Shown: piece after piece, positions 1 through 64,000 of the stretch
How positions within the stretch are numbered: the first letter of the stretch is position 1
Layout of the letters: each line of letters starts with the position of its first letter
Assembly: GCF_007954425.1 (NCBI RefSeq)
Contig: NZ_CP042345.1
Span: 1,116,001 to 1,180,000, forward strand
Reading direction: 5' to 3'
Source: Novosphingobium ginsenosidimutans
GTDB taxonomy: Bacteria > Pseudomonadota > Alphaproteobacteria > Sphingomonadales > Sphingomonadaceae
DNA length: 64,000 nucleotides
Notes under the pieces: generated by a model
What the model was told of the DNA's origin: nothing
Databases searched by the model: none
Seen by the model: the letters and a program-made list of their open reading frames with translations, nothing else
Made by a program: the position numbers and the translations under genes

Positions 1-55
1 GCTTGACCGGATCAAGCCGGGTCGGGGCAGTGGCCAAGAGGGCAAGGGTGCTCAT
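1..55 (-). CDS. tolQ: Tol-Pal protein TolQ, N-terminal fragment (cut by window edge)
   Basis: Only the first 18 codons are present; they read MSTLALLATAPTRLDPVK, and the frame runs open off the left edge. The start ATG overlaps the stop of ybgC by one base (TGATG), so the two are translationally coupled. ybgC followed by tolQ is the standard opening of the tol-pal cluster, and a short leader containing RLDP before the first membrane helix suits alphaproteobacterial TolQ. TolQ would be the MotA/ExbB-like inner-membrane proton channel subunit that energises TolA. The call rests mainly on gene order, because no diagnostic domain is inside the window. Confidence 0.65.
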   Translation of the reverse strand, partial: MSTLALLATAPTRLDPVK

Positions 56-510
56 CAGGATCCTTCGGGCATGATAGTGGCAAAGGCATCGCGCCAGGCA
101 GCGGGCATTCGCCGCGGGCGGCCTTCGGGAGAAACAAAACCGATGCGCAGCCGCGCTTCGGAAAGGAGGCGACCGTCCTCGTGCCGCGCCACCTGGTGCA
201 TCCGGCAACTTGCTGCACCAAGGTCTTCGCAGGTCGTCTCAATCTGCACGGCATCGTCCAGCCGCGCCGGGGCGGCATAGCGAATGGTTAGCTCGGTCAC
301 CGCAAAGGCTCCCTCGCCAGCCTCGTTGACCGCCCGCTGGTCGATCCCGAGCAGGCGGACGAAATCCGACCGGGCACGCTCGAACCAGCGCAGGTAATTG
401 GCGTGATAGACCACGCCCGAGAGGTCCGTATCCTCGAAATAGGCGCGCACGGCAAAGCGGTGCACCTTGCCATCGACCAGGCCCGAGGGGGCAGGGGGGA
501 ACGTCGCCAT
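55..510 (-). CDS. ybgC: YbgC-type acyl-CoA thioesterase of the tol-pal cluster
   Basis: A 151-residue single hot-dog-fold protein of the 4-hydroxybenzoyl-CoA thioesterase family. The active-site signature EDTDLSGVVYHANYL is at residues 26-40, with the family's aspartates and conserved His36, followed by RWFERARSDF. YbgC proteins hydrolyse short or medium acyl-CoA or acyl-ACP in the cytoplasm and are linked to phospholipid metabolism and the Tol-Pal system. The gene sits 44 bp after the HIT gene and overlaps the start of tolQ. Length is a little above the usual 130-140 residues because of a short N-terminal extension. Confidence 0.9.
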   Translation of the reverse strand: MATFPPAPSGLVDGKVHRFAVRAYFEDTDLSGVVYHANYLRWFERARSDFVRLLGIDQRAVNEAGEGAFAVTELTIRYAAPARLDDAVQIETTCEDLGAASCRMHQVARHEDGRLLSEARLRIGFVSPEGRPRRMPAAWRDAFATIMPEGS

Positions 511-554
511 GCCCCCGCCTTAGCCGGGGCGCGACTCGCAGGGCAAGAGCGCGA

Positions 555-938
555 TCAGTCGAACCGCGCCAGCATCGGGCCAAGCGGCTTGCCGCCGAAC
601 AGATGGACGTGAAGATGCGGCACTTCCTGGTGGCCGTGCTGGCCGATGTTGGCGAGCAGGCGATAGCCCGGCTCGACCAGCCCCAGGCTGCGCGCGACAT
701 GGCCGACTGCGCGGACGAAGCCGGCGATCTCTTCGGCCGAAGCCCCGGCCGAGAAATCATCCCAGCTGACGTAAGGCCCCTTTGGGATCACCAGCACGTG
801 CGTTGGCGCCTGCGGGTTGATGTCGTGGAACGCGAGCGCCCACTCGTCCTCGTAGACCGTGCGGTTCGGGATTTCGCCGCGCAAGATCTTCGCGAAGACG
901 TTGTGGTCGTCATAGGGCAGGGTAGGATCGATCGGCAT
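555..938 (-). CDS. HIT-family nucleotide-binding protein (HinT-like)
   Basis: A 127-residue histidine-triad protein. The triad HxHxH is HLHVH at residues 108-112, with His110 the expected nucleophile; the N-terminal NVFAKILRGEIP and the central HVLVIPK are typical of the HinT/PKCI branch. Members hydrolyse adenosine 5'-phosphoramidates and aminoacyl-adenylates in the cytoplasm. The start shares one base with the stop of hisE (TAATG), so the gene is read as the last part of the histidine operon. A HIT gene directly behind hisE is a common alphaproteobacterial arrangement, but no role in histidine synthesis is shown. Confidence 0.92.
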   Translation of the reverse strand: MPIDPTLPYDDHNVFAKILRGEIPNRTVYEDEWALAFHDINPQAPTHVLVIPKGPYVSWDDFSAGASAEEIAGFVRAVGHVARSLGLVEPGYRLLANIGQHGHQEVPHLHVHLFGGKPLGPMLARFD

Positions 939-1252
939 TATTCGCTCCGGCTGGCCTTTTCGGCGATCCCGCTGGTTCCTTCGCGGCGCTCAAGCTCGGC
1001 CAGGACCTGGGCAAAGGGAATATCATGCTCAGCCAGCAGAATGAGCAGGTGGAAGATCAAGTCCGCCGCCTCGGCCACTTCTTGCTCGTGCGTTCCCGCA
1101 AGGTGGGCAATGATCAGTTCAACCGCCTCTTCGCCGACTTTCTGGGCGACCGCATCCCCACCCTTCGCGTGCAGTTTGGCGACATAGCTGGAGCCTGGAT
1201 CGCCATCGAAACGCGCGCGAATCACAGCTTCAAGGCGTGAGATTGTGTCCAT
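938..1252 (-). CDS. hisE: Phosphoribosyl-ATP pyrophosphatase HisE
   Basis: A 104-residue all-alpha MazG-like protein catalysing the second step of histidine synthesis: PRATP is hydrolysed to PRAMP and pyrophosphate. The metal-binding core GEEAVELIIA is at residues 40-49 (Glu41, Glu42, Glu45), and SSYVAKL lies upstream. It is a stand-alone HisE, not fused to HisI; no hisI is in this window. It starts 2 bp after the hisF stop and ends by sharing one base with the HIT gene. Confidence 0.95.
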   Translation of the reverse strand: MDTISRLEAVIRARFDGDPGSSYVAKLHAKGGDAVAQKVGEEAVELIIAHLAGTHEQEVAEAADLIFHLLILLAEHDIPFAQVLAELERREGTSGIAEKASRSE

Positions 1253-1254
1253 CG

Positions 1255-2013
1255 CTACCCTCTCGCCGGAAGTCCCGCCCGGCGCAAGGCCGCGTGCGCC
1301 TCGGCAATGGTGTGCTTGCCGAAGTGAAAGATCGAGGCGGCCAGGACCGCGCTGGCGTGACCCCTAGTAACGCCTTCGACCAGGTGATCGAGTGTCCCCA
1401 CCCCGCCGCTGGCAATCACCGGCACCGACACGGCATCGGCGATCGTGCGGGTGAGTTCCAGGTCATAGCCGGCCTGGGTGCCATCGCCGTCCATCGAGGT
1501 GACCAGCAATTCGCCCGCACCCAGCTCGGCCAGCCGGATCGCGTGCGCCACGGCATCGATCCCGGTCGCCTGGCGGCCGCCGTGGGTGAAGATCTCCCAG
1601 TGATCGCCCTGCCGCCGCGCATCGACCGAGGCGACGACGCACTGGCTACCGAACCGCTCGGCAATCTCGGCCACCACTTCGGGCCGGCTGACGGCGGCGG
1701 AATTGACCGCCACCTTGTCGGCCCCGGCCAGCAGCAGTGCCCGGGCATCCTCGACCGCACGGACCCCGCCGCCGACAGTCAGCGGCATGAAGCAGACTTC
1801 GGCAGTGCGCCGAACCACATCCAGCAAGGTTCCGCGCCCTTCGTGGCTGGCGCTGATATCGAGGAAACACAGCTCATCCGCCCCGGCCGCGTCATAGGCC
1901 CGCGCCTGCTCGACCGGATCGCCGGCATCCTTGAGGTCGACGAAGTTCACGCCCTTGACCACCCGGCCATTGGCGACATCGAGACAGGGAATGACCCGGA
2001 CGCGGACGGTCAT
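1255..2013 (-). CDS. hisF: Imidazole glycerol phosphate synthase, cyclase subunit HisF
   Basis: A 252-residue (beta/alpha)8 barrel. The catalytic aspartates are visible as Asp12 ([11 protein letters not shown]) and Asp131 (VASVDARR), with phosphate-binding glycines at GGGV (81-84) and in the C-terminal half (VIASGGVGT). HisF uses ammonia delivered by HisH to convert PRFAR to imidazole glycerol phosphate and AICAR. It starts in a 4-bp overlap with hisA and lies two genes after hisH, its obligate partner. Length is standard for the family. Confidence 0.97.
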
Positions 2014-2738
2014 GCCCGGTTCGCCATCGCAATCGCCGCCGCCAGATCGAGCCGGCCTTCGTAGAGCGCGCGGCCGGTGATCACGCCTTCGATCCCGTCG
2101 ACCGCGTGGAGCGAGAGGATGTGGATGTCATCCAGCCCCTTCACGCCGCCACTGGCGATCACCGGAATGTCGACCTGGCGGGCGAGGTCAACCGTGGCCT
2201 CGATGTTGACGCCCTTGAGCAGGCCGTCACGGCCGATATCAGTGAACAGCAGACTGGCAACCCCGGCATCCTCGAAGCGGCGCGCGAGATCGACCACCGG
2301 TACGTCGGACACTTCGGCCCAGCCCTCGGTCGCGACCATGCCATCGCGGGCATCGACCGCGACGACGATCCCGCCCGGAAACTCGCGCGCCATGTCCTTG
2401 ACGAATTCGGGATCCTTGAGCGCAGCCGAACCCATCACCACCCGGCTCACGCCAAGATCGAACCAGCCCTCAACCGCCTCACGCGTGCGGATCCCGCCGC
2501 CCAACTGGACGTGGCCTTCGAACACTTCGAGGATCGATTCGACCGCAGCCCGGTTCTCAGCCCGACCGGCGAAGCTGCCGTCGAGATCGACCGCGTGCAG
2601 GAACTGCGAACCGGCAGCAGCAAAGAGCTGCGCCTGTGCCGCCGGATTGTCGCCATAGACCGTCGCGCGGTCCATATCGCCTTCCGACAGGCGAACGACC
2701 TGGCCGCCCTTGAGGTCAATGGCCGGAAAGACAATCAT
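2010..2738 (-). CDS. hisA: Phosphoribosylformimino-AICAR ribotide isomerase HisA
   Basis: A 242-residue (beta/alpha)8 barrel, paralogous to HisF. General acid/base residues are Asp8 (FPAIDLKGG) and Asp129 (VVAVDARDG); phosphate loops GGGIR (80-84) and ASGGV are present. It carries out the Amadori-type isomerisation of ProFAR to PRFAR in the cytoplasm. The start overlaps the hisH stop by 4 bp and the stop overlaps the hisF start by 4 bp, so translation is coupled. No sign of the bifunctional PriA substitution is needed here, as this is a Gram-negative his operon. Confidence 0.97.
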
Positions 2739-3355
2739 GGCTTCCAGTCCAGGAACGCACGAAGCAGCGCCAGACCATAGGCCTGGCTCTTCTCCGGATG
2801 GAATTGCACCCCTAGGATCGTGTCACGCCCAACCGCAGCAACCAGGCCGCCGCCATGGTCGGTCATCGCCAGGGCATGGTGCCCGTCCTCGGGCACGAAA
2901 TGGTAGGAGTGCAGAAAATAGGCCTCACCCGCTTCAAGTAGCGGGGCGTGCGGGCGGACGATCACATCATTCCAGCCCATGTGCGGGATCTTGATCGCCG
3001 GATCGGTCCGCTCGACCAGCCGCACTTCGCCGCCAATCCAGTCAAGCCCTGGCGTAACCCCATGCTCGACCCCGCGCGAGGCGAGCAGTTGCATGCCGAC
3101 ACAGATGCCGAGGAACGGCGCAGCGCCGATCAGCACGCGTTCGGTCATCGCCTCAACCAGATGCGGGATGGCCCGCAGCCCTTCGGCGCAGGCCTTGAAA
3201 CTGCCGACGCCGGGAAGAACGATGCGATCTGCGGCGCGGACAACGTCCGGGTCGGCGGTGATCTGGACGCCTTCCGCCCCTGCTGCCTTCAGTGCATTGG
3301 CAACGGAGTGAAGGTTTCCCGCGCCGTAATCGACGAGGGCAACGACTTCAGCCAC
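2735..3355 (-). CDS. hisH: Imidazole glycerol phosphate synthase, glutamine amidotransferase subunit HisH
   Basis: A 206-residue class I glutaminase when begun at the GTG at 3355. I chose this start because it is 8 bp inside the end of hisB and gives the standard [14 protein letters not shown] beginning; the same frame is open further upstream, but only as a shadow of hisB. The triad is Cys85 (LGICVGMQL), His186 and Glu188 (QFHPEKS). HisH releases ammonia from glutamine for HisF. The GTG start and overlap imply coupling with hisB to keep pathway stoichiometry. Confidence 0.95.
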
Positions 3356-3941
3356 CGAGCTGGCCTTTGGTGCTGGGAATCGCTCCGCCCTTGCGCGGAT
3401 CGAGTTCCACCGCCTGCCGCATCGCCCGGGCGAAGCCCTTGTAGATGCCTTCGCAGATGTGGTGGTTGTTTGTGCCGTAGAGCAGCTCGATATGGAGCGT
3501 GATGCCGACGGCCTGGGCAATCGACTGGAACCAGTGCTCGAACAGTTCGGTGTCCATTTCGCCCAGCCGTTCCTGGGTGAACTTGGCGTTCCAGACCAGC
3601 CAGGGGCGGCCCGAAATGTCGAGCGCGACGCGGGCCAGCGCCTCGTCCATCGGGCTGTAGGCCGTGCCATAACGGCCGATCCCGGCCTTGTCGCCCAAGG
3701 CCTCGGAAATGGCCTGGCCGATCGCAATCGCGCTGTCCTCGGTCGTATGGTGCTGATCGACGTGGAGATCGCCCTTCACGTGGCAGGTGATGTCAATCAG
3801 CGAGTGGCGGCTGAACTGCTCGATCATGTGATCGAGAAAGCCGATCCCGGTGCTAACATCATAGGACCCCGTCCCGTCGAGGTTCACTTCGACGAGGATG
3901 TCGGTTTCGTGAGTCTTGCGGGCGATCCGTCCGGTACGCAT
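3348..3941 (-). CDS. hisB: Imidazoleglycerol-phosphate dehydratase HisB
   Basis: A 197-residue monofunctional dehydratase, without the phosphatase domain of enteric HisB. The metal-binding histidine runs characteristic of the family are visible: [27 protein letters not shown] and NNHHICEG. It dehydrates imidazole glycerol phosphate to imidazole acetol phosphate using a manganese cluster. It is the first gene of the minus-strand his operon in this window; the 83-bp gap to divergent sspB should hold its promoter. No attenuator-like His-codon leader is seen in that gap. Confidence 0.97.
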
Positions 3942-4024
3942 GGGGCTGGCCTATAGGCCCGAAACGGCAGCACGCAAGCGGTTTGCCCTTGACCGTGGCG
4001 AGCACCGTGGCCACTTGTGAAGTC

Positions 4025-4510
4025 ATGACTGATGATGCGCAGGACAGCCTGATCCCATACGACGAAATCGTGCAGGAGGCGCTGCGCGCCGTGGTCGGCC
4101 GGGTGCTTGGCCAGATCGTGGCCTCCGGCGGGACCCTGCCGGGCGAGCATCATTTCTACATCACCTTCAAGACCGGCGCGCCGGGGGTGTCGATCCCGCC
4201 CCACCTGCGGGAGCGCTTTCCGGACGAGATGACCATCGTTCTCCAGAACAAGTTCTGGGATTTGGGCGTCGATGATCAGGGCTTTACCGTCGGGCTGACC
4301 TTCAACCAGGTACCCGCCAAGCTCGACGTGCCGTTCAGCGCGATCACCGCTTTCGTCGATCCCGCGGTCGATTTTGGCCTGCAATTCCAGGCGCTGGGCC
4401 AAGATGACGAGCCCGAGCCGCACGACGAGGCCGAGAATGACGGTCCGCCGGCAGCCGACGGGGAAACAGGCTCGAACGTCGTCTCGGTCGATTTCGGGCG
4501 CAAGAAATGA
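4025..4510 (+). CDS. sspB: ClpXP adaptor SspB (alphaproteobacterial type)
   Basis: A 161-residue protein starting at the ATG at 4025 (MTDDAQDSLIPYDEIV); the frame is open 14 codons further upstream, but without family similarity. The core HFYITFKTGAPGV, LRERFPDEMTIVLQNKFWDL and LTFNQVPAKLDVPF is the SspB peptide-binding fold. An acidic linker of about 40 residues follows, ending in SVDFGRKK, the short basic tail that in SspB proteins docks on the ClpX zinc-binding domain. SspB tethers ssrA-tagged and other substrates to ClpXP. It overlaps the next gene by 4 bp (ATGA). Confidence 0.88.
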   Translation: MTDDAQDSLIPYDEIVQEALRAVVGRVLGQIVASGGTLPGEHHFYITFKTGAPGVSIPPHLRERFPDEMTIVLQNKFWDLGVDDQGFTVGLTFNQVPAKLDVPFSAITAFVDPAVDFGLQFQALGQDDEPEPHDEAENDGPPAADGETGSNVVSVDFGRKK

Positions 4511-4788
4511 CCTCGCCCGATCGCATCCTCGCCCGGCTGGCGCGCCACGGCGGCGGCACCCTGCTCAACCGCGTGGTCGACAAGGTGCTGCCCGACACGC
4601 CAAGCGAAGAAAAGGTCAAGCGCAACATCTTTGCCGGGATTGCGGGCGCCGTGGCGATGCGCGTGGCGACGCGTTCGGTCCCGGGGGCGATTGTGGTCAC
4701 CTCGGGCCTGGTCGCCAAGAAGCTTTATGACCGGCGCAAGGCCCGTAAAGGCAAGGCGACAGGGCAAAACCCCAAGCCCAAGGCTTGA
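4507..4788 (+). CDS. Small conserved protein of unknown function (93 aa)
   Basis: Not recognised. The protein has an amphipathic N-terminal part (MTSPDRILARLARHGGGTLL), a central weakly hydrophobic stretch (residues 39-70) that could associate with or cross a membrane once, and a very basic C-terminus rich in Lys/Arg and ending PKPKA. It starts inside the last codons of sspB (ATGA overlap) and ends 21 bp before gmk, so it belongs to the sspB-gmk transcription unit. Its codon usage matches its neighbours and coupling to sspB argues that it is translated. Confidence 0.7.
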   Translation: MTSPDRILARLARHGGGTLLNRVVDKVLPDTPSEEKVKRNIFAGIAGAVAMRVATRSVPGAIVVTSGLVAKKLYDRRKARKGKATGQNPKPKA

Positions 4789-4809
4789 TCACGCGCGCGC
4801 CATGCGCGA

Positions 4810-5472
4810 ATGGAGCGCATGGTCGAAGCCGCCAATTCCGCCAGCAATGCCCTGCAACGCCGCGGGCTTATGCTGATCCTGTCCTCGCCATCTGGCGCCG
4901 GGAAAACCACGATCAGCCGCATGCTGCTTGAGCGTGATCCGCAGATCGCCCTCTCCGTCTCCGCCACCACCCGCCCGATCCGGCCGGGCGAAGTTGACGG
5001 GGTGCACTACCACTTCGTCAACCAGGCCGAGTTCGACCGGATGGTCGAGGCAGACGAATTCTATGAATGGGCAACCGTTTTCGGTCACAGCTATGGCACG
5101 CCGAAGGCCCAGATCCGCGCTGGACTGAAGGAAGGGCAGGACTTCCTGTTCGACATTGACTGGCAGGGCACCCAGCAGCTTTACCAAAAGGACCAGCAGG
5201 ACGTGGTCCGGGTCTTCATCCTGCCGCCCAGCATTGATGAGCTGCGCCGCCGCCTGACCGGGCGCGGGACCGACAGCCCCGAAGTGATCGCCGCCCGCAT
5301 GGAACGCGCCCGGGCCGAAATCAGTCACTGGGACGGCTACGACTATGTCGTGATCAATGACGACATCGAGGCCTGTTACCACCAGGTCTGCGAAATCCTC
5401 CACGCTGAACGCATGAAACGCGCCCGCCAAACCGGGCTGATCGGCTTCGTGCGGGAACTGATGCGGGATTAA
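4810..5472 (+). CDS. gmk: Guanylate kinase
   Basis: A 220-residue P-loop kinase that phosphorylates GMP to GDP with ATP. The Walker A loop SSPSGAGKTT is at residues 25-34; the GMP-binding region follows as SVSATTRPIRPGEVDGVHY, then FYEWATVFGHSYGTP and the FDIDWQGTQQL strand. The N-terminus is about 15-20 residues longer than in E. coli Gmk; Met4 at 4819 is an alternative start. The stop overlaps the convergent SMP-30 gene by 4 bp (TTAA), so the two transcripts must read into each other. Confidence 0.96.
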   Translation: MERMVEAANSASNALQRRGLMLILSSPSGAGKTTISRMLLERDPQIALSVSATTRPIRPGEVDGVHYHFVNQAEFDRMVEADEFYEWATVFGHSYGTPKAQIRAGLKEGQDFLFDIDWQGTQQLYQKDQQDVVRVFILPPSIDELRRRLTGRGTDSPEVIAARMERARAEISHWDGYDYVVINDDIEACYHQVCEILHAERMKRARQTGLIGFVRELMRD

Positions 5473-6347
5473 GGCCAGCCGGCGCGGCCGACGTCCACTT
5501 CGGCCACCAGCACCTTGCCGCCGGGGGTCTTGCCCGGCCCGGTTCCGGGCGCCACCAGCATGAACAGGTGCCGGCCTTCGGGACCGCCGAGCATGCAGGC
5601 ATAGCAGTTGAGATCGCCGGTCGGGATGACTTCGAGCACTTCGCCGCCAGCGGCGATCAGCACGCATTCGGGGGCCGTCGGGTTGGCGATCCAGACCGCG
5701 CCGTTGGCATCAAGGCAAATCCCGTCGGGCAGGCGCGGCAGGGTGGTGGCAAACAGCTGCCGATTGGTCAGCGATCCGTCCTCGCCAATGTCGAACTGGG
5801 TTAATCGCCCCCCGAAGGTTTCAGCCAGGATCAGGTGTTGGCCATCAGGCGTGATCACGGCTCCGTTGGGAAACGAAAACCGCTCACCCGGGGCGGCATC
5901 ACCAACCGAGCCATCTGGCTGGATGAGGGCCAGCACGGTGGTCGGGTGATCGGCCATGACCCCGGCCGGTCCGCGCTCAGCCAGGGCAGCGCCCAGATCG
6001 AAACCGAAGTTGCCGACATAGGCCCGGCCCTGCGCGTCAACGACCATGTCGTTGCACATGAACGCGGAGTGATCAGTCAGGTCGGCGTGCAGTTCGAAGC
6101 GGCCATCGGGCCAGCGCCGCCAGACCTGGCGCAGCTCCATCCGCACCACCAGCAATGAGCCATCGGGCATCCAGCCAAGGCCCGATGGCTGGCCTTCTAG
6201 CTTCAGCTCGACCCGCAGGTCACCCGCGAGGTCGAGCGAATAGACGCAGTGGGCATAAAAGTCCGAGAACCACAGGCGTCCGTTGCGCCAGCGCGGCCCC
6301 TCACCGAAATGGATGCCGCTGGCGAGGGTGCGGACCTGGCGTTTCAC
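5469..6347 (-). CDS. SMP-30/gluconolactonase-family lactone hydrolase
   Basis: A 292-residue six-bladed beta-propeller of the SMP-30/LRE family. The metal ligand Glu16 is in HFGEGPRW near the N-terminus; later blades show CNDMVVDAQGRAYVGN and LPDGICLDANGAVWIANP with the expected Asn and Asp ligands. Family members open sugar lactones or related cyclic esters using Ca2+ or Zn2+. It is the last gene of a minus-strand set with an SDR 3 bp upstream and paired acyl-CoA dehydrogenases beyond, suggesting it acts on a lactone intermediate of the same catabolic route. Substrate cannot be told from sequence. Confidence 0.85.
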   Translation of the reverse strand: MKRQVRTLASGIHFGEGPRWRNGRLWFSDFYAHCVYSLDLAGDLRVELKLEGQPSGLGWMPDGSLLVVRMELRQVWRRWPDGRFELHADLTDHSAFMCNDMVVDAQGRAYVGNFGFDLGAALAERGPAGVMADHPTTVLALIQPDGSVGDAAPGERFSFPNGAVITPDGQHLILAETFGGRLTQFDIGEDGSLTNRQLFATTLPRLPDGICLDANGAVWIANPTAPECVLIAAGGEVLEVIPTGDLNCYACMLGGPEGRHLFMLVAPGTGPGKTPGGKVLVAEVDVGRAGWP

Positions 6348-6350
6348 GGC

Positions 6351-7169
6351 TCAGTGCCCGCCCGAGGCGTCCTGGAACACTTCCGGCACCCAGCCGTTGA
6401 CGATGCCGCCATCGATGGGGATCGTCGTGCCGACGACATAGTCGCCCGCCCGGCTGGCGAGATAGATCGCCCCGCCAGCCATATCCTCGGCCACGCCGAC
6501 GCGCTTGTAGGGGATGCCCTTGGCGCTGCCTTCGGGGTTGCGGGCGGCGGCCTTGTTCATCTCGCTCGGGAAAGCGCCCGGGCCGATCCCGCTGACGACG
6601 ATGTTGTCCTTGATCAACCGCGCGGCGAGCCGCTTGGTCAGGTGAATCACCGCCGCCTTGGAGGCTTGGTAGGAATAGGTTTCCCACGGGTTCGGTCGCA
6701 TCCCGTCGATCGAGGCGATGTTGATCACCTTGGCTGGGGCCTGGAAGCTGCCGGCCGCCTTGAGCAGACCGTGGAGCTGCTGGGTCAGGAAGAACAGGCT
6801 CTTGACGTTGAGGTCCATCACCTTGTCCCAGCCGGCTTCGGGGAACTGGTCAAACTCTGCCCCCCAGGCCGCCCCGGCATTGTTGACCAGGATATCGAGC
6901 TTGCTCTCGCGGGCCGACAGCTCTGCCACCAGCCGCTTCAGGTCTTCCATCTGGCTGAGGTCGCCCGGCAGGCCGATCACCTTGCCCGGGTACTGGGCCT
7001 CAAACTCGGCCACCGTCTCGGCGATCTGTTCGCGCTTGCGGGCGGTGATGTAGACCCGCGCACACCCGGCGGCGAGATAGCCTTCCAGGATCATCTTGCC
7101 GATTCCGCGGCTGCCGCCAGTTATCAGGGCCACCTTGCCTTCAAGGCTGAAAAGCTTCGAAAAATCCAT
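6351..7169 (-). CDS. Short-chain dehydrogenase/reductase
   Basis: A 272-residue classical SDR. The cofactor loop GGSRGIGK is at residues 18-25, the structural motif NNAGAAWG follows, the catalytic serine is in INIASIDG, and the Tyr-x3-Lys pair is in YSYQASKAAV. A basic residue in the first loop (SRGIG) and ARKREQ after the second strand suggest preference for NADP(H). It sits 3 bp before the SMP-30 gene and 109 bp after the acyl-CoA dehydrogenase pair, separated by a palindromic repeat. Likely a hydroxy/keto oxidoreductase in the same catabolic unit; substrate unknown. Confidence 0.88.
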   Translation of the reverse strand: MDFSKLFSLEGKVALITGGSRGIGKMILEGYLAAGCARVYITARKREQIAETVAEFEAQYPGKVIGLPGDLSQMEDLKRLVAELSARESKLDILVNNAGAAWGAEFDQFPEAGWDKVMDLNVKSLFFLTQQLHGLLKAAGSFQAPAKVINIASIDGMRPNPWETYSYQASKAAVIHLTKRLAARLIKDNIVVSGIGPGAFPSEMNKAAARNPEGSAKGIPYKRVGVAEDMAGGAIYLASRAGDYVVGTTIPIDGGIVNGWVPEVFQDASGGH

Positions 7170-7185
7170 AACCCAATTCCTTCAT

Positions 7186-7271
7186 CGTCACCCCGGACCT
7201 GATCCGGGGTCCCGCTAGTTTTCGCCCGCCGCAGGAAGGAAGCGGGACCCCGGGTCAAGCCCGGGGTGACG
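7186..7271. repeat. Intergenic inverted repeat, 31-base arms
   Basis: The left arm (7186-7216, starting CGTCACCCCGGA) and the right arm (7241-7271) are near-perfect inverted copies with a handful of mismatches, separated by 24 bases. The arms carry the CCCCGG...TGATCCGGGGTC signature of a palindromic repeat common in intergenic DNA of sphingomonads and relatives. It lies inside a minus-strand gene set, between an acyl-CoA dehydrogenase and an SDR, and could fold in RNA as a processing or partial termination site. No T-tract follows. Confidence 0.85.
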
Positions 7272-7278
7272 GATAAGG

Positions 7279-8418
7279 TCAGTAGCCGCTGAGCTGTGCA
7301 ACGCGCTCGGCATGGTAGTACATGTCGCCCATGAATTCGGCCAACGCCCGGTCGCGCTTCATGTAGAGGCCGATGTCGTACTCGTCGGTCATGCCGATCC
7401 CGCCGTGCATCTGCACCCCTTCCTTGACCGCGAGGCTGGCCGCCTTGCCGGCCTTGGCCTTGGCGACCGAAACCATCAGCTCGGCCTTTTCAGAGCCGGC
7501 ATCGAGCAGCTGCTGCGCCTTGATCACGCTCGCGCGGGCGATCTCCAGCTCCGAGTAGAGGTGCGAGGCGCGATGCTGCAGCGCCTGGAATTCGCCGATC
7601 AGCTGGCCGAACTGCTTGCGCTGCTTGAGGTAGGTGGTGGTCATGTCAAAGGCCCCGCCAGCCACGCCGACGCTTTCCGCTGCCGCGCCAACCCGGCCAG
7701 CGTTGAGCACGCGGTTCAGCAGCTCACGCCCGGCATCGACTTCGCCGATCACGGCATCGGCATCGACCTGGACGCCGTCGAGCTTGACGTGGGTGGCCAT
7801 CGAGCTGTCAACCAGCCGGACTGCGTCCTGGTTCAGGCCAGCGGCGTCCTTGGGTACGGCGAACAGCGTGATCCCGTCCTGGTCGTCATCGGCACCCGCT
7901 GTGCGGGCCGCGACGACCAGCATGTCGGCGCTGCCGCCGTGGACCACGAAGGCCTTCTTGCCGGTCAGCTTGAAGCCGTTGCCGGCACGCTCGGCGCGGG
8001 TGGCGATGCGTTCGGGCCGGTGCTTGGGGCCTTCGTCAATCGCCACAGCGAAGACGCTGTCGCCGGCCAGCAGGCCGGGCAGGTAACGCCCGCGCAGCTC
8101 GTCATTGCCCGCACCAATCGCGGTAGCGGCCATGACCGAGCTGGTCAGGAACGGCGAGGGCGTTAGATTACGGCCGATTTCTTCGAGTACGATCCCAGCC
8201 TCGACATTGCCCATGCCCAGGCCGCCATCAGACTCGCTCACCAGAATGCCGGCAAAGCCCAGCTCGGCAAACTGCTTCCACAGCGCATGGCCGAACCCGT
8301 CCTTGCACTGCTTGTCGCGCCAGTGGCGCAGCTGCTTGGCGATCGTGCCTTCCTCACCCATGAACTGGCGCGCGGTGTCGGCCAGCATGGCCTGGTCTTC
8401 AGTGTGATACAGCGCCAT
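7279..8418 (-). CDS. Acyl-CoA dehydrogenase family protein, probably the non-catalytic partner subunit
   Basis: A 379-residue acyl-CoA dehydrogenase fold: an alpha-helical N-terminal domain, a middle beta domain (GNGFKLTGKKAFV) and a C-terminal helical domain containing RKQFGQLIGEFQALQH and QMHGGIGMTDEYDIG, which contact FAD. The C-terminus reads RDRALAEFMGD rather than the usual catalytic-Glu segment (EGT-like). It lies 3 bp after a second, catalytically complete dehydrogenase. Adjacent complete/incomplete pairs form alpha2-beta2 enzymes in steroid degraders such as actinobacteria, so a heteromer is a reasonable inference. Confidence 0.85.
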   Translation of the reverse strand: MALYHTEDQAMLADTARQFMGEEGTIAKQLRHWRDKQCKDGFGHALWKQFAELGFAGILVSESDGGLGMGNVEAGIVLEEIGRNLTPSPFLTSSVMAATAIGAGNDELRGRYLPGLLAGDSVFAVAIDEGPKHRPERIATRAERAGNGFKLTGKKAFVVHGGSADMLVVAARTAGADDDQDGITLFAVPKDAAGLNQDAVRLVDSSMATHVKLDGVQVDADAVIGEVDAGRELLNRVLNAGRVGAAAESVGVAGGAFDMTTTYLKQRKQFGQLIGEFQALQHRASHLYSELEIARASVIKAQQLLDAGSEKAELMVSVAKAKAGKAASLAVKEGVQMHGGIGMTDEYDIGLYMKRDRALAEFMGDMYYHAERVAQLSGY

Positions 8419-8421
8419 GGT

Positions 8422-9582
8422 TCAGGCTCCCGGCAGGTCGAGAATGCGTTTGGAAATGACGTTCAGCATGACTTCGCTGGTCCCGCCTTCGATCGAGTTG
8501 GCCTTGGTGCGCAGCCAGGTCCGGGCCTTCGCGCCGCCGCCCGAAGCCTCGCTGTCCCATTCCAGCGCGGCCGAGCCGCCAGCGGCCATCAGCAGCTCGT
8601 GACGGCGCTTGTTGAGCTCAGTCCCGGCGTACTTCATCATGTTGGGCTGGGCCGGGTGGGCCTTGCCGACCTTGATCTCGTCGAGGAACTTCTCACCCAT
8701 AGCCGAGAAGGCCAGGGCATCGACATCGAACATGGCGAGCTCGGCGCGCAGCAGCGGATCTTCGAGGCCATTGCGCTTGGCAAAGGCGCCGATGGTGTTG
8801 AGCCGATCATTGCCGCCCGCGCCCGAGATCATCTCGCGCTCATGGCCCAGCAGATACTTGGCGACGTCCCAGCCGCGGTTCAGTTCACCCACGATCTGGT
8901 GCTTGGGCACCTTCACATTGTCGAAGAAGGTTTCGCAGAACGGCGAATTGCCGCTGATCAGCAGGATCGGCTTGGTGCTGACGCCCGGGCTTTCCATGTC
9001 GAACAGCAGGAAGGAAATGCCCTGGTACTTGTTGGTCTTGTCGGTCCGGACCAGACAGAAGATCCAGTCAGCCTTGTTGGCATAGGAGGTCCAGATCTTC
9101 TGGCCGTTGACCACCCAGTGGTCGCCCTTGTCCTCGCCATAGGTCTGGAGCGAGACAAGGTCTGAGCCCGAGCCGGGTTCGGAATAGCCCTGGCACCAGC
9201 GGATTTCACCGCGGGCGATCTGGCCGAGGTAATGGATCTTCTGTTCCTCGGTGCCGAACTTGAGCAGCGCCGGGCCAAGCATCCAGATCCCGAACGAGGA
9301 CAGCGGCGGCCGCGCATTGATGCGGTTCATTTCCTCGCGCCAGATCTTGGCTTCAGCCGGGCCCATTCCCGCGCCGCCATAGGCCTTGGGCCAATCGGGC
9401 ACGGTATAGCCCTTGGCCGCGCAGCGCTCCATCCAGAGCTTCTGGGCCTCGCTCTTGAACTGGAACTTGCGGCCGCCCCAGCAGATATCGTCATCGCTGC
9501 GGGCAGGTTCGCGCATTTCAGCGGGGCAGTTTTCTTCGAGCCAGGCGCGGATTTCGGCCCGGAAGGCATCAAGGTCGGACAT
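8422..9582 (-). CDS. Acyl-CoA dehydrogenase, catalytic subunit
   Basis: A 386-residue flavoprotein starting at the ATG at 9582 (MSDLDAFRAEIRAWLEENCP); the frame is open upstream, but that part is not family-like. Conserved elements are CQGYSEPGSGSDL, WVVNGQKIWTSYA (middle domain) and, near the end, SIEGGTSEVMLNVI, which holds the active-site Glu. It would oxidise an acyl-CoA to the enoyl-CoA, passing electrons to ETF. The next gene starts 3 bp later and encodes a dehydrogenase that appears to lack this Glu. An 'AxxWLxxN' N-terminus is typical of the FadE branch acting on bulky or branched substrates. Confidence 0.9.
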   Translation of the reverse strand: MSDLDAFRAEIRAWLEENCPAEMREPARSDDDICWGGRKFQFKSEAQKLWMERCAAKGYTVPDWPKAYGGAGMGPAEAKIWREEMNRINARPPLSSFGIWMLGPALLKFGTEEQKIHYLGQIARGEIRWCQGYSEPGSGSDLVSLQTYGEDKGDHWVVNGQKIWTSYANKADWIFCLVRTDKTNKYQGISFLLFDMESPGVSTKPILLISGNSPFCETFFDNVKVPKHQIVGELNRGWDVAKYLLGHEREMISGAGGNDRLNTIGAFAKRNGLEDPLLRAELAMFDVDALAFSAMGEKFLDEIKVGKAHPAQPNMMKYAGTELNKRRHELLMAAGGSAALEWDSEASGGGAKARTWLRTKANSIEGGTSEVMLNVISKRILDLPGA

Positions 9583-9752
9583 AGTCGCAGACTCCTCTCT
9601 TAATCGAAAGGTTAAGGCGAGTCGGCGGCCTTTCGCAAGCGCGGATTTCCGCCGCTTTGGCTGGCCATGCTGCAAGTCCCGCTTGCCGTAACGTAAACTG
9701 CATGGGCGTTGACCGGGGCTTTCTCAGCCCTAAGCTGGCGGCAAAACAGACA

Positions 9753-10625
9753 ATGGGATTTGAGGACATGCGCTTTGCAGGAAAAGTCGCCGTAGTGACC
9801 GGCGCGGCATCGGGAATCGGCAAGGAAACGGCCAAGCTGTTCGCCAGCGAAGGGGCCAAGGTATATGCCGCCGACATGGATCTGACGGGGGTCGAGGCCC
9901 TCGCGGGCGAAGTACCAGGGATGGTGCCGGTAGCCGTCGATGTCTGCGATGTGGCCCAGATCAAAGCGCTGCTCGACAAGGCCGGCGGTGAGAATGGCGG
10001 CTTTGACATCCTGTTCAACAATGCCGCTGCCGGCGGCGCACGCGGCGGGATCGACGAATGCGACGAAGCCGGCTGGGACTGGACGATGAACCTGGTGCTG
10101 CGTTCGGTCGCGATGGGCATTCATTACGCCGTGCCGCACATGCAGCACCGCAAAGGGGCGGCGATCGTCAACACCAGCTCGGTCGCCGCGGTTGGCCCCG
10201 GCTACTCGCCCACTGCCTATGCCGTGGCCAAGGCCGGCGTGCTGCACCTGACCAAGTGCGCGGCGATGGACCTCGCCAAGTTTGGCATCCGCGTGAATGC
10301 GGTCCAGCCCGGCTTCATCAACACCAACATCTTCGCCGCCAGCCTTGATGTCGACCAGGCCGACAAGGCTACGGTGAACGCGATGATCGCCCAGATGTCG
10401 AGCCACGCCCAGCCGGTTCCGCGCGGCGGCCAGCCGCGCGACATTGCCGAAGCCGTGGCCTTTCTTTCCAGCGACGCCGCCAGCTTCATGACCGGCGCCT
10501 CGATGATTGTCGACGGCGGCATCACGGTCGGACCGCGCCATTGCTGGGATCCCGAAGCGCCCGGCTTGTTCGACACGATCCAGAAGTTCCTCGAAGCCAA
10601 GGAAGCCGGAGGCAGCGGCCAGTGA
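9753..10625 (+). CDS. Short-chain dehydrogenase/reductase
   Basis: A 290-residue classical SDR. TGAASGIGKE is the dinucleotide loop, ADMDL after the second strand has an Asp favouring NAD(H), NNAAAGG is the structural motif, and YSPTAYAVAKAG holds catalytic Tyr and Lys, preceded by NTSSVAAVG. I place the start at 9753; the ATG at 9768 (MRFAGKVAVV) is a good alternative. The stop overlaps the GTG start of the transporter by 4 bp, so uptake and oxidation are co-expressed. A 170-bp divergent gap separates it from the acyl-CoA dehydrogenase pair. Substrate unknown. Confidence 0.88.
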   Translation: MGFEDMRFAGKVAVVTGAASGIGKETAKLFASEGAKVYAADMDLTGVEALAGEVPGMVPVAVDVCDVAQIKALLDKAGGENGGFDILFNNAAAGGARGGIDECDEAGWDWTMNLVLRSVAMGIHYAVPHMQHRKGAAIVNTSSVAAVGPGYSPTAYAVAKAGVLHLTKCAAMDLAKFGIRVNAVQPGFINTNIFAASLDVDQADKATVNAMIAQMSSHAQPVPRGGQPRDIAEAVAFLSSDAASFMTGASMIVDGGITVGPRHCWDPEAPGLFDTIQKFLEAKEAGGSGQ

Positions 10626-12061
10626 CCCCCGCAGCGGTCAAGCTGCCGCTTCGGATCAAGCTGGGCAACGGGTTCGGCTCGGTTGCCTACGGGGTCAAGG
10701 ACAACGGCTTCTCGACCCTGCTGCTGCTGTTCTACAGCCAGGTCCTGGGCCTGGAAGCCAGCCTGGTTGGCCTGATCCTGCTGGTCGCCCTGCTTCTTGA
10801 TGCGCTGGTCGATCCGCTGGTCGGTTACTGGAGCGACAAGACCCACGGCCGCTGGGGCAAGCGTCATCCCTGGATGTATGCGGCCATCCTGCCGATTGCG
10901 CTGGCCTGGATCATGCTGTGGCACCCGCCCGAGGCGGCATCGGACTGGCTCTATGGCTATCTGCTGCTGTTCGCCTTCCTGATGCGCGCGGCGGTATCGT
11001 GCTACGAAATTCCGGCGCTGTCGGTCGTGCCGGGTCTGACCACGGACTATGACGAGCGGACATCGATCACCCGCTGGCGGTTTGTCTTTGCCTGGGCCGG
11101 CGGCCTCTTGATGCTGACCCTCGCCTTTGGTGTGTTCTTGGTTCCATCAGAGCGCTATCCGGTCGGTCAGCTCAATATCGATGGCTACCAGCTCTATGGC
11201 TGGACCGGGGCGGCGCTGCTGGTGGTGGCGACGTTTGTTTCGGCGATCACGACCCATCGCCGGATCGCCAAGCTCGATTCGAGCCCGCCGGTCCACCTGC
11301 CGCTGGGCGAAACGGTGCGCAAGATCCGCAAGACGCTGGCCAACCGGGCCTTCCTGATCCTGCTCGGCAGCACACTGCTGGCCTATGCCAACAACGGGCT
11401 GACCCATTCGGCGGCGACCTATATCATGACCTATTACTGGGAGATGCCCCAGGCCGGGTTCATGGCCTATTCGTTCAGCCTGTTCGCCGGCGTGGTTGGC
11501 GCGTTCCTGCTGGTCGGCTTCCTGCAGAACCGGATCGAAAAGAAAACCGGCGCAGTCGCGATGTGGATTGGATCGCTGATCCTGGGGGTGCTGCCCTATA
11601 TCCTGCGCCTGACTGGCGGCTTCCCGGAAAACAGCGATCCAATCCTGATCCCATTGCTGTTCACGCTGGTGACGATTTCAAACGCCCTGGCCGTGGCCGG
11701 ATCGATGCTGGTCCAATCGATGGCAGCCGACATCATCGAAATGTCGCAGGAGCAGACCGGAGAACGGTCCGAGGGACTGTTCTTCTCGGCCTATTTCTTC
11801 ACCCAGAAATGCGCGACGGGCCTGGGCATATTCCTGACCGGACTGATCATCAGCCTGTCGGGTTTCCCCAAAAAGGCGCGGCCGGGCGAGGTGGCGGGGA
11901 CGGTCCTGACCGACCTGTCGATCTATTACCTGATCGCAGTGATCATCATCGCCGTGGTCAATATCCTGATCATCGCCCGCTTCCCGATCACCCGCGAAGA
12001 CCACGAACGGCGCATCGCACGGCTGTCCGGCGCGATCGAGCCCGCCGCCACTTCGCCTTAA
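10622..12061 (+). CDS. MFS transporter of the glycoside-pentoside-hexuronide (GPH) type
   Basis: A 479-residue inner-membrane permease with about 12 hydrophobic segments. The start is a GTG at 10622, in GTGA overlap with the SDR stop and 9 bases after a GGAGG; the frame is open further upstream only as a shadow. VGYWSDKTHGRWGKRHPWM between helices 2 and 3 is the GPH cation-symporter signature. EQTGERSEGLFFSAYFF in the second half is also typical. Members import glycosides or related molecules with H+ or Na+. Its coupling to an SDR within acyl-CoA catabolic genes suggests it imports the substrate of the island. Confidence 0.88.
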   Translation: MTPAAVKLPLRIKLGNGFGSVAYGVKDNGFSTLLLLFYSQVLGLEASLVGLILLVALLLDALVDPLVGYWSDKTHGRWGKRHPWMYAAILPIALAWIMLWHPPEAASDWLYGYLLLFAFLMRAAVSCYEIPALSVVPGLTTDYDERTSITRWRFVFAWAGGLLMLTLAFGVFLVPSERYPVGQLNIDGYQLYGWTGAALLVVATFVSAITTHRRIAKLDSSPPVHLPLGETVRKIRKTLANRAFLILLGSTLLAYANNGLTHSAATYIMTYYWEMPQAGFMAYSFSLFAGVVGAFLLVGFLQNRIEKKTGAVAMWIGSLILGVLPYILRLTGGFPENSDPILIPLLFTLVTISNALAVAGSMLVQSMAADIIEMSQEQTGERSEGLFFSAYFFTQKCATGLGIFLTGLIISLSGFPKKARPGEVAGTVLTDLSIYYLIAVIIIAVVNILIIARFPITREDHERRIARLSGAIEPAATSP

Positions 12062-12150
12062 CCGGCCGATTAAACCCCCTTGGCGCGGCCTTGCGGCTCT
12101 GCCAAGGATAGACCCAACAAGACTCGACCAAACGCAAGGAAGGACGCCTC

Positions 12151-13443
12151 ATGGATTTCGAACCCACCGAACGGCAACGCTATTGGCGCGATCGCGTGCG
12201 CCAGTTCATCGAGGCTCACGTCCGCCCGCGCAACGACGACTACAAGGCCGAGGACAAGTCTGGCGAACGCTGGAAGGTCCTGCAGGTGGTCGAAGAGGAA
12301 AAGGCCCGCGCCAAGGCGCAGGGGATCTGGAACCTGTTCATGCCCCCCCGCAATTCGGGCCATCATCACGTCGACGATACCTTCGAATTCGAAGGCCCGG
12401 GCCTGACCAACCTTGAATATGCCATGTGCGCCGAAGAAATGGGTCGCATCGGCTGGTCGAGCGAAGTGTTCAATTGCTCCGCGCCCGACACCGGCAACAT
12501 GGAAGTGCTGCACCGCTACGGCACGCTGGAGCAGAAGGAGAAGTGGCTGAAGCCGCTGATGAACGGCGAAATCCGTTCGGCCTTCCTGATGACCGAGCCG
12601 GCGGTTGCCTCGTCCGACGCGACCAACATCGAAACCTCGATCCGCCGCGAAGGCGACGAATACGTCATCAACGGCCGCAAGTGGTGGTCCTCGGGCCTGG
12701 GCGATCCGCGCTGCAAGATCGCGATCGTCATGGGCAAGACCGATTTCGAGGCCAAGCGTCACCAGCAGCAGTCGATGGTGCTGATGGAAATCGACAGCCC
12801 CGGCGTCGAGGTGATCCGTCACCTGCCGGTGTTCGGCTATGACGATGCCCCGCATGGCCACATGGAAGTGGTGATGAAGGATGTCCGCATCCCCGCCAGC
12901 AACATGCTGCTGGGCGAAGGCCGCGGGTTCGAAATCGCCCAGGGCCGCCTCGGGCCGGGCCGCATCCACCACTGCATGCGCACCATCGGCGTGGCCGAGG
13001 AAGCGATTGCCAAGATGGCCAAGCGGCTCCAGTCGCGCGTCGCCTTCGGCAAGACCGTGGCCGAACATTCGATCTGGGAACAGCGCATTGCCCAGGCCCG
13101 GATCGATATCGAAATGACCCGCCTGCTCTGCCTCAAGGCGGCCGACATGATGGACAAGGTCGGCAACAAGGCGGCAGCGCTGGAAATCGCCATGATCAAG
13201 GTCCAGGCCCCGAACATGGCGCTGCGGATCATCGACGATGCGATCCAGGCCCACGGCGGCGGCGGCGTTTCGGACGACTTTGGCCTGGCTTCGGCCTGGG
13301 CCCACCAGCGCACCCTGCGCCTGGCCGACGGTCCGGACGAAGTCCATGCCCGCGCCATCGCCCGGATCGAATTTGCCCGCCACTCGGCCAATGCCAAGGC
13401 CGACGGTGCGTTCAGCTCGGGCGATCTGGGAGTCGCCCGCTAA
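12151..13443 (+). CDS. Acyl-CoA dehydrogenase (ACAD10/11-like branch)
   Basis: A 430-residue acyl-CoA dehydrogenase with a strong ribosome site (AAGGAAGG) upstream. Features are [33 protein letters not shown] (FAD/substrate loop), [36 protein letters not shown] and [11 protein letters not shown] in the C-terminal domain. The long loop and the GRKWWSSG motif match the ACAD11-like group, which in bacteria is commonly found next to an APH-type kinase; such a kinase is encoded at 14654. In animals ACAD10/11 fuse both activities for 4-hydroxy-fatty acid degradation, so the pair here may handle hydroxyacyl-CoAs. Confidence 0.9.
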
Positions 13444-13450
13444 GCAACCC

Positions 13451-13541
13451 TCCCCTCCCGCTTGCGGGAGGGGTCGGGGGTGGGCCAAAAGTCCGCCCCT
13501 ACCAAGACCCACCCCTAGCCCCTCCCGCAAGCGGGAGGGGG
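13451..13541. repeat. Nested palindromic repeat between acyl-CoA dehydrogenase and alcohol dehydrogenase genes
   Basis: Two arms, 13452-13484 and 13508-13541, are inverted copies. Each arm itself contains a palindrome built from CCCTCCCGC and GCGGGAGGG. The structure could form either two small hairpins or one long one. This is the CCCTCCCGCTTGCGGGAGGG type of repeat scattered through sphingomonad genomes. It fills the 111-bp gap between two same-strand genes; the ribosome site of the downstream adh gene (GGAGAAGC) lies directly after the right arm. Confidence 0.88.
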
Positions 13542-13554
13542 ACCGGAGAAGCAC

Positions 13555-14643
13555 ATGAAAGCCGCAGTCCTCGTCGCCCCTAACCAGCCGCTCGAGATTG
13601 AGGAGCTGTCGATCAGCAAGCCGGGTCCGCACGAAGTGCTGATCCGCACCGCCGCCTGCGGCCTGTGCCATTCCGACCTGCACTTCATCGAAGGCACCTA
13701 TCCCCACGCCCTGCCGGCCGTGCCGGGCCATGAGGCCGCCGGGATCGTCGAGGCAGTCGGCAGCGAGGTCCGCACGGTCAAGGTTGGCGATGCGGTCGTG
13801 ACCTGTCTCTCGGCCTTCTGCGGCCACTGCGAGTTCTGCGTCACCGGCCGCATGGCGCTGTGCCTGGGGGCCGACACCCGCCGCGCTCCGGGCAGCGAAT
13901 CGCGCCTGTCACGCGGTGACGGCAGCCCCGTCGCCCAGATGCTCAACCTTTCGGCCTTTGCCGAAATGATGCTGATCCATGAGCACGCCTGCACCCGGAT
14001 CGATCCGGAAATGCCGCTCGATCGCGCATCGGTGATCGGCTGCGCGGTGACCACGGGCGCGGGCACGATCTTCAACGCCTGCAAGGTGACGCCGGGTGAG
14101 ACCGTGGCCGTGGTCGGCTGCGGCGGCGTGGGCCTGGCCGCAATCAACGCCGCCAAGATCGCCGGCGCGGGCAAGATCATCGCCGCTGATCCGATGCCCG
14201 AGAAGCGCGAACTGGCGATGAAGCTGGGCGCAACCCACACAGTCGACGCCCTGGCTGACGATGCCGCGGCACAGATCGTCGAGATCACAAAGGGCGGGGT
14301 TGACCACGCGGTCGAAGCCGTCGGCCGTCCGGCCTCGGGCGAACTCGCGGTCAAGTCGCTGCGCCGCGGCGGCACGGCGACGATCCTCGGCATGATGCCG
14401 CTGAACCACTCGGTCGGCCTCTCGGCGATGGACCTGCTCTCGGGCAAGAAGCTGCAGGGCGCGATCATGGGGATGAACCACTTCCCGGTCGACATGCCGC
14501 GCCTCGTCGATTTCTACATGCGCGGCCTGCTCGATCTCGACACAATCATCGCCGAGCGCATCCCGCTGTCGCAGATCAACGAAGGCTTCGAGAAGATGAA
14601 GGGCGGCCACTCCGCCCGCTCGGTAATCGTGTTCGACCAGTAA
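13555..14643 (+). CDS. Zinc-dependent alcohol dehydrogenase (class III-like MDR)
   Basis: A 362-residue medium-chain dehydrogenase. Catalytic zinc ligands are in CGLCHSDLHF (Cys) and GHEAAG (His-Glu); the structural-zinc lobe is FCGHCEFCVTGRMALC, with C-x2-C-x2-C-x7-C spacing. The NAD loop GCGGVGL follows in the second half. The enzyme probably oxidises a primary or secondary alcohol with NAD+. It is on the same strand as the acyl-CoA dehydrogenase upstream and the phosphotransferase 10 bp downstream. A formaldehyde/glutathione role is less likely given the catabolic context. Confidence 0.9.
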   Translation: MKAAVLVAPNQPLEIEELSISKPGPHEVLIRTAACGLCHSDLHFIEGTYPHALPAVPGHEAAGIVEAVGSEVRTVKVGDAVVTCLSAFCGHCEFCVTGRMALCLGADTRRAPGSESRLSRGDGSPVAQMLNLSAFAEMMLIHEHACTRIDPEMPLDRASVIGCAVTTGAGTIFNACKVTPGETVAVVGCGGVGLAAINAAKIAGAGKIIAADPMPEKRELAMKLGATHTVDALADDAAAQIVEITKGGVDHAVEAVGRPASGELAVKSLRRGGTATILGMMPLNHSVGLSAMDLLSGKKLQGAIMGMNHFPVDMPRLVDFYMRGLLDLDTIIAERIPLSQINEGFEKMKGGHSARSVIVFDQ

Positions 14644-14653
14644 GGACCAGGGC

Positions 14654-15730
14654 ATGAGCGAACCAGCGATTAACGCGGACGAGGCCTTTGTCGGCACGGT
14701 CGAACCGGAAGGTGCCGACCGGCTCGACGAAGCCAAGCTGACCGAGTGGATGCAGGCCAATGTGGCGGGCTTCAAGGGCCCGCTGCACCTGACCAAGTTC
14801 AAGGGCGGGCAATCGAACCCGACCTACAAGATCGAGGCAGCCAGCGGCAATTACGTGCTGCGCCGCAAGCCGTTCGGCCCGCTGCTGCCCAGCGCCCATG
14901 CCGTGGACCGCGAATACAAGGTCCAGAACGCGCTCAACAAGGCCGGTTTCCCGGCAGCGCGCCAGTTTGGCCTGTGCACCGACGAGAACGTCGTCGGCTC
15001 TTGGTTCTACATCATGGACATGGTCGACGGGAAAACGATCTGGGACGGGGCCATGCCGGGTGACGAACCTGCCTATCGCCGCGACACCTATTTCGCGATG
15101 ATCGATACCCTGGCGGCACTCCACACCGTCGACGTCGAGGCGGTCGGACTGTCGGACTTCGGCAAGCCGGGCAATTACTTCGGCCGCCAGGTCGATCGCT
15201 GGACCAAGCAGTACAAGCTCTCCGAAACCGAGCACATGCCCGACATGGAGCGGCTGATCGAATGGCTGCCGAAGACCCTGCCCGAGCAGACCCGCACCAG
15301 CGTGGTCCATGGTGACTACCGGATCGACAACATGATCTGGGCCAAGGACAAGCCGGAAGTACTGGCCGTGCTCGACTGGGAGCTTTCGACCCTGGGCGAT
15401 CCGCTGGGTGATTTCTCCTACGTCTGCATGGCCTGGGTCACCGAAAACGGCGGGCGTTCCGGCGTGTCGGATCTTGATCGCAAGGCGTTGGGCATTCCCG
15501 AGCTGGACGAAGTGGTCGCGCGTTATTGCGAAAAAACCGGCCGCGACAGCCTGCCCGACATGAACTGGTTGTTCGCCTACAACTTCTTCCGTCTCGCCGG
15601 CATTTTGCAGGGGATCAAGAAGCGGGTGATCGACGGCACGGCCAGCTCGGCCCACGCCAAGGCCCAGTCAGACCGCGTCCAGCCGCTGGTTGACCGGGCA
15701 ACCGAATTCGCCAAGCTGGCAGGGATGTAG
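14654..15730 (+). CDS. APH-family phosphotransferase (ACAD10/11 kinase-domain type)
   Basis: A 358-residue aminoglycoside-phosphotransferase-fold kinase. KFKGGQSNPTYKI is the N-lobe glycine strand, NYVLRRKPFG contains the ATP-binding Lys, VVHGDYRIDNM is the catalytic loop with its Asp, and VLDWELSTLGDP is the metal-binding segment. This is the subgroup fused to acyl-CoA dehydrogenases in animal ACAD10/11, where the kinase phosphorylates 4-hydroxyacyl-CoA before dehydration. With the ACAD11-like dehydrogenase at 12151 it suggests 4-hydroxy acid catabolism. Antibiotic resistance is unlikely for this branch. Confidence 0.85.
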   Translation: MSEPAINADEAFVGTVEPEGADRLDEAKLTEWMQANVAGFKGPLHLTKFKGGQSNPTYKIEAASGNYVLRRKPFGPLLPSAHAVDREYKVQNALNKAGFPAARQFGLCTDENVVGSWFYIMDMVDGKTIWDGAMPGDEPAYRRDTYFAMIDTLAALHTVDVEAVGLSDFGKPGNYFGRQVDRWTKQYKLSETEHMPDMERLIEWLPKTLPEQTRTSVVHGDYRIDNMIWAKDKPEVLAVLDWELSTLGDPLGDFSYVCMAWVTENGGRSGVSDLDRKALGIPELDEVVARYCEKTGRDSLPDMNWLFAYNFFRLAGILQGIKKRVIDGTASSAHAKAQSDRVQPLVDRATEFAKLAGM

Positions 15731-15732
15731 CT

Positions 15733-16974
15733 TTAGCTCTTCACCGCTCCGGCTGCGGCCAAGGCGGTGAATTCGGCTTCGTCCACCCCTAGCCATTCGG
15801 CCAGCAATTCGCGGCTGTGCTCACCCACGCGCGGCGGGCGGCGATCGAACTGCGCGGGCGTGCGCGAGAGCTTGCCCGGATAGGCGACCGAGGGAATTTC
15901 CACCCCGTCCTCACGCACAAACTTGTGCAGCGTCCCGCGAGCTTCGACGAAGGGATCGTTGAAGACGTCCTCCAGCGTGTTGACCGGGCCGACCGGCACG
16001 CCGGCGGCTTCAAGCCGCGCAATCAGCGCGTCGCGCGCCTGATCCTTGACCAAGTCGGCCACGATCGCCTCGATCGCGTCGCGGTTGGCCAGCCGGTCAC
16101 GGGCCAGGGCAAAGCGCGGGTCCGTGCCAAGCTCGGGCACGCCCATCTCGGTGCAGAAGGCCCGGAACTGGAGGTCATTGCCAATCGCGATGATCAGCAC
16201 CCCGTCGGCAACCTCGAAGGTGGTGTAGGGCACTACCGTCGGGTGGCGATTGCCGAGCCGCCCCGGCACCACGCCGCCGACCAGATAGCTTGAGCCCTGG
16301 TTGGCCATCATCGCGATCTGCGTGTCGAGCAGCGAGATGTCGATCTGCTGCCCCTCGCCGGTCCGCTCGGCATGGCGCAGCGCGGCGAGGATCGAGATTG
16401 CGGCGAAGTTGCCAGTCGAAAGATCGGCCATCGCCACCCCGGCCCGCAGGGGGCCGCCGTGCTCCTCGCCAGTCACCGACATGAAACCGCCCATCCCCTG
16501 GGCCACGAAGTCATAGCCGCCGCGCTGGGTATAGGGGCCGGTCTGGCCGAACCCGGTGATCGAGCAGTAGACGATCGCCGGGTTGATCGCGGCGATGCTG
16601 GCATAGTCGAGCCCGTACTTGGCCAGACCGCCAACCTTGAAGTTCTCCACCAGGATATCCGCCTCGGAGGCCAACCGCCGGATCAGCGCGGCGCCTTCAG
16701 GCGTCGCCATGTCGATCGCAGCCGAGCGTTTGTTGCGGTTGGTGCAGAGGTAATAGGCGCTTTCCCGGGGATCATCGCTCCCGTCCGGCAGCTTGAGGAA
16801 CGGCGGACCCCAGGCGCGCGTGTCGTCGCCGCGGCCAGGATGCTCGACCTTCAGCACTTCCGCGCCAAGGTCTGCAAGGATCTGCGTGCACCAGGGGCCA
16901 GCCAGGACGCGCGACAGGTCCAGCACCTTGATACCATCAAGCGCGCGCGGAGTTTTCGAAGCAGGTTCGGTCAT
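15733..16974 (-). CDS. CaiB/BaiF family CoA-transferase
   Basis: A 413-residue family III CoA-transferase. The N-terminus LDGIKVLDLSRVLAGPWCTQ and VEHPGRGDDTR is characteristic; the catalytic Asp184 lies in VAMADLSTGN, the position that forms the acyl-anhydride intermediate in formyl-CoA transferase. It would activate a carboxylic acid by moving CoA from another thioester. It is convergent with the phosphotransferase gene, with 2 bp between stops, and closes the acyl-CoA catabolic island. Donor and acceptor acids cannot be inferred. Confidence 0.9.
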   Translation of the reverse strand: MTEPASKTPRALDGIKVLDLSRVLAGPWCTQILADLGAEVLKVEHPGRGDDTRAWGPPFLKLPDGSDDPRESAYYLCTNRNKRSAAIDMATPEGAALIRRLASEADILVENFKVGGLAKYGLDYASIAAINPAIVYCSITGFGQTGPYTQRGGYDFVAQGMGGFMSVTGEEHGGPLRAGVAMADLSTGNFAAISILAALRHAERTGEGQQIDISLLDTQIAMMANQGSSYLVGGVVPGRLGNRHPTVVPYTTFEVADGVLIIAIGNDLQFRAFCTEMGVPELGTDPRFALARDRLANRDAIEAIVADLVKDQARDALIARLEAAGVPVGPVNTLEDVFNDPFVEARGTLHKFVREDGVEIPSVAYPGKLSRTPAQFDRRPPRVGEHSRELLAEWLGVDEAEFTALAAAGAVKS

Positions 16975-17006
16975 GGCCCAGCCATGCCGGGAGCCGCGAC
17001 GCCTGT

Positions 17007-19421
17007 CTAGAACTGCCGGTTCCAGCTTACCGCCACGCCGCGATCATCGGGCAGGGTCGAATAGTGGCCGGGATCCTTACGGTAGTAGAGGCTGGCCATT
17101 GCCGTCCCGTTCCACAGGCCGCCGCGCCAGACCATTTCGACATCCTGCTCACGCCCCTTCGGAGCGAGCGAGAGCAGCCGCTGTCCATAGATCGGACTAA
17201 GCGTGGTGTAGGAATAGTCGACCGGCAGGTTGAGCGAGAGCCCGCCTCTTTCCACCCGCAGCGGCTGCGAAATCCGCAGGGCCAGGCTGTCGTCTGCGGC
17301 AAAGACCCCGATCCGCTGAGCGTCGAAGGCCCAAGCCGAAGTAATCAACCGCGAGCCGGACGTGATCATTCCGCCCGCCTGTGGCCGCGTGAGCCCGCGG
17401 CGCCAGGCCGCGCCCAGCCGCCAGCCGGGCGAGACCTGCCAGCCCATGCTGGCATCAAGGAACAGGCTGTCGGCGCCGCGCGCGCCGAAGGCCTGGTGGA
17501 ACCGTGCGCCCAGCACCGAATCCTTCTCGATCAGCCAGCTTGCACCCAGTGCTGCATCGAGATCGCCAAAGCGGCGATCGAGCGAAACGCCGAACCGCGA
17601 GGCCGGCACCCCCGGCAGGCGATCTCCGGCAAGGCCAGCCAGGTTGACCCGCGCCGCCGCCTGGGCCGAGCCGCGCTCGGCACTTACCGTCAGGCCCCAG
17701 GGGCCAAGGCTTTCGCGCACGGCAAAGCTGGCCTGGCCCGTCGCCCCGAAGCCCAGATCGTCGAGCGGTGAACGCGCAATCAGGAAAGCCGGTTGGTCGC
17801 GGCCCTGGAGCTGCGCAACGAGCCCATCGGCGCCCTGTTCGAAGGCAAAGCCAATCCGCCGCCCGGGCGCAATCTGCATTACCGCGCGGGCGGCCAGCAC
17901 CCGCGCCTGCTCAGCCTGCTCGCGCGTCAGCCGCAACTGGCCGGTCCATGGGAGCTTGGCAATCCGCCCGGTCGCATCGATCGAAAAGGCCAGCGCCACC
18001 TTGCCGCCGGCCAGCGACAGGTTGCGGCTGTTCGATTCAAGCGCCGGAGCCAGCTTGGGCTGGACCTGCGCCCCGCGCAGGCCGACCGCCAGGTTGAAGC
18101 CATAGGCGCGCTGATAGCCATCGAGCACTACCGTATCGATCGACCCGGCGCGCGGCCCGGCATCGCCCATCGGGCTGGAGGTTACGCCGGTCGTATCGCC
18201 GACCGGGACCGGGATCGCTGTACCGGCAATGCTGGTGGTGCCCTGCGGCGCGAAGGCGGCATTAAGGTCAAGGATGCCGCGGCCAAAAGTTGTATCGGTC
18301 CCGGTTGCCCCGGCATCGCGCGCGGTGCGTAGCAGCAGGTCAACCACCTGCGTGGCCGTCAGGTTGGGGAAGGCCTGAAACAGCAGCGCCGCTGCCCCGG
18401 CAATCTGCGGCGCGGCAAAGCTCGTGCCCGAGAAGACATACTGGAAGCGCTGTCCGCTGGCATCGGTGGTGATCTTGAGCACCCCGTTCTCGTAAACGCA
18501 GCAAACCTTTTCGCCGCGCGCTGAGAGGAACCAGCCGGCTTCGGCTCCGGCCTTGTTGGAGAAGGCCGAGAAGGCATTGTCCTTGTCGACCGAGCCAGCG
18601 ATGATGACATTGCCCGCCCCGGCCTGGCGCAGGCCGGTGGCGAAGGGATCCGGGTTAGTGGGATCGACTGCGGGATCGGTCGAATCGCCATCGTTGCCGG
18701 CGGCAACCACCACTACCACCCCGGCACTGGCGGCCCGGGCCACGGCCTGCCGCAAGCCAGTGCTTGGCGACGAGCCGCCGAGCGAGAGGTTGATAACCTT
18801 CGCTCCGGCCGCAACCGCCCGGTCGACCCCCAGGGCAATCGCCGAATCGGCTAGCTTGCAACCATCCTTGGGATCGTTCGGATCGTTGTTGGCGCAGGTT
18901 CCCGCCGTATCGGCGCGGAACATCGCAATGGTCGAATTGAACGCCAGTCCGACCACGCCGATATTGTCGCGCGCGGCCGCCGCAACCAATGCGACGTTGG
19001 TGCCATGATCGCTGTCCGGGTTGTCGAGTCCGCGGCTTCCGGCAACGTCATCCGAAGCGGAAGCGAGCCGTCCAGCGAACTCCGGGCTGTCGCTGTCGAT
19101 CCCGGTATCGACGATCCCAATCGTAACGCCCCGGCCGCTGTAGCCGGCCGCCCACGGCGTCAGCGCCCCATGCTGGCTTGGACCCGACGAGCGGTTGTAT
19201 TCGCTGGTCAGGAAGCTGGCGCTGGGTGTGGGGGTCGGGGTGGGCGTGGGACTGGTGGTCGGTGTCGGAGACGGGGTGGGAGTTGGCGTCGGAGTCGCGA
19301 TCGGGGTCGGCGTGCTGCCGACCGAGCCGCCGCCACCGCCGCCGCAGGCTGCAACCAGCAAGAACGAGGTCAGGGCTGCAGCGAGATGCCAGCGCGCGAT
19401 GGGACGGGTTGAGAATTGCAT
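17007..19421 (-). CDS. Subtilisin-type (S8) autotransporter protease with lipobox
   Basis: An 804-residue protein from the ATG at 19421 (a longer start at 19451 is possible). A signal peptide ends in the lipobox LVAAC (Cys26) and poly-Gly. A Thr-Pro repeat linker spans about residues 37-67. The peptidase S8 domain (about 90-390) has Asp105 (IVDTGID), His139 (DHGTN) and Ser334 (SGTS). The C-terminal 300 residues resemble an outer-membrane beta-barrel ending in NRQF with a terminal Phe. Such proteins are exported to the cell surface and cut themselves or other proteins. A lipid anchor plus a barrel is unusual, though an AC-GGGG start recurs in alphaproteobacterial autotransporters. Confidence 0.88.
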
Positions 19422-19568
19422 GCGACCTTGCACTCCGCGGTTCGCCTCCACTTGGCATTATTATAGTTAACGGAGACTTTCTATCCTTGGCTAAGAGCGC
19501 GGCGCTTGCCGCATGGGGGCTGCACGGCTAGGCGCTGAGCCGATACCCTTGCGCCCCGGAGCCGAGCC

Positions 19569-20408
19569 ATGACCGCTGACCTCGCCACTGCCATCGAAGC
19601 CGCCTGGGAACGGCGCGATACCGTAACGCCCGCCAGCGCCGATGTGCGCGCCGTGGTTGAGGCGGCACTCGAGCTGCTCGACAATGGCCAGGCCCGGGTG
19701 GCCGAGCCCGATGGCCAGGGCGGCTGGCAGGTCAACCAGTGGCTCAAGAAGGCCGTGCTGCTGAGCTTCCGGCTGAACGACAACGAAGTCGTGCCGGGCG
19801 GTGCCGCCGGGGCCCCGGCCTTTGACAAGGTACCCTCCAAATTCGCCGGCTGGGGCGAGAACCGCTTTCGCGAAGCCGGCTTCCGCGTTGTCCCCGGCGC
19901 CGTGGTCCGTCGCGGCTCGCATATCGGCAAGGGCGTCGTGCTGATGCCCAGCTTCGTCAACATCGGTGCCCATGTCGGCGATGGAACGATGGTCGATACC
20001 TGGGCCACGGTCGGCTCCTGTGCCCAGATCGGCAAGAACGTGCACCTCTCAGGCGGGGTCGGGATCGGCGGCGTGCTCGAGCCGCTTCAGGCCGGGCCCG
20101 TGGTGATCGAGGACAACTGCTTCATCGGCGCGCGCAGCGAAGTGGTCGAAGGCGTGCGGATCTGCGAAGGGGCCGTTCTCTCGATGGGCGTGTTCATCGG
20201 CGCCTCGACCAAGATCGTCGATCGCGCGACCGGCGAAGTCCATGTCGGGCGGGTGCCGCCCTATGCCGTGGTCGTGCCGGGTTCGATGCCGGGTAAGCCG
20301 CTGCCCGATGGCAGCCCGGGCCCGTCGCTCTACTGTGCCGTGATCGTCAAGACCGTCGACGCCCAGACCCGCGCCAAAACCGCGATCAACGAACTGCTGC
20401 GCGACTAG
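19569..20408 (+). CDS. dapD: 2,3,4,5-tetrahydropyridine-2,6-dicarboxylate N-succinyltransferase
   Basis: A 279-residue left-handed beta-helix acyltransferase. It has a GGAG ribosome site 7 bases before the ATG. Hexapeptide repeats run from about residue 110 to 220 ([47 protein letters not shown]), as in DapD. It transfers succinyl from succinyl-CoA to tetrahydrodipicolinate in lysine/meso-diaminopimelate synthesis. It stands as the first gene of a plus-strand run with a 147-bp upstream gap. Length and N-terminal helical domain match the family. Confidence 0.96.
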
Positions 20409-20419
20409 GCGCGCTGGCT

Positions 20420-21112
20420 ATGAAGCTGCTCGGCCTGATCGGGGGAATGAGCTGGGAAAGCTCGGCCGAGTACTACCGGCTAATCAACCAGGGGGTGCGT
20501 GACCGCGCCGGGCCGAGTGCTTCTGCCCGCTGCCTGCTCTGGTCGTTCGACTTCAGCGAAATCGAGGCGCTGCAGATGGCGGGCGAATGGCAGCGTGCGA
20601 CCGACCTGCTCATCGACGCGGCCCGCCGGCTCGAGGCCTCCGGTTGCACGGCGTTGATGATCTGCACCAACACGATGCACAAGCTGGCCGATGCAGTGCA
20701 GGGGGCGGTCGGCGTTCCGCTGCTGCACATCGCCGATCCCGCTGCGGCGAAAGCCCGGCAGCTGGGTTGCAGGACAATCGGCCTGCTCGGCACGGCCTTC
20801 ACTTTGGAGCAGACGTTCTATCGCGACCGGCTGGCGGCGGCCGGGCTCGACGTTGTCGTCCCGCCGGCCGAGGATCGGTTGGAAGTGCACCGGATTATCT
20901 ACGAAGAGCTGATCGCCGGCATCATCAGCGAGCCTTCGCGCGCAGCGTACCGCGCGATCGCGGTGCGACTGGCGGAGCAAGGGGCCGAGGCCATCATACT
21001 GGGCTGCACCGAGATCGGGCTGCTGCTGAAGGATGGCGATTGCTCGATCCCGCTGCTCGATACGACCGCACTTCATGCCGAAGCCGCGGTCGACTATCTG
21101 CTGGCACCATGA
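20420..21112 (+). CDS. Aspartate/glutamate racemase family protein
   Basis: A 230-residue cofactor-independent racemase fold. LGLIGGMSWESSAEYY at the N-terminus is the family signature, and the two catalytic cysteines are Cys82 (MICTNTMH) and Cys196 (ILGCTEI). It would interconvert L- and D-aspartate or a related amino acid through a two-base thiol mechanism. It starts 11 bp after dapD and overlaps the next gene by 4 bp (ATGA). The YgeA-like sequence suggests broad amino-acid racemase activity; D-amino acids for peptidoglycan would fit the dapD neighbour, but this is inference. Confidence 0.9.
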   Translation: MKLLGLIGGMSWESSAEYYRLINQGVRDRAGPSASARCLLWSFDFSEIEALQMAGEWQRATDLLIDAARRLEASGCTALMICTNTMHKLADAVQGAVGVPLLHIADPAAAKARQLGCRTIGLLGTAFTLEQTFYRDRLAAAGLDVVVPPAEDRLEVHRIIYEELIAGIISEPSRAAYRAIAVRLAEQGAEAIILGCTEIGLLLKDGDCSIPLLDTTALHAEAAVDYLLAP

Positions 21113-21546
21113 GCCAGAACCTGTTCCTGCAATTCGCCGTATCGTCACTGATGGTGGTGTTCTGCGTCGTAATCCACGGGCTGGGCCTGTTTGGGCTTAA
21201 CCGGGCGCTGCGCACGGAGGCCTCGATCGAACGGCTGCAACGCATTGATCCACTCTCGCCGCGCGGCACGGCTTTCACTCTGGTCGTCGTAATCGCCATG
21301 CTGGCGCTTCACGGAATCGAGATCTGGCTGTTTGCGCTGGCCTACATCGTGCTCGGCGCGATCCCGCAGCTTGAACCGGCGCTCTATTTCTCGACCATCA
21401 GCTATTCCACTGTGGGCTACAACGATCTGCACATGGCACCCGACTGGCGTTTGCTGGGTGCCTTTGAGTCGGTGTTGGGAATCTTCCTGCTTGGCTGGTC
21501 GACGGCCTTCTTCTTCCGCATGATCGGGCGGATCGACCCGCACTAG
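21109..21546 (+). CDS. Small two-helix ion channel-like membrane protein
   Basis: A 145-residue membrane protein with hydrophobic segments at about 8-32, 55-82 and 115-138. Between the last two lies a pore-loop-like stretch, [12 protein letters not shown], with TVGYND at 101-106, very close to the K+ selectivity filter TVGYGD. This matches the Ion_trans_2 family; Gly to Asn at the fifth position may change selectivity. It starts inside the racemase stop (ATGA). Its stop overlaps the convergent dipeptidase stop within CTAG. No ligand- or NAD-binding domain is attached. Confidence 0.75.
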
Positions 21547-22799
21547 AAAGATACCGGGTTCTCGATCGGCGCGTCACCCTTGCGAGAAGCCGCATAGGCT
21601 TCGGCCGCTTTCATCACCCGCATCATGTTGCGGCTGGCCAGGCCTTCCAGTTCGGCCTGGGTCCAGCCGCGCCGCGCCAGTTCGACGAACAGCGCGGGAT
21701 AGGTCGAAACGTCTTCCATCCCGGCCACTGTGGTCTCAATCCCGTCATAGTCCCCGCCCAGGCCAACGGCATCCGCTCCGGCCAGCTTGCGGATGTGATC
21801 AAGGTGATCGGCCACGTCCTTGAGTGAGCCGATCGGTGCCGGATTGGCCTTGACCCAGGCAGACAAGGCATCCGCCGCCACCTTGGGCTGGCCGATATGA
21901 AGCGCCTTCAGCCGCGCTTCCTCGGTCGCACGCTGCACGTTCCACTGCCGCGTCGCCTCGACCACATAGGCCGGATAGGCGTTGACCATCACGATCCCGC
22001 CATTGGCCTTCAGCCGCGCCAGTACGGCATCGGGCACGTTGCGCGGGTGGCTGTTGACCGCCAGCGCATTCGAGTGGCTGAAGATCACCGGCGCCTTGGC
22101 GACATCGAGCGCGTCCATCATCGTAGCCTCGCTGACATGGCTAAGATCGACCAGCATGCCGAGCCGCTGCATCTCGCGCACCACGTCGCGGCCGAAGTCG
22201 GTCAGGCCGTCATGCACCGGGGCGTCGGTGGCGGCATCTGCCCAGGCGGTATTCTTGAAATGGGTCAGCGTCATGTAGCGCGCGCCCAGTTCGTACATCT
22301 GGCGCAGCACGGCCAGGCTGCCCCCGATCGAGTGGCCCCCCTCCATCCCCATCAGCGAGGCGATCTTGCCCGCCTTCATCGCCTTGGCGACGCAGTCGGA
22401 TGTGACACAGAGCTGCATGTCGGCCGCGTTGCGGGCGACCAGTCGCTTGGTCACGTCGATCTGCTCAAGTGTTGCCTGGACCGCCTGCTGGTCGTTAAGA
22501 TTGGCCGAGACATAAACCGACCAGAACTGCGCTCCGACCTTGCCCGCCCGCAAGCGCTGGAGGTCGGTCTGCATCGCCGCCACGTTCTTGGCCGGATCGG
22601 CGGTGCCAGCCGTATCCGCAAAGCTGAAATCGCCGAGCACGTTTTTGCGCCGGTCACGCAGCTGTTCAGGCACGTCGTTGTGTCCGTCCCACACCGGCGC
22701 GGCCTTGAGCGCGGCGGCGGCGACCGCCTCCGGGCTTTGCGCGGCAAGCGGCGCGGCGAAAGCCAGAAGCGAGGCGGCGAGCAACAGATGGTGGCGCAT
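21543..22799 (-). CDS. Exported membrane dipeptidase (peptidase M19)
   Basis: A 418-residue renal-dipeptidase-like metallopeptidase, starting at the ATG at 22799, which gives a clean signal peptide ([20 protein letters not shown], cut after AQ). Zinc-binding elements include [20 protein letters not shown] (bridging Glu), [10 protein letters not shown] and FSHSNA, then VGLGGDYDG near the end. It would cleave dipeptides, including those with a D-residue at the C-terminus, in the periplasm. A D-amino-acid racemase lies next door on the opposite strand, so the two could share D-amino-acid metabolism. Confidence 0.92.
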
Positions 22800-22924
22800 G
22801 GGGTTCCTGTGGACTGTTTGGCGCCAGCCTAGCCGAGCCGCTCCGGCGATCAACCCTTGGCTGCGCCGGGGCGAAGGGGATCAGCGCTTGCGCGCGGCTA
22901 CAAACCATGCTGGCAGGAACAGCG

Positions 22925-23680
22925 ATGGACCTGCTCGCCGATCCCGCTACCCTTGCCCTCGCCGTACTGGCCGTTGCTATCCTCGGTCTCGCCAAGGGCG
23001 GGTTCTCGGGACTGGGCGTACTGGGAACACCACTGCTGGCCCTCGCGCTGCCACCAGCCGTCGCGGCGGCGGTGTTGCTGCCCGTGCTGCTGGTGCAGGA
23101 TGTGGTCAGCGTCTGGTCGTTCCGCCACCACTGGAGCGGCTGGATCGTCGCCTGGATGCTGCCGGGAGCGGCGGTAGGTGTTGCGCTCGGCACGTTCCTC
23201 GCCGCTTCGGTGCCGGAGGAGCGGCTGCTGCTGGTCCTCGGCCTGCTGACGCTGACCTTCGGGCTTTACCGCCTGTGGCTTGAGCGTGGCGGGCGGATTG
23301 TCGCGCCGTCGGATTCGCCCGGCTGGGTCGGCACGCTGTTCGGCATAGGGGTCGGTTTCACCAGCCAGGTCGCCCATGCCGGCGGGCCGCCGTTCCAGAT
23401 CTGGGTCACCCCGCGCCGCCTGCCGCATGAAACTTACGTCGGCACCAGCTCGATCGTCTTTGCAGCGGTCAACTGGATGAAGGTGCCAAGCTACATCGCA
23501 CTTGGCTCGCTCAACCGCCAGACCCTCACTGCCGCGGCGCTGCTGATGCCGCTGGCGATAGTCAGCACGATTGGCGCAGTCCGCCTGATCCGGCGGATGG
23601 ATACCGCGCGGTTCTATACGCTGATCTATGTGCTGATGGTGCTGCTTGGCGCCAAACTGACCTGGGACGGCCTGGGCTAG
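22925..23680 (+). CDS. TauE/SafE family sulfite/anion exporter-like permease
   Basis: A 251-residue inner-membrane protein with about 7-8 hydrophobic helices. [20 protein letters not shown] in the first helices and [18 protein letters not shown] in the second half are the twin TauE/SafE signatures. I start it at the ATG at 22925, preceded by AGGAA; a start 18 bases earlier is possible. Family members move sulfite, sulfoacetate or other organosulfonates or anions. No sulfur-metabolism gene is adjacent, so substrate is open. Confidence 0.88.
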
Positions 23681-23686
23681 AAAACT

Positions 23687-23763
<77 letters not shown>

Positions 23764-23881
23764 CGAAGCAGGGCGAGCGGTTAGCAGCACGGCGACGCTT
23801 GCGCCAGCGCATTTTCGGACCGCAGCGCCGAGGCGCCCGAATTAGCGATTTGGCAAGGGCGTTTGGCTATCACCGCTATCC

Positions 23882-24319
23882 ATGAACGCACAGCCGCCAT
23901 TCTTCAACCCGCCGAAGGGATCGCCGCCGGTTCTCGTGCCGGGGTCGGGCCGGGCCGAGTTCGGCCAGGCCTCGGCCAGCACGATGGGCATGAAGTGGGC
24001 GGCGCTGCACGATGCAGCTGGCGTGGTGGCGGTGCTGGCCGGACTGGCGGCCGAGCCGATGCAGCCCGAGGTCCGCAATTTCCCTGCGATCATGCGTGAT
24101 GTCGCCGGCTGGCGCCGCAATCTGGCCGAACAGGGCATTGCCGATCTGGCCGCGATCATGGAACCCGGCCTTGCCGCGCTGCTGGCGGTCCAGGCCCGGG
24201 GCGTGAGCCCGAGCACGGCCGCGCTGGCACTGTGGCAGGAATTTCAGGCCGCGCGCGCCGGGTTGCTGATGCTTGTCCCGCCACCTGAAGAGGTTCCGCC
24301 GCCGCTCCGGTTTGCTTGA
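23882..24319 (+). CDS. Hypothetical protein (145 aa), phasin-like composition
   Basis: Not recognised. The N-terminus is Pro-rich and disordered (MNAQPPFFNPPKGSPPV); the rest is predicted mainly helical, Ala-rich (WAALHDAAGVVAVLAGLAAE, LAALLAVQARG), and the C-terminus is again Pro-rich (VPPPEEVPPP). No signal peptide or metal motif is visible. It is the first of two plus-strand genes before mmcB, with 39 bp between them. Codon use is like its neighbours, so it is probably real. Confidence 0.6.
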   Translation: MNAQPPFFNPPKGSPPVLVPGSGRAEFGQASASTMGMKWAALHDAAGVVAVLAGLAAEPMQPEVRNFPAIMRDVAGWRRNLAEQGIADLAAIMEPGLAALLAVQARGVSPSTAALALWQEFQAARAGLLMLVPPPEEVPPPLRFA

Positions 24320-24358
24320 GCGCTTGCACGGTTCCCGGTCTGTTCCTATGCTTCGGCC

Positions 24359-24847
24359 ATGACCGGAGCCGCGATTCCCGCAATTGTTGATGCTGAGCTG
24401 AAGGCAGCACAAACGGTTGCCCGCGGTATCTGCCGGCTATTTGCCCGCAATGACATCTGGTGTCTGCCCGAAATGCCGCTGCGCTCCAACCGCCGCGCCG
24501 ACCTGATGGGAATCGATGCCAAGGGCCACCTCGTGATCGTCGAGATCAAGGTCAGCAAGGCCGATCTGTTGGGCGATGCCAAGTGGCCCGATTACCTGGA
24601 TCATTGCGACCGGTTCTATTGGGGTCTTGCCGCCCATCTCGACCGCGCCTGCATGGAGACCGAGGCCTTCCGCCCCGAACGCTGCGGGTTGATCGTGGCC
24701 GATGGCTATGATGCCGAGATCCTGCGTCCCGCGCCAACAGTCCCGCTTAACGCCGCGCGCCGCAAGGCCGAGGTGGAGCGGCTGGCGCGTGCGGCGCTGC
24801 GCCGCCAGCAAGGCTTGGTCGATCCGGCGGGCTACGACTGGGGTTGA
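24359..24847 (+). CDS. mmcB: MmcB-type DNA repair putative endonuclease
   Basis: A 162-residue protein with a PD-(D/E)xK-like core: Glu38 ([10 protein letters not shown]), Asp48 (RRADLMGID), then Glu62-x-Lys64 ([15 protein letters not shown]). [16 protein letters not shown] follows. This is the MmcB family of alphaproteobacteria, reported in Caulobacter as part of DNA-damage tolerance. Its end overlaps the convergent DUF1289 gene by 16 bp. No LexA box was found by eye in the 39-bp upstream gap. Confidence 0.85.
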
Positions 24848-25005
24848 TGCCGGTCCTTGAGCTTGCGCAGGATTGCGTGCTTGTCTTGCGGACGCAGCAT
24901 CGGCCAGTCGGCAATTTCCCCCAGCGTGCGCTTGCAGCCCAGGCACCAGCCGGTGGAATGGTCGATCCGGCAGGTCCCGTCGCAGGGCGAATCGGGTCCG
25001 CGCAT
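24832..25005 (-). CDS. DUF1289 small cysteine-rich protein
   Basis: A 57-residue protein begun at the ATG at 25005 ([16 protein letters not shown]). The four-cysteine pattern C-x3-C, then C-x2-C ([13 protein letters not shown]) defines DUF1289, probably a small zinc- or iron-binding module. It follows the M20 peptidase by 11 bp on the same strand and overlaps mmcB convergently by 16 bp. Function is unknown in the family. Confidence 0.85.
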
Positions 25006-25016
25006 CGCGCTGGTTC

Positions 25017-26345
25017 CTAGCGCTTGACCGCCGGCTCGCGCGACAGGCGCGTCATCAGCAGCGCCGCACGCTTGGCCTGGCGCCACAGGCTGGGGACATC
25101 GACCGTCTCGGCCGCCGTGTGATCGCCCTCGCTGGCCGGGCCAAGCCCGACCAGGCTATCGACATCGGCGGCGACGAAGCTGACATCGCCCGCACCGCGC
25201 TTCAGCGGATCGAGTGCGGCCATCTCAGGCAGGCCGAGCGTGGCGTTGACGCCATTGAGCTTGGCCAGCAGCGCGCGGTTGCCTTCAGTTGGCGCCATCG
25301 GCGGGTACTTGTCTTCGAACACCAGGGTTGCCGTGCCGCCATTGAACGGCCGCGCGACAATCTCGCGCATCTTGGCTTCGGTCCGCTGGATCGATTCGCG
25401 AGTCAGGGCGCGGACATCTCCCATGGCCACCGCTACGCCGGGGATGATATTGGTCTTGCCGGTCGCCTCGGCATTGGCACCGCTCGCTGCGATCGAAGCA
25501 CTGGCCCCGCCGGCCACCATGCCCACGTTAAAGGTCAGGTTCGGTTCCGGCAGCTCCTTGCGAAAAGCGGCGAGGATTTGCGCGAGCGGGTAGATCGCGC
25601 CTTCCCCGGCCCGCTCCGAGAAGATCCCGCTGGAGTGACCGCTGCGGGCAGTCACGGTAACTTTCCAGTTGCCCGCCGAGCGCCGGGCGATCGAGCCCAT
25701 GTCTTTTCCGTCTTCCTGGCTCAAACCTTCGAAGTCGAGCGCCGCATCGGCCCGCTTGCCCGCCGCGATCAGGTCGGCGCGCGCGATCGAGAGCGGCAGG
25801 CCGGCTTCTTCTTCGTCCCCGGTCAGAACGATCTCGATATTCGCATCCTTGAGCGTACCCGCCTTGTGCATGGCGCGCAGCGCCGCAAGCATGGCGATCA
25901 CCCCGCCCTTGTCGTCGGCGGCGCCGGGGCCTTTGACCTTGTCGGCACTGATCCGCTCGAACTTCTGGAATGGGTGGTCCAGCTCGAACACCGTATCGAG
26001 GTGCCCGATCAGCAGCAGTCGCTTGGTGCCTTTCTTTCCCTTATGCTCGGCAATGAAGTGGCCGGCACGGCCAACGGCGGACTGATCGACCCAGCGCACG
26101 GTAAAGCCCAGCGCTTCGAATTCGGGCACCAGCATATCATGCACGGCGCGAACGCCTTTGACGTTGCGGGTACCGCTGTTCTGGTTGACCAGCTTTTCCA
26201 GCAGCGCGAGGTGGCGCGCCTGTTCAGCATCGACCGTCGCGATCATCACCTGTTCGGCCTTGCTCGGCGGCGCGGCCAGCAGCGGGGCGGGAAGAACCAG
26301 GGCGGCGATCAGCGCGGCGGGCGCGAGCAAGTGACGTGTCAGCAT
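25017..26345 (-). CDS. Exported M20 family metallopeptidase (carboxypeptidase G2-like)
   Basis: A 442-residue enzyme from the ATG at 26345, giving a signal peptide ([19 protein letters not shown], then LLAAP); the open frame extends further upstream without family similarity. Zinc-site motifs are [23 protein letters not shown] and [11 protein letters not shown], with a C-terminal [12 protein letters not shown] dimerisation domain containing SGHSSGIF lies between. It is probably a periplasmic glutamate carboxypeptidase or aminoacylase. The gene is divergent from rhlE across a 276-bp gap. Confidence 0.9.
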
Positions 26346-26621
26346 GGCCGCACCCTGCCAAAGCCCTGTCCTGGGTGCCAGCGCAATTTTCTTGCTTTTT
26401 GTTGCAATGCAAACTAGAGGACGCCTTGCAATCGGCGCGTGGGCCCTGTTTCCACCGCAGTTCCGGCAGCGTGAGGTCACCGTTTCCACGGAAGACTTGC
26501 CCGAACGTACGATCGCCGCATTCGCTGAAGCTTCCTCTTTCACGCAGGGTCGCATCGAACGACACCTTGCTTCGCATGGCGGGATCATTCCGTCTGCGCC
26601 GCTTCATATTGAAGAGATTTT
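26346..26621. other. Divergent intergenic region upstream of the M20 peptidase and rhlE genes
   Basis: This 276-bp stretch separates two divergent genes and should hold both promoters. A plus-strand frame of 93 codons crosses it, but shows no family resemblance and overlaps the rhlE start. A long 5' leader for a DEAD-box helicase would suit cold-responsive control, but I see no cold-box or riboswitch by eye. A GAAGAG ribosome site sits 7 bases before rhlE. Confidence 0.5.
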
Positions 26622-28292
26622 ATGACCTATTTTACCGATCTTGGCCTGGCCGAGCCGCTTGTCCGTGCGCTTGAGACCAAGGGCTATTCCGATCCCACCC
26701 CGATCCAGCGCCAGGCGATCCCGGCGCTGCTCGAAGGCCGTGACCTGTTGGGCATCGCCCAGACCGGCACCGGCAAGACCGCCGCTTTCTCGCTGCCTTC
26801 GCTGCACCGCCTGGCGGCCAATCCCAAGGCGCGCAGCAATGCCTCGTGCCGGATGCTGGTCCTTTCGCCGACCCGCGAGCTGGCCGCCCAGATCGCCGAG
26901 AACATGCGCGGCTATGCCAAGTACCTGAACCTTTCGGTCCAGTGCGTGTTCGGCGGGATCCCCGTCGGCAAGCAGGCCCGTGCGCTGGTTCCGGGCTGCG
27001 ACATCCTGGTCGCCACCCCTGGCCGCCTGCTCGACCTGATCGACCAGCGCGCCCTGACGCTGCGCAATGTCGAGATCTTCGTGCTCGACGAAGCTGACCA
27101 GATGATGGACCTGGGCTTCATCGTGCCGCTGAAGCGCGTGGCCAACATGCTCCCCAAGGAGCGCCAGAGCCTGTTCTTCAGCGCGACCATGCCCAAGGCG
27201 ATTGCCGAGCTGGGCAAGCAGTTCATCTCCAACCCGGTCCGGGTTGAAGTGACGCCGCAGGCCACCACGGCTGAGCGCGTCGATCAGTTCATCACCTTCG
27301 TCAACCAGAGCGAAAAGCAGGCGCTGCTTTCGCTGCGGCTGCGCGCCGGTCTGGCCGATGGTTCGATCGAGCGCGCGCTGGTCTTCACCCGCACCAAACA
27401 CGGGGCTGACCGCGTCGTGCGCCACCTGACCACCGCCGGCGTCAATGCCGCGGCGATCCATGGCAACAAGAGCCAGGCCCAGCGCACCGCTGCCCTGCTG
27501 GCCTTCCGCAAGGGCAGCACCCCGGTGCTGGTGGCGACCGACATCGCCGCCCGCGGGATCGACGTGACGGGCGTGAGCCACGTGTTCAACTTTGAACTGC
27601 CCAACGTGCCGGAACAGTATGTCCACCGGATCGGCCGCACCGCGCGCGCCGGCGCCGATGGCGTGGCGCAGAGCTTCTGCGCCCCGGATGAAAAGGCCTA
27701 CCTCAAGGACATTGAGCGCCTGACCGACGTCAAGCTGATGCCCATGCCGCTGCCGGAAGACTTCCAGAAGGAAGCCGCCCGCCTGCCGCTGCCGAGCCGC
27801 AAGCCGGCCGAGGCCGAGCAGGATGCCCGCCGCGAGGAACGCGATGCCCGCGGGCGTGGCGGTCAGCCGCGCGGCGGCCAGGGTCGCGGCGGTCGCAACA
27901 ACAACCGCAGCCCCGGCGGCCAGAGCCGCGACGGGCAGAGCCGCGATCAGCACCATCGCAATGAACACGTCCGCAAGGAATGGGCCCCGCGCGAACAACG
28001 CGGCCCGGTCTTCAACCCGCTCGCCGCGGAAGAGCGTGAAGCCCGCCAGTTCGGCGTGATGCCCAAAGCCGGCGCCAACACCGCCGAACGCCGACCGGCT
28101 CCGACCGGTGACCGTCGTCCGGCCCCGACCGGGGATCGCCGTCCGGTCCGTCAGGGCGAACGCCGCGATGGCCCGCAGGGTGAACGTCGTCCCGCTCCGC
28201 ATGGCGGCGATCGCCGCCCCGGTGGCGATCGGCGCGATGGCGGGCGCAGCGGCCAGGGCCAGTTCCGCGGCAAGAGCCACAACGCCCGCTAA
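26622..28292 (+). CDS. rhlE: DEAD-box RNA helicase, RhlE type
   Basis: A 556-residue ATP-dependent RNA helicase. The Q motif is YSDPTPIQRQAIP, motif I AQTGTGKT, Ia PTRELAAQ, motif II DEAD (VLDEADQMMD), motif III SAT, and in the second RecA domain VATDIAARGID and HRIGRTARAG. After about residue 390 comes a long, Arg/Gly-rich, positively charged tail with short repeats built on RRPAPTGD and RRDG, as in RhlE proteins that bind RNA non-specifically. Likely roles are ribosome assembly and RNA decay, especially in the cold. Confidence 0.95.
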   Translation: MTYFTDLGLAEPLVRALETKGYSDPTPIQRQAIPALLEGRDLLGIAQTGTGKTAAFSLPSLHRLAANPKARSNASCRMLVLSPTRELAAQIAENMRGYAKYLNLSVQCVFGGIPVGKQARALVPGCDILVATPGRLLDLIDQRALTLRNVEIFVLDEADQMMDLGFIVPLKRVANMLPKERQSLFFSATMPKAIAELGKQFISNPVRVEVTPQATTAERVDQFITFVNQSEKQALLSLRLRAGLADGSIERALVFTRTKHGADRVVRHLTTAGVNAAAIHGNKSQAQRTAALLAFRKGSTPVLVATDIAARGIDVTGVSHVFNFELPNVPEQYVHRIGRTARAGADGVAQSFCAPDEKAYLKDIERLTDVKLMPMPLPEDFQKEAARLPLPSRKPAEAEQDARREERDARGRGGQPRGGQGRGGRNNNRSPGGQSRDGQSRDQHHRNEHVRKEWAPREQRGPVFNPLAAEEREARQFGVMPKAGANTAERRPAPTGDRRPAPTGDRRPVRQGERRDGPQGERRPAPHGGDRRPGGDRRDGGRSGQGQFRGKSHNAR

Positions 28293-28300
28293 CAGGGCTG

Positions 28301-28319
28301 GCGCCGCGAATCGCGGCGC
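28301..28319 (+). terminator. GC-rich hairpin after rhlE
   Basis: GCGCCGCGA and TCGCGGCGC form a near-perfect palindrome 8 bases after the rhlE stop. There is no T-tract, so this could be a weak terminator or an RNA-stabilising stem rather than an intrinsic terminator. The hydroxylase gene starts 16 bases further on. Confidence 0.45.
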
Positions 28320-28335
28320 GGCATAAGGCGCGGCA

Positions 28336-29070
28336 ATGCAGGATCTGTCTGGTTCGGGATGGCAAGCGGCCGCATGGTCGGCAGGGGCGATGACGCTGAT
28401 CGTCGCGCTGCGCTATCTCCTTACCAGCGGGGCCTTTGCCTGGGCGACACGGATCGTGCGGCCCGGCCTCTACCAGGGGCTGGAGCCGCAGATCCGGCGC
28501 GAGATCGGCTGGTCGCTGGCCTCGGCAGCGATCTATGGCGTGCCCGCCGGAGTGGTTGCCTGGGGCTGGCAGCAGCTTGGCTGGACCCGGATTTACACCG
28601 ACTTCAGCGCCTTTCCGCTGTGGTACCTACCGCTGTCAGTGCTGCTTTACCTCTTTGCGCACGATACCTGGTTCTACTGGACTCACCGCTGGATGCATCG
28701 ACCCTGGCTGTTCCGCCGGGCTCATGCGGTCCACCACGCCAGCCGCCCACCGACGGCCTGGACAGCGATGAGCTTTCACCCCTGGGAGGCTGTCACCGGC
28801 GCGCTGGTGATCCCGGCGCTGATCTTCTTCATTCCCATCCACGTGGCGATGCTGGGGCTGGTCCTCGCAATCATGACGCTGATGGGGATCACCAATCACA
28901 TGGGCTGGGAGCTCTTTCCGGCCCGCCTCGTTCATTCGCGCTTAGGGGGATGGCTGATAACAGCCAGCCACCACCAGCGGCATCACGAGAACTATCAATG
29001 CAATTATGGCCTCTATTTTCGCGTCTGGGACCGGCTGTGCGGCACCGATCGCGGCCTTTCCTCGCTCTGA
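28336..29070 (+). CDS. Sterol desaturase/fatty acid hydroxylase family membrane protein
   Basis: A 244-residue integral membrane di-iron enzyme. The histidine boxes are HDTWFYWTHRWMH, RRAHAVHHASR and, near the C-terminus, ASHHQRHHENY; about four hydrophobic helices surround them. Family members hydroxylate or desaturate sterols, fatty acids or carotenoids at the cytoplasmic membrane face using O2. A carotenoid hydroxylase (CrtZ/CrtG-like) is possible in a pigmented sphingomonad, but no carotenoid genes are in the window. The next gene starts 73 bp inside its end. Confidence 0.85.
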   Translation: MQDLSGSGWQAAAWSAGAMTLIVALRYLLTSGAFAWATRIVRPGLYQGLEPQIRREIGWSLASAAIYGVPAGVVAWGWQQLGWTRIYTDFSAFPLWYLPLSVLLYLFAHDTWFYWTHRWMHRPWLFRRAHAVHHASRPPTAWTAMSFHPWEAVTGALVIPALIFFIPIHVAMLGLVLAIMTLMGITNHMGWELFPARLVHSRLGGWLITASHHQRHHENYQCNYGLYFRVWDRLCGTDRGLSSL

Positions 29071-29480
29071 TCCTGGCAGCGCCGCTGCTCGGGGCGGGCA
29101 ACCCGGCCTTGACCGAGGTGAGCGTGGTGGTCACCGGGCTGCGCAATGCCAAGGGCCAGGTCCTCGCCTGCCTGACGGCCCAGCCCAAGGGCTTTCCCGA
29201 TTGCCGCAAGGATCCTGCGGCAAGAAATGCCGTCGTTCCTGCCGGCACCGAAGTGCGGATCAACTTTGGCGCGGTGCCGGCCGGGCGCTATGCGATCTCG
29301 ATGATTCATGACGAGAATGCCAACCGCAAGATGGACATGGCGCTGATGATGCCCAAGGAAGGCTACGGGTTTTCCCGCGATGCGCCGGTAAGGATGGGCC
29401 CGCCCAAGTTCGACAAGGCCGCCTTCGAAGTGAGCGGCGTGGCGATCGAGCAAAAGGCGCGGATGCGCTACCTTTTCTAA
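28998..29480 (+). CDS. DUF2141 exported protein
   Basis: A 160-residue protein in a different frame from the hydroxylase, overlapping its last 73 bp when begun at the ATG at 28998. An N-terminal basic then hydrophobic stretch (RSRPFLALILAAPLLGAG) serves as signal peptide. The mature part has the DUF2141 pattern: VVVTGLRNAKGQVLACL, GRYAISMIHDENANRKMD and EGYGFSRDA. It is a beta-rich periplasmic protein of unknown role, often found beside membrane lipid or carotenoid genes. A later start would shorten the overlap but weaken the signal peptide. Confidence 0.8.
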   Translation: MQLWPLFSRLGPAVRHRSRPFLALILAAPLLGAGNPALTEVSVVVTGLRNAKGQVLACLTAQPKGFPDCRKDPAARNAVVPAGTEVRINFGAVPAGRYAISMIHDENANRKMDMALMMPKEGYGFSRDAPVRMGPPKFDKAAFEVSGVAIEQKARMRYLF

Positions 29481-29610
29481 GGACAGTGAAGGATTTGGCG
29501 CGGCAATGACGTCACTTAGGGCGTGACGCCAGGGCGATTGGCGCAACTTAACGGTTAATTTACCATGTTGCGCGAGAAACCCACTGACAGGCACTCAGTG
29601 GGGAAACCAC

Positions 29611-31068
29611 ATGGATACGTATCGGGGCAATTTTTCGGACCATGCCGACACCGGCGATGAATGGCCCGACCTCGACAATCACGAGGAGGAAGTGGTGAGC
29701 GAACCGCCGCCGAACCCCGTCGGGCAAGACGAGCGCCGCATGCAGGTGCGCGCCTACAACCATTGGGCGAGCCTGCTGGGCGATCGCGCCTTCCCCTCGA
29801 TCGAAGACCTTGAGCCCGACAATCTCCCGGATTTCGGCCCCTACAGTGTCCTGCTGGACTTCACCGGCGGGATCGAGAACCCTTCGATCCGCTACCTTGG
29901 TGACAAGCTGGCCAGCGAGTGCGGCACCGACGGCGAGATCCATACGCTGGACGACGTGCCGAGCCGTTCCCTGCTCAGCCGCATTACCGATCACTACATG
30001 CAGATCCTGGCCAACCAGGCGCCGATCGGGTTCGAGGCGGAATTCGTCAACCAGCGCGAATCGACGATTCTCTATCGCGGCATCCTGCTGCCCTTCTCGA
30101 GCGACGATGACACCATCGACTTCATCTATGGCGTGATCAACTGGAAGGAACTGGCCGACCAGCGCACCACCGATGCCCTGCTGCAGGAAATCGACCAGGC
30201 TCTGGAAGAAACCCCGCACGAAGTTCGCCGCGACGAACTGACCGACTGGGCCGATGGTCCGGCTGACGTCATGCCGGGCTTTGTCACGTTGGATAGCGAT
30301 GACAATGTGCTCGATCTTGGTGCTTTCGCGTCTGATGAAGCCGGCGATGACCTGGCTTTCCCTGCGCCGCAGTTCGGCGCGCTGGATGCCGGCGGCGAAG
30401 ATAGCGATCTAACCACGGTCTATGACGCCGAACCCCTTGAACTGAACGCCGAAGAGCCCACTGACATGGGCCTGGCTGACTGGCTGGCCTCGGCCCGCGA
30501 GCTGGCCGAAGCCGCGCGCGGCAGCGAAGACCGGACCCGCCAGGCGCTCTATGCTGCAATTGGCCGGGCCTATGACTTCTCTCTGGCCGCGGTCGAAGCG
30601 CCGGAAGAGTTCAACGAGCTGGTGGCCGACTATGGCCTGACCGTCCAGGACCGGGCCCCGATGACCCCGGTGGTCAAGCTGGTCTTCGGCGCGGACTACG
30701 ACAAGACCCGCCTGACCGAATATGCCACGGCGCTCAGCCATGCGCACCGCGTCGGCGTGGCCCGCGGTTCGCTCGGCCAGTACCTGGCCAGTGCGCCGGG
30801 CGGCCTGAAGGGCATCGTCAACGAGGAACGCCGCGCCAAGAAGGCCGAAGCGGGCGTCGAGGAAGTCGTGCGCGACACGCCGCGCGAAGCCCTGGCCCGC
30901 AAGTTGCGCAAGCTGGAAGCCTATCCGCTCGATAGCGTCTCGGCCGAAGGCAACGAGTTCACCCTGCTGGTGGCCCGCCGCTTGCCCAGCGGTGAAGTGG
31001 TTCTGCTGGGCGAAGTCGGCGACGATGTGCCGCTGCTGGAGCGTGCCGCCCGCAAGCTGGTCGGCTAA
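29611..31068 (+). CDS. PAS-domain protein of the PAS_5 type with long C-terminal region
   Basis: A 485-residue cytoplasmic protein with a good GGGGA ribosome site. Residues about 40-195 form a PAS_5-like domain (RMQVRAYNHWASLLGDRAFP, PYSVLLDFTGGIENP, YRGILLPFSSDDDTIDFIYG). A long acidic region (about 195-290) follows and then a helical C-terminal domain with MTPVVKLVFGADYDKTRLTEY and a Lys/Arg-rich patch. No kinase, cyclase or DNA-binding motif is visible. It is probably a regulatory or sensory protein specific to this lineage. A terminator lies 25 bases after the stop. Confidence 0.75.
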   Translation: MDTYRGNFSDHADTGDEWPDLDNHEEEVVSEPPPNPVGQDERRMQVRAYNHWASLLGDRAFPSIEDLEPDNLPDFGPYSVLLDFTGGIENPSIRYLGDKLASECGTDGEIHTLDDVPSRSLLSRITDHYMQILANQAPIGFEAEFVNQRESTILYRGILLPFSSDDDTIDFIYGVINWKELADQRTTDALLQEIDQALEETPHEVRRDELTDWADGPADVMPGFVTLDSDDNVLDLGAFASDEAGDDLAFPAPQFGALDAGGEDSDLTTVYDAEPLELNAEEPTDMGLADWLASARELAEAARGSEDRTRQALYAAIGRAYDFSLAAVEAPEEFNELVADYGLTVQDRAPMTPVVKLVFGADYDKTRLTEYATALSHAHRVGVARGSLGQYLASAPGGLKGIVNEERRAKKAEAGVEEVVRDTPREALARKLRKLEAYPLDSVSAEGNEFTLLVARRLPSGEVVLLGEVGDDVPLLERAARKLVG

Positions 31069-31092
31069 CCCGCCACTACCTGAGAGCGAGTG

Positions 31093-31129
31093 GGGCGCCG
31101 TGCCGGAAGGCATGGCGCCCTTCGCTTTT
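31093..31129 (+). terminator. Intrinsic terminator after the PAS-domain gene
   Basis: GGGCGCCGTGCC, loop GGAA, GGCATGGCGCCC forms a 12-bp stem with one G-U pair, followed by TTCGCTTTTG. It is located 24 bases past the stop codon at 31068 and is a good rho-independent terminator. Confidence 0.8.
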
Positions 31130-31175
31130 GCTCGCTAGACGCTGGCCTATGGCGATCGTCGGGAGAAACAAGCGC

Positions 31176-32099
31176 ATGGGCTGGATTGGCTGGACTGTGA
31201 CTGTCCTGCTGCTGCTGGCGGCTGCCGCCTTTGCTGTCTGGCGATATGCCCACGCAACCGGCGCGGTCGGCCTGCTCGACCTGGCGGACCGGACCGTCGG
31301 CGGCACGGCCGGAACGCTGGAGGTGGCAAGTGGCATCCGCTATGGCCCGCTCCCCGCCCAGCGGCTCGACATCGTTGCCCCCAATAAGCCTGGCCCGCAC
31401 CCGGTGCTGGTCTTCATCCACGGCGGCGGCTGGCACTCCGGTCGCCCCGAGGACTATCACTTCATCGGCCGGACCTTTGCCCGCGCGGGCTATGTCGTGG
31501 TCCTACCCGGCTACCGGCTGGTGCCCGATGGCGTCTATCCCCACATGCTGGAAGACGGCGCGGCGGCGGTCGCCTGGACTGCGCAAAACGTTGCGCGTTA
31601 TGGCGGCGATCCGAGCCAAGTTGTGCTGATGGGCCATTCGGCAGGTGCGCATACAGTGGTTATGCTCGGACTTGAACGGCAGTGGCTGGGCCGTCTGGGA
31701 CTGCCCGAGGGCTTCATGAAAGGTGTGTTCGGCCTTTCCGGTCCCTATGACTTCCACCCGTTCACCTCGGATTCCGCCCGCAATGCCTTCGGCCATGTCA
31801 AGGATCCGAAGCTGACCCAGCCGATCACCTTCGCGCGCGGGGATGCCCCGCCAATGCTGCTGCTGACAGGTGACGCCGATACAACCGTGAAACCGCGCAA
31901 CAGCAAGGTTCTCGCAAAGGCGCTGACGGAACGCGGCGGTCGGGCCGAACTGGTGATACTGCCCGGCGTCGATCATGCTGGAACAGTGCTCAAGCTGGCT
32001 CAGCCATTCTCGCGCGATGCCAGCGTCAGCGCCCCGGTGCTGGACTTCCTGGCGCGCCTGCGCCAGCCTTCAGCGCCCATTCAGGCGCCGGCGGAGTAA
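31176..32099 (+). CDS. Membrane-anchored alpha/beta hydrolase (esterase/lipase-like)
   Basis: A 307-residue protein begun at the ATG at 31176 (starts at 31128 or 31149 are alternatives). A single N-terminal hydrophobic helix (WTVTVLLLLAAAAFAVW) anchors or exports it. The hydrolase domain has the oxyanion loop FIHGGGWHSG, the nucleophile elbow GHSAGAH, and late TGDADTTV and GVDHAGT supplying Asp and His. It belongs to the BD-FAE/HSL-like carboxylesterases. The next gene starts 10 bp after its stop. Confidence 0.85.
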   Translation: MGWIGWTVTVLLLLAAAAFAVWRYAHATGAVGLLDLADRTVGGTAGTLEVASGIRYGPLPAQRLDIVAPNKPGPHPVLVFIHGGGWHSGRPEDYHFIGRTFARAGYVVVLPGYRLVPDGVYPHMLEDGAAAVAWTAQNVARYGGDPSQVVLMGHSAGAHTVVMLGLERQWLGRLGLPEGFMKGVFGLSGPYDFHPFTSDSARNAFGHVKDPKLTQPITFARGDAPPMLLLTGDADTTVKPRNSKVLAKALTERGGRAELVILPGVDHAGTVLKLAQPFSRDASVSAPVLDFLARLRQPSAPIQAPAE

Positions 32100-32109
32100 A
32101 GACGGTCCC

Positions 32110-33462
32110 ATGCGCATTCTTGCCCGCCTGCTTGCCCTGATTGCCGCCTGGTCGCTGACGATCCAGCCGGCGGCAGCGCAGTCGATCCTGCGCGACGCAG
32201 AGACCGAAGCGCTGCTGCACGACATGGCCGCGCCGCTGATCGCCGCGGCCGGCCTTAACCCGAACAACGTCGACGTGGTGGTCATCAACGACCCCTCGCT
32301 CAATGCCTTCGTCGCCGGCGGCCAGGTGGTCTATCTCCATTCCGGCCTGCTCAATGCTGCCAGCACGGCGAACGAGGTCCAGGGCGTGATCGCGCACGAG
32401 CTGGGCCATATCACCGGCGGCCACGTGATCAGCGACGGCGGCAGCAAGGCGGCTGGAAACATCAGCATCCTTTCGCTGTTGCTGGGCGTCGCGGCGGCTG
32501 CAGCAGGCGCCGGCGACGCGGCAATTGGCGTTATCATGGCCGGCCAGCAGGCTGCACTGGGCAAATACCTTTCGTTCAGCCGGGCGCAGGAGTCGACGGC
32601 TGACGCGGCCGGCGCTCAGTTCCTGTCGAAAGCGGGGATTACCGGGCGGGGTTCGGTCGAGTTCTTCAAGAAGCTCCAGAACATGGAGTTTCGCTATGGC
32701 TACACCCGCACCCCGGACAACGAGTTCTACCGCACCCACCCGATGACGGGGGACCGCATTGCCACCTTGCAGGACACCTACGAGCGCGATCCAGCCTACA
32801 ACAATCCGCTCGACCCCAAGCTCGAAGCCCGGTTCCAGCGCGCCAAGGCCAAGCTGTTTGGCTACCTCGGCGAACCGGCGCAGGTGATGCGGACCTATCC
32901 CGAGACCATGACCGACATCCCTGCGCGCTATGCCCGGGCCTATGCCTGGCATCGTCAGGCCTTCCCTGAGAAGGCGCTGGCTGAGGCCGATGCCCTGCTC
33001 GCCAAGGCGCCTAACGATCCCTATTTCCTCGAGCTCAAGGGCCAGATCCTGCTCGAAACCGGCAAGCCCGCCGAAGCGCTCGATGCCCTGCGCCGCGCGA
33101 CCGAGTTGTCGGGCAACCAGCCGCTGATCGCAACAATCTTCGGTCACGCGCTGATCGCGACCGAGAACCCGCAGAATTTCGCCGAAGCGCAGCAGGTCCT
33201 CAAGAATGCCGTGGCGCGCGATCGCGAGAATCCCTTCGCCTGGTACCAGCTTGGCGTGGTCTATGCCGCCAATGGTGATCTCGCCCGCGCGCACCTGGCC
33301 AGCGCCGAACAACAGGTAATGAATTGGCAGATGCCCCAGGCATTGCGCAGCGCCGAAGCGGCCGAAGCCCAACTGCCCAAGGGCTCGCCTGACTGGCTGC
33401 GGGCCCAGGACATCGCAATGCAGGCGCGCGCAGCGATTGAACGGGCGAACAAACGCAAGTAG
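32110..33462 (+). CDS. Periplasmic M48 metalloprotease with TPR domain (BepA/YfgC-like)
   Basis: A 450-residue protein from the ATG at 32110; a 45-codon upstream extension of the frame is a shadow of the hydrolase gene. A signal peptide (LALIAAWSLTIQPAAAQ) precedes the peptidase, with HELGH at residues 96-100 and the third ligand in FSRAQESTADAAG. C-terminal tetratricopeptide repeats cover about 290-440. BepA-type proteins degrade or help assemble outer-membrane proteins such as LptD and BAM. A thioredoxin-fold protein follows 10 bp downstream, a sensible envelope-quality-control partner. Confidence 0.9.
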   Translation: MRILARLLALIAAWSLTIQPAAAQSILRDAETEALLHDMAAPLIAAAGLNPNNVDVVVINDPSLNAFVAGGQVVYLHSGLLNAASTANEVQGVIAHELGHITGGHVISDGGSKAAGNISILSLLLGVAAAAAGAGDAAIGVIMAGQQAALGKYLSFSRAQESTADAAGAQFLSKAGITGRGSVEFFKKLQNMEFRYGYTRTPDNEFYRTHPMTGDRIATLQDTYERDPAYNNPLDPKLEARFQRAKAKLFGYLGEPAQVMRTYPETMTDIPARYARAYAWHRQAFPEKALAEADALLAKAPNDPYFLELKGQILLETGKPAEALDALRRATELSGNQPLIATIFGHALIATENPQNFAEAQQVLKNAVARDRENPFAWYQLGVVYAANGDLARAHLASAEQQVMNWQMPQALRSAEAAEAQLPKGSPDWLRAQDIAMQARAAIERANKRK

Positions 33463-33472
33463 GCCGGTCGGC

Positions 33473-34234
33473 ATGGCCGGAACCGAACCAAACCCCCGCT
33501 CCCCCTGGGTAATCCTCGCACTCATCATTGTCGCGCTGATCGGCGGACTGGGCGGCTGGCTGCTCGGTGCGCGGCAGAACCCGTCGGACCAGGCCGCGAT
33601 CGAGGAGATCGTCCGCAATTATATCCTTGAGCACCCCGAGATCCTGCCCGAGGCGATGGAGCGGCTCCAGGCCCGCGAGAACGGGAAGCAGGTGGCGCGT
33701 GCCGGCGATGCGCTGACCGCCCCCTTCCCCGGTGCCATATTGGGCAACCCCAACGGCTCGGTGATCTTGGTCGAATTCACCGACTATGCCTGTGGCTATT
33801 GCCGCGCCTCAGTGCCCGAGGTTGAGGCCCTGATCGCCGCCAATCCCGATCTCAAGGTGGTGATCCGCGAGCTGCCGATCCTCTCCCCCGCCAGTGCCGA
33901 TGCCGCGCGCTGGTCGCTCGCCGCTGCTGAACAGGGCAAGTTCGAGGCCTTCCACAAGGCCATGTTCGCCAGCGGCCGGCCTGCTGCCGATACGATCGAG
34001 GCGGCAGCGACCCGCGCCGGCCTTGATCTGGACCGCGCCCGCAAGGTCATTGCCGAACCGCGCGTCGCAGCCGAAATCAGGCAGAACCTCGCGTTCGCCC
34101 AGCAGCTGCGGATAGACGGCACCCCCAGCTGGGTGATCGGCGAACAGCTGATGGCCGGCGCAGTCGGCCAGAAAGTGCTGCAGGAAGCGATCGACGCGGT
34201 GAAGGCCGACTCTGGGCCGGAGCCGAAGGGCTAG
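33473..34234 (+). CDS. DsbA/ScsC-like membrane-anchored thiol-disulfide oxidoreductase
   Basis: A 253-residue protein starting at the ATG at 33473. One N-terminal membrane helix (WVILALIIVALIGGLGGWLL) anchors it facing the periplasm. A short helical region (IEEIVRNYILEHPEILPEAM) like the ScsC trimerisation stalk precedes a thioredoxin/DsbA domain with CGYC at 107-110 and the cis-Pro loop GTPSWVIG. It would oxidise or isomerise disulfides in exported proteins. It directly follows the M48 protease gene. Confidence 0.88.
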   Translation: MAGTEPNPRSPWVILALIIVALIGGLGGWLLGARQNPSDQAAIEEIVRNYILEHPEILPEAMERLQARENGKQVARAGDALTAPFPGAILGNPNGSVILVEFTDYACGYCRASVPEVEALIAANPDLKVVIRELPILSPASADAARWSLAAAEQGKFEAFHKAMFASGRPAADTIEAAATRAGLDLDRARKVIAEPRVAAEIRQNLAFAQQLRIDGTPSWVIGEQLMAGAVGQKVLQEAIDAVKADSGPEPKG

Positions 34235-34237
34235 GTC

Positions 34238-34852
34238 CTATTCGGCTTCGGCCAGCTTGGCATACATTGAGTTGATCGGGCGGGCCATGACCCGGCGCAG
34301 CATTGGCTCGAAGAACTCGAGCGGTTCGCTCTGGTAGTCCGGATCGAAGGCGGCCTGGTCATACTTCTCGCAGAATTCGGCGCAGGCGTCGAAATAGGGA
34401 TTGCCGCGGAAACGCTCGCGAATATTGCGGTCCATGCCGACGTAGTGGAAGTAATAGTGCCCCTGGAACGCGCCATGGTTCTGGCAGATCCAGTGGATCT
34501 CTTCCGAAACGAACGGCTTGATGATCGAGGCGGCAACTTCCGGGTGGTTATAGGTCCCCAGCGTATCGCCGATGTCGTGCAGCAGGGCCATCACGACATA
34601 GGCTTCATCCCGCCCGTCGCGATGTGCGCGGGTCGCGGTCTGCAGCGAGTGCTGCAGCCGGTCGACCGGGAAGCCGCCGAAATCGCCGTCGAGCAGCTTG
34701 AGATGGGCGAGCACGCGGTCCGGCAGGTCGCGCGCAAAGGCCATGTACTCGCTGGAAATCAGCGACCAGTCTTCCTGGGTGCCTTCGGTCATTGCGCGGA
34801 ACTTGGCGCGCTCATGGCTGCCGTGGTGGATGGGGCTGTCGATATCGGCCAT
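34238..34852 (-). CDS. HD-domain protein
   Basis: A 204-residue protein started at the ATG at 34852. The HD signature is MALLHDIGDTLG, with further metal-site histidines in NHPEVAASI and CQNHGAFQGHYYFHYVG. The all-helical metal-binding fold resembles mixed-valent di-iron HD oxygenases (MIOX/PhnZ-like) as much as phosphohydrolases. It converges with the DsbA-like gene, with 3 bp between stops. No substrate is apparent from the neighbours. Confidence 0.75.
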   Translation of the reverse strand: MADIDSPIHHGSHERAKFRAMTEGTQEDWSLISSEYMAFARDLPDRVLAHLKLLDGDFGGFPVDRLQHSLQTATRAHRDGRDEAYVVMALLHDIGDTLGTYNHPEVAASIIKPFVSEEIHWICQNHGAFQGHYYFHYVGMDRNIRERFRGNPYFDACAEFCEKYDQAAFDPDYQSEPLEFFEPMLRRVMARPINSMYAKLAEAE

Positions 34853-34946
34853 TGGTTCTCTCCCGTTTGGCACAAAAGCTAATCCAAAGGCGCGCCTCAC
34901 GCAAAACATTCGCGAGAGGCCCTGCTTTTCTGCTAAGCTGCGCCCC

Positions 34947-36104
34947 ATGGCCGTGCTGCCCTTCCGTCCGACCCCCTTTTTTGCCAACAAGAACCGGGCC
35001 TTCTGGCGCCTCCAGGCGGCCGGCTGGGGCGGGGCCATGCTGCTGCGCGCGATGTCGGGCATCGCCAATGGCCTGGAACTGAGCTTCCTGGTGCTGGTGC
35101 TGATCTCCACCGTAACGGGGTTTTCGATCACGCTGATTCTCTCGGTGATCTACCGCCAGCTGATCAACCAGCGGCCGCTGATCACCTGGGGGGTGACAGC
35201 GATCGTGCTGCCGATCGCCGTGGGCTTTTACGTGTTCGTCGATGCCTGGGTTTCGGCACTCTATTACGCAGACGATGCATCGGGCGTCGCATCGCGCTTT
35301 ATCGGGCTGTTCTATATCGGCCTGACCCTGCTAGGCGCCTGGTCAGCGCTCTATTACGCAATCAACTTTTTCCTGCAGATCGAAGAGCAGAACGATCAGC
35401 TGATCCGGCTGGAAAATCAGGCGACCCAGGCGCAGCTGGCCATGCTGCGCTATCAGCTCAACCCGCACTTCCTGTTCAACACGCTGAACTCGATCTCGAC
35501 GCTGGTGCTGCTGAAACAGACCGAACCGGCCAATGCCATGCTCAGCCGGCTTTCGTCGTTTCTGCGTTACACCCTGGTCAACGAGCCGACCGGTCGCGTT
35601 ACCGTGGCGCAGGAAGTTGAAACCCTGAAGCTCTACCTTGAGATCGAGCGGATGCGGTTCGAAGAGCGGCTGCGCACCAGCTTCAAGGTCGATCCGGCAG
35701 CCGAAGCGGCGCTGCTGCCGTCACTGCTGCTTCAGCCGCTGGTCGAAAATGCGATCAAATATGCGGTCAGCCCGCAAGAAGCCGGGGCTGAGATCACCAT
35801 TACCGCGCAACTCATCGGACCCAACCTTCGCATCGTCGTCTCGGACACGGGGCCGGGATTGCAAAACACGGGGCATGACAACAGGTTTGCAGGCGTGACG
35901 TTCGACGGCGGGGAACAAGTTTCAACCGGAGTGGGCTTAGCCAACATTCGCGACCGGCTGGCTCAGGCCTACGGCGAAATGCATCGTTTCGAAACAATGG
36001 ACCCCCCCGAAGGCGGCTTCGCCGTGCTAATCGAAATCCCGTTTGAGCGGCGTGAGCCCGCCGCTGTTCCTGCCGCCCCGCGCGCACCCGCGCTGGCTGG
36101 CTGA
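34947..36104 (+). CDS. LytS-type sensor histidine kinase
   Basis: A 385-residue inner-membrane kinase from the ATG at 34947; earlier in-frame starts fall in the divergent gene. About four membrane helices lie between residues 28 and 145, then a short coiled coil (EEQNDQLIRLENQATQAQL). The His_kinase domain has the phospho-acceptor His174 in LRYQLNPHFLFNTL and a C-terminal ATPase with VVSDTGPGLQ and TGVGLANIRDRL. It has no external sensor domain, so the helices probably do the sensing. The LytTR regulator gene lies 21 bp downstream. Confidence 0.92.
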   Translation: MAVLPFRPTPFFANKNRAFWRLQAAGWGGAMLLRAMSGIANGLELSFLVLVLISTVTGFSITLILSVIYRQLINQRPLITWGVTAIVLPIAVGFYVFVDAWVSALYYADDASGVASRFIGLFYIGLTLLGAWSALYYAINFFLQIEEQNDQLIRLENQATQAQLAMLRYQLNPHFLFNTLNSISTLVLLKQTEPANAMLSRLSSFLRYTLVNEPTGRVTVAQEVETLKLYLEIERMRFEERLRTSFKVDPAAEAALLPSLLLQPLVENAIKYAVSPQEAGAEITITAQLIGPNLRIVVSDTGPGLQNTGHDNRFAGVTFDGGEQVSTGVGLANIRDRLAQAYGEMHRFETMDPPEGGFAVLIEIPFERREPAAVPAAPRAPALAG

Positions 36105-36125
36105 TCCCATTCAAGGACCGCCACC

Positions 36126-36923
36126 ATGACCATCCGCACGATCCTGGTCGATGACGAAAAACTGGCCATCCAGGGCCTGATGCTGCGCCTGCAAGCCTTC
36201 CCCGATGTCGAGATCATCGACACCTGCTCCAACGGGCGCGAGGCGATCCGCAAGATCAAGACCGAAAAGCCCGACCTGGTGTTCCTCGACATCCAGATGC
36301 CCGGCTTTGACGGCTTCAGCGTGGTCAAGGGCGTGATGGAGATCGAGCCGCCGCTGATCGTCTTCGTCACCGCCTATCAGGAGCACGCCGTCCGCGCCTT
36401 CGAGGCCAACGCGGTGAACTATCTCATGAAGCCTGTCGATGAGGACAAACTGGCCGATACGCTGGAACGCGTCCGCCAGCGCCTCGCCGAGAAGCGCTCG
36501 GCCGAAGAGGCCGAGAAGCTCAAGTCGGTCCTCGCCGAAGTGGCGCCTGATGCAATGGAAGCCATGCCTGACGAGGGCGAGCCGGCGGCTGCCCGCTATG
36601 AGCGGCTGATCAACATCAAGGACAAGGGCCAGATCTTCCGCGTCGATGTCGATTCAATCGAGCGGATCGAGGCGGCGGGCGACTACATGGTCATCTACAC
36701 CGCCGACAACAGCCTTATCCTGCGCGAGACGATGAAGGACCTCGAACGGCGGCTCGACCCGCGCGTGTTCCAGCGCGTCCACCGCTCGTGGATCGTTAAC
36801 CTCAACCAGGTCCGCCAGGTGAAGCCGCACACCAATGGCGAATGCTTCCTGGTGTTGGAAAGCGGCGCAGACGTGAAGGTGAGCCGTTCCTACCGCGACG
36901 TGGTTGCGCGGTTCGTGCACTGA
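36126..36923 (+). CDS. LytTR-family response regulator
   Basis: A 265-residue regulator. The receiver domain has the acidic pair Asp9-Asp10 (ILVDDEK), phospho-acceptor Asp55 (VFLDIQMPG) and Lys in NYLMKPVDED. A linker of about 30 acidic residues follows. The LytTR DNA-binding domain covers about 160-265 (DYMVIYTADNSLI, RVHRSWIVNLNQV, VKVSRSYRD). It works with the LytS-type kinase encoded directly upstream. Target genes are not evident; the downstream nadC is separated by a degenerate repeat. Confidence 0.93.
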   Translation: MTIRTILVDDEKLAIQGLMLRLQAFPDVEIIDTCSNGREAIRKIKTEKPDLVFLDIQMPGFDGFSVVKGVMEIEPPLIVFVTAYQEHAVRAFEANAVNYLMKPVDEDKLADTLERVRQRLAEKRSAEEAEKLKSVLAEVAPDAMEAMPDEGEPAAARYERLINIKDKGQIFRVDVDSIERIEAAGDYMVIYTADNSLILRETMKDLERRLDPRVFQRVHRSWIVNLNQVRQVKPHTNGECFLVLESGADVKVSRSYRDVVARFVH

Positions 36924-36952
36924 TCAGGCCATCTGGCTAACCGCCCGATTGA

Positions 36953-37041
36953 CCCGAGCTTGTCGAAGGGCTGCTTTTTTCTTAGCGGTGCGCGCGTGCC
37001 GCAAGTCAAAGGATGGTCCTTTGGCAGGCTCACGACGAAGG
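36953..37041. repeat. Degenerate inverted repeat between the response regulator and nadC
   Basis: The left arm (36953-36974, CCCGAGCTTGTCGAAGGGCT) and the right arm (37011-37041, GGCAGGCTCACGACGAAGG) resemble inverted copies of a GAGCTTGTCGAAGG-type repeat abundant in alphaproteobacterial intergenic DNA, but with several mismatches. The GAAGGG at the end of the right arm doubles as the ribosome site of nadC, so an old repeat may have been recruited into the leader. A T-run (36975-36980) follows the left arm. Confidence 0.6.
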
Positions 37042-37048
37042 GTTTGCG

Positions 37049-37912
37049 GTGAAACCTGGCTTCTCCCTCCCCGGCTTCGACCTTGACGCCTTCGTCCGCG
37101 CCACGCTGGATGAGGATCTCGGCCTCGGCCTGCCCGGCGGCGGTCACGACGTGACCAGCGAAAGCGTGATCCCGGCCGATGCCCGTTTTGCCGGGGTGAT
37201 GGACAGCCGCGATGCAATCACTGTCGCGGGCCTGCCGATTGCGGTCGCCTTCTTCCGCGCGCTCGATCCCGGCATGGAGATCGAGGTGCTGGTCGAAGAA
37301 GGGGCCCAGGTGCCCGCCGGCACCGACCTGATGCGCCTGTCCGGTAATGCCCGTGCCATGCTGACGGCCGAGCGCTCGGCGCTTAACACCGTGCAGCACC
37401 TTTCGGGCATCGCCACGATGACCAGGACCTATGTCGATGCCATGCAGGGGCATGCGACCTTACTCGATACCCGCAAGACCATCCCTGGGCTGCGGCACCT
37501 CGAAAAGTACGCCACCCGGATGGGTGGGGCGAAGAACCATCGCATGGGCCTCTGGGACGCGGCGATGATCAAGGACAACCATGTCCTCGTTGCCGGCGGT
37601 GTCGCGGAAGCGGTTCACCGGGCCCGGAAAGCGGGTGTGCAGGATGTGATCTGCGAGGTCGACCACCTTGACCAGATCGAACCGGCCCTGGCTGCCGGGG
37701 CCAGCCATCTGCTGCTCGACAATATGGACGTGCCGACCTTGCGCGCAGCTGTGGCGCTGATCGCCGGCCGGGTGCCGAGCGAGGCTTCGGGCGGGGTGCG
37801 GCTCGATACGATCGGCGCAATCGCGGCGACCGGCGTGACCTATGTCTCGGTCGGCCGCCTGACCCAGAGCGCCCCGGCTGCCGACATCGGGCTCGACTTT
37901 ACGCCGCTATGA
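37049..37912 (+). CDS. nadC: Nicotinate-nucleotide pyrophosphorylase (carboxylating)
   Basis: A 287-residue quinolinate phosphoribosyltransferase. I prefer the GTG at 37049 because a GAAGGG lies 6 bases upstream; an ATG at 37013 is in frame but has its Shine-Dalgarno-like bases too close. Motifs are ALNTVQHLSGIATM, LDTRKTIPGLRHLEKYA (phosphate/PRPP contacts), NHRMGLWDAAMIKDNH and a C-terminal barrel ending YVSVGRLTQSAPA. It makes nicotinate mononucleotide from quinolinate and PRPP. nadA and nadB are not in the window. Its stop overlaps the RNase T2 gene. Confidence 0.96.
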   Translation: MKPGFSLPGFDLDAFVRATLDEDLGLGLPGGGHDVTSESVIPADARFAGVMDSRDAITVAGLPIAVAFFRALDPGMEIEVLVEEGAQVPAGTDLMRLSGNARAMLTAERSALNTVQHLSGIATMTRTYVDAMQGHATLLDTRKTIPGLRHLEKYATRMGGAKNHRMGLWDAAMIKDNHVLVAGGVAEAVHRARKAGVQDVICEVDHLDQIEPALAAGASHLLLDNMDVPTLRAAVALIAGRVPSEASGGVRLDTIGAIAATGVTYVSVGRLTQSAPAADIGLDFTPL

Positions 37913-38604
37913 TCCGTGCGGCGCTGGCAGCAGTGGCGCTGATGCTGCCGCTCCCGGCGGCGGCCCAGGCCTTCCAGTGCCGCCCCCCGGCGCGGCTTTC
38001 GATGCCGCCCGCGCCCGCGCAGGGACAAGCCGTGCGCATGCCGATCGCGCGTTATACCCTCGCGGCGAGCTGGTCGCCCGAGCATTGCAAGAGCCGGGGG
38101 AGCAGCGATCCGCTGCAATGCGGCGGGAAGACCGGGCGGTTTGGTTTCGTACTCCACGGTCTTTGGCCAGAAGGCGCGGCCGGGCGCTGGCCGCAATGGT
38201 GCTCCTCCACGCCGCGCCCGACGCTGGCGCAGCTGTCAGAGAACCTCTGCATGACCCCAAGCCCGCGTCTGCTTGAGCATGCCTGGGCCAAGCATGGTTC
38301 GTGCATGGCGAAGCGGCCCGAGGCCTACTTCAAGATTGCCACGATCTTGTGGCGATCGATTCGCTGGCCGGATGCCGACCGCCTGTCTCGGCAGGGTGGA
38401 CTGACAGTTGGCGATCTGCGCAGCGCCTTCGTGGCGCGCAATCCCGATTGGCCGCGTGAAGCCATCGGTGTCGATACCAGCCGCACCGGGTGGCTGCGCG
38501 AACTGCGGCTCTGCTATGGGCTCGATTATCTGCCCAAGGCTTGTCCGCGTTACGCCTATGGCCTGCGCGATTCGGCGGCGCTGAAGATCTGGCGCGGGCT
38601 TTAA
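37909..38604 (+). CDS. Exported ribonuclease T2
   Basis: A 231-residue RNase of the T2 family, in ATGA overlap with nadC. The signal peptide is MIRAALAAVALMLPLPAAAQA. The two catalytic signatures are CAS1 FVLHGLWPEG and CAS2 EHAWAKHGSC, each with a histidine; paired cysteines suit a disulfide-stabilised exported enzyme. It would cut RNA in the periplasm through 2',3'-cyclic phosphates, salvaging nucleotides. Coupling to nadC is probably only positional. It is convergent with tadA, sharing four bases. Confidence 0.93.
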   Translation: MIRAALAAVALMLPLPAAAQAFQCRPPARLSMPPAPAQGQAVRMPIARYTLAASWSPEHCKSRGSSDPLQCGGKTGRFGFVLHGLWPEGAAGRWPQWCSSTPRPTLAQLSENLCMTPSPRLLEHAWAKHGSCMAKRPEAYFKIATILWRSIRWPDADRLSRQGGLTVGDLRSAFVARNPDWPREAIGVDTSRTGWLRELRLCYGLDYLPKACPRYAYGLRDSAALKIWRGL

Positions 38605-39056
38605 CGCCGCGACTGGAAGAACTGGCGCAAAAGCCCGGCTGCCTCCGCCTCGCCCATGCCCGTGTAGACCTCTGGCCGGTGCAGACACTGCGCCTGTTCG
38701 AATACCCGCGCGCCGTGCTCCACTGCACCGCCCTTGGGATCACTGGCGGCATAGTAGAGCTTGCCGATCCGGGCGTGGCTGATCGCGCCGGCACACATCG
38801 GGCAGGGCTCAAGCGTCACCCACAGCTCGCAACCATCGAGACGCTCGTTGCCCAACACCTGCGCCGCGGCGCGAATCGCCAGCATTTCGGCGTGGGCGGT
38901 CGGGTCGGAAAGGCCGCGCGGCTGATTGTGGGCTGCGGCGATCACCTTCCCGTCCTTGACGATCACCGCGCCAATCGGCACTTCGCCTGCAGATTCGCCC
39001 GCCTGGGCCTCCATAAGGGCCAGTTGCATCGGTTCAGGCAGGGGCCAACGGCTCAT
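38601..39056 (-). CDS. tadA: tRNA-specific adenosine deaminase TadA
   Basis: A 151-residue cytidine-deaminase-fold enzyme. The zinc site is HAEMLAIRAA (His, catalytic Glu) and LEPCPMCAGAI (two Cys). It converts wobble adenosine 34 of tRNA-Arg(ACG) to inosine. The N-terminus MSRWPLPEPMQLALMEAQ is normal for alphaproteobacterial TadA. The upstream region (255 bp to rpmB) contains the 81-bp palindrome. Confidence 0.95.
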   Translation of the reverse strand: MSRWPLPEPMQLALMEAQAGESAGEVPIGAVIVKDGKVIAAAHNQPRGLSDPTAHAEMLAIRAAAQVLGNERLDGCELWVTLEPCPMCAGAISHARIGKLYYAASDPKGGAVEHGARVFEQAQCLHRPEVYTGMGEAEAAGLLRQFFQSRR

Positions 39057-39111
39057 CTAGCCGGGCTAGATGGTAATTTTCGGTGCGGCAAGGGCATCCG
39101 CCCTTGCCTTG

Positions 39112-39192
39112 CAACACCGGCCCGCTCCCCCGGCCCGGCCACCCGACAGGATACCATATGGGTGGCTGGGCCGGGGGAGTGGGCCGGTGTTG
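39112..39192. repeat. 81-bp palindromic element, copy 1 (33-base arms)
   Basis: The left arm 39112-39144 begins CAACACCGGCCCGCTCCCCC and its inverted partner is 39160-39192, with a 15-base centre. The arms match at all but two positions, both of which become G-U pairs in RNA. The same element recurs at 57040-57121. Here it lies between the divergent starts of tadA and rpmB, upstream of the likely rpmB promoter. No target-site duplication is visible, and nothing in it codes for protein. Confidence 0.92.
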
Positions 39193-39235
39193 CCGCGCTT
39201 CTGCCGCGCAGAAGCGCCAAAAACGACGGTATGCC

Positions 39236-39264
39236 TTGACCTTTCAAGGGTGAATCGGTAAGCG
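39236..39264 (+). promoter_or_regulatory. Probable sigma-70 promoter of rpmB
   Basis: TTGACC at 39236-39241 and TAAGCG at 39259-39264 are 17 bases apart, close to the housekeeping consensus for the -35 and tolerable for the -10. The implied start is about 40 bases before the rpmB ATG. Identified by eye only. Confidence 0.5.
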
Positions 39265-39311
39265 CGCGCCTTCCCCCACACGGGTATCCATTTTTCTAAG
39301 CGAGTTTTGAC

Positions 39312-39596
39312 ATGTCCCGCATCTGCGAACTGACCGGCAAGGGTCGTCAAGTTGGCCACAACGTCAGCCACGCCAACAACAAGACCAAGCGCGTCTTCCT
39401 GCCCAACCTGCAGAACGTCACGCTGATGTCGGAAAAGCTGGACCGCAGCTTCAAGTTCCGCGTTTCGACCCACGGCCTGCGCTCGGTCGAGCACGTCGGT
39501 GGCCTCGACAACTGGCTGCTGAAGACCTCGGATACCAAGCTTTCGGCCAATGCGCTGAAGGTGAAGCGCGAACTGGTCAAGGCTCAGGCCGCCTGA
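39312..39596 (+). CDS. rpmB: 50S ribosomal protein L28
   Basis: A 94-residue L28 of the alphaproteobacterial long type. [20 protein letters not shown] at the N-terminus and [12 protein letters not shown] are diagnostic. It assembles into the large subunit near the E site. It is monocistronic: a promoter-like sequence lies upstream and a strong terminator 39 bases downstream. Codon choice is strongly biased, consistent with high expression. Confidence 0.98.
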
Positions 39597-39634
39597 TTCG
39601 CAGCGGACCCATCGGGTCTGCACCGAAACAAGCC

Positions 39635-39667
39635 AAGGCGTCCGGTCAGCCGGGCGCCTTTTGCTTT
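39635..39667 (+). terminator. Intrinsic terminator of rpmB
   Basis: AAGGCGTCCGG, loop TCAG, then CCGGGCGCCTT followed by TTGCTTT forms a stable stem with a short T-rich tail. It overlaps the last codons and stop of the convergent phytase-like gene, so the same DNA serves as coding sequence on the other strand. Confidence 0.85.
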
Positions 39668-40683
39668 GCTTGCGATCCGCGCGGCGGCAGATCGGACAGG
39701 CGGAACTGCAAGCGCAGCAGCAGGGTCCGCTGGGTTGCGGCGTTGTTGTTGTCGCTGATCAACCAGGCGTTGAGTGTGCCATCGGGGCCCGGTTCGATCG
39801 CCAGGCCTTCATAATTCTCTTCCAGGCCTGTGCCATCCAGGCTGGCCAACATGGTCCCGCCCCAGTCCTGCCCGCGCCGGATCGTCGCCGGATCGGCCAG
39901 GACCAGCTTGGTGCCAAAGCGCGGCGGCATCGGCCAGCGCAGTTCGCGCAGCAGGATCAGAACCCGCCCATCAGGCAATTGCGCCACATCGGTAGGCCGG
40001 TAACCGGCTGGAGCCAAATAGCGGAAATGCCACGAGCGATCGGTGCCATCCGGCGCGTGGGGCAACAGGCGCCCCTGGTGTGCCGGGCCGCCCGCTTCGG
40101 CGATGACCAGGAAACGCCCATCCCTGAGCCGGGTCATGGCCTCGGGACCGCTGTTTTCCGGCCACCCGGCCAGCTCCGGAGCGGCGAAGACTTCCGGCTT
40201 GGCCTGTCCGGGAGCAGTGCGCATGAACGTGTTGCGCCGTTCCAGGGTCAGCCAGACCGCCACCCCATCTTGATCAAGCGCGGCCGCTTCCACGTCACGC
40301 GACGATTTGACGCCGGCATATTTGGGCAACAGCCGCGCTATCCGCACGGCACCGGGCTGTCCGGGCATGGGCAAGTCAAGCCGCACGCCGAAATCGCTGA
40401 ATGCGCTGAGCCGCCCTGGTCCGGAAACGACCAGCGCGGAGTACCCGCCGAAATCCCGGTTGGGACTGGACAGGTCCCAGGCGCCAGTCAGGCGGAAGGG
40501 GCCAAGGCCCGCTTGATCGCGCGTTAGGGGCAATGATACTGCGGAAACGGACTGCGTGTCGTTTGGCAAGACCGGCTCACGCAGCCAGATCACCGGGGCA
40601 AGGCCGACCAGCAGCAGGACAGTAAACAGGCGGCGCGGCATGGCGCCGGGCATGGCCTGCATGGCCCGGCGAATCAAGCGCAT
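39646..40683 (-). CDS. Esterase-like activity of phytase family protein (exported)
   Basis: A 345-residue protein from the ATG at 40683 (40641, MPRRLFTVLLL, is an alternative giving a tidier signal sequence). A hydrophobic segment near residues 17-30 is followed by a beta-propeller-like region with GGYSALVVSG, RDVEAAALDQDG and ENYEGLAIEPGPDG, and near the end LISDNNNAATQRTLLL. This matches the phytase-like 'esterase-like activity' family, of unclear biochemical function. It is divergent from the next gene and convergent with rpmB. Confidence 0.82.
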   Translation of the reverse strand: MRLIRRAMQAMPGAMPRRLFTVLLLVGLAPVIWLREPVLPNDTQSVSAVSLPLTRDQAGLGPFRLTGAWDLSSPNRDFGGYSALVVSGPGRLSAFSDFGVRLDLPMPGQPGAVRIARLLPKYAGVKSSRDVEAAALDQDGVAVWLTLERRNTFMRTAPGQAKPEVFAAPELAGWPENSGPEAMTRLRDGRFLVIAEAGGPAHQGRLLPHAPDGTDRSWHFRYLAPAGYRPTDVAQLPDGRVLILLRELRWPMPPRFGTKLVLADPATIRRGQDWGGTMLASLDGTGLEENYEGLAIEPGPDGTLNAWLISDNNNAATQRTLLLRLQFRLSDLPPRGSQAKQKAPG

Positions 40684-40751
40684 CGCCGCAATTGACCTGT
40701 GCCAGGACGGGCGGCATTGTCCTGCCATCCGCGAACGAGGAGACCGCGCCG

Positions 40752-41285
40752 ATGTTCCGCCCGACCCCTACTCTTGCCGGCCTGTGCCTGCTTGTTGCCG
40801 CGCTGCCCGCCCAGGCAAAGGACAAGCCGCTCGACGGCCCGCCGCCGGCCGTGTTCCAGGCCGTGGTTGACTGCAAGGCGCTGAGCGATCCGGCGGCGCG
40901 GCTGGCCTGCTATGACAAGGCGGTCAGCGCCATGGATGCGGCCCGTACCGCCAAGGAACTGGTGGTGACCGACCGTGCCACCGTGCGCGAAGCCAAGCGG
41001 GGGCTGTTTGGCCTGTCGCTGCCCAGCATCAAGCTGTTCGGCGGCGGCGACAACGACGATGACGAGGTGAAGGAGATCGAGAGCAAGATTTCCGCCATCC
41101 GCATGGCCAGCGATGGCTTCCCGGTCTTCACGCTGGAAGACGGTGCGCGCTGGAAGCAGACCGACGGGCGCAACACCTTCCCCAAGGCGGGCCAGAAGAT
41201 CCGCATCCGCAAGGCATCACTGGGCAGCTATGTCGCCAGCATCGATGGCCAACCCGGCGTACGGGTCATCAGGCAGGCCAATTGA
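40752..41285 (+). CDS. Exported protein of unknown function (177 aa)
   Basis: A 177-residue protein from the ATG at 40752. The signal peptide (LAGLCLLVAALPAQA) is followed by AVVDCKALSDPAARLACYDKAV, a two-cysteine motif found in many small proteobacterial periplasmic proteins. A Lys/Asp-rich linker (GGGDNDDDEVKEIESK) leads to a small beta-rich C-terminal domain (FPVFTLEDGARWKQTDG, PGVRVIRQAN). Function is unknown. It converges with the first of the four paralogous small genes, 6 bp apart. Confidence 0.75.
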   Translation: MFRPTPTLAGLCLLVAALPAQAKDKPLDGPPPAVFQAVVDCKALSDPAARLACYDKAVSAMDAARTAKELVVTDRATVREAKRGLFGLSLPSIKLFGGGDNDDDEVKEIESKISAIRMASDGFPVFTLEDGARWKQTDGRNTFPKAGQKIRIRKASLGSYVASIDGQPGVRVIRQAN

Positions 41286-41291
41286 CGCTAT

Positions 41292-41612
41292 TCAGGGTTC
41301 GTTGCGGGTCATTTGGTCGACCGGCGGGATTGATCCGCGGATCCGGTCCGCCGTGTCGCGGGCGTTTTCATTGCCATTGGCATCAAGCCGCGCCCATTCC
41401 TGGTTAGTACGGCACACCTTGGTCCGGCTGCGCTTGACGAGCGATCCGGTCTCCGCATCGCGAATGCAGCGGATGTAGTTGGGGTGATCGGGCGTCAACG
41501 TTGCGTTGTAGGCGCGGATTTCTGACGCTTTCATCAGGATCGGCCCCGTAATCACCGGTGCGGCGGCGGCAGGCGCGCTGGCCAGAACCAGGATAGTGGC
41601 AAGCAAAGACAT
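41292..41612 (-). CDS. Small exported protein, tandem paralog 4 of 4
   Basis: A 106-residue protein with a signal peptide (LLATILVLASAPAAAAP). It shares the family core: KASEIRAYNATL, HPNYIRCIRDAETGSLV, then VCRTNQEW and an acidic Asn-rich tail. The two conserved cysteines would probably form a disulfide after export. It is the last of four tandem same-strand paralogs; a one-residue insertion before the second Cys makes it the most divergent. Function is unknown and no named domain is recognised. Confidence 0.8.
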   Translation of the reverse strand: MSLLATILVLASAPAAAAPVITGPILMKASEIRAYNATLTPDHPNYIRCIRDAETGSLVKRSRTKVCRTNQEWARLDANGNENARDTADRIRGSIPPVDQMTRNEP

Positions 41613-41657
41613 CGTCCTTCTCCTCAGCTTGGCGCAGAGCCAGATGGCCCGACCGGT

Positions 41658-41975
41658 CTAATTGCTGTTTACGGCCTTGCTGCTCATTGCATCCTGAACG
41701 CGGCGCACTTCTTCGTTGCCCGCTCGGTCGGCCGCTTCCCATTGCGCGACGGTTCGGCAGCTGAAGTTGCGCGAGACCAGCGAGCCGATTGCCGCCGAAC
41801 GCACACAGCGGATGTAGTTCGGATCGGTGCGCTGCAACTTGGCATTGTGGGCGCGGATCTGAGCCTGGCTCATCTTCTTGGGATCGACGGCGGCTGGCGC
41901 TTCGAGCGTGGCCGGCACGACCACCGAAGGACCCGACACACCGATCAGCAGCGGCACTAGCAAGGAACTGAGCAT
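41658..41975 (-). CDS. Small exported protein, tandem paralog 3 of 4
   Basis: A 105-residue paralog with a signal peptide (MLSSLLVPLLIGVSG). Core: KKMSQAQIRAHNAKL, DPNYIRCVRSAAIGSLVSRN, FSCRTVAQWEAADRAGNEE. It is closest to paralog 2 (both have SCRT and ADR-GN-E), which suggests duplication from neighbour to neighbour. It is 45 bp before paralog 4 and 36 bp after paralog 2. Unknown function. Confidence 0.8.
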   Translation of the reverse strand: MLSSLLVPLLIGVSGPSVVVPATLEAPAAVDPKKMSQAQIRAHNAKLQRTDPNYIRCVRSAAIGSLVSRNFSCRTVAQWEAADRAGNEEVRRVQDAMSSKAVNSN

Positions 41976-42011
41976 TGGCGTTTTGACTCCGACTCTGTCC
42001 GGGCGCGATCG

Positions 42012-42338
42012 TCAGGGGCCAGCCCGTTCGAAGTCCCAGAACTTGCTGGCCATCTTGTCGCCGATATCGCGCGCTTCATCATTGCCAACGCGATCAGCAA
42101 TGGCCCACTGCCGGTTGGTACGGCAACTGACATTGCGTGCCACCAGTGTGCCTATGTTAGCCGATTTGACGCAGCGGATGAAGTCGGGATGCTTGCGATC
42201 AAGCTTGCTGTTATGCTCGCGGATCTGGCTGGCGCTCATTGTCTTGGGATCGGGTTCGGCCTGCAGTGCTACAGCTGCTTCGCCAACCGGGGCGGCGGCC
42301 GCACCGGACAAGAGCATGATGGCAAGGGTGGTTAGCAT
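42012..42338 (-). CDS. Small exported protein, tandem paralog 2 of 4
   Basis: A 108-residue paralog, started at the ATG at 42338 to give the signal peptide LTTLAIMLLSGAAAAP; the frame is open upstream but only over paralog 1. Core: KTMSASQIREHNSKL, HPDFIRCVKSANIGTLVARN, VSCRTNRQWAIADRVGNDE, ending KFWDFERAGP. Unknown function; 35 bp separate it from paralog 1. Confidence 0.8.
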   Translation of the reverse strand: MLTTLAIMLLSGAAAAPVGEAAVALQAEPDPKTMSASQIREHNSKLDRKHPDFIRCVKSANIGTLVARNVSCRTNRQWAIADRVGNDEARDIGDKMASKFWDFERAGP

Positions 42339-42373
42339 CCTGGGCTCCCCGGAAATGATGCGACTCCGAAAGG

Positions 42374-42670
42374 TCAGTTGCCGCTGGAGTGCGAATTGGT
42401 CGTCATGTCGCGGGCCAGCTGATCGGCCCCCGCCCGCTGAACCTTTTCCAGCACCGCCCAGCGTTCGTTGGTCCGGCACACGGGTTTGCGCCCGACCAGC
42501 GAACCGGTATCGGCCTCGCGCACGCACTTGATGAAATAGGGATCCTTGCGATCAAGCTGCTTGTTGTGCGCCCGGATCTCCGCAGCCGACATTTCAGCCG
42601 GGTTCGGCTCTGGCATTGCGGTGGCGCTGGCGGGGGCTGCGGTGAGCAGCAACGTGAAGAGAATCGACAT
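42374..42670 (-). CDS. Small exported protein, tandem paralog 1 of 4
   Basis: A 98-residue paralog with the signal peptide MSILFTLLLTAAPASATA. Core: EMSAAEIRAHNKQL, DPYFIKCVREADTGSLVGRK, PVCRTNERWAVLEKVQ. It is first in the array and lies 125 bp after the beta-hydroxylase gene on the same strand. Unknown function. Confidence 0.8.
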   Translation of the reverse strand: MSILFTLLLTAAPASATAMPEPNPAEMSAAEIRAHNKQLDRKDPYFIKCVREADTGSLVGRKPVCRTNERWAVLEKVQRAGADQLARDMTTNSHSSGN

Positions 42671-42795
42671 CCGAAACGGTTCCTATGCTGGTTCGCCGCG
42701 TGGCGGCCTGATCGTAACAGCTTATGGGCCAAGTCCGCGCCGCTCAACCCGCGCTGGACCGCCCGGCCAAGGCGTTGGTCGAAAAGTGCAGGTGG

Positions 42796-43968
42796 CTAGC
42801 GCGGGCCGCCACCGGTCAGCGCGCCATCGGCCGCCGCAAAATAGTGCAGGATCGCAGCCTGTTCGCGCGGGCTGAGATGCGGGTTCCAGCTATCGAAGAT
42901 CAGAACTGCACGGCGCTGGTCGCTGTTGTTCCACGCCTCGTGCTCGATCGAATCGTCAAAGGCAAAGGCCTTGCCCTCCACCCACTCGCGCGTTTCATTG
43001 CCAACCCGAAAGCCGCAGCCCGGGGGGACTTCCAGCGCCAGGTGAATGATCGCCCGGGTGTTGGTTACCCCAGTATGCGGCGGGATCTTGCTGCGGGGGC
43101 GCAGGACCGAGAAAAAGGCATTGGGTGCCCGGCCGGGAATTCGTGCCAGCGGCAGCCGCGCCAGCACCGCGGCCGTCTGCGGGCAGCGATCCAGCACTGA
43201 CTGGTGCGGGTCGCCATATTCCCAGAGGAAACAGGCTGACCAGTCGAGCGAGCCGTCGAGCGGGCTCCATTCATTGTCGGGGGTGCCTTCTTCGAACCGC
43301 ACATACGGCCGGATCAGGTCACCCGGGGCATCAAGCAGCGCGCGCAGTTCGGCCTGGATCTGCGGGGTGGCAGCCTCAAGCTCATCAAGCCAGGGGAAGT
43401 GCCGGCGATCGAAATACTCGTCTTCCGGCAGAAACGGATAGAACACGCCGGCGCACTGGTTGTGATAGACTCGCCGGCGACCCAGGGCGTGGTCGACAAA
43501 GGCGCGCACGCGGCGTTCCTCGGTCTCGTCGCGGCCCGGATCGGCGGCCAGCGCCGCCTCTGCCGCAGTCGCCAGTTTGGCCCGCAGCCCTTCGCAATAG
43601 GCCTGGCCGACGGCAAGTTCGGCGGCAACCTCGGGAGCCAGACCCGGCAGCTGGGCGGCAAGCTGTTCCACCCCGCTCCAGGCAACCAGCGCCTGCGCCT
43701 CTTCACCCAGTCGCTGGTGCAGCTGCGCCAGGCGCAACTGGGCAACGAAGTCGAGCCGGTCAAGCGACAGCGCCCGGTCCAACGCGGATCGTTCCCCGAT
43801 TGGATCACCGGCCAGGCGGTGGGCATGGGCCAGATTGCGCCACAGCGGACCGGCCGCCGGATCAGCAGCAGTGGCGCGGGTGAAGGCGGCAATGGCTACC
43901 GGCGCATTGCCGGCGCGCAGTGCGGCCATCCCTTCCGCATTGGCAAGCTGGGCTGGTGTAGAAGCCAT
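42796..43968 (-). CDS. Aspartyl/asparaginyl beta-hydroxylase with N-terminal TPR region
   Basis: A 390-residue protein. Residues 1-170 are TPR-like helices (NAPVAIAAFTRATAADPAAG, GERSALDRALSLDR). The C-terminal half is the AspH-type 2-oxoglutarate/Fe(II) oxygenase: SVLRPRSKIPPHTGVTNTR supplies the first His and the Arg, and FAFDDSIEHEAWN a second His. It would hydroxylate Asp or Asn side chains in peptides or proteins, although bacterial members may use other substrates. No export signal is present, so it acts in the cytoplasm. It is divergent from the sulfotransferase-like gene and upstream of the four paralogs. Confidence 0.88.
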   Translation of the reverse strand: MASTPAQLANAEGMAALRAGNAPVAIAAFTRATAADPAAGPLWRNLAHAHRLAGDPIGERSALDRALSLDRLDFVAQLRLAQLHQRLGEEAQALVAWSGVEQLAAQLPGLAPEVAAELAVGQAYCEGLRAKLATAAEAALAADPGRDETEERRVRAFVDHALGRRRVYHNQCAGVFYPFLPEDEYFDRRHFPWLDELEAATPQIQAELRALLDAPGDLIRPYVRFEEGTPDNEWSPLDGSLDWSACFLWEYGDPHQSVLDRCPQTAAVLARLPLARIPGRAPNAFFSVLRPRSKIPPHTGVTNTRAIIHLALEVPPGCGFRVGNETREWVEGKAFAFDDSIEHEAWNNSDQRRAVLIFDSWNPHLSPREQAAILHYFAAADGALTGGGPR

Positions 43969-44047
43969 TGCAGCAAGGCTTAGAAGCGGCGCGGCGGGGC
44001 GGCAAGCGGCAGTTGCGATGCGCCGCCGCCGGCCCTAGACCCGTGGC

Positions 44048-45061
44048 ATGACTGCCGCACCCGCGTTTGACCTGACCGATGCCGAATGGCTGGCGCATCG
44101 CTATGTCGAAAGCGACGATGCGGTGCGGTTCATCCATGTGCCGCGCGCGGAGCATGAACGGCAGGCGTTCCTGATCGATAGTTTGCTGGGGGTCAGGCCC
44201 ACCGCCGCCGATCTGCCGGCGCAGGGCCTGCTGGCGCTACCGCGCGGCCGGGTGCATTTCCTGTTTCACTCGGCCTTTTGCGGATCGACCCTGCTCGCGC
44301 GGGCGTTGTCCGTGCCGGGCGTGGCGATGGGGCTCAGCGAGCCGGCAATCCTCAACGACGTTGTCGGCTTCCGGCGACGGGGCGCGCGTCCGGCCGCGGT
44401 GGCGCGCACGGCCGACCTCGCGCTGCGCTTGCTGGGCCGTCCCTTTGGGCCGGACGAAGCGGTGATCATCAAGCCGTCTAACATCATCAATCCGCTCGCC
44501 GAGCTCTTGCTGGCGCTGCAAGAGCAGGGGCAGGCGCTGTTCCTCTATGCCCCACTGGAAACCTTCCTCGTCTCAGTCGCCCGCAAGGGGCTGCACTGCC
44601 GCGCCTGGGTTCGGGAATTGCTTGAAGGCTATGTCCACGATCGTTTCATCGACCTTGGCTTTGCCCCGGAGGACTATTTCCGGCTGACTGACCTTCAGGT
44701 TGCAGCGGTTGGCTGGCTGGCGCAGCACCGGCACTTAACCACGCTGGCAAGCAAGCTGGGCGGGCGCCTGGCCAGTCTCGACGCAGACCTGCTCACCGCC
44801 CAGCCCGAGGCTGCAATTTCTGCCGTCGCGGCGCATTATGGGCTGACGCTCGATGCGGCGGCAGTCGCCGCTGGCCCGGCGTTCCAGCGCAATTCCAAAA
44901 GCGGCGCGGCCTATTCGCCGATAGAGCGCAGCGCCGACTACGCGGCCGCGCGCGCCGCCCATGGCGAGGAGATCGGCATGGTCGTGACCTGGGCCGAGGC
45001 GGTTGCCGCCAATGTTGGCCTTTCGCTGGCCGGCCCCAATCCGTTGCCGGTTCAGGCGTAG
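44048..45061 (+). CDS. P-loop sulfotransferase-like protein
   Basis: A 337-residue protein. RVHFLFHSAFCGSTLLARAL looks like the sulfotransferase PAPS 5'-phosphosulfate loop (normally xxRSGTTxL), and EAVIIKPSNIIN and LFLYAPLETFLVSVARKG resemble the strand and 3'-phosphate-loop regions. The sequence has no clear TPR part. It overlaps the TPR-sulfotransferase convergently by 10 bp and has a 79-bp divergent gap to the beta-hydroxylase. It could be an active enzyme or a degenerate relative. Confidence 0.65.
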   Translation: MTAAPAFDLTDAEWLAHRYVESDDAVRFIHVPRAEHERQAFLIDSLLGVRPTAADLPAQGLLALPRGRVHFLFHSAFCGSTLLARALSVPGVAMGLSEPAILNDVVGFRRRGARPAAVARTADLALRLLGRPFGPDEAVIIKPSNIINPLAELLLALQEQGQALFLYAPLETFLVSVARKGLHCRAWVRELLEGYVHDRFIDLGFAPEDYFRLTDLQVAAVGWLAQHRHLTTLASKLGGRLASLDADLLTAQPEAAISAVAAHYGLTLDAAAVAAGPAFQRNSKSGAAYSPIERSADYAAARAAHGEEIGMVVTWAEAVAANVGLSLAGPNPLPVQA

Positions 45062-46554
45062 CCGAACTTTTCGATCCAGGGCTGCAAGATCGGCAGGACC
45101 GGTTCGAAGTGGCGTGCGAAGGGTTCCCACTGTCCACGCCCGTCATAGAGCCCGCGCCGCACCTGGCTGGCGCTGGCCGTGGCAACCCCGCGGTCCTGCG
45201 CCGTACGATCGAAGCGTCGGAGCGATTCGTCCCAGGGCAGGTCCAGGAAGGCAGACATTGCGCGGGTGGTTCCGTCGAAATCGCGAACCAACCCATGATA
45301 ATCGACTTCATGAAAAGCCAGCGGCAGACGGTCGCGGGCCAGTTCGATCAGCCGCATCATCGCGTCATAGTGCCAGGCAGTGCGCTCAAGGCTCGTGAAT
45401 TCGAGCGCGGCACTGGTCAAGGCAAAGCTGGTGCGGAAGCAGCTGAGCACCACGTCACGCGGATCGCGGCGCATCACCAGGATACGCGCCTGCGGAAACA
45501 GGCGCGCAATCAGTGGTAACCGTGTGGCCTTGAGCGGATCCATGTCGACAAAAGTCTGTCCGGTCGGGTCGATGCCGGCCGCACGGACATGGTCCCAATA
45601 GGCCTGGGCGGGATTTGCCAACGCTGCCGCATCAAGCCCGGCCAGCCGGGTAATCCCGCCTGGTTCGGCCAGAAAGGCCCGATCTGCCTCTACCAGTGTC
45701 GGTCGCTCCTCAAGTGCCGTCACCTGGGGCAGGGAAGCGAGCACGTTCTCGACCAGAGTGGTGCCCGAGCGCGGGTATCCGAGCAGAAACACATGGCCTG
45801 CCGCAGCCCCAGTGGGGTCGGGGGGTGGCGGCTGGGCCCAGGCTGCGCGATCGGCCGCAGCAAGTTCGGCCGTGATCCGTTCGATCAAGGCGCGATGGGT
45901 TTCGCGGCTGCCGGCCGGCGGTTCATGCAGGCGGGCGAAGTCGGACTGGGCCTTGGTGTAGACGGCATAGGCGGCATCGGGTTCGGCGCAACGGGCCAAG
46001 GCATCGCCATAGGTGGTCAGGAGCTGGATCCGTTCAGGCGATGGCGGGGCGGGTAGAGCGGCCCGTGGGGCCAGGAGGTCGCGGGCAGCGGCCGCATTGC
46101 CCTGTTCGATCTCGACCGTGGCGAGCGCTGCCGCAGCAATCGCATTGTCCGGCTCCTCGGCGAGTGCGGCCTGGGCATGATGGCGGGCGCGGTCTGCCAG
46201 GCCATCGCGCGCAGCAAGGGCTGCGAGTCCGGCATGGGCGGCCGCATTGGCCGGTTCGAGCGCCAGGACCTGTTCGTAGGAGGCCCTGGCCGCAGCCATC
46301 GATCCGCCGGCATTGAGAACGAAGGCGCGCTCGAGCCAGGCTTCGGCACAGCGTGGATCGCCGCGCAGCGCGGCATCGCAATGCAGCACGGCATCGCGCA
46401 GCCGGCCCTGCTGGCGCAGCAAGCTGGCCATGCCGACCAGCGCCAGTGGATCGACCAGCGGCTCGCGCAGCAGAGCATCGAACAGCGCAGCGGCCCGGGC
46501 ATGATCGCCGGCGGCGAGCGCGGTCCAGGCCTGGGAGAGACGGCTGTCAGTCAT
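45052..46554 (-). CDS. TPR-repeat sulfotransferase
   Basis: A 500-residue protein. Residues about 1-215 are tetratricopeptide repeats (DHARAAALFDALLREPLVDP, LRDAVLHCDAALRGDPRCAE, PANAAAHAGLAALAARDG). The sulfotransferase domain begins with HVFLLGYPRSGTTLVENVL (PAPS-binding loop) and has ILVMRRDPRDVVLSCF (3'-phosphate site). Members move sulfate from PAPS to peptides, saccharides or lipids. It follows the TonB-dependent receptor by 112 bp, with a terminator in the gap. No signal peptide is seen. Confidence 0.88.
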   Translation of the reverse strand: MTDSRLSQAWTALAAGDHARAAALFDALLREPLVDPLALVGMASLLRQQGRLRDAVLHCDAALRGDPRCAEAWLERAFVLNAGGSMAAARASYEQVLALEPANAAAHAGLAALAARDGLADRARHHAQAALAEEPDNAIAAAALATVEIEQGNAAAARDLLAPRAALPAPPSPERIQLLTTYGDALARCAEPDAAYAVYTKAQSDFARLHEPPAGSRETHRALIERITAELAAADRAAWAQPPPPDPTGAAAGHVFLLGYPRSGTTLVENVLASLPQVTALEERPTLVEADRAFLAEPGGITRLAGLDAAALANPAQAYWDHVRAAGIDPTGQTFVDMDPLKATRLPLIARLFPQARILVMRRDPRDVVLSCFRTSFALTSAALEFTSLERTAWHYDAMMRLIELARDRLPLAFHEVDYHGLVRDFDGTTRAMSAFLDLPWDESLRRFDRTAQDRGVATASASQVRRGLYDGRGQWEPFARHFEPVLPILQPWIEKFGYA

Positions 46555-46605
46555 CGCGCCTGCTTCAAGGGGCAGGCGGGCATCAAGTCAAGCCGCAGGG
46601 TGGCA

Positions 46606-46642
46606 AGCAAAAGAAAGGGGGCGGACATTGCTGTCCGCCCCC
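46606..46642 (-). terminator. Intrinsic terminator after the TonB-dependent receptor gene
   Basis: On the minus strand GGGGGCGGACA, loop GCAA, TGTCCGCCCCC is followed by TTTCTTTTGC: an 11-bp perfect stem with a T-rich tail, 24 bases past the stop. It should limit read-through into the sulfotransferase gene. Confidence 0.88.
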
Positions 46643-46666
46643 GATCTTGTTTCAGGTTCTGACAGG

Positions 46667-49600
46667 TCAGAACTTGATGCGGGCCGAGACCGCGAAACGG
46701 CGACCCAGCGCGTCGTAGGTCGACGGGTAGGTGTTGCCGCTGTTGTACGAGGTCGAACCGATCGAGCTACCGACGACCGGCGGATCCTTGTCGAACAGGT
46801 TCTGGACGGCTGCGGTGAACGTCAGGTTGTCATTGACGTTGAAGCGCAGGGTCAGGTCGAACCAGTCGTAGGCACCGATCTTGCCGAAGTTGACGGTTTC
46901 ACCTTCACGGTAGCCGAAGCCAACCGGCAGCGGGCCCGTGTACGCCGGAGCAACCTGGATGATGTCATCCGGTTCCTGCTGCATGCCCGAGATGTGACGC
47001 CACAGGATCGACGCGTCCAGCTTGCCGAACGTGAAGGTGTTGCGCCACGACCACTGCCACTTCGGCTGCATCGAGCCGGTGAAGCCGCAGTTCGCGCTGT
47101 AGTAGCCGACGCATTCGCGGTCGAAGTTCAGCGGGCTGTTCACGTTGGCGTTGAAGGTCTGCGAGATCGCATAGTTCAGCACGAAGCCCGAGCTCCACTT
47201 GGCAAAGCCAAGGTCGTTCGCATAGTTCGCGATGAGGTCGATACCGCTGGTCTTCAGGCGGCCGCTGTTGCTGAGCGTCTGCGGGAGACCCAGCGTGGTG
47301 GCCGGGTCACCGTCCAGACCACCGGTCACCGGGTTACGGCGAATGGCGGTGCAGAGCGGGTCAGTGGCCGAAGCGGCAGTGACGCCGGACGGAGCCGGGC
47401 TGCCGAAGCAGGCCGCGATCACGTCGCCCGAGGTCGGAGCGCCGATTTCGTCGGTGACCTTGATGTTGCAGTAGTCAACCGAGAGCGAGAAGCCCGGCAG
47501 GAACTGCGGCTGGAACACCGCACCAACGGTCCAGGTCGTGGCCTTTTCCGGAGCGAGGGCCAGGTTGCCACCGCCGGTCGAGTTGGCCTGGGCCGCGGTC
47601 GGGTTGAGGATCGAGCCGATCGTGCCGACCGGAGCGCCCTGGGCAATACAGACCGCACGCAGGTTGGCGTTGGTGGTCGGAGCAGCGCCGGCGCAGGGGT
47701 CTGCGGCGAGGCTGGTCAGACCGGTGCTGACCGGCGAGAACAGTTCGGCAATGTTCGGGGCGCGAACGGCGCGGGCGTAGTTGCCGCGGATCTTCAGGTC
47801 GTCAACCGGTTCCCAGCTCAGACCGACCTTGTAGGTCCAGTCGTTGTTGGTGCCGCCACCGTCGATCTTCTGGCTCGAGAAGCGAGCGCCGGCTTCAAGA
47901 GTCAGGCTCTTGAAGAAGGGCTTGTCTTCGAGCAGCGGAGCGACGATTTCGCCGTAGCCTTCGTAGACCTTGTAGGCACCGAAGATGTCCGGAGCCGCGC
48001 CGCCGGCGCCGCCCAGTTCACCCGGGGTCTTCGACAGGATGTCCGAAGCCTGACGAGCAGTGTAGTTGCGGTATTCGGCACCAAGCGCGAAACCGATCGG
48101 CTCGCTGGCACCCGGCGACGAGAAGCCGAGGTCACCCGAAACAACCGCGCGGACCTGGGCCAGCGAGGTCTTCACCTGGGTGGTGCTGTCATCCGACAGG
48201 AAGTCAGCCGCCGCGGCCGAGATCGAACCAGCCGGACCGAACGGGTTCACCGGGACGCAGCCACCGGTGTTGGTGATGCAGGTCGTGGTGTTGTTGGCCA
48301 ACAGAGCCTGCCGCCAGCGCGACTGCAGGGTGTAGTTCTTGATCGCCTGGACCTTGTCCGATTCGCCGTACGAAGCCGAAAGGTCCCAGTCGATCGACGA
48401 GGTGATCGCACCGCGGGCGCCGACGCGATAGTCGAACACGGTCGAGGTGTAGTTGCTGATGCGCGGACCGACTTCAACCGCGCGACGCGACAGGTTGAAG
48501 GTGACGGTGCGGTAGTTCGGGTCGCTCGGGCCGGTCGCGGTAGCAGCGGCGGCGCAGACGGCCGGACTGTACAGCGGCACGTAGGCGCCGCCCGTTGCCG
48601 TGTTGAATGCGCAGAACTGGCTGCGCAGGGTCGCCGGCATGTAGGGGTTATTGAGGTTCATCGTCACCGAACCGCCGAACGAACCCGAAGGCGCGATGAT
48701 GGTGTCGATGGTGTTCTTAGAGAACAGCCCGCGGGTGTAGACTTCCACCGCGTCGCTGACTTCATAGTTCGCCTGAGCGAAGATGTTGTAGCGCTTAAAC
48801 GGCGTCTGGAAGATGTTGTACGGGTTGAAGTTGAAGAATGCGTAGCTCGAGCGAGCAAGGCCGGTGGCCGGATCGACCTGGCGGGTGCCGCCGTTGGCAA
48901 CGGTGCCGTCGGTGTTCGGCGTGGTGGTGCCAGCGATCAGGCCGCGGGTGCCGGTGATGCGCGAGGGAACCGTGGTGCCCGAACCGCCCAGCGTGCCGGT
49001 GTACGAATCGATCCCGAAGACCGAGAAGTCACGGCCGCCCTGATAGACCGGGTCCGATTCCTGGTAGCCGACGCTGAGCACGGCGTTGCCGCGGCCGTCA
49101 TCGAAGTTCGCACCGATGGTGAGGTCAGCGCGCAGGTAGTTTCCGTCACCCTGCTGGGTGATCTGTTCGCCGAGCGACAGGTCGATGCCGGCGAAGTCCT
49201 TCTTGGTGACGAAGTTGACGACGCCGGTGATGGCGTCCGCACCATAGGTGGTCACGGCCGCACCGGTCAGCGCGTCAACACGGCTGACGAGGGCGAGCGG
49301 GATGTTGTTGAGGTCGACGCGGCCCTGAAGGTCGGCCGGGACAATGCGGTTGCCGTCGAGCAGCACGATGTTGCGGTTCGAGCCGAGACCACGAAGGTCG
49401 ACATACGAAGAACCGCCGTTACCGTTGTTCACGGCCGTACCGATGTTCGGGACGATGCCGGGCACTTCACGCAGGACTTCTTCCGCGGTGTTCGACTGCT
49501 TGAGTTCGATCGCGTCCGAAGTGGTGACGTTGACCGGGTTGGCCTGTTCGAGGTTAGGGTTGCGGATCAGCGAGCCGGTAACGACGATCGTCTGATCGGC

Positions 49601-49723
49601 GGCATCATCTTCCGCGTCCTGCGCAAAGACGGCAGTCGAGGAAAGCATGGCGACGGCAGAGCCGGCCAGAGCCAGCGACTGCAGGCAGGTCGCGCCCGAA
49701 AGCGATTTCTTGGTGGTTTTCAC
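46667..49723 (-). CDS. TonB-dependent outer-membrane receptor
   Basis: A 1018-residue receptor. A signal peptide (LQSLALAGSAVAMLSSTAVF-AQ) is followed by the TonB box-like QTIVVTGSLIR, a plug domain (to about 180: SNTAEEVLREVPGIV, YVDLRGLGSNRNIVLLDGNR, TTYGADAITGVVNF) and a large 22-strand-type barrel ending in ARIKF with a terminal Phe. It imports a large or scarce substrate using TonB energy. It heads a minus-strand set with the TPR-sulfotransferase. Codon use is strongly biased, so it is probably highly expressed. Substrate unknown. Confidence 0.95.
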   Translation of the reverse strand: MKTTKKSLSGATCLQSLALAGSAVAMLSSTAVFAQDAEDDAADQTIVVTGSLIRNPNLEQANPVNVTTSDAIELKQSNTAEEVLREVPGIVPNIGTAVNNGNGGSSYVDLRGLGSNRNIVLLDGNRIVPADLQGRVDLNNIPLALVSRVDALTGAAVTTYGADAITGVVNFVTKKDFAGIDLSLGEQITQQGDGNYLRADLTIGANFDDGRGNAVLSVGYQESDPVYQGGRDFSVFGIDSYTGTLGGSGTTVPSRITGTRGLIAGTTTPNTDGTVANGGTRQVDPATGLARSSYAFFNFNPYNIFQTPFKRYNIFAQANYEVSDAVEVYTRGLFSKNTIDTIIAPSGSFGGSVTMNLNNPYMPATLRSQFCAFNTATGGAYVPLYSPAVCAAAATATGPSDPNYRTVTFNLSRRAVEVGPRISNYTSTVFDYRVGARGAITSSIDWDLSASYGESDKVQAIKNYTLQSRWRQALLANNTTTCITNTGGCVPVNPFGPAGSISAAAADFLSDDSTTQVKTSLAQVRAVVSGDLGFSSPGASEPIGFALGAEYRNYTARQASDILSKTPGELGGAGGAAPDIFGAYKVYEGYGEIVAPLLEDKPFFKSLTLEAGARFSSQKIDGGGTNNDWTYKVGLSWEPVDDLKIRGNYARAVRAPNIAELFSPVSTGLTSLAADPCAGAAPTTNANLRAVCIAQGAPVGTIGSILNPTAAQANSTGGGNLALAPEKATTWTVGAVFQPQFLPGFSLSVDYCNIKVTDEIGAPTSGDVIAACFGSPAPSGVTAASATDPLCTAIRRNPVTGGLDGDPATTLGLPQTLSNSGRLKTSGIDLIANYANDLGFAKWSSGFVLNYAISQTFNANVNSPLNFDRECVGYYSANCGFTGSMQPKWQWSWRNTFTFGKLDASILWRHISGMQQEPDDIIQVAPAYTGPLPVGFGYREGETVNFGKIGAYDWFDLTLRFNVNDNLTFTAAVQNLFDKDPPVVGSSIGSTSYNSGNTYPSTYDALGRRFAVSARIKF

Positions 49724-49983
49724 AGGTCAGTCCCTCTGTAGATCCCGTGGATTTCCCCACGAGGATTCCTGATCATCCGATCCCCGGGCAGGGCACAGCC
49801 CCCGCCAAGATTGCGGATAGATGAACGGCTCATGGCGAAAAGGGGCGGGGCGGGCAAAGCATTTCGGCCGGATAACCGCAATCATTGCAGCTATGTTGCA
49901 AGGCTGCCACAGGCCAACACCGAAAGCGTAATATAATTACAACAGCAGCAAAATCAGCGTAATTCTGAAACGCGGAACGGTTG
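49724..49983. other. Leader/promoter region of the TonB-dependent receptor
   Basis: This 260-bp gap lies between the M23 peptidase stop and the receptor start, both genes on the minus strand. Its distal half (49921-49960) is unusually AT-rich (TAATATAATTAC), the likeliest place for the receptor promoter. A small GTGG/CCAC inverted repeat (49747-49760) lies just before the start codon. No gene is seen. Confidence 0.45.
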
Positions 49984-50850
49984 TCATGGCTTCGGCATTG
50001 CTGGCATCGGCGGCACGAAGAGTTCCGCATCAAGCCGGGACTCACGCCATTTCAGGCTCCAGTGTAGGTGCGGCCCGGTCGCCCGTCCGGTCATGCCGAT
50101 CCGGCCAATGAACTGCCCCTGCCGCACCACATCGCCAGTCGCCACCGCATGGGCCGAACAGTGCAGGAAGGCACTGTTGAGCCCCATGCCGTGATCGATC
50201 ATCAGCAACCGGCCCTCAAGCGTGAACGGACTGTCCGCCGCCAGCATCACCACGCCGTCGGCCGGAGCAACAAACGGGGTCCCGCTGGTACCGGTCGCGA
50301 TATCGGTGCCTGAGTGATAGCTACCAGGAGTGCCGTTGTAGATCCGCTGCGAACCGAAGAGGCCGGACAGGCGACCGATCACCGGCCAGATCATCTTTTG
50401 CCGCCAGCCTTCGCTTAGCCGCTCGACGCTGCGCGCGGCATTGATCTGGGCCAGCTCGGCAGCACGGCGGCGGGCGAATTCCTCGCTCGGCGGCGAGCCG
50501 GGGCGCGGGCCAAGCGGAATGTGCTCGATCTTCCAGGCTCGGCTGGCAATCGGAATGGCATAGTCGTCCAGCGTGCCGTCTGCGCTTTCTGCCATCAACC
50601 GCGCGATCGGACCGGCATCGCGATCAAAGGCGATCAGGAAGCGGCCATCGGGGGCTATCCGCACCGCCTTGCCATTAAGCGCTAGATGCGCCGTGCCGCG
50701 CGGCACCGTCCCGCGGGCCCAGCCGCCCTGCACAAGCTGCCCGGTCAAGGCAAAGGGTTCCGCCGGCTGATCGGCTAGCGCGCGCCAACCCCCTGCCATG
50801 CCCAGTCCGGCTAGACCGGCCCCGCCCAGGATCAGCCCGCGGCGGTCCAC
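49984..50850 (-). CDS. M23 family metallopeptidase (peptidoglycan endopeptidase-like)
   Basis: A 288-residue exported protein. The N-terminus MDRRGLILGGAGLAGLGMAGG resembles a Tat signal lacking the second Arg context, or a Sec signal. A beta-rich N-terminal domain is followed by the LytM/M23 domain: YHSGTDIATG (zinc His and Asp) and TGPHLHWSLKW (HxH), preceded by GVVMLAADSP and ALLMIDHG-like strands. It would cut peptidoglycan cross-bridges in the periplasm, or act as an amidase activator. It is 12 bp after the DUF2093 gene. Confidence 0.9.
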   Translation of the reverse strand: MDRRGLILGGAGLAGLGMAGGWRALADQPAEPFALTGQLVQGGWARGTVPRGTAHLALNGKAVRIAPDGRFLIAFDRDAGPIARLMAESADGTLDDYAIPIASRAWKIEHIPLGPRPGSPPSEEFARRRAAELAQINAARSVERLSEGWRQKMIWPVIGRLSGLFGSQRIYNGTPGSYHSGTDIATGTSGTPFVAPADGVVMLAADSPFTLEGRLLMIDHGMGLNSAFLHCSAHAVATGDVVRQGQFIGRIGMTGRATGPHLHWSLKWRESRLDAELFVPPMPAMPKP

Positions 50851-50862
50851 GTCGGGGCTGAC

Positions 50863-51066
50863 TCAGCCCCGGCCCAGCAGGTGGCGGGTTGCGATTTCGG
50901 GCGAAGCATAGGCCTCTTGGCGCTCCACGCTCCAGTATCGCAAGGCTTCAAGGGCAATGGCTTCACCACTCGCGGCGCAGACCACGTGTTTGCCGGGCGT
51001 CAGCACGCGGAAACCGTTGGCCTGATAGAACAAGGTGGCGGGGCGATCGGAAGAAGACATCAGCAT
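50863..51066 (-). CDS. DUF2093 small protein
   Basis: A 67-residue protein matching DUF2093: LFYQANGFRVLTPGKHVVCA and ALEALRYWSVERQEAYAS are the conserved segments. It is a short cytoplasmic protein of unknown function, limited to alphaproteobacteria. It is located between xseA and the M23 gene on the same strand, a recurring arrangement. Confidence 0.85.
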   Translation of the reverse strand: MLMSSSDRPATLFYQANGFRVLTPGKHVVCAASGEAIALEALRYWSVERQEAYASPEIATRHLLGRG

Positions 51067-51093
51067 GAGCGCAATCCTAGCCGGTTGAGGCGG

Positions 51094-52491
51094 CTAGAGC
51101 AATTTGCCCTGTTCGGGCGGTGTTGCCTTGGGCGCGGACCTGGCACGGCTGGGCGCGGGCGGGGTATCGCCGGGCACCACTTTCAGCTCCCCATCTCGGA
51201 AGTGCAGCAACAGGCTGGCCTCGTTTGCGGCGGCGGCGAGACTCGTCAGCGTTGCGCCACCCGCGCCAGTTACCCGGACATAGCCGCGTTGCAGCACGGC
51301 ATCGGGATTCAGCGAGGCATGGAGCCGGGCGAGGCCGGCAAGCCGCTCCTGCGCGCGGTCGAGCCGGGCCGATAGCAACGGCAGCGACAGGCGGCCGCCA
51401 ACCCGCTCGTAATTGCCGCGCGCCAGGTGCGTGCGATCGACCAGCCCGCGGCGCAGCCGTTCGGCCGCCTGGTCAAGCCGCTGGGCGTGCGGGCTGAACA
51501 GCGCCTGCGGCCTGGGCAGGCGCTCGGCCCGGGCCTGCAGCCGCTCCCGCCCTAGTTGCAACGGACGGTTGACCGCACGGCGCTTGCGCAAGGCCAGCTC
51601 CGCCAGTTGCTGGGCCAGGTCCTCGCGTACCGGTACGGCAATCTCCGCAGCCGCGGTCGGGGTAGGTGCCCGCAGGTCCGAGGCGAAATCGATCAGAGTC
51701 GTATCCGTCTCGTGCCCCACAGCGGAAATGATCGGGATCGGGCAATCCGCCACGGCCCGGACCACCACTTCCTCGTTGAAGCACCACAGATCCTCGATCG
51801 AGCCGCCGCCGCGCGCAACGATGACCAGGTCCGGCCGGGGAGTGGGACCGTCTGATGGCAAGGCTCCGAAACCGCGCACCGCCGCCGCCACCTGCTCGGC
51901 TGCGCCCTGGCCCTGGACGAGTACCGGCCAGACCAGCACGTGGACCGGGAATCGATCAGCCAGGCGGTGGAGGATGTCGCGGATCACTGCCCCGGTTGGC
52001 GAGGTGACCACGCCGATTACGCGCGGCAGGAAGGGCAGGCGACGCTTGCGGGCGGGATCGAACAGCCCCTCGGCCTCAAGCCGCGCCTTGGTCTTCGCCA
52101 GCAGCGCCAGCAGGGCGCCTTCACCGGCAATTTCCATCCGGTCGATCACCACCTGATAGTTCGAACGGCCCGGATAGGTGGTCAGCTTGCCGGTGACGAT
52201 TACCTCGACCCCGTCCTCGGGCTGAAAACCCAGCCGCTGGGCGTTCCCGCGCCACATCACCCCGTCGATCCGGGCATTCTCGTCCTTCAAGGACAGGTAG
52301 AGGTGGCCCGAGGCAGCGCGCTTGACCCCCGAAAGCTCGCCTCGGATGCGGACAAAGCCGAAGCGGTCCTCGACCACGCGTTTCAGCGCAGCAGATATTT
52401 CGCTGACCGAGAGGGCAGCGGCGTTGTCGCCGGCAGCGTCCTTCGCTACCAGCCCGGCGTCTTCATCGTATTCTTCAAAAGGACCGGGCAT
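51094..52491 (-). CDS. xseA: Exodeoxyribonuclease VII large subunit
   Basis: A 465-residue protein started at the ATG at 52491 ([18 protein letters not shown]); a longer open frame upstream is a shadow of purD. The N-terminal OB-fold ([20 protein letters not shown]) is followed by the catalytic region with [17 protein letters not shown] and [14 protein letters not shown]. Helical coiled-coil regions and a C-terminal [10 protein letters not shown] follow. With XseB (not here) it degrades single-stranded DNA. Its start codon overlaps that of divergent purD. Confidence 0.96.
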
Positions 52492-53770
52492 GAACATCCT
52501 GCTGTTGGGATCGGGCGGACGCGAACATGCGCTGGCGTGGAAGCTGGCACAATCCCCGTCGCTCACAAAGCTGTTCGCCGCGCCCGGCAATCCCGGGATT
52601 GCGCAAAACGCCGAATTGGTTGCCCTTGATGCGACAGACCACGCCGCCGTCATCGCCTTCTGCAACGCGCAGTCGATCGGGCTCGTGGTGGTGGGCCCTG
52701 AAGCTCCGCTGGTCGACGGCCTGACCGACAGCCTGCGCGCCGAGGGGATTGCCGTGTTCGGGCCAAGCAAGGCCGCCGCCCAGTTGGAAGGCTCCAAGGC
52801 TTTCACCAAGGAGCTTTGCGCGCGCCACAATATCCCGACCGCCGGGTTCGAGCGCGTCCGCAACGAAAGCGAAGGTCTTGCCGCCCTTGGCAAGTTCGGC
52901 GCGCCGGTGGTGGTCAAGGCCGATGGCCTCGCCGCCGGCAAGGGCGTGACTGTCGCCCTGACCATGGCCGAGGCCGAAGAAGCCGTGCGCGAGATCTTCT
53001 CGGGCAAGTTCGGCGATGCCGGGGCCGAAGCCGTGATCGAGGAATTTCTCGAAGGCGAAGAGGCCAGCTTCTTTGCCCTGACTGACGGGCAGACCGTGGT
53101 GCCGCTGGGTTCGGCCCAGGACCACAAGCGCGTGGGTGATGGCGATGTGGGTCCGAACACCGGCGGCATGGGCGCGTACAGCCCCGCTCCGGTGCTGACC
53201 CCGCTGTTGACGGGCGAGGCGCTCGAGCGAATTGTGGTGCCAACTGTTCGGGCCATGGCAAGCGAGGGCATGCCTTATTCCGGGGTGCTCTATGCCGGGC
53301 TGATGCTGACCAAGAGCGGCGTGCAGCTGATTGAATACAATGCCCGCTTCGGCGATCCTGAATGTCAGGTGCTGATGCTGCGGCTAGAGGACGATCTGGT
53401 CGAACTTTTGCTCGCTTGCGCGCAGGGCCGCCTGGCGACGATCGCTCCGCCGCGGCTCTCGCCCGAAACCGCGCTGACCGTCGTGATGGCGGCGGAAGGC
53501 TATCCGGGCACGCCGAAGAAGGGCGGCGCAATTGCCGGCGTCGATGCCGCCGAAGCAAGCGGAGCGAAGGTGTTCCACGCCGGCACAGCGATGGCCGAAG
53601 GCCAGCTCGTAGCCGCTGGTGGCCGCGTCCTCAATGTCACCGCGCGGGGGGCAACGGTAACCGCCGCGCAGCAGCGTGCCTATGCTGCCATCGACCTGAT
53701 CAAGGCGCCGGACCTGTTCTGCCGCCGCGATATCGGCTGGCGCGAGGTGGCGCGCGAAGCGGAAGCCTAG
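52490..53770 (+). CDS. purD: Phosphoribosylamine-glycine ligase (GAR synthetase)
   Basis: A 426-residue ATP-grasp ligase. [19 protein letters not shown] is the N-terminal domain, [12 protein letters not shown] the substrate loop, [17 protein letters not shown] the ATP-grasp strand, and [22 protein letters not shown] the catalytic region. It joins glycine to phosphoribosylamine in purine synthesis. The gene runs from the same CATG as xseA in the other direction. It converges with the adenosine kinase gene, overlapping by 4 bp. Confidence 0.97.
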
Positions 53771-54762
53771 CCCAGCCGCGCCTTGACCAGCGCGGTCAGG
53801 TCGGCCTCGGGCCGGGCGCCGAAGTGCGAAATGATTTCGCCCGCGCAGATCGCGCCAAGCGTCAGGCATTCGTTGACCGGGCGATCGTTGACGTGGCCAT
53901 AGAGAAAACCGGCGGCAAACAGGTCACCCGCACCAGTGGTGTCGACCACCCGCACGACCGGTTCAGCCGGCACAGCACTGCGCACGCCGTTCTTGACCGC
54001 CACCGCACCCTTTTCGCTGCAGGTCACCACCAGCACGGGAACCTTGTCCTGCAAGGCGGCAAGACCGGCTTCGAAATCATCCTCGCCGGTCAGTGCGGCA
54101 AGTTCGACGTGGTTGGCGAAAAGGATGTCGATCTGCCCTTCGGCGATCAGCGCGCGGAAATCGTCGCCGTGGCGGTCGATCACGAAGGCGTCGGACAGGG
54201 TGAAGGCGACCTGACGGCCGGCATCGCGGGCGGCAGCGATCGCGCGGCGCATGGCAGCGCGCGGCTCTTCCGGATCCCACAGGTAGCCCTCGAGATAGAG
54301 CACCTTCGCAGCGGCAATTGCGTCCTCGTCCAGCGCTGCGGGCGGGAGGAACTGCGAAGCGCCGAGGAAGGTGTTCATCGTCCGCTGGCCATCGGGCGTC
54401 ACGAAAATCAGGCAGCGCGCTGTCGGTGGATCGCCGGCCCGGACCGGTGTGGCATAGTCAATTCCGCCGGCCCGGATATCGTGCGCGAATACCTCGCCCA
54501 GCTGGTCGTCGGCCACCTGGCCGATAAAGGCGCACTTCGCGCCGAGCGCGGCGAGGCCGGCAAGGGTGTTGGCTGCAGAACCACCCGAAATCTCGCGCGC
54601 CGGACCCATCGCGTCGTAAAGTTCGCGGGCGCGGGCCGTGTCGATCAGGGTCATCCCGCCGCGCGTCAGACCAAGCCGTTCGATCAGTTCATCGGCACAG
54701 GGTGCCATGACATCGACGATGGCGTTGCCGATAGCGATGACATCGATGGTGGGTGCAGACAC
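53767..54762 (-). CDS. PfkB-family carbohydrate/adenosine kinase
   Basis: A 331-residue ribokinase-fold kinase. [15 protein letters not shown] is the N-terminal signature and [20 protein letters not shown] the C-terminal one with the catalytic Asp and anion hole. [13 protein letters not shown] at the N-terminus matches the adenosine kinase branch common in alphaproteobacteria. It probably phosphorylates adenosine to AMP, which fits its purD neighbour. Inosine or ribose are alternative substrates. Confidence 0.88.
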
Positions 54763-54885
54763 AGGGAATCCTTTTGCGCGGGGCCAGTTACGGGCAGCTT
54801 ACAACCGGCGCGCCTAGCCATCATCCTGCCGCAGGGCAAGGTGGCGTGCGTTGACACTGGGCCAGACTGCGGCAATGCCGCCGCC

Positions 54886-55557
54886 ATGTTGAGCGCCTTC
54901 ACCCTTGCCTTCAGACAATTGGGCGATCCTGCGGTGCTGCGCGTGCTGGGCAAGAGTCTGGTCCTGACGCTGCTGATCGTGGCTGTGGCCGGAACCGGTC
55001 TGTGGTGGCTGGCCGAGCGCGGGCTGGCCCTGGCCGGGCTGGAGCAGGGCAGCGGCGTCGTCGCACTAGCAGGAATGCTCGTCGCGGGTTGGCTGCTGTG
55101 GCGGATCGTTGCGCTGGCCGTGTTGCAGTTCTTCGCCGACGAAGTGGTCGAGGCGGTCGAGGCGAGGTATTACCCTGCGGCACTGGCTTCGGCGCGCACG
55201 CTTGGTTTCAGCGAGGAGCTGGGCCAGGGTCTGCGCAGCGCAGTCCGCACGCTGGGCTGGAACCTCGCCGCTTTACCCGTCGCGCTGTTGCTGCTGGTTA
55301 CGGGGGTTGGTGCTCCGTTGGTGTTGTTCGCGGTCAATGCCACGCTGTTGGGGCGCGAGCTGCAGGACATGGTGTGGCTGCGTCACCGCCATGATCCGCA
55401 AGCGCCCCCACCGCTGACCGGCTTAGCCCGCGCGGTGCTCGGAGGAACCATAGCTGGCCTTCTGACCATGCCTTTCCTTAACCTGCTCGCCCCGCTGCTG
55501 GGGGCGGCCGCCGCCACTCACCTGGTGCACCGTGCGAGAGCGCCCCATGTTGCCTAA
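54886..55557 (+). CDS. EI24/CysZ-like membrane protein
   Basis: A 223-residue inner-membrane protein from the ATG at 54886; the frame is open far upstream but only over neighbouring genes. About 5 hydrophobic stretches (VLTLLIVAVAGTGLWWLA, VVALAGMLVAGWLLW, LAALPVALLLLVTGVGAP, GGTIAGLLTMPFLNLLAP). The VARYYPAALA-type region and overall layout match the EI24 domain family that includes the sulfate permease CysZ. Function is not assigned. It overlaps the following lipoprotein gene by 11 bp. Confidence 0.8.
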   Translation: MLSAFTLAFRQLGDPAVLRVLGKSLVLTLLIVAVAGTGLWWLAERGLALAGLEQGSGVVALAGMLVAGWLLWRIVALAVLQFFADEVVEAVEARYYPAALASARTLGFSEELGQGLRSAVRTLGWNLAALPVALLLLVTGVGAPLVLFAVNATLLGRELQDMVWLRHRHDPQAPPPLTGLARAVLGGTIAGLLTMPFLNLLAPLLGAAAATHLVHRARAPHVA

Positions 55558-55987
55558 ATCCCTGCTCCTGCTCGCCCTGATCCCGGCGCTGGCCGCTTGC
55601 GCCAGCTCTTCGGCGCCGCGCTCAGCAAGCGTGCCGGTCAAACCGACGACGACGCGTCCGGCCACCCGTCCGGCGATGACGCCGGTGCGCCCGCCGGTGC
55701 GCACCCCGCCACCCACGGCCAGGATCCAAAGCCTTCCGGGGCTTGAAGGGGTGATCGGCTCTAGCGCGGCCGAGTTGGTTCGCCAGTTCGGCCAGCCGCG
55801 CCTCGACGTGGCCGAGGGCGATGCCCGCAAGCTGCAATATGTCGGAACCGCCTGCGTGCTCGACATCTTCCTCTATCCCGCCCAGCCCGGCCGCGAACCG
55901 CAAACCACCTATGTCGAGGCGCGCCGCGCCAGCGACGGTCAAGAGGTAGATCGCGCCGCTTGCGTTGCGGCGCTGCGGAGCCGCTGA
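55547..55987 (+). CDS. Lipoprotein of unknown function (146 aa)
   Basis: A 146-residue protein from the ATG at 55547. Lipobox LAAC with Cys18 (LLLALIPALAACASSS). A Pro/Thr/Arg-rich linker (about 25-60) leads to a small C-terminal domain (GVIGSSAAELVRQFGQPRLD, LQYVGTACVLDIFLYP) with two cysteines. The pattern resembles small SmpA/OmlA-like outer-membrane lipoproteins, but no identification is safe. It overlaps the EI24 gene by 11 bp. Confidence 0.75.
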   Translation: MLPKSLLLLALIPALAACASSSAPRSASVPVKPTTTRPATRPAMTPVRPPVRTPPPTARIQSLPGLEGVIGSSAAELVRQFGQPRLDVAEGDARKLQYVGTACVLDIFLYPAQPGREPQTTYVEARRASDGQEVDRAACVAALRSR

Positions 55988-56060
55988 AAACAGGGGTAAC
56001 GGCACCTTAACCCTGATCTGCGATAGTCCGCCCGCGAACAGATAGCGGGGCTACCGATCA

Positions 56061-57017
56061 ATGACGATGCAGTTCAGCGATATTGCCGCAAGGGCTGCGG
56101 CCGACGGCAAGATCGCGCCCGAAGAAATCCAGGTCCTGCGCGAGCTGGGCTGGGCCGACGGACGGATGGACCCGGACGAGGCAGAAGCACTGTTCGTCGC
56201 CAATGATGCGCTGGTCGAACCGAGCCGGGACTGGTGCGATTTCTTCGTCGAAGCGCTGTCGAACTTCATCGTCCATACGGTTGAGCCCCAGGGCCATGTC
56301 GACCAGGAAATGGCCGACGAGCTGACCTTCCGGATTGACCGGGATGGCCGCGTTGGCAGCCTCGCTGAGCTGGAACTGCTGGTCCGCGTGCTGGAAAAAT
56401 CAGGTTCCGTGCCGGCCTCGCTGCGCGCCTATGCCCTGCGGCAGATCGAGGCTGCGATCGAACAAGGTGGTGGCCCAACCCGCCACGGCGAACTTGCCGG
56501 CAGCGGCATCAACGCCACCGAAGTGGCCCTGCTGCGGCGCATGCTATTTGCCCCCGGCAGCGAAGGCGCCGCCTCGGTCTGTCAGGCTGAAGCCGAACTG
56601 CTGTTCCGCCTCAAGGACGCGGCACTCTACGAAGCCAATGCCGCCGAATGGCAACAGCTGTTCGTCCAGGGCGTGGCCAATTACCTGCTTGGCTTTGCCG
56701 GGCCGGAGCCGCTCGACAGCGTCCGCGCCGCGGAACTGGAAGCCTTCATGAATGCCGAAGGCGCCGGAATCGGCGGGTTCCTCACGCGGATGATGGCAAG
56801 CGATGTCGAGGATGCTTTCGGCAGCCTGCTCGGCGGCGCAGATGCGGAGCACTTCGACTGGGAAGCAGAAGCCGAGGCTGGTGCTGAACTGACCACGGCT
56901 GAAACCGGCTGGCTGCGCGATCGGCTCGATGCCGATGAAGAGCTCGACGATTACGAGAAGGCGCTGATCGCGTTCATCGACGCCGAAACGGGCGAGACGT
57001 TTGTGCCTCGGCCTTGA
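56061..57017 (+). CDS. Acidic internally duplicated protein of unknown function (318 aa)
   Basis: Not recognised. Residues about 24-95 (VLRELGWADGRMDPDEAEAL, DWCDFFVEALSNFIV) and 170-240 (LLRRMLFAPGSEGAAS-type, EWQQLFVQGVANYLL) show the same helical pattern, suggesting an internal duplication. DGRMDPDEAE and the DGKIAPEE segment resemble EF-hand-like or TerB-like acidic loops. The protein is acidic throughout, cytoplasmic, with no signal peptide. A tidy ATG with 73 bp of upstream gap starts it. It is followed by the second 82-bp palindrome. Confidence 0.7.
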   Translation: MTMQFSDIAARAAADGKIAPEEIQVLRELGWADGRMDPDEAEALFVANDALVEPSRDWCDFFVEALSNFIVHTVEPQGHVDQEMADELTFRIDRDGRVGSLAELELLVRVLEKSGSVPASLRAYALRQIEAAIEQGGGPTRHGELAGSGINATEVALLRRMLFAPGSEGAASVCQAEAELLFRLKDAALYEANAAEWQQLFVQGVANYLLGFAGPEPLDSVRAAELEAFMNAEGAGIGGFLTRMMASDVEDAFGSLLGGADAEHFDWEAEAEAGAELTTAETGWLRDRLDADEELDDYEKALIAFIDAETGETFVPRP

Positions 57018-57039
57018 TTTGTCCGCCTGACGGCGGAGG

Positions 57040-57121
57040 CAACACCAGCCCGCTCCCCCGGCCCAACCACCCATAGGGTACAATGACCGGGTGGTTGGGC
57101 CGGGGGAGCGGGCTGGTGTTG
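57040..57121. repeat. 82-bp palindromic element, copy 2 (33-base arms)
   Basis: Arms 57040-57072 and 57089-57121 are perfect inverted copies (33 of 33), with a 16-base centre AT AGGGTACAATGACC. It matches copy 1 at 39112-39192 along both arms. Where the copies differ, both arms change together (for example CCGG/CCGG versus CCAG/CTGG), so pairing has been kept. Here it lies between two convergent genes, where a bidirectional terminator would be expected. Confidence 0.93.
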
Positions 57122-57156
57122 CGCCAGGTCACGCCACGCCGTGACCGAACCAGGCA

Positions 57157-57516
57157 CTAAACCGTAAAGCTCTCACCGCAGCCGCATGATCCCTTGGCAT
57201 TGGGGTTGTTGAACACGAAGCCGGCGGTGAAGTCGTCCTCGACCCAGTCCATCGTGCTGCCGACCAGGTAAAGCACCGAGCCGCCATCGATGAAGAAAGT
57301 GCCGCCAGGCGTTTCGATCCGCTCGTCGAAAGCATTGGCCTCGCTCACGTAGTCGACCGAATAGGCTAGGCCCGAGCAGCCCCGACGCGGGGTCGAAAGC
57401 TTTACCCCGATCGCGCCTTCGGGTGCCTTGGCCATCAGCGCGGCGATCCGGGCCTCGGCAGCGGGCGTAAGGATGACGGCGGCGGGGCGTTGGCGAACGG
57501 TCGTGGTCGTAGTCAT
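57157..57516 (-). CDS. Iron-sulfur cluster assembly A-type carrier (SufA/IscA-like)
   Basis: A 119-residue HesB/IscA-fold protein. The three cluster-binding cysteines are in RRGCSGLAY and GSCGCGESF near the C-terminus. It receives a cluster from SufBCD and passes it to apoproteins. It is the last gene of the suf operon and overlaps sufT by 4 bp. ErpA or SufA: the operon position favours a SufA role. Confidence 0.94.
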   Translation of the reverse strand: MTTTTTVRQRPAAVILTPAAEARIAALMAKAPEGAIGVKLSTPRRGCSGLAYSVDYVSEANAFDERIETPGGTFFIDGGSVLYLVGSTMDWVEDDFTAGFVFNNPNAKGSCGCGESFTV

Positions 57517-57986
57517 AGCATCCCAAGCTCCAGGCGGGCCTCGTCGCTCATCTTGGCCGGGTCCCAGGCCGGGTCCCAGACCAGGTTGACCTCGGCGTCG
57601 CGCACGCCCGGCACCGCGCCGACCCGCAGTTCGACCTCGCCCGGCATCGATTCGGCGACCGGGCAGTGCGGCGTGGTCAGCGTCATGGTTACGACCACCC
57701 CGCCGTCGGCATCGACATCGACCCCGTAAATCAGCCCAAGATCATAGATGTTCACCGGGATTTCCGGATCGAAGATATCCTTCAGCGCGGCAACGACGCC
57801 GTCATAGATCGAGCCGCCCGGTTCAGTAGGGCTAACCTCAGCCGGCTTTTGCTGCAGGAAGCCGTCGAGATAGTCGCGCTTGCGCTCGAGCTTGGCGGCC
57901 GGCGCTTCGGCATCGTCCACGCGGGCGCGCGGCGGGGCGTTCACGGCCTCGACTTCTTCCACCACGATCTTGCGTTCTTCGTTCAT
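57513..57986 (-). CDS. sufT: SUF-associated DUF59 protein SufT
   Basis: A 157-residue protein with an N-terminal disordered part (ERKIVVEEVEAVNAPPRARV) and a DUF59/MIP18 domain: IFDPEIPVNIYDLGLIYG, MTLTTPHCPVAESMPGEV (conserved Cys) and WDPAWDPAKMSDEAR. SufT helps iron-sulfur cluster maturation. It overlaps sufS and sufA by 4 bp each. Length is greater than the stand-alone domain because of the N-terminal extension. Confidence 0.92.
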   Translation of the reverse strand: MNEERKIVVEEVEAVNAPPRARVDDAEAPAAKLERKRDYLDGFLQQKPAEVSPTEPGGSIYDGVVAALKDIFDPEIPVNIYDLGLIYGVDVDADGGVVVTMTLTTPHCPVAESMPGEVELRVGAVPGVRDAEVNLVWDPAWDPAKMSDEARLELGML

Positions 57987-59167
57987 CCGAAGATCCTCCG
58001 TGTCCGCTCAATCCCGCGCAGCAGCGCGGCGATATCGCCTTGATCCGAATACAATCCAAAGCTGGCCCGCGCCGTCGCCGGCACGCCCAGATGTTCCATC
58101 AGCGGCTGGGCGCAGTGATGGCCGGCCCTGATGGCCACACCTTCCTCATCCAATATGGTGCCGAGGTCATGCGGATGCACCCCGTCGAGCGCAAAAGACA
58201 CGATCCCGGCGCTTTCCTCCGGTCCGAACAGCGTCACATCGTTGCGGGCGCGCAGCGCTGCGCGCAGTTCGCGCACCAGCGCCGCTTCATGGGCGTGGAT
58301 CGCTGGCAGACCGATCGCCCGGACAAAATCCGCCGCCGCCCCGAAACCAATCGCCTCGACAATCGCCGGGGTCCCCGCTTCGAACCGCTGCGGTGGCGGG
58401 GCATAGGTCGTGCCGGCAAAGCTGGCCCGGTCGATCATCGCCCCGCCGCCCTGCCAAGGGGGCATGGCATCGAGCAGATCGCCGCGGCCCCATAGCGCCC
58501 CGATCCCGGTCGGGCCATAGAGCTTGTGGCTGGAGAAAGCGTAAAAATCGCAGCCGAGCTTTGCGACATCGACTTCGAGCCGGGGCACGGCCTGGCAACC
58601 GTCGAGCAGGAGCTTGGCGCCCACTCGATGCGCCAGTTGCGCCGCGCGCGGGGCATCGAGCACCGAACCAAGCACGTTCGAAACATGGGCGAAGGCCACC
58701 ATGGTGTGCTCGGGCGTCAGCATCGCCTCGGCAGCATCAAGATCGATCCGGCCGTCGGCAGTCAAAGGGCAGACATCGACCTGCCACCCGGCAAGCTGCC
58801 ACGGCACGATGTTGGAATGATGCTCCAACAGCGAGAGCAGGACCCGGCCCTTGTTGGGAAAGGTGTAGGCAACCAGGTTGATTGCCTCGGTCGCGCCGCG
58901 GGTGAAGACCAGTTCCGGCGCCGGCGCGCCGATCAGGGCGGCCACCTTTTCGCGCGCGGCTTCGAAGGCCAGGGTCATGTCGGCCGAACGGGCATAGACC
59001 CCGCGGTGGACGGTCGCATAGTCCGCCCCCATCGCCCGCACGGTCGCATCGATCACCGCCCGCGGCTTCTGCGCCGTGGCTGCCGTATCTAGGTAATGCC
59101 AGCCGCCGGCGAGGCCGGGAAACTGGGCCTTGAGATCGGCCGTGGAGAGAGTGGAAATCGCGTTCAT
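57983..59167 (-). CDS. sufS: Cysteine desulfurase SufS
   Basis: A 394-residue type II PLP enzyme started at the ATG at 59167 (MNAISTLSTADLKAQFPGL); the upstream part of the open frame is a shadow of sufD. YLDTAATAQKP at the N-terminus, the PLP-lysine FSSHKLYGPTGIGALWG and the sulfur-carrying cysteine RAGHHCAQPLME are visible. It provides persulfide sulfur for SufBCD. No sufE/sufU is in the window. It overlaps sufD and sufT by 4 bp. Confidence 0.96.
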   Translation of the reverse strand: MNAISTLSTADLKAQFPGLAGGWHYLDTAATAQKPRAVIDATVRAMGADYATVHRGVYARSADMTLAFEAAREKVAALIGAPAPELVFTRGATEAINLVAYTFPNKGRVLLSLLEHHSNIVPWQLAGWQVDVCPLTADGRIDLDAAEAMLTPEHTMVAFAHVSNVLGSVLDAPRAAQLAHRVGAKLLLDGCQAVPRLEVDVAKLGCDFYAFSSHKLYGPTGIGALWGRGDLLDAMPPWQGGGAMIDRASFAGTTYAPPPQRFEAGTPAIVEAIGFGAAADFVRAIGLPAIHAHEAALVRELRAALRARNDVTLFGPEESAGIVSFALDGVHPHDLGTILDEEGVAIRAGHHCAQPLMEHLGVPATARASFGLYSDQGDIAALLRGIERTRRIFG

Positions 59168-59901
59168 ACCAGCCGGCCCAGCGCCGCCAGCGCGGCTTCG
59201 AGCAGCCGCTCCTCGTCTGCCGCACCGGCAAAGGCTTCGGCGACGAAAGCCTGAAGCATCAGCTTCTTCGCCTCGGCCGGCGGCAGCCCGCGTTGGGCCA
59301 TGTAGAACAGGCCGTTGGCATCCAGTTCGCCCACCGCGCAGCCGTGGGCGCACTTCACATCGTCGGCGAAGATTTCAAGCTCAGGCTTGGCATTGGCCGT
59401 GGCGGTCCGGTCAAGCAGCATCGCGCGGACCGATTGCGAGCCATCGGTCCCGTCGGCACCCTTGGCGACGCGAACCTTGCCGAGGTAATTGGCCGTAGCC
59501 TGCCCGCCAGCGACCGAGCGGACGATCTGGCGGCTGACCGCATCGGGATGGGCATGCAGCACGTTGGTGACGATTTCGACGGTCTGAGTCCCGCCGGCAA
59601 GCTGCGCCGCGCCCAGCGTGAAGCTGGCGCCCCGCCCCAGCTCGATCCGCACCGCGACCCGGCCATAGCCCGACCCGGCGTTGAGCACGCGCAGATCGAA
59701 CGAAGCGCCATCGCCCAGCGTGATCGCGATCTCGCGCGCCACCGGCGCGGTGCCATCGAGCACCAGGGCGAGGTTCCCGCTTTCGCTGGCAGGCACGGAA
59801 ATGATCTCGGCCGCAACCGGCCAGACCTGCGCCAGTGCGCCGAGGTCCGCATAGCGGAAGTCCTCTTCGCGGCGCGTGGGAAGGGCGATTGCCTGGTTCA
59901 C
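59164..59901 (-). CDS. sufD: Fe-S assembly scaffold subunit SufD
   Basis: A 245-residue protein of the SufB/D family, shorter than E. coli SufD (about 420) because the N-terminal helical part is reduced. The beta-helix core and the end (FADDVKCAHGCAVGELDANG, FYMAQRGLPPAEAKKLML) with the conserved Cys-His pair are present. With SufB and SufC it forms the SufBC2D scaffold. Overlaps sufC and sufS by 4 bp. The short length is usual in sphingomonads. Confidence 0.92.
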   Translation of the reverse strand: MNQAIALPTRREEDFRYADLGALAQVWPVAAEIISVPASESGNLALVLDGTAPVAREIAITLGDGASFDLRVLNAGSGYGRVAVRIELGRGASFTLGAAQLAGGTQTVEIVTNVLHAHPDAVSRQIVRSVAGGQATANYLGKVRVAKGADGTDGSQSVRAMLLDRTATANAKPELEIFADDVKCAHGCAVGELDANGLFYMAQRGLPPAEAKKLMLQAFVAEAFAGAADEERLLEAALAALGRLV

Positions 59902-60641
59902 GCCGCGACCACCTCGTAGCCGCGCTCTTCCAGCTCAAGCGCGAGTTCCGGCCCGCCGGTCTTGACGATCCGGCCGCCAGCCAGGACGTGGACGAAGTCC
60001 GGCTTCACGTAGTCGAGCAGGCGCTGGTAATGGGTGATCAGCAGCACGGCCTTGTCAGGCTGGCGCATCACCGCATTGATCCCGTCACCCACGATCCGCA
60101 GCGCATCGATGTCGAGCCCGGAATCGGTTTCGTCGAGGATCGCCAGCCTGGGCGCAAGGATGCCCATCTGGACCATCTCGGCGCGCTTCTTCTCGCCGCC
60201 CGAGAAGCCGACGTTGACCGGCCGCTTGAGCATTTCCATGTCCATCTTCAGCAGCGCCGCCTGCTCGCGCGCCAGCTTGAGGAATTCACCGCCCGAAAGC
60301 GGTGCCTCATCGCGGCTCGCACGCTGGGCGTTGAGGCTTTCGCGCAGGAACTGGACGAAGGACACGCCTGGAATCTCGACCGGGTACTGGAAACCCAGGA
60401 ACAGCCCGGCGGCGGCGCGCTCATGCGGTTCCAGTTCGAGCAGATCCTGGCCCAGGAATTCGACCGCGCCGCCGGTCACCTCATAACCGGGCCGCCCGCC
60501 GAGCGTGTAGCCCAGCGTCGACTTGCCCGCACCATTGGGGCCCATGATCGCGTGGACTTCACCGGCGTTGATGGTGAGCGACAGGCCTTTCAGGATCGGC
60601 TTGTCGGCGACGGTGGCGTGAAGGTTGGAAATGGTCAGCAT
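59898..60641 (-). CDS. sufC: Fe-S assembly ATPase SufC
   Basis: A 247-residue ABC-type ATPase. Walker A GPNGAGKSTLGYTL, signature VGFSGGEKKRAEM, Walker B LAILDETDSGLD. It drives conformational change in the SufBCD complex. It starts 2 bp after the DUF559 gene and overlaps sufD by 4 bp. Confidence 0.97.
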   Translation of the reverse strand: MLTISNLHATVADKPILKGLSLTINAGEVHAIMGPNGAGKSTLGYTLGGRPGYEVTGGAVEFLGQDLLELEPHERAAAGLFLGFQYPVEIPGVSFVQFLRESLNAQRASRDEAPLSGGEFLKLAREQAALLKMDMEMLKRPVNVGFSGGEKKRAEMVQMGILAPRLAILDETDSGLDIDALRIVGDGINAVMRQPDKAVLLITHYQRLLDYVKPDFVHVLAGGRIVKTGGPELALELEERGYEVVAA

Positions 60642-60643
60642 GA

Positions 60644-61153
60644 TCAGTCCTGCGGGCGCCGGCCCAAATTGCGGTTACTGGGCGCACGGTTTTGAGCGGG
60701 GCGGGTAGCGCGGGCGGCACGACGTTCGTGCCAGCGCTCGCGCATAACGGCGGAAACCTGGGCAGCAGCGGCGGCCGGATCAGCCAGCACGGCGGCGGCA
60801 GAGAGGCGCTCGACCCGGTAGCCGACCTCGGCCAGGCTGCGGGTGCGATCGGCGGTGAAGCTGGCGTCTTCGTCACCATCCAGCTCGATCACCAGCATCA
60901 GCGGCTTGCAGGCAAAGTCGACGATGGCCGAGCCGATCACGTCCTGCCGCTTGAAGGAATAGCCCCCGGTTTCGACCTCGGTCAGCGCCGCCGCCAGGGC
61001 CTCGCTGGCGGGCGAAGGGTTGCGCCGCATCTCGCGCGCGCGCTGGTGGAGGGCGTCGAGCCGCTTCTCCGAAATCTCCCAGCCGCGACCCTTCTTCTTG
61101 ATCGCGGGAGCTTCATCAGCGCCGGGTTCGCGCAGGGTGAGGGTCTTCTTCAT
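60644..61153 (-). CDS. DUF559 endonuclease-like protein inserted between sufB and sufC
   Basis: A 169-residue protein from the ATG at 61153 (the frame is open upstream only over sufB). The DUF559 core is [57 protein letters not shown], like the Vsr/PD-(D/E)xK restriction-repair fold. A basic N-terminus and a disordered, Arg-rich C-terminus flank it. It overlaps sufB by 4 bp and is 2 bp before sufC, so it is co-translated within the iron-sulfur operon. Why a nuclease-like protein sits here is unknown. Confidence 0.85.
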
Positions 61154-62631
61154 CCGACGCTTCCTTCGAGCGAAATGCCGAGCAGCTTCTGCGCCTCGAC
61201 CGCGAATTCCATCGGCAATTGCTGCAGCACTTCCTTGGCGAAGCCGTTGACGATCAGGGCGACGGCAGCCTCCTGATCCAGCCCGCGCTGCATCGCGTAG
61301 AACAGCTGGTCGTCCGAAATCTTGCTGGTGGTCGCCTCGTGCTCGATCTGGGCCGAGGGGTTGCGCACCTCGATGTAGGGCACGGTATGCGCGCCGCAGT
61401 CCTTGCCGAGCAGCAGGCTGTCGCACTGGGTAAAGTTGCGCACGCCTTCGGCCTGGGGGGCAACGCGGACGAGGCCGCGATAGGTGTTCTGGCTCTTGCC
61501 GGCCGAGATGCCCTTGGACACGATAGTCGAGCGGCTACCCTTGCCATTGTGGATCATCTTGGTGCCGGTATCGGCCTGCTGGTAATTGTTGGTGACGGCG
61601 ACCGAGTAGAATTCGCCGACCGAATCCTCGCCATTGAGCACGCAGCTCGGATACTTCCAGGTCACCGCCGAACCAGTCTCGACCTGGGTCCAGCTGACCT
61701 TGCTGCGCTTGCCCTGGCACAGCGCGCGCTTGGTGACGAAGTTGTAGATCCCGCCCTTCCCCTCGGCGTCGCCGGGGTACCAGTTCTGCACGGTCGAATA
61801 CTTGATCTCGGCATCGTCGAGCGCGACCAGTTCAACCACGGCAGCGTGGAGCTGGTTTTCATCGCGCATCGGCGCGGTGCAGCCTTCGAGGTAGCTTACA
61901 TAGCTGCCCTTGTCGGCCACGATCAGCGTCCGCTCGAACTGCCCGGTGTTTTCGGCGTTGATGCGGAAATAGGTGCTGAGCTCCATCGGGCAGCGTACGC
62001 CTTCGGGAATGTAAACGAAGGTGCCATCCGAAAAGACCGCGCAGTTGAGCGCCGCAAAGAAGTTGTCGCGCACCGGCACAACCTTGCCCAGCCACTGCTT
62101 GACCAGGTCCGGGTACTCGCGGATCGCCTCGCTGATCGAGAGGAAGATGACGCCCGCCTTCTTCAGCTCTTCGCGGAAGGTGGTGGCGACAGATACCGAA
62201 TCGAACACCGCATCGACCGCAACCTTGCGCGCGCCTTCGACCCCGGCGAGCACCTTCTGCTCTTCAAGCGGAATGCCGAGCTTCTTGTAGACCTCGAGAA
62301 TCTCGGGATCGACCTCGTCGAGGCTGGAGAGCTTCTTCTTCGGTTTGGGCGCGGCGTAGTAATAGGCGTCCTGGTAATCGATCGGCGGGATGTTGAGCTT
62401 GGCCCAATCCGGCGTCGGCATGGTCTGCCAATGGCGAAAGGCCTTGAGCCGCCAGTCGAGCATCCATTCAGGCTCGCTCTTCTTCGCGCTGATGAAGCGG
62501 ACCGTATCCTCGTTCAGGCCCTTGGGCGCGAACTCGGTCTCGATCTCGGCCGACCAGCCGTGCTCGTAATCGGCGACCTTGGCAGCGGCATCACGCGCGG
62601 CCTGATCCCTGACAGTTGCGTCCTCGCTCAT
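61150..62631 (-). CDS. sufB: Fe-S assembly scaffold subunit SufB
   Basis: A 493-residue SufB. Helical N-terminal region ([20 protein letters not shown]), then the beta-helix core with [40 protein letters not shown] and the C-terminal [20 protein letters not shown]. Conserved cysteines for cluster assembly are present ([19 protein letters not shown] region). It is the main scaffold where clusters are built. Overlaps the Rrf2 regulator and the DUF559 gene by 4 bp. Confidence 0.96.
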
Positions 62632-63038
62632 GCCGTCACCTCAGCCAAGCGGATCAGCGAGACTTGCGACAGGGCGCCGCGCAGTGCCTCGTTGACGATC
62701 GGCCAGTGCGGCTTGACCGAGCAGCAGGCATCAAGCCCGCAATCGGCCCGGGCATCGTCGACGCACTGGGTCAGCGCGATCGGGCCTTCGACCGCTTCGA
62801 TAATGTCCGCCAGAGTAATCGCTGCAGCCGGGCGCGCCAGCTTGAGGCCGCCGCCCACGCCGCGGGTCGAGCGCAGTAGGCCAGCGGCGGTCAGGCGGCT
62901 CACCAGCTTCTGCACGGTTGGCACCGGCAGGCCGGTTTCAGCCGCCAATTCAGCGGCCGAGACACGCGAGCCGCCACAATGGCGCGCGGCGGCGCTCATC
63001 GTGACGACGGCATAATCGGCCATGCTAGAAAGCCGCAT
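62628..63038 (-). CDS. Rrf2-family regulator of the suf operon (SufR/IscR-like)
   Basis: A 136-residue winged-helix protein from the ATG at 63038 ([14 protein letters not shown]). The HTH is [20 protein letters not shown], with wing residues [16 protein letters not shown]. Three cysteines in [15 protein letters not shown] match an iron-sulfur ligand set. It probably senses cluster status and controls sufBCDST transcription. It is the first gene of the operon, with a 65-bp gap to the AraC gene. Overlaps sufB by 4 bp. Confidence 0.93.
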
Positions 63039-63103
63039 GAAGGGTACTCCGGCAAATCGGACTGATTCTTTCCGGTTTCCCCTAGGCCTATCCCCGGAGG
63101 AAT

Positions 63104-64000
63104 TCAATCGCCGGGAATGCGCGCGAAATTGGGCCGGACTTCGCGGTAGCCGCGGACCGAGCTGGTGGCATTCAGCAACGGCGCCGAGCCATCGAAGATC
63201 CGGTTCGGGGTCCGGCCGAGATAGTGCCGCATGTCGCGGATGAGATGCGACTGATCGAAATAGAGCTCTTTGAGCGCGGCGACCTGTTCCGGGCTGGTGT
63301 CCGGAGCCTGCAGCATCGCCGCAACCCGCAGCGCCCGGTACTTGCGCGCCAATTGCTTGGGCGGAACGCCGAAATAGCGTTCGCAAAGCCGCTCGACCTG
63401 GCGGATCGAATAGTTGGCGCGCTCGGGCAAGGCCGAAACCGGCGGGTCGAAATCGGACGAAAGCCACTCAGCAATCGCCCCGATGACCTGGACATGGCGT
63501 GGCTTCACTGGCTGCAGCCGAGCGCCGATCACTTCGGCCAGAATTGCGGCACGAGCGGGATCGCCGCCCTCAGCCATCCGCAACATTGGCACAAGCTCGT
63601 CGGCCAGCGCGCCCAGCACCTGACTAGCAGGCAGGACGCGGTCCGCTACAGACCCGGCGTGCAATCCGGTCAGCGCCGCCCAGCCAAGCGGCGAAAGGGC
63701 CGCGCCAACCATGTGCCAGGGCCCCTGCAGTGCAATCCGAACAGCAGCCGTGGTCGGGGTCAGAAACATGGCTTCATGCGAGGGCTCGATGCGGCCGTTG
63801 GCAAAGTGCAGCAGGCCCGTGCCGGACAGATTCACGGCAAGATAACCGACTGCCGCTGGCAGGCAGTCGTGGATCTCGCGATCGTCGCAGCGCAAAGAAT
63901 AAAAGGTTGTGACAAAGCGGCGCAGCGGATCGGGCGGAGGTAGGAAATCCAGTTTGATCCGGTCGCTGGCAGTCAGATCGGCTGTATCCGGCGCGGCAGG
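63104..64000 (-). CDS. AraC-family transcriptional regulator (cut by window edge)
   Basis: At least 299 codons with no stop to the right edge; a TTG inside the frame at 63895 is not the true start because similar sequence (ending PPDPLRRFVTTFYS) continues upstream. The C-terminal two-helix AraC domain is visible: ANYSIRQVERLCERYFG, KQLARKYRALRVAAML, then SHLIRDMRHYLGRTP. The N-terminal part is a DUF6597-like sensor domain (HFANGRIEPSHEAMFLTP). Target genes are unknown. Confidence 0.85.
   Translation of the reverse strand, partial: PAAPDTADLTASDRIKLDFLPPPDPLRRFVTTFYSLRCDDREIHDCLPAAVGYLAVNLSGTGLLHFANGRIEPSHEAMFLTPTTAAVRIALQGPWHMVGAALSPLGWAALTGLHAGSVADRVLPASQVLGALADELVPMLRMAEGGDPARAAILAEVIGARLQPVKPRHVQVIGAIAEWLSSDFDPPVSALPERANYSIRQVERLCERYFGVPPKQLARKYRALRVAAMLQAPDTSPEQVAALKELYFDQSHLIRDMRHYLGRTPNRIFDGSAPLLNATSSVRGYREVRPNFARIPGD

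Follow-up and report, generated by a model that had tools for sequence, protein, structure and literature searches.

The window, a 64,000-nucleotide stretch of the Novosphingobium ginsenosidimutans genome, carries a gene for a TonB-dependent receptor next to genes for modifying enzymes and small proteins predicted to be exported. The genes named in a preliminary description (the receptor, a TPR-sulfotransferase, a P-loop protein, an aspartyl/asparaginyl beta-hydroxylase and four small paralogs) were all present at the site, and so were a terminator-like hairpin, where a terminator had been placed between receptor and sulfotransferase, and the gene of opposite strand, PLOOP, which lies among minus-strand genes. 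The set extends further than had been described, to a 177-aa gene in the plus strand that was then missed. The features are as follows:

46667..49723, minus strand: TonB-dependent receptor (TBDR), 1018 aa, GTG start, Plug and beta-barrel (PF07715, 70 bits; PF00593, 120 bits)
46617..46642, minus strand: terminator-like hairpin 3' of the receptor gene, T-rich tail after an 11-bp stem
45052..46554, minus strand: TPR-sulfotransferase (TPR-ST), 500 aa, with a tyrosylprotein-sulfotransferase-like catalytic domain (PF13469, 110 bits; TPR above cut-off)
44048..45061, plus strand: PLOOP, divergent sulfotransferase-fold protein, 337 aa (fold from a structure model)
42796..43968, minus strand: AspH, aspartyl/asparaginyl beta-hydroxylase family, 390 aa, TPR-like N-terminus (PF05118, 145 bits)
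42374..42670, minus strand: S1, small two-Cys protein, 98 aa, predicted exported (S1 to S4 by alignment and genome searches)
42012..42338, minus strand: S2, small two-Cys protein, 108 aa, ATG start at 42338
41658..41975, minus strand: S3, small two-Cys protein, 105 aa
41292..41612, minus strand: S4, small two-Cys protein, 106 aa
40752..41285, plus strand: fifth partner (L197), predicted exported, 177 aa, a Cys and a CYDK motif, weak VasI-like N-terminus (by co-occurrence with the cassette)

The 3' end of PLOOP converges with the end of TPR-ST (10 bp overlap), and PLOOP diverges from AspH across a gap of 79 bp, with the S genes directly behind aspH. No known RNA scored above the gathering score in 39000-51000.

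Families and folds of the encoded proteins

Large nutrients enter Gram-negative bacteria mainly through TBDRs, of which sphingomonads have many. In the Pfam scan both domain matches of the window receptor were above the cut-offs and no STN domain was matched at E <= 0.1. Its similarity to the cassette receptors of three other genomes (G005, G057 and G094) reached 1072-1184 bits, against at most 435 for the next best receptor there.

The nearest solved catalytic relatives of TPR-ST, AspH and PLOOP are protein-modifying enzymes, and the three resemble enzymes by which animals sulfate and hydroxylate the proteins they secrete. For TPR-ST, seven solved sequences gave E <= 0.01 and every one is a protein-tyrosine sulfotransferase (E from 2.5e-10 to 2.2e-6); the PRSGTT and EE motifs of TPR-ST align to TPST. 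A regular-expression search found P-loop and EE in 34 of the 35 cassette TPR-ST, the remaining one (L092) having PRSGQ and EE. We take PRSGTT to be the 5' PAPS motif and the Glu position to be the catalytic one of protein-tyrosine sulfotransferases, and by these two sequence features TPR-ST is protein-tyrosine-sulfotransferase-like. The genome contains two APS-kinase domains and therefore PAPS should be made. For AspH, the nearest solved catalytic domains are AspH chains (E 4e-27), and the two-motif signature, presumably the metal/2OG residues of PF05118, is present in 50 of 51 cassettes (the exception is L043), which marks a putative catalytic domain of this type. The proposed TPR-AspH architecture holds for the catalytic part, the TPR matches falling below the Pfam cut-off.

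PLOOP had been described as P-loop sulfotransferase-like, and this was borne out by structure, though the protein has no Pfam match of its own. It models confidently as a sulfotransferase and the seven best PDB entries by structure are tyrosylprotein sulfotransferases, so that the fold is settled by the predicted structure. By sequence, 6 of 40 homologues had a weak Pfam match (best E 0.043) and the PDB gave weak matches only (best E 0.19). With shallow alignments hhalign found no match; broader ones (66 versus 21 sequences) gave an E of 8.5e-5 and a score of 40.2, 30 column shuffles reaching at most 18.7. An HSAFCGST-type loop stands in place of PRSGTT, and because of this divergent P-loop the use of PAPS by PLOOP is only putative.

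The four tandem two-Cys paralogs were also confirmed, S2, S3 and S4 each being 37-39% identical to S1 in the alignment. Their export, asserted before, is a prediction from hydrophobic N-termini only, and none of the four has Lys or Arg in the first eight residues. The reading frame previously listed as 42012-42527 was taken to begin at the ATG of S2 instead. Loci carry one to four S copies, with 15 residues between the Cys pair in 83 of 90 ORFs. A strict profile (E <= 1e-6) matched 27 times in 98 genomes, 26 of them beside a cassette AspH (four matches are rows of the model itself), and a broad profile 20 times in 11 genomes, 15 in cassettes (seven being the model's own rows), with no match in two genomes devoid of PLOOP. 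The scanned S members have no Pfam match, and the best PDB match (E 0.043) is a protein that looks unrelated. The fifth partner matches PF11319 with 16.5 bits, below the cut-off.

Conservation and inheritance of the cassette

The receptor and the tailoring genes form a conserved cassette. Looking for these families together in related genomes had been proposed as a check, with the lack of a conserved neighbourhood as the refuting outcome. The idea survived it: the genes co-occur in 44 loci of the sphingomonad type and also in contexts that are not linked to one another. These 44 loci, found via PLOOP, contain TBDR (43), AspH (43), S (41), the fifth gene (36) and TPR-ST (32). PLOOP and AspH are divergent in all 51 loci holding both (with a gap of 135 bp at the median and 1710 at most), and PLOOP and TBDR are convergent in 51 of 51. 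Exceptions to the full set are three loci with TBDR, PLOOP and AspH and no S (L046, L112, L135), two without AspH that retain S (L110, L132), and L131, with S, AspH and PLOOP and no TBDR within about 8 kb.

Many loci lie at a common position between xseA and rpmB, a second recurrent place being near clpB. In genomes with relocated cassettes (G005, G032, G037, G048 and G057) the xseA-rpmB interval is closed to 2.6-2.8 kb, and the set is also found in other genera. The same set at unrelated chromosomal sites therefore represents more than simple synteny. The fifth gene is also present at non-syntenic cassette loci (L043, L044, L045, L047, L048). Two neighbours, xseA and an M23 gene (49984-50850), remain with the site.

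The trees show that receptor and TPR-ST were exchanged jointly on a PLOOP-AspH backbone. This two-block structure (receptor plus TPR-ST versus PLOOP-AspH-S) had escaped the earlier reading, as had the alternative cassettes. The presence of TPR-ST requires three changes on the TBDR tree (48 of 52 rows; L086 has no receptor and L092, L096 and L101 are fragments of at most 300 aa) and six on each of the PLOOP and AspH trees; the 27% TPR-ST of L049 was scored as absent. The swaps are supported by AU tests in which the groups were named after the trees were seen and L102 is represented by a receptor fragment of 438 aa. L077, a long odd row without TPR-ST, falls inside the TPR-ST-positive receptor clade, and L044 and L045, both with TPR-ST, fall outside. 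In 44 of the 52 loci S distance correlated with PLOOP and AspH at r 0.84 and with TBDR at 0.66 (partial correlations 0.74 for S-PLOOP given TBDR and 0.37 for S-TBDR given PLOOP), values confounded by common species history. In the TPR-ST-positive loci TPR-ST distance gave 0.81 with PLOOP, 0.84 with AspH and 0.73 with TBDR (0.48 with TBDR given PLOOP).

Farther away, the phylum scan, which scored the best four candidates per genome, yielded at least 12 TPR-ST matches with E <= 1e-60, spread over 10 of 397 genomes. One is the window's own. The remaining 11 fall into ten regions outside the order, of which two have a TBDR (L159, L161) and 8 have none, L165 and L166 being short. As a general marker of such loci TPR-ST was rejected. 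Distant PLOOP relatives appeared in 11 of 397 genomes, among them members of the same family (L136, L138, L141), class (L139, L140) and phylum (L137), with no recognised cassette partner save for L138 (a TBDR match of 25%), L136 (TauD) and L141 (a 2OG oxygenase).

Possible substrates of the tailoring enzymes

We propose that AspH and PLOOP, and TPR-ST if present, are active in the cytosol and modify proteins encoded in the cassette ahead of their Sec export, a reading to which we give a probability of about one half. The AspH/PLOOP pair, divergent from one mostly short intergenic region, would most likely tailor the S proteins, and TPR-ST, which tracks the receptor allele, would most likely add sulfate to the receptor or to something else that goes only with receptors of that type. 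In this scheme S would be an accessory of the receptor, either periplasmic or on the cell surface. Of the two substrates first suggested, the small proteins or the ligand, S is best supported because it lies behind aspH, is nearly confined to cassettes and diverges with PLOOP and AspH; the ligand finds no direct support, since no inner-membrane importer or ligand-degrading enzyme was found among the cassette proteins scanned. Weighing against tailoring of receptor or S are the loci lacking S, AspH or TBDR, the tree exceptions L077, L044 and L045, the TPR-ST regions outside the order that have no TBDR, the divergent P-loop of PLOOP, and two results on the receptors. None of 19 conserved Tyr columns was specific to receptors accompanied by TPR-ST (conserved there and rare in the others), 18 of the 420 columns conserved in them being specific (28 receptors with and 15 without TPR-ST; rows of at most 800 aa and L044, L045 and L077 dropped). 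Furthermore, the EGF-type AspH motif occurred in none of the 46 cassette receptors longer than 800 aa.

That the enzymes act instead on an imported peptide or glycan, detoxifying or preparing it, with S and the fifth protein as periplasmic carriers, we consider unlikely. TBDRs import substrates and tailoring or catabolic genes often adjoin their genes; moreover, the TBDR of the gammaproteobacterial relative L116 has as neighbours a PLOOP homologue, a TPR-ST and two 2OG oxygenases, with an ORF in between that resembles a serine hydrolase by eye. However, among the cassette proteins scanned, which did not include the 39646-40728 gene, there is neither a transporter of the inner membrane nor a peptidase or glycosidase; AspH and sulfotransferases serve biosynthesis, and the nearest solved relatives of these enzymes act on proteins. 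Less likely again is that S is itself a secreted, tailored peptide, metallophore or signal, retaken by the receptor in a methanobactin-like or RiPP loop. The one to four copies, the fixed two-Cys core and the location would suit such a peptide, and a table in PMC10040529 has numbered clusters in which sulfotransferases and an aspartyl beta-hydroxylase are listed beside lasso-peptide genes of related bacteria, entries that may be physical neighbours. A receptor-specific ligand should track the receptor, but S tracks the PLOOP/AspH backbone more than the exchanged receptor, the three S-less loci keep their receptor, and no RiPP or lasso maturation enzyme, cyclase, protease or exporter was found in either scan of window proteins (10 and 8 proteins).

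Quite improbable, in our view, is a role of AspH (like LpxO or OlsC) and the sulfotransferases on envelope lipids or glycans, the neighbourhood being kept for regulation. Many bacterial sulfotransferases act on glycolipids, and the PLOOP model gave Z of 11.9-12.2 against glycan sulfotransferases and 14.0 against an olefin-synthase domain. AspH also matches the OlsC (90.5 bits) and LpxO (51.8) models, but far under their cut-offs (450 and 500), whereas AspH chains in the PDB match well and the TPST-like domains point to protein substrates. Finally, chance synteny, in which unrelated genes would simply have been passed on at a single location and to which the common xseA-rpmB position would lend itself, is contradicted by the relocated cassettes, the other genera and the near confinement of S to cassettes, and hardly deserves consideration.

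Returning to tailoring before export, we tentatively extend it to a relocatable outer-membrane module that would sulfate and beta-hydroxylate small exported proteins (and the receptor) in the cytosol prior to secretion, accept alternative receptors and recur with other enzyme mixes in alphaproteobacteria (L159, L161) and a gammaproteobacterium (L116). If true, it would be a bacterial counterpart, on the cytosolic side, of the Golgi/ER modification of secreted proteins. The cassette suggests that what a receptor does can hinge on sulfation or hydroxylation before export, a layer of which, like the cassette itself, no description was found in the literature searched (few subscription papers covered). 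It also provides a first functional context for S, and the cassettes with and without TPR-ST are a natural experiment. Culturable carriers of the two kinds are Novosphingobium sediminis NBRC 106119 (L089, with TPR-ST) and N. arvoryzae KCTC 32422 (L082, without).

Comparison with known systems

Compared with the tyrosylprotein sulfotransferases TPST1/2 and bacterial RaxST, the cassette enzymes have no signal-peptide-like start, TPR-ST is fused to TPR, PLOOP appears to lack the canonical P-loop and both are packaged with a TBDR. Like human AspH, the cassette AspH has a PF05118 domain, the conserved His/Asn region and a TPR-like N-terminus, but its neighbouring receptors lack the EGF-type substrate motif and the S Cys spacing, 15 residues in 83 of 90 ORFs, does not fit the EGF consensus. 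SusCD and FecA-type loci likewise have a receptor with dedicated neighbours, as presumably do the SapC/tryptophan halogenase loci among TBDR loci with accessory genes. Unlike SusCD or FecA-type loci, the window set has no SusD-like lipoprotein or STN among the 10 proteins scanned with Pfam (40692-50850), and the neighbours are enzymes of protein-modification type. A second kind of cassette, type B, has a TBDR, a longer TPR-ST and in part AspH, an S-like protein and the fifth partner. No PLOOP was found in the type B stretches and some, unlike the window set, add a TPR-2OG-FeII_Oxy_5 enzyme (by Pfam in L055, L056, L057 and L061). Type B cassettes share the two chromosomal locations of the window type or sit close to them.

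Gene content and conservation of the cassette

All the genes listed in the preliminary description were borne out, namely a receptor, a TPR-sulfotransferase, a sulfotransferase-like protein, a hydroxylase and four small two-cysteine paralogs, and a fifth partner located beyond the segment covered there completes the set:

46667-49723 (-): TonB-dependent receptor (TBDR)
45052-46554 (-): TPR-sulfotransferase (TPR-ST)
44048-45061 (+): divergent protein with a sulfotransferase fold by model (PLOOP)
42796-43968 (-): aspartyl/asparaginyl beta-hydroxylase family protein (AspH)
41292-42670 (-): small two-Cys proteins S1-S4, predicted to be exported
40752-41285 (+): fifth partner, 177 aa, predicted to be exported

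The order on the minus strand is TBDR, a terminator-like hairpin, TPR-ST, AspH and S1-S4. PLOOP, on the plus strand, is convergent with TPR-ST, the two genes sharing 10 bp at their ends, and a gap of 79 bp separates the start of PLOOP from AspH. The fifth partner is adjoined by a 360-aa ORF (39646-40728, minus strand) that was present in 12 of 44 loci.

The window's genome, a single contig of 3.12 Mb, is taken to belong to Novosphingobium, since its closest named homologues and loci come from there. PLOOP found a match in 27 of 98 related genomes; the best match had at least 40% identity in 21 of them, and AspH was within ~2 kb in 20 of these 21, the exception being genome G087 (locus L050). 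A scan of public genomes with PLOOP gave 47 loci, three of them (L115-L117) distant relatives. The other 44 (L071-L114), part of which come from the same related genomes, comprise 41 records titled as sphingomonads (Novosphingobium, Sphingorhabdus, Sphingopyxis, Sphingomonas and Altererythrobacter among them) and three titled only Pseudomonadota or Proteobacteria. TBDR and AspH were each found in 43 of the 44 (the locus without TBDR is L086, on a short contig), S in 41, the fifth gene in 36 and TPR-ST in 32. Orientation was constant, with PLOOP and AspH divergent and PLOOP and TBDR convergent in 51/51. The cassette receptors belong to one subfamily, with 55-60% identity and 1072-1184 bits in genomes G005, G057 and G094, where the next-best receptor reached at most 435 bits (38% identity over its length, short stretches at most 40%).

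The S proteins are a dedicated part of the cassette. A strict profile (E <= 1e-6) gave 27 matches in the 98 genomes, 26 of them adjoining the cassette AspH (four of these are rows of the profile itself) and the remaining one in the genome of the window, away from the cassette. A broad profile gave 20 matches in 11 genomes, 15 inside cassettes (seven belonging to the model itself), and the surroundings of the other five held no recognised cassette part. It had no match in G046 and G027, both without PLOOP, nor in G094, where the cassette has no S; in loci L046, L112 and L135 S was absent both by profile and by pattern. The core consists of two Cys with G[ST] between them and a Trp after; the Cys are 15 residues apart in 83 of 90 core-bearing ORFs, a count in which some genomes are included twice.

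Separate histories of the receptor and the PLOOP-AspH backbone

TPR-ST was present in 35 of 52 cassettes (threshold >200 bits), requiring three changes in the TBDR tree and six in each of the PLOOP and AspH trees. One starred clade of 30 rows in the TBDR tree holds 29 of the 31 TPR-ST-positive receptors. In AU tests, for which the groups were chosen after the trees had been seen, the TPR-ST-positive loci (minus L044 and L045) were rejected as a single clade for PLOOP (p 4e-30); loci L095, L108 and L102 (the last a 438-aa receptor fragment), which share a receptor clade, were rejected as a group for PLOOP (p 1e-48) and AspH (p 2e-37); and the union of L102 with L100, L106 and L107 found with PLOOP and AspH was rejected by the receptor tree (p 1e-46). 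Therefore, receptor and TPR-ST presence move jointly on a PLOOP-AspH backbone. Within the TPR-ST-positive clade descent dominates, since TPR-ST distances (31 loci) correlate with those of PLOOP (0.81), AspH (0.84) and TBDR (0.73; 0.48 given PLOOP). Locus L077 has a long, compositionally odd receptor without TPR-ST inside this receptor clade, possibly a recent TPR-ST loss or a MAG error.

S could be a ligand specific for the receptor, but over 44 loci its distances follow PLOOP and AspH (r 0.84 with each) more closely than TBDR (0.66), and the partial correlation is 0.74 for S and PLOOP given TBDR versus 0.37 for S and TBDR given PLOOP. As far as the shared history of the species allows, this speaks against such a ligand and for S as a partner of the PLOOP-AspH block. 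In the mechanism that we propose, S would be tailored by AspH and PLOOP ahead of export and would act as a helper of the receptor in the envelope, while the receptor type travelling with TPR-ST would be tailored by that enzyme. Against it, the cassette receptors have neither a TPR-ST-specific Tyr nor an EGF-type motif, and some cassette loci are without S or without AspH.

Chromosomal sites and alternative cassettes

One site, between genes that we take, by recognition from their sequence, to be xseA and rpmB (bL28), is common to many loci. Upstream of rpmB in the window is a GC-rich, near-perfect hairpin (39111-39193, stem ~35 bp, DNA fold -49.8 kcal/mol, z -10.6); its Rfam matches, to miRNAs on both strands and below the gathering score, look like merely an effect of the palindrome. 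In G005, G032, G037, G048 and G057 the cassette is elsewhere and xseA and rpmB are just 2.6-2.8 kb apart. The vicinity of clpB is a second recurrent place, with a cassette of the window type in L043, L045, L046, L047, L048 and L132 and one of another type in L061 and L062 (L043, L062 and L132 checked with Pfam). Since the cassette sits at these other sites, synteny alone does not account for the association.

An alternative cassette (type B), with a TBDR of 32-34% identity, a longer TPR-ST and an AspH of 37-40%, was found beside xseA in L057, L058 and L059 and beside rpmB in L059 and L067. Part of these cassettes also contain the fifth partner, S-like proteins and a TPR-2OG-FeII_Oxy_5 enzyme, the latter confirmed by Pfam in L055, L056, L057 and L061. 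The xseA/rpmB and clpB neighbourhoods are thus two hotspots hosting alternative receptor-plus-enzyme cassettes in different genomes.

Distribution and comparison with known systems

The set was found, whole or partial, in five loci of other genera of the same family (L131-L135). More distant PLOOP relatives had no cassette set, either within the family (L136, L138, L141) or outside it (L137, L139, L140). In one alphaproteobacterial family of another order, profiles matched AspH, the fifth partner, TBDR and two TPR-STs in L159, and a TPR-2OG oxygenase, AspH, TPR-ST and TBDR in L161. In a Kangiellaceae MAG (L116), a stretch of ~8 kb holds a PLOOP homologue together with TBDR, TPR-ST and two 2OG oxygenases. 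Ten TPR-ST regions from outside the order were read, and eight of them had no TBDR.

PLOOP paralogues adjoin a TauD/TfdA dioxygenase (PF02668) in L054 (2032000-2051500 of the same genome as the window) and, by tblastn, in L136; in L044 and L045 a paralogue beside the cassette is adjoined by a gene of the same cluster as this dioxygenase. Two other AspH-family genes of the window's genome have no receptor nearby, one (L051, 1213717) near rho, dienelactone hydrolase, mnmE and mnmG and the other (L052, 2806185) flanked by an MFS gene on one side and a NamZ gene on the other.

Our literature search for the cassette found no description of it; the gene families are known, their combination appears to be undescribed and the function of the cassette is putative. 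Table 2 of one study of the related bacteria Pontixanthobacter/Allopontixanthobacter (PMC10040529) lists, beside lasso-peptide genes, sulfotransferases and an aspartyl beta-hydroxylase that carry cluster numbers. As far as this listing goes, it is a hint that such enzyme pairs act on peptides, and these genera may possess a RiPP tailored by enzymes of the same two kinds.
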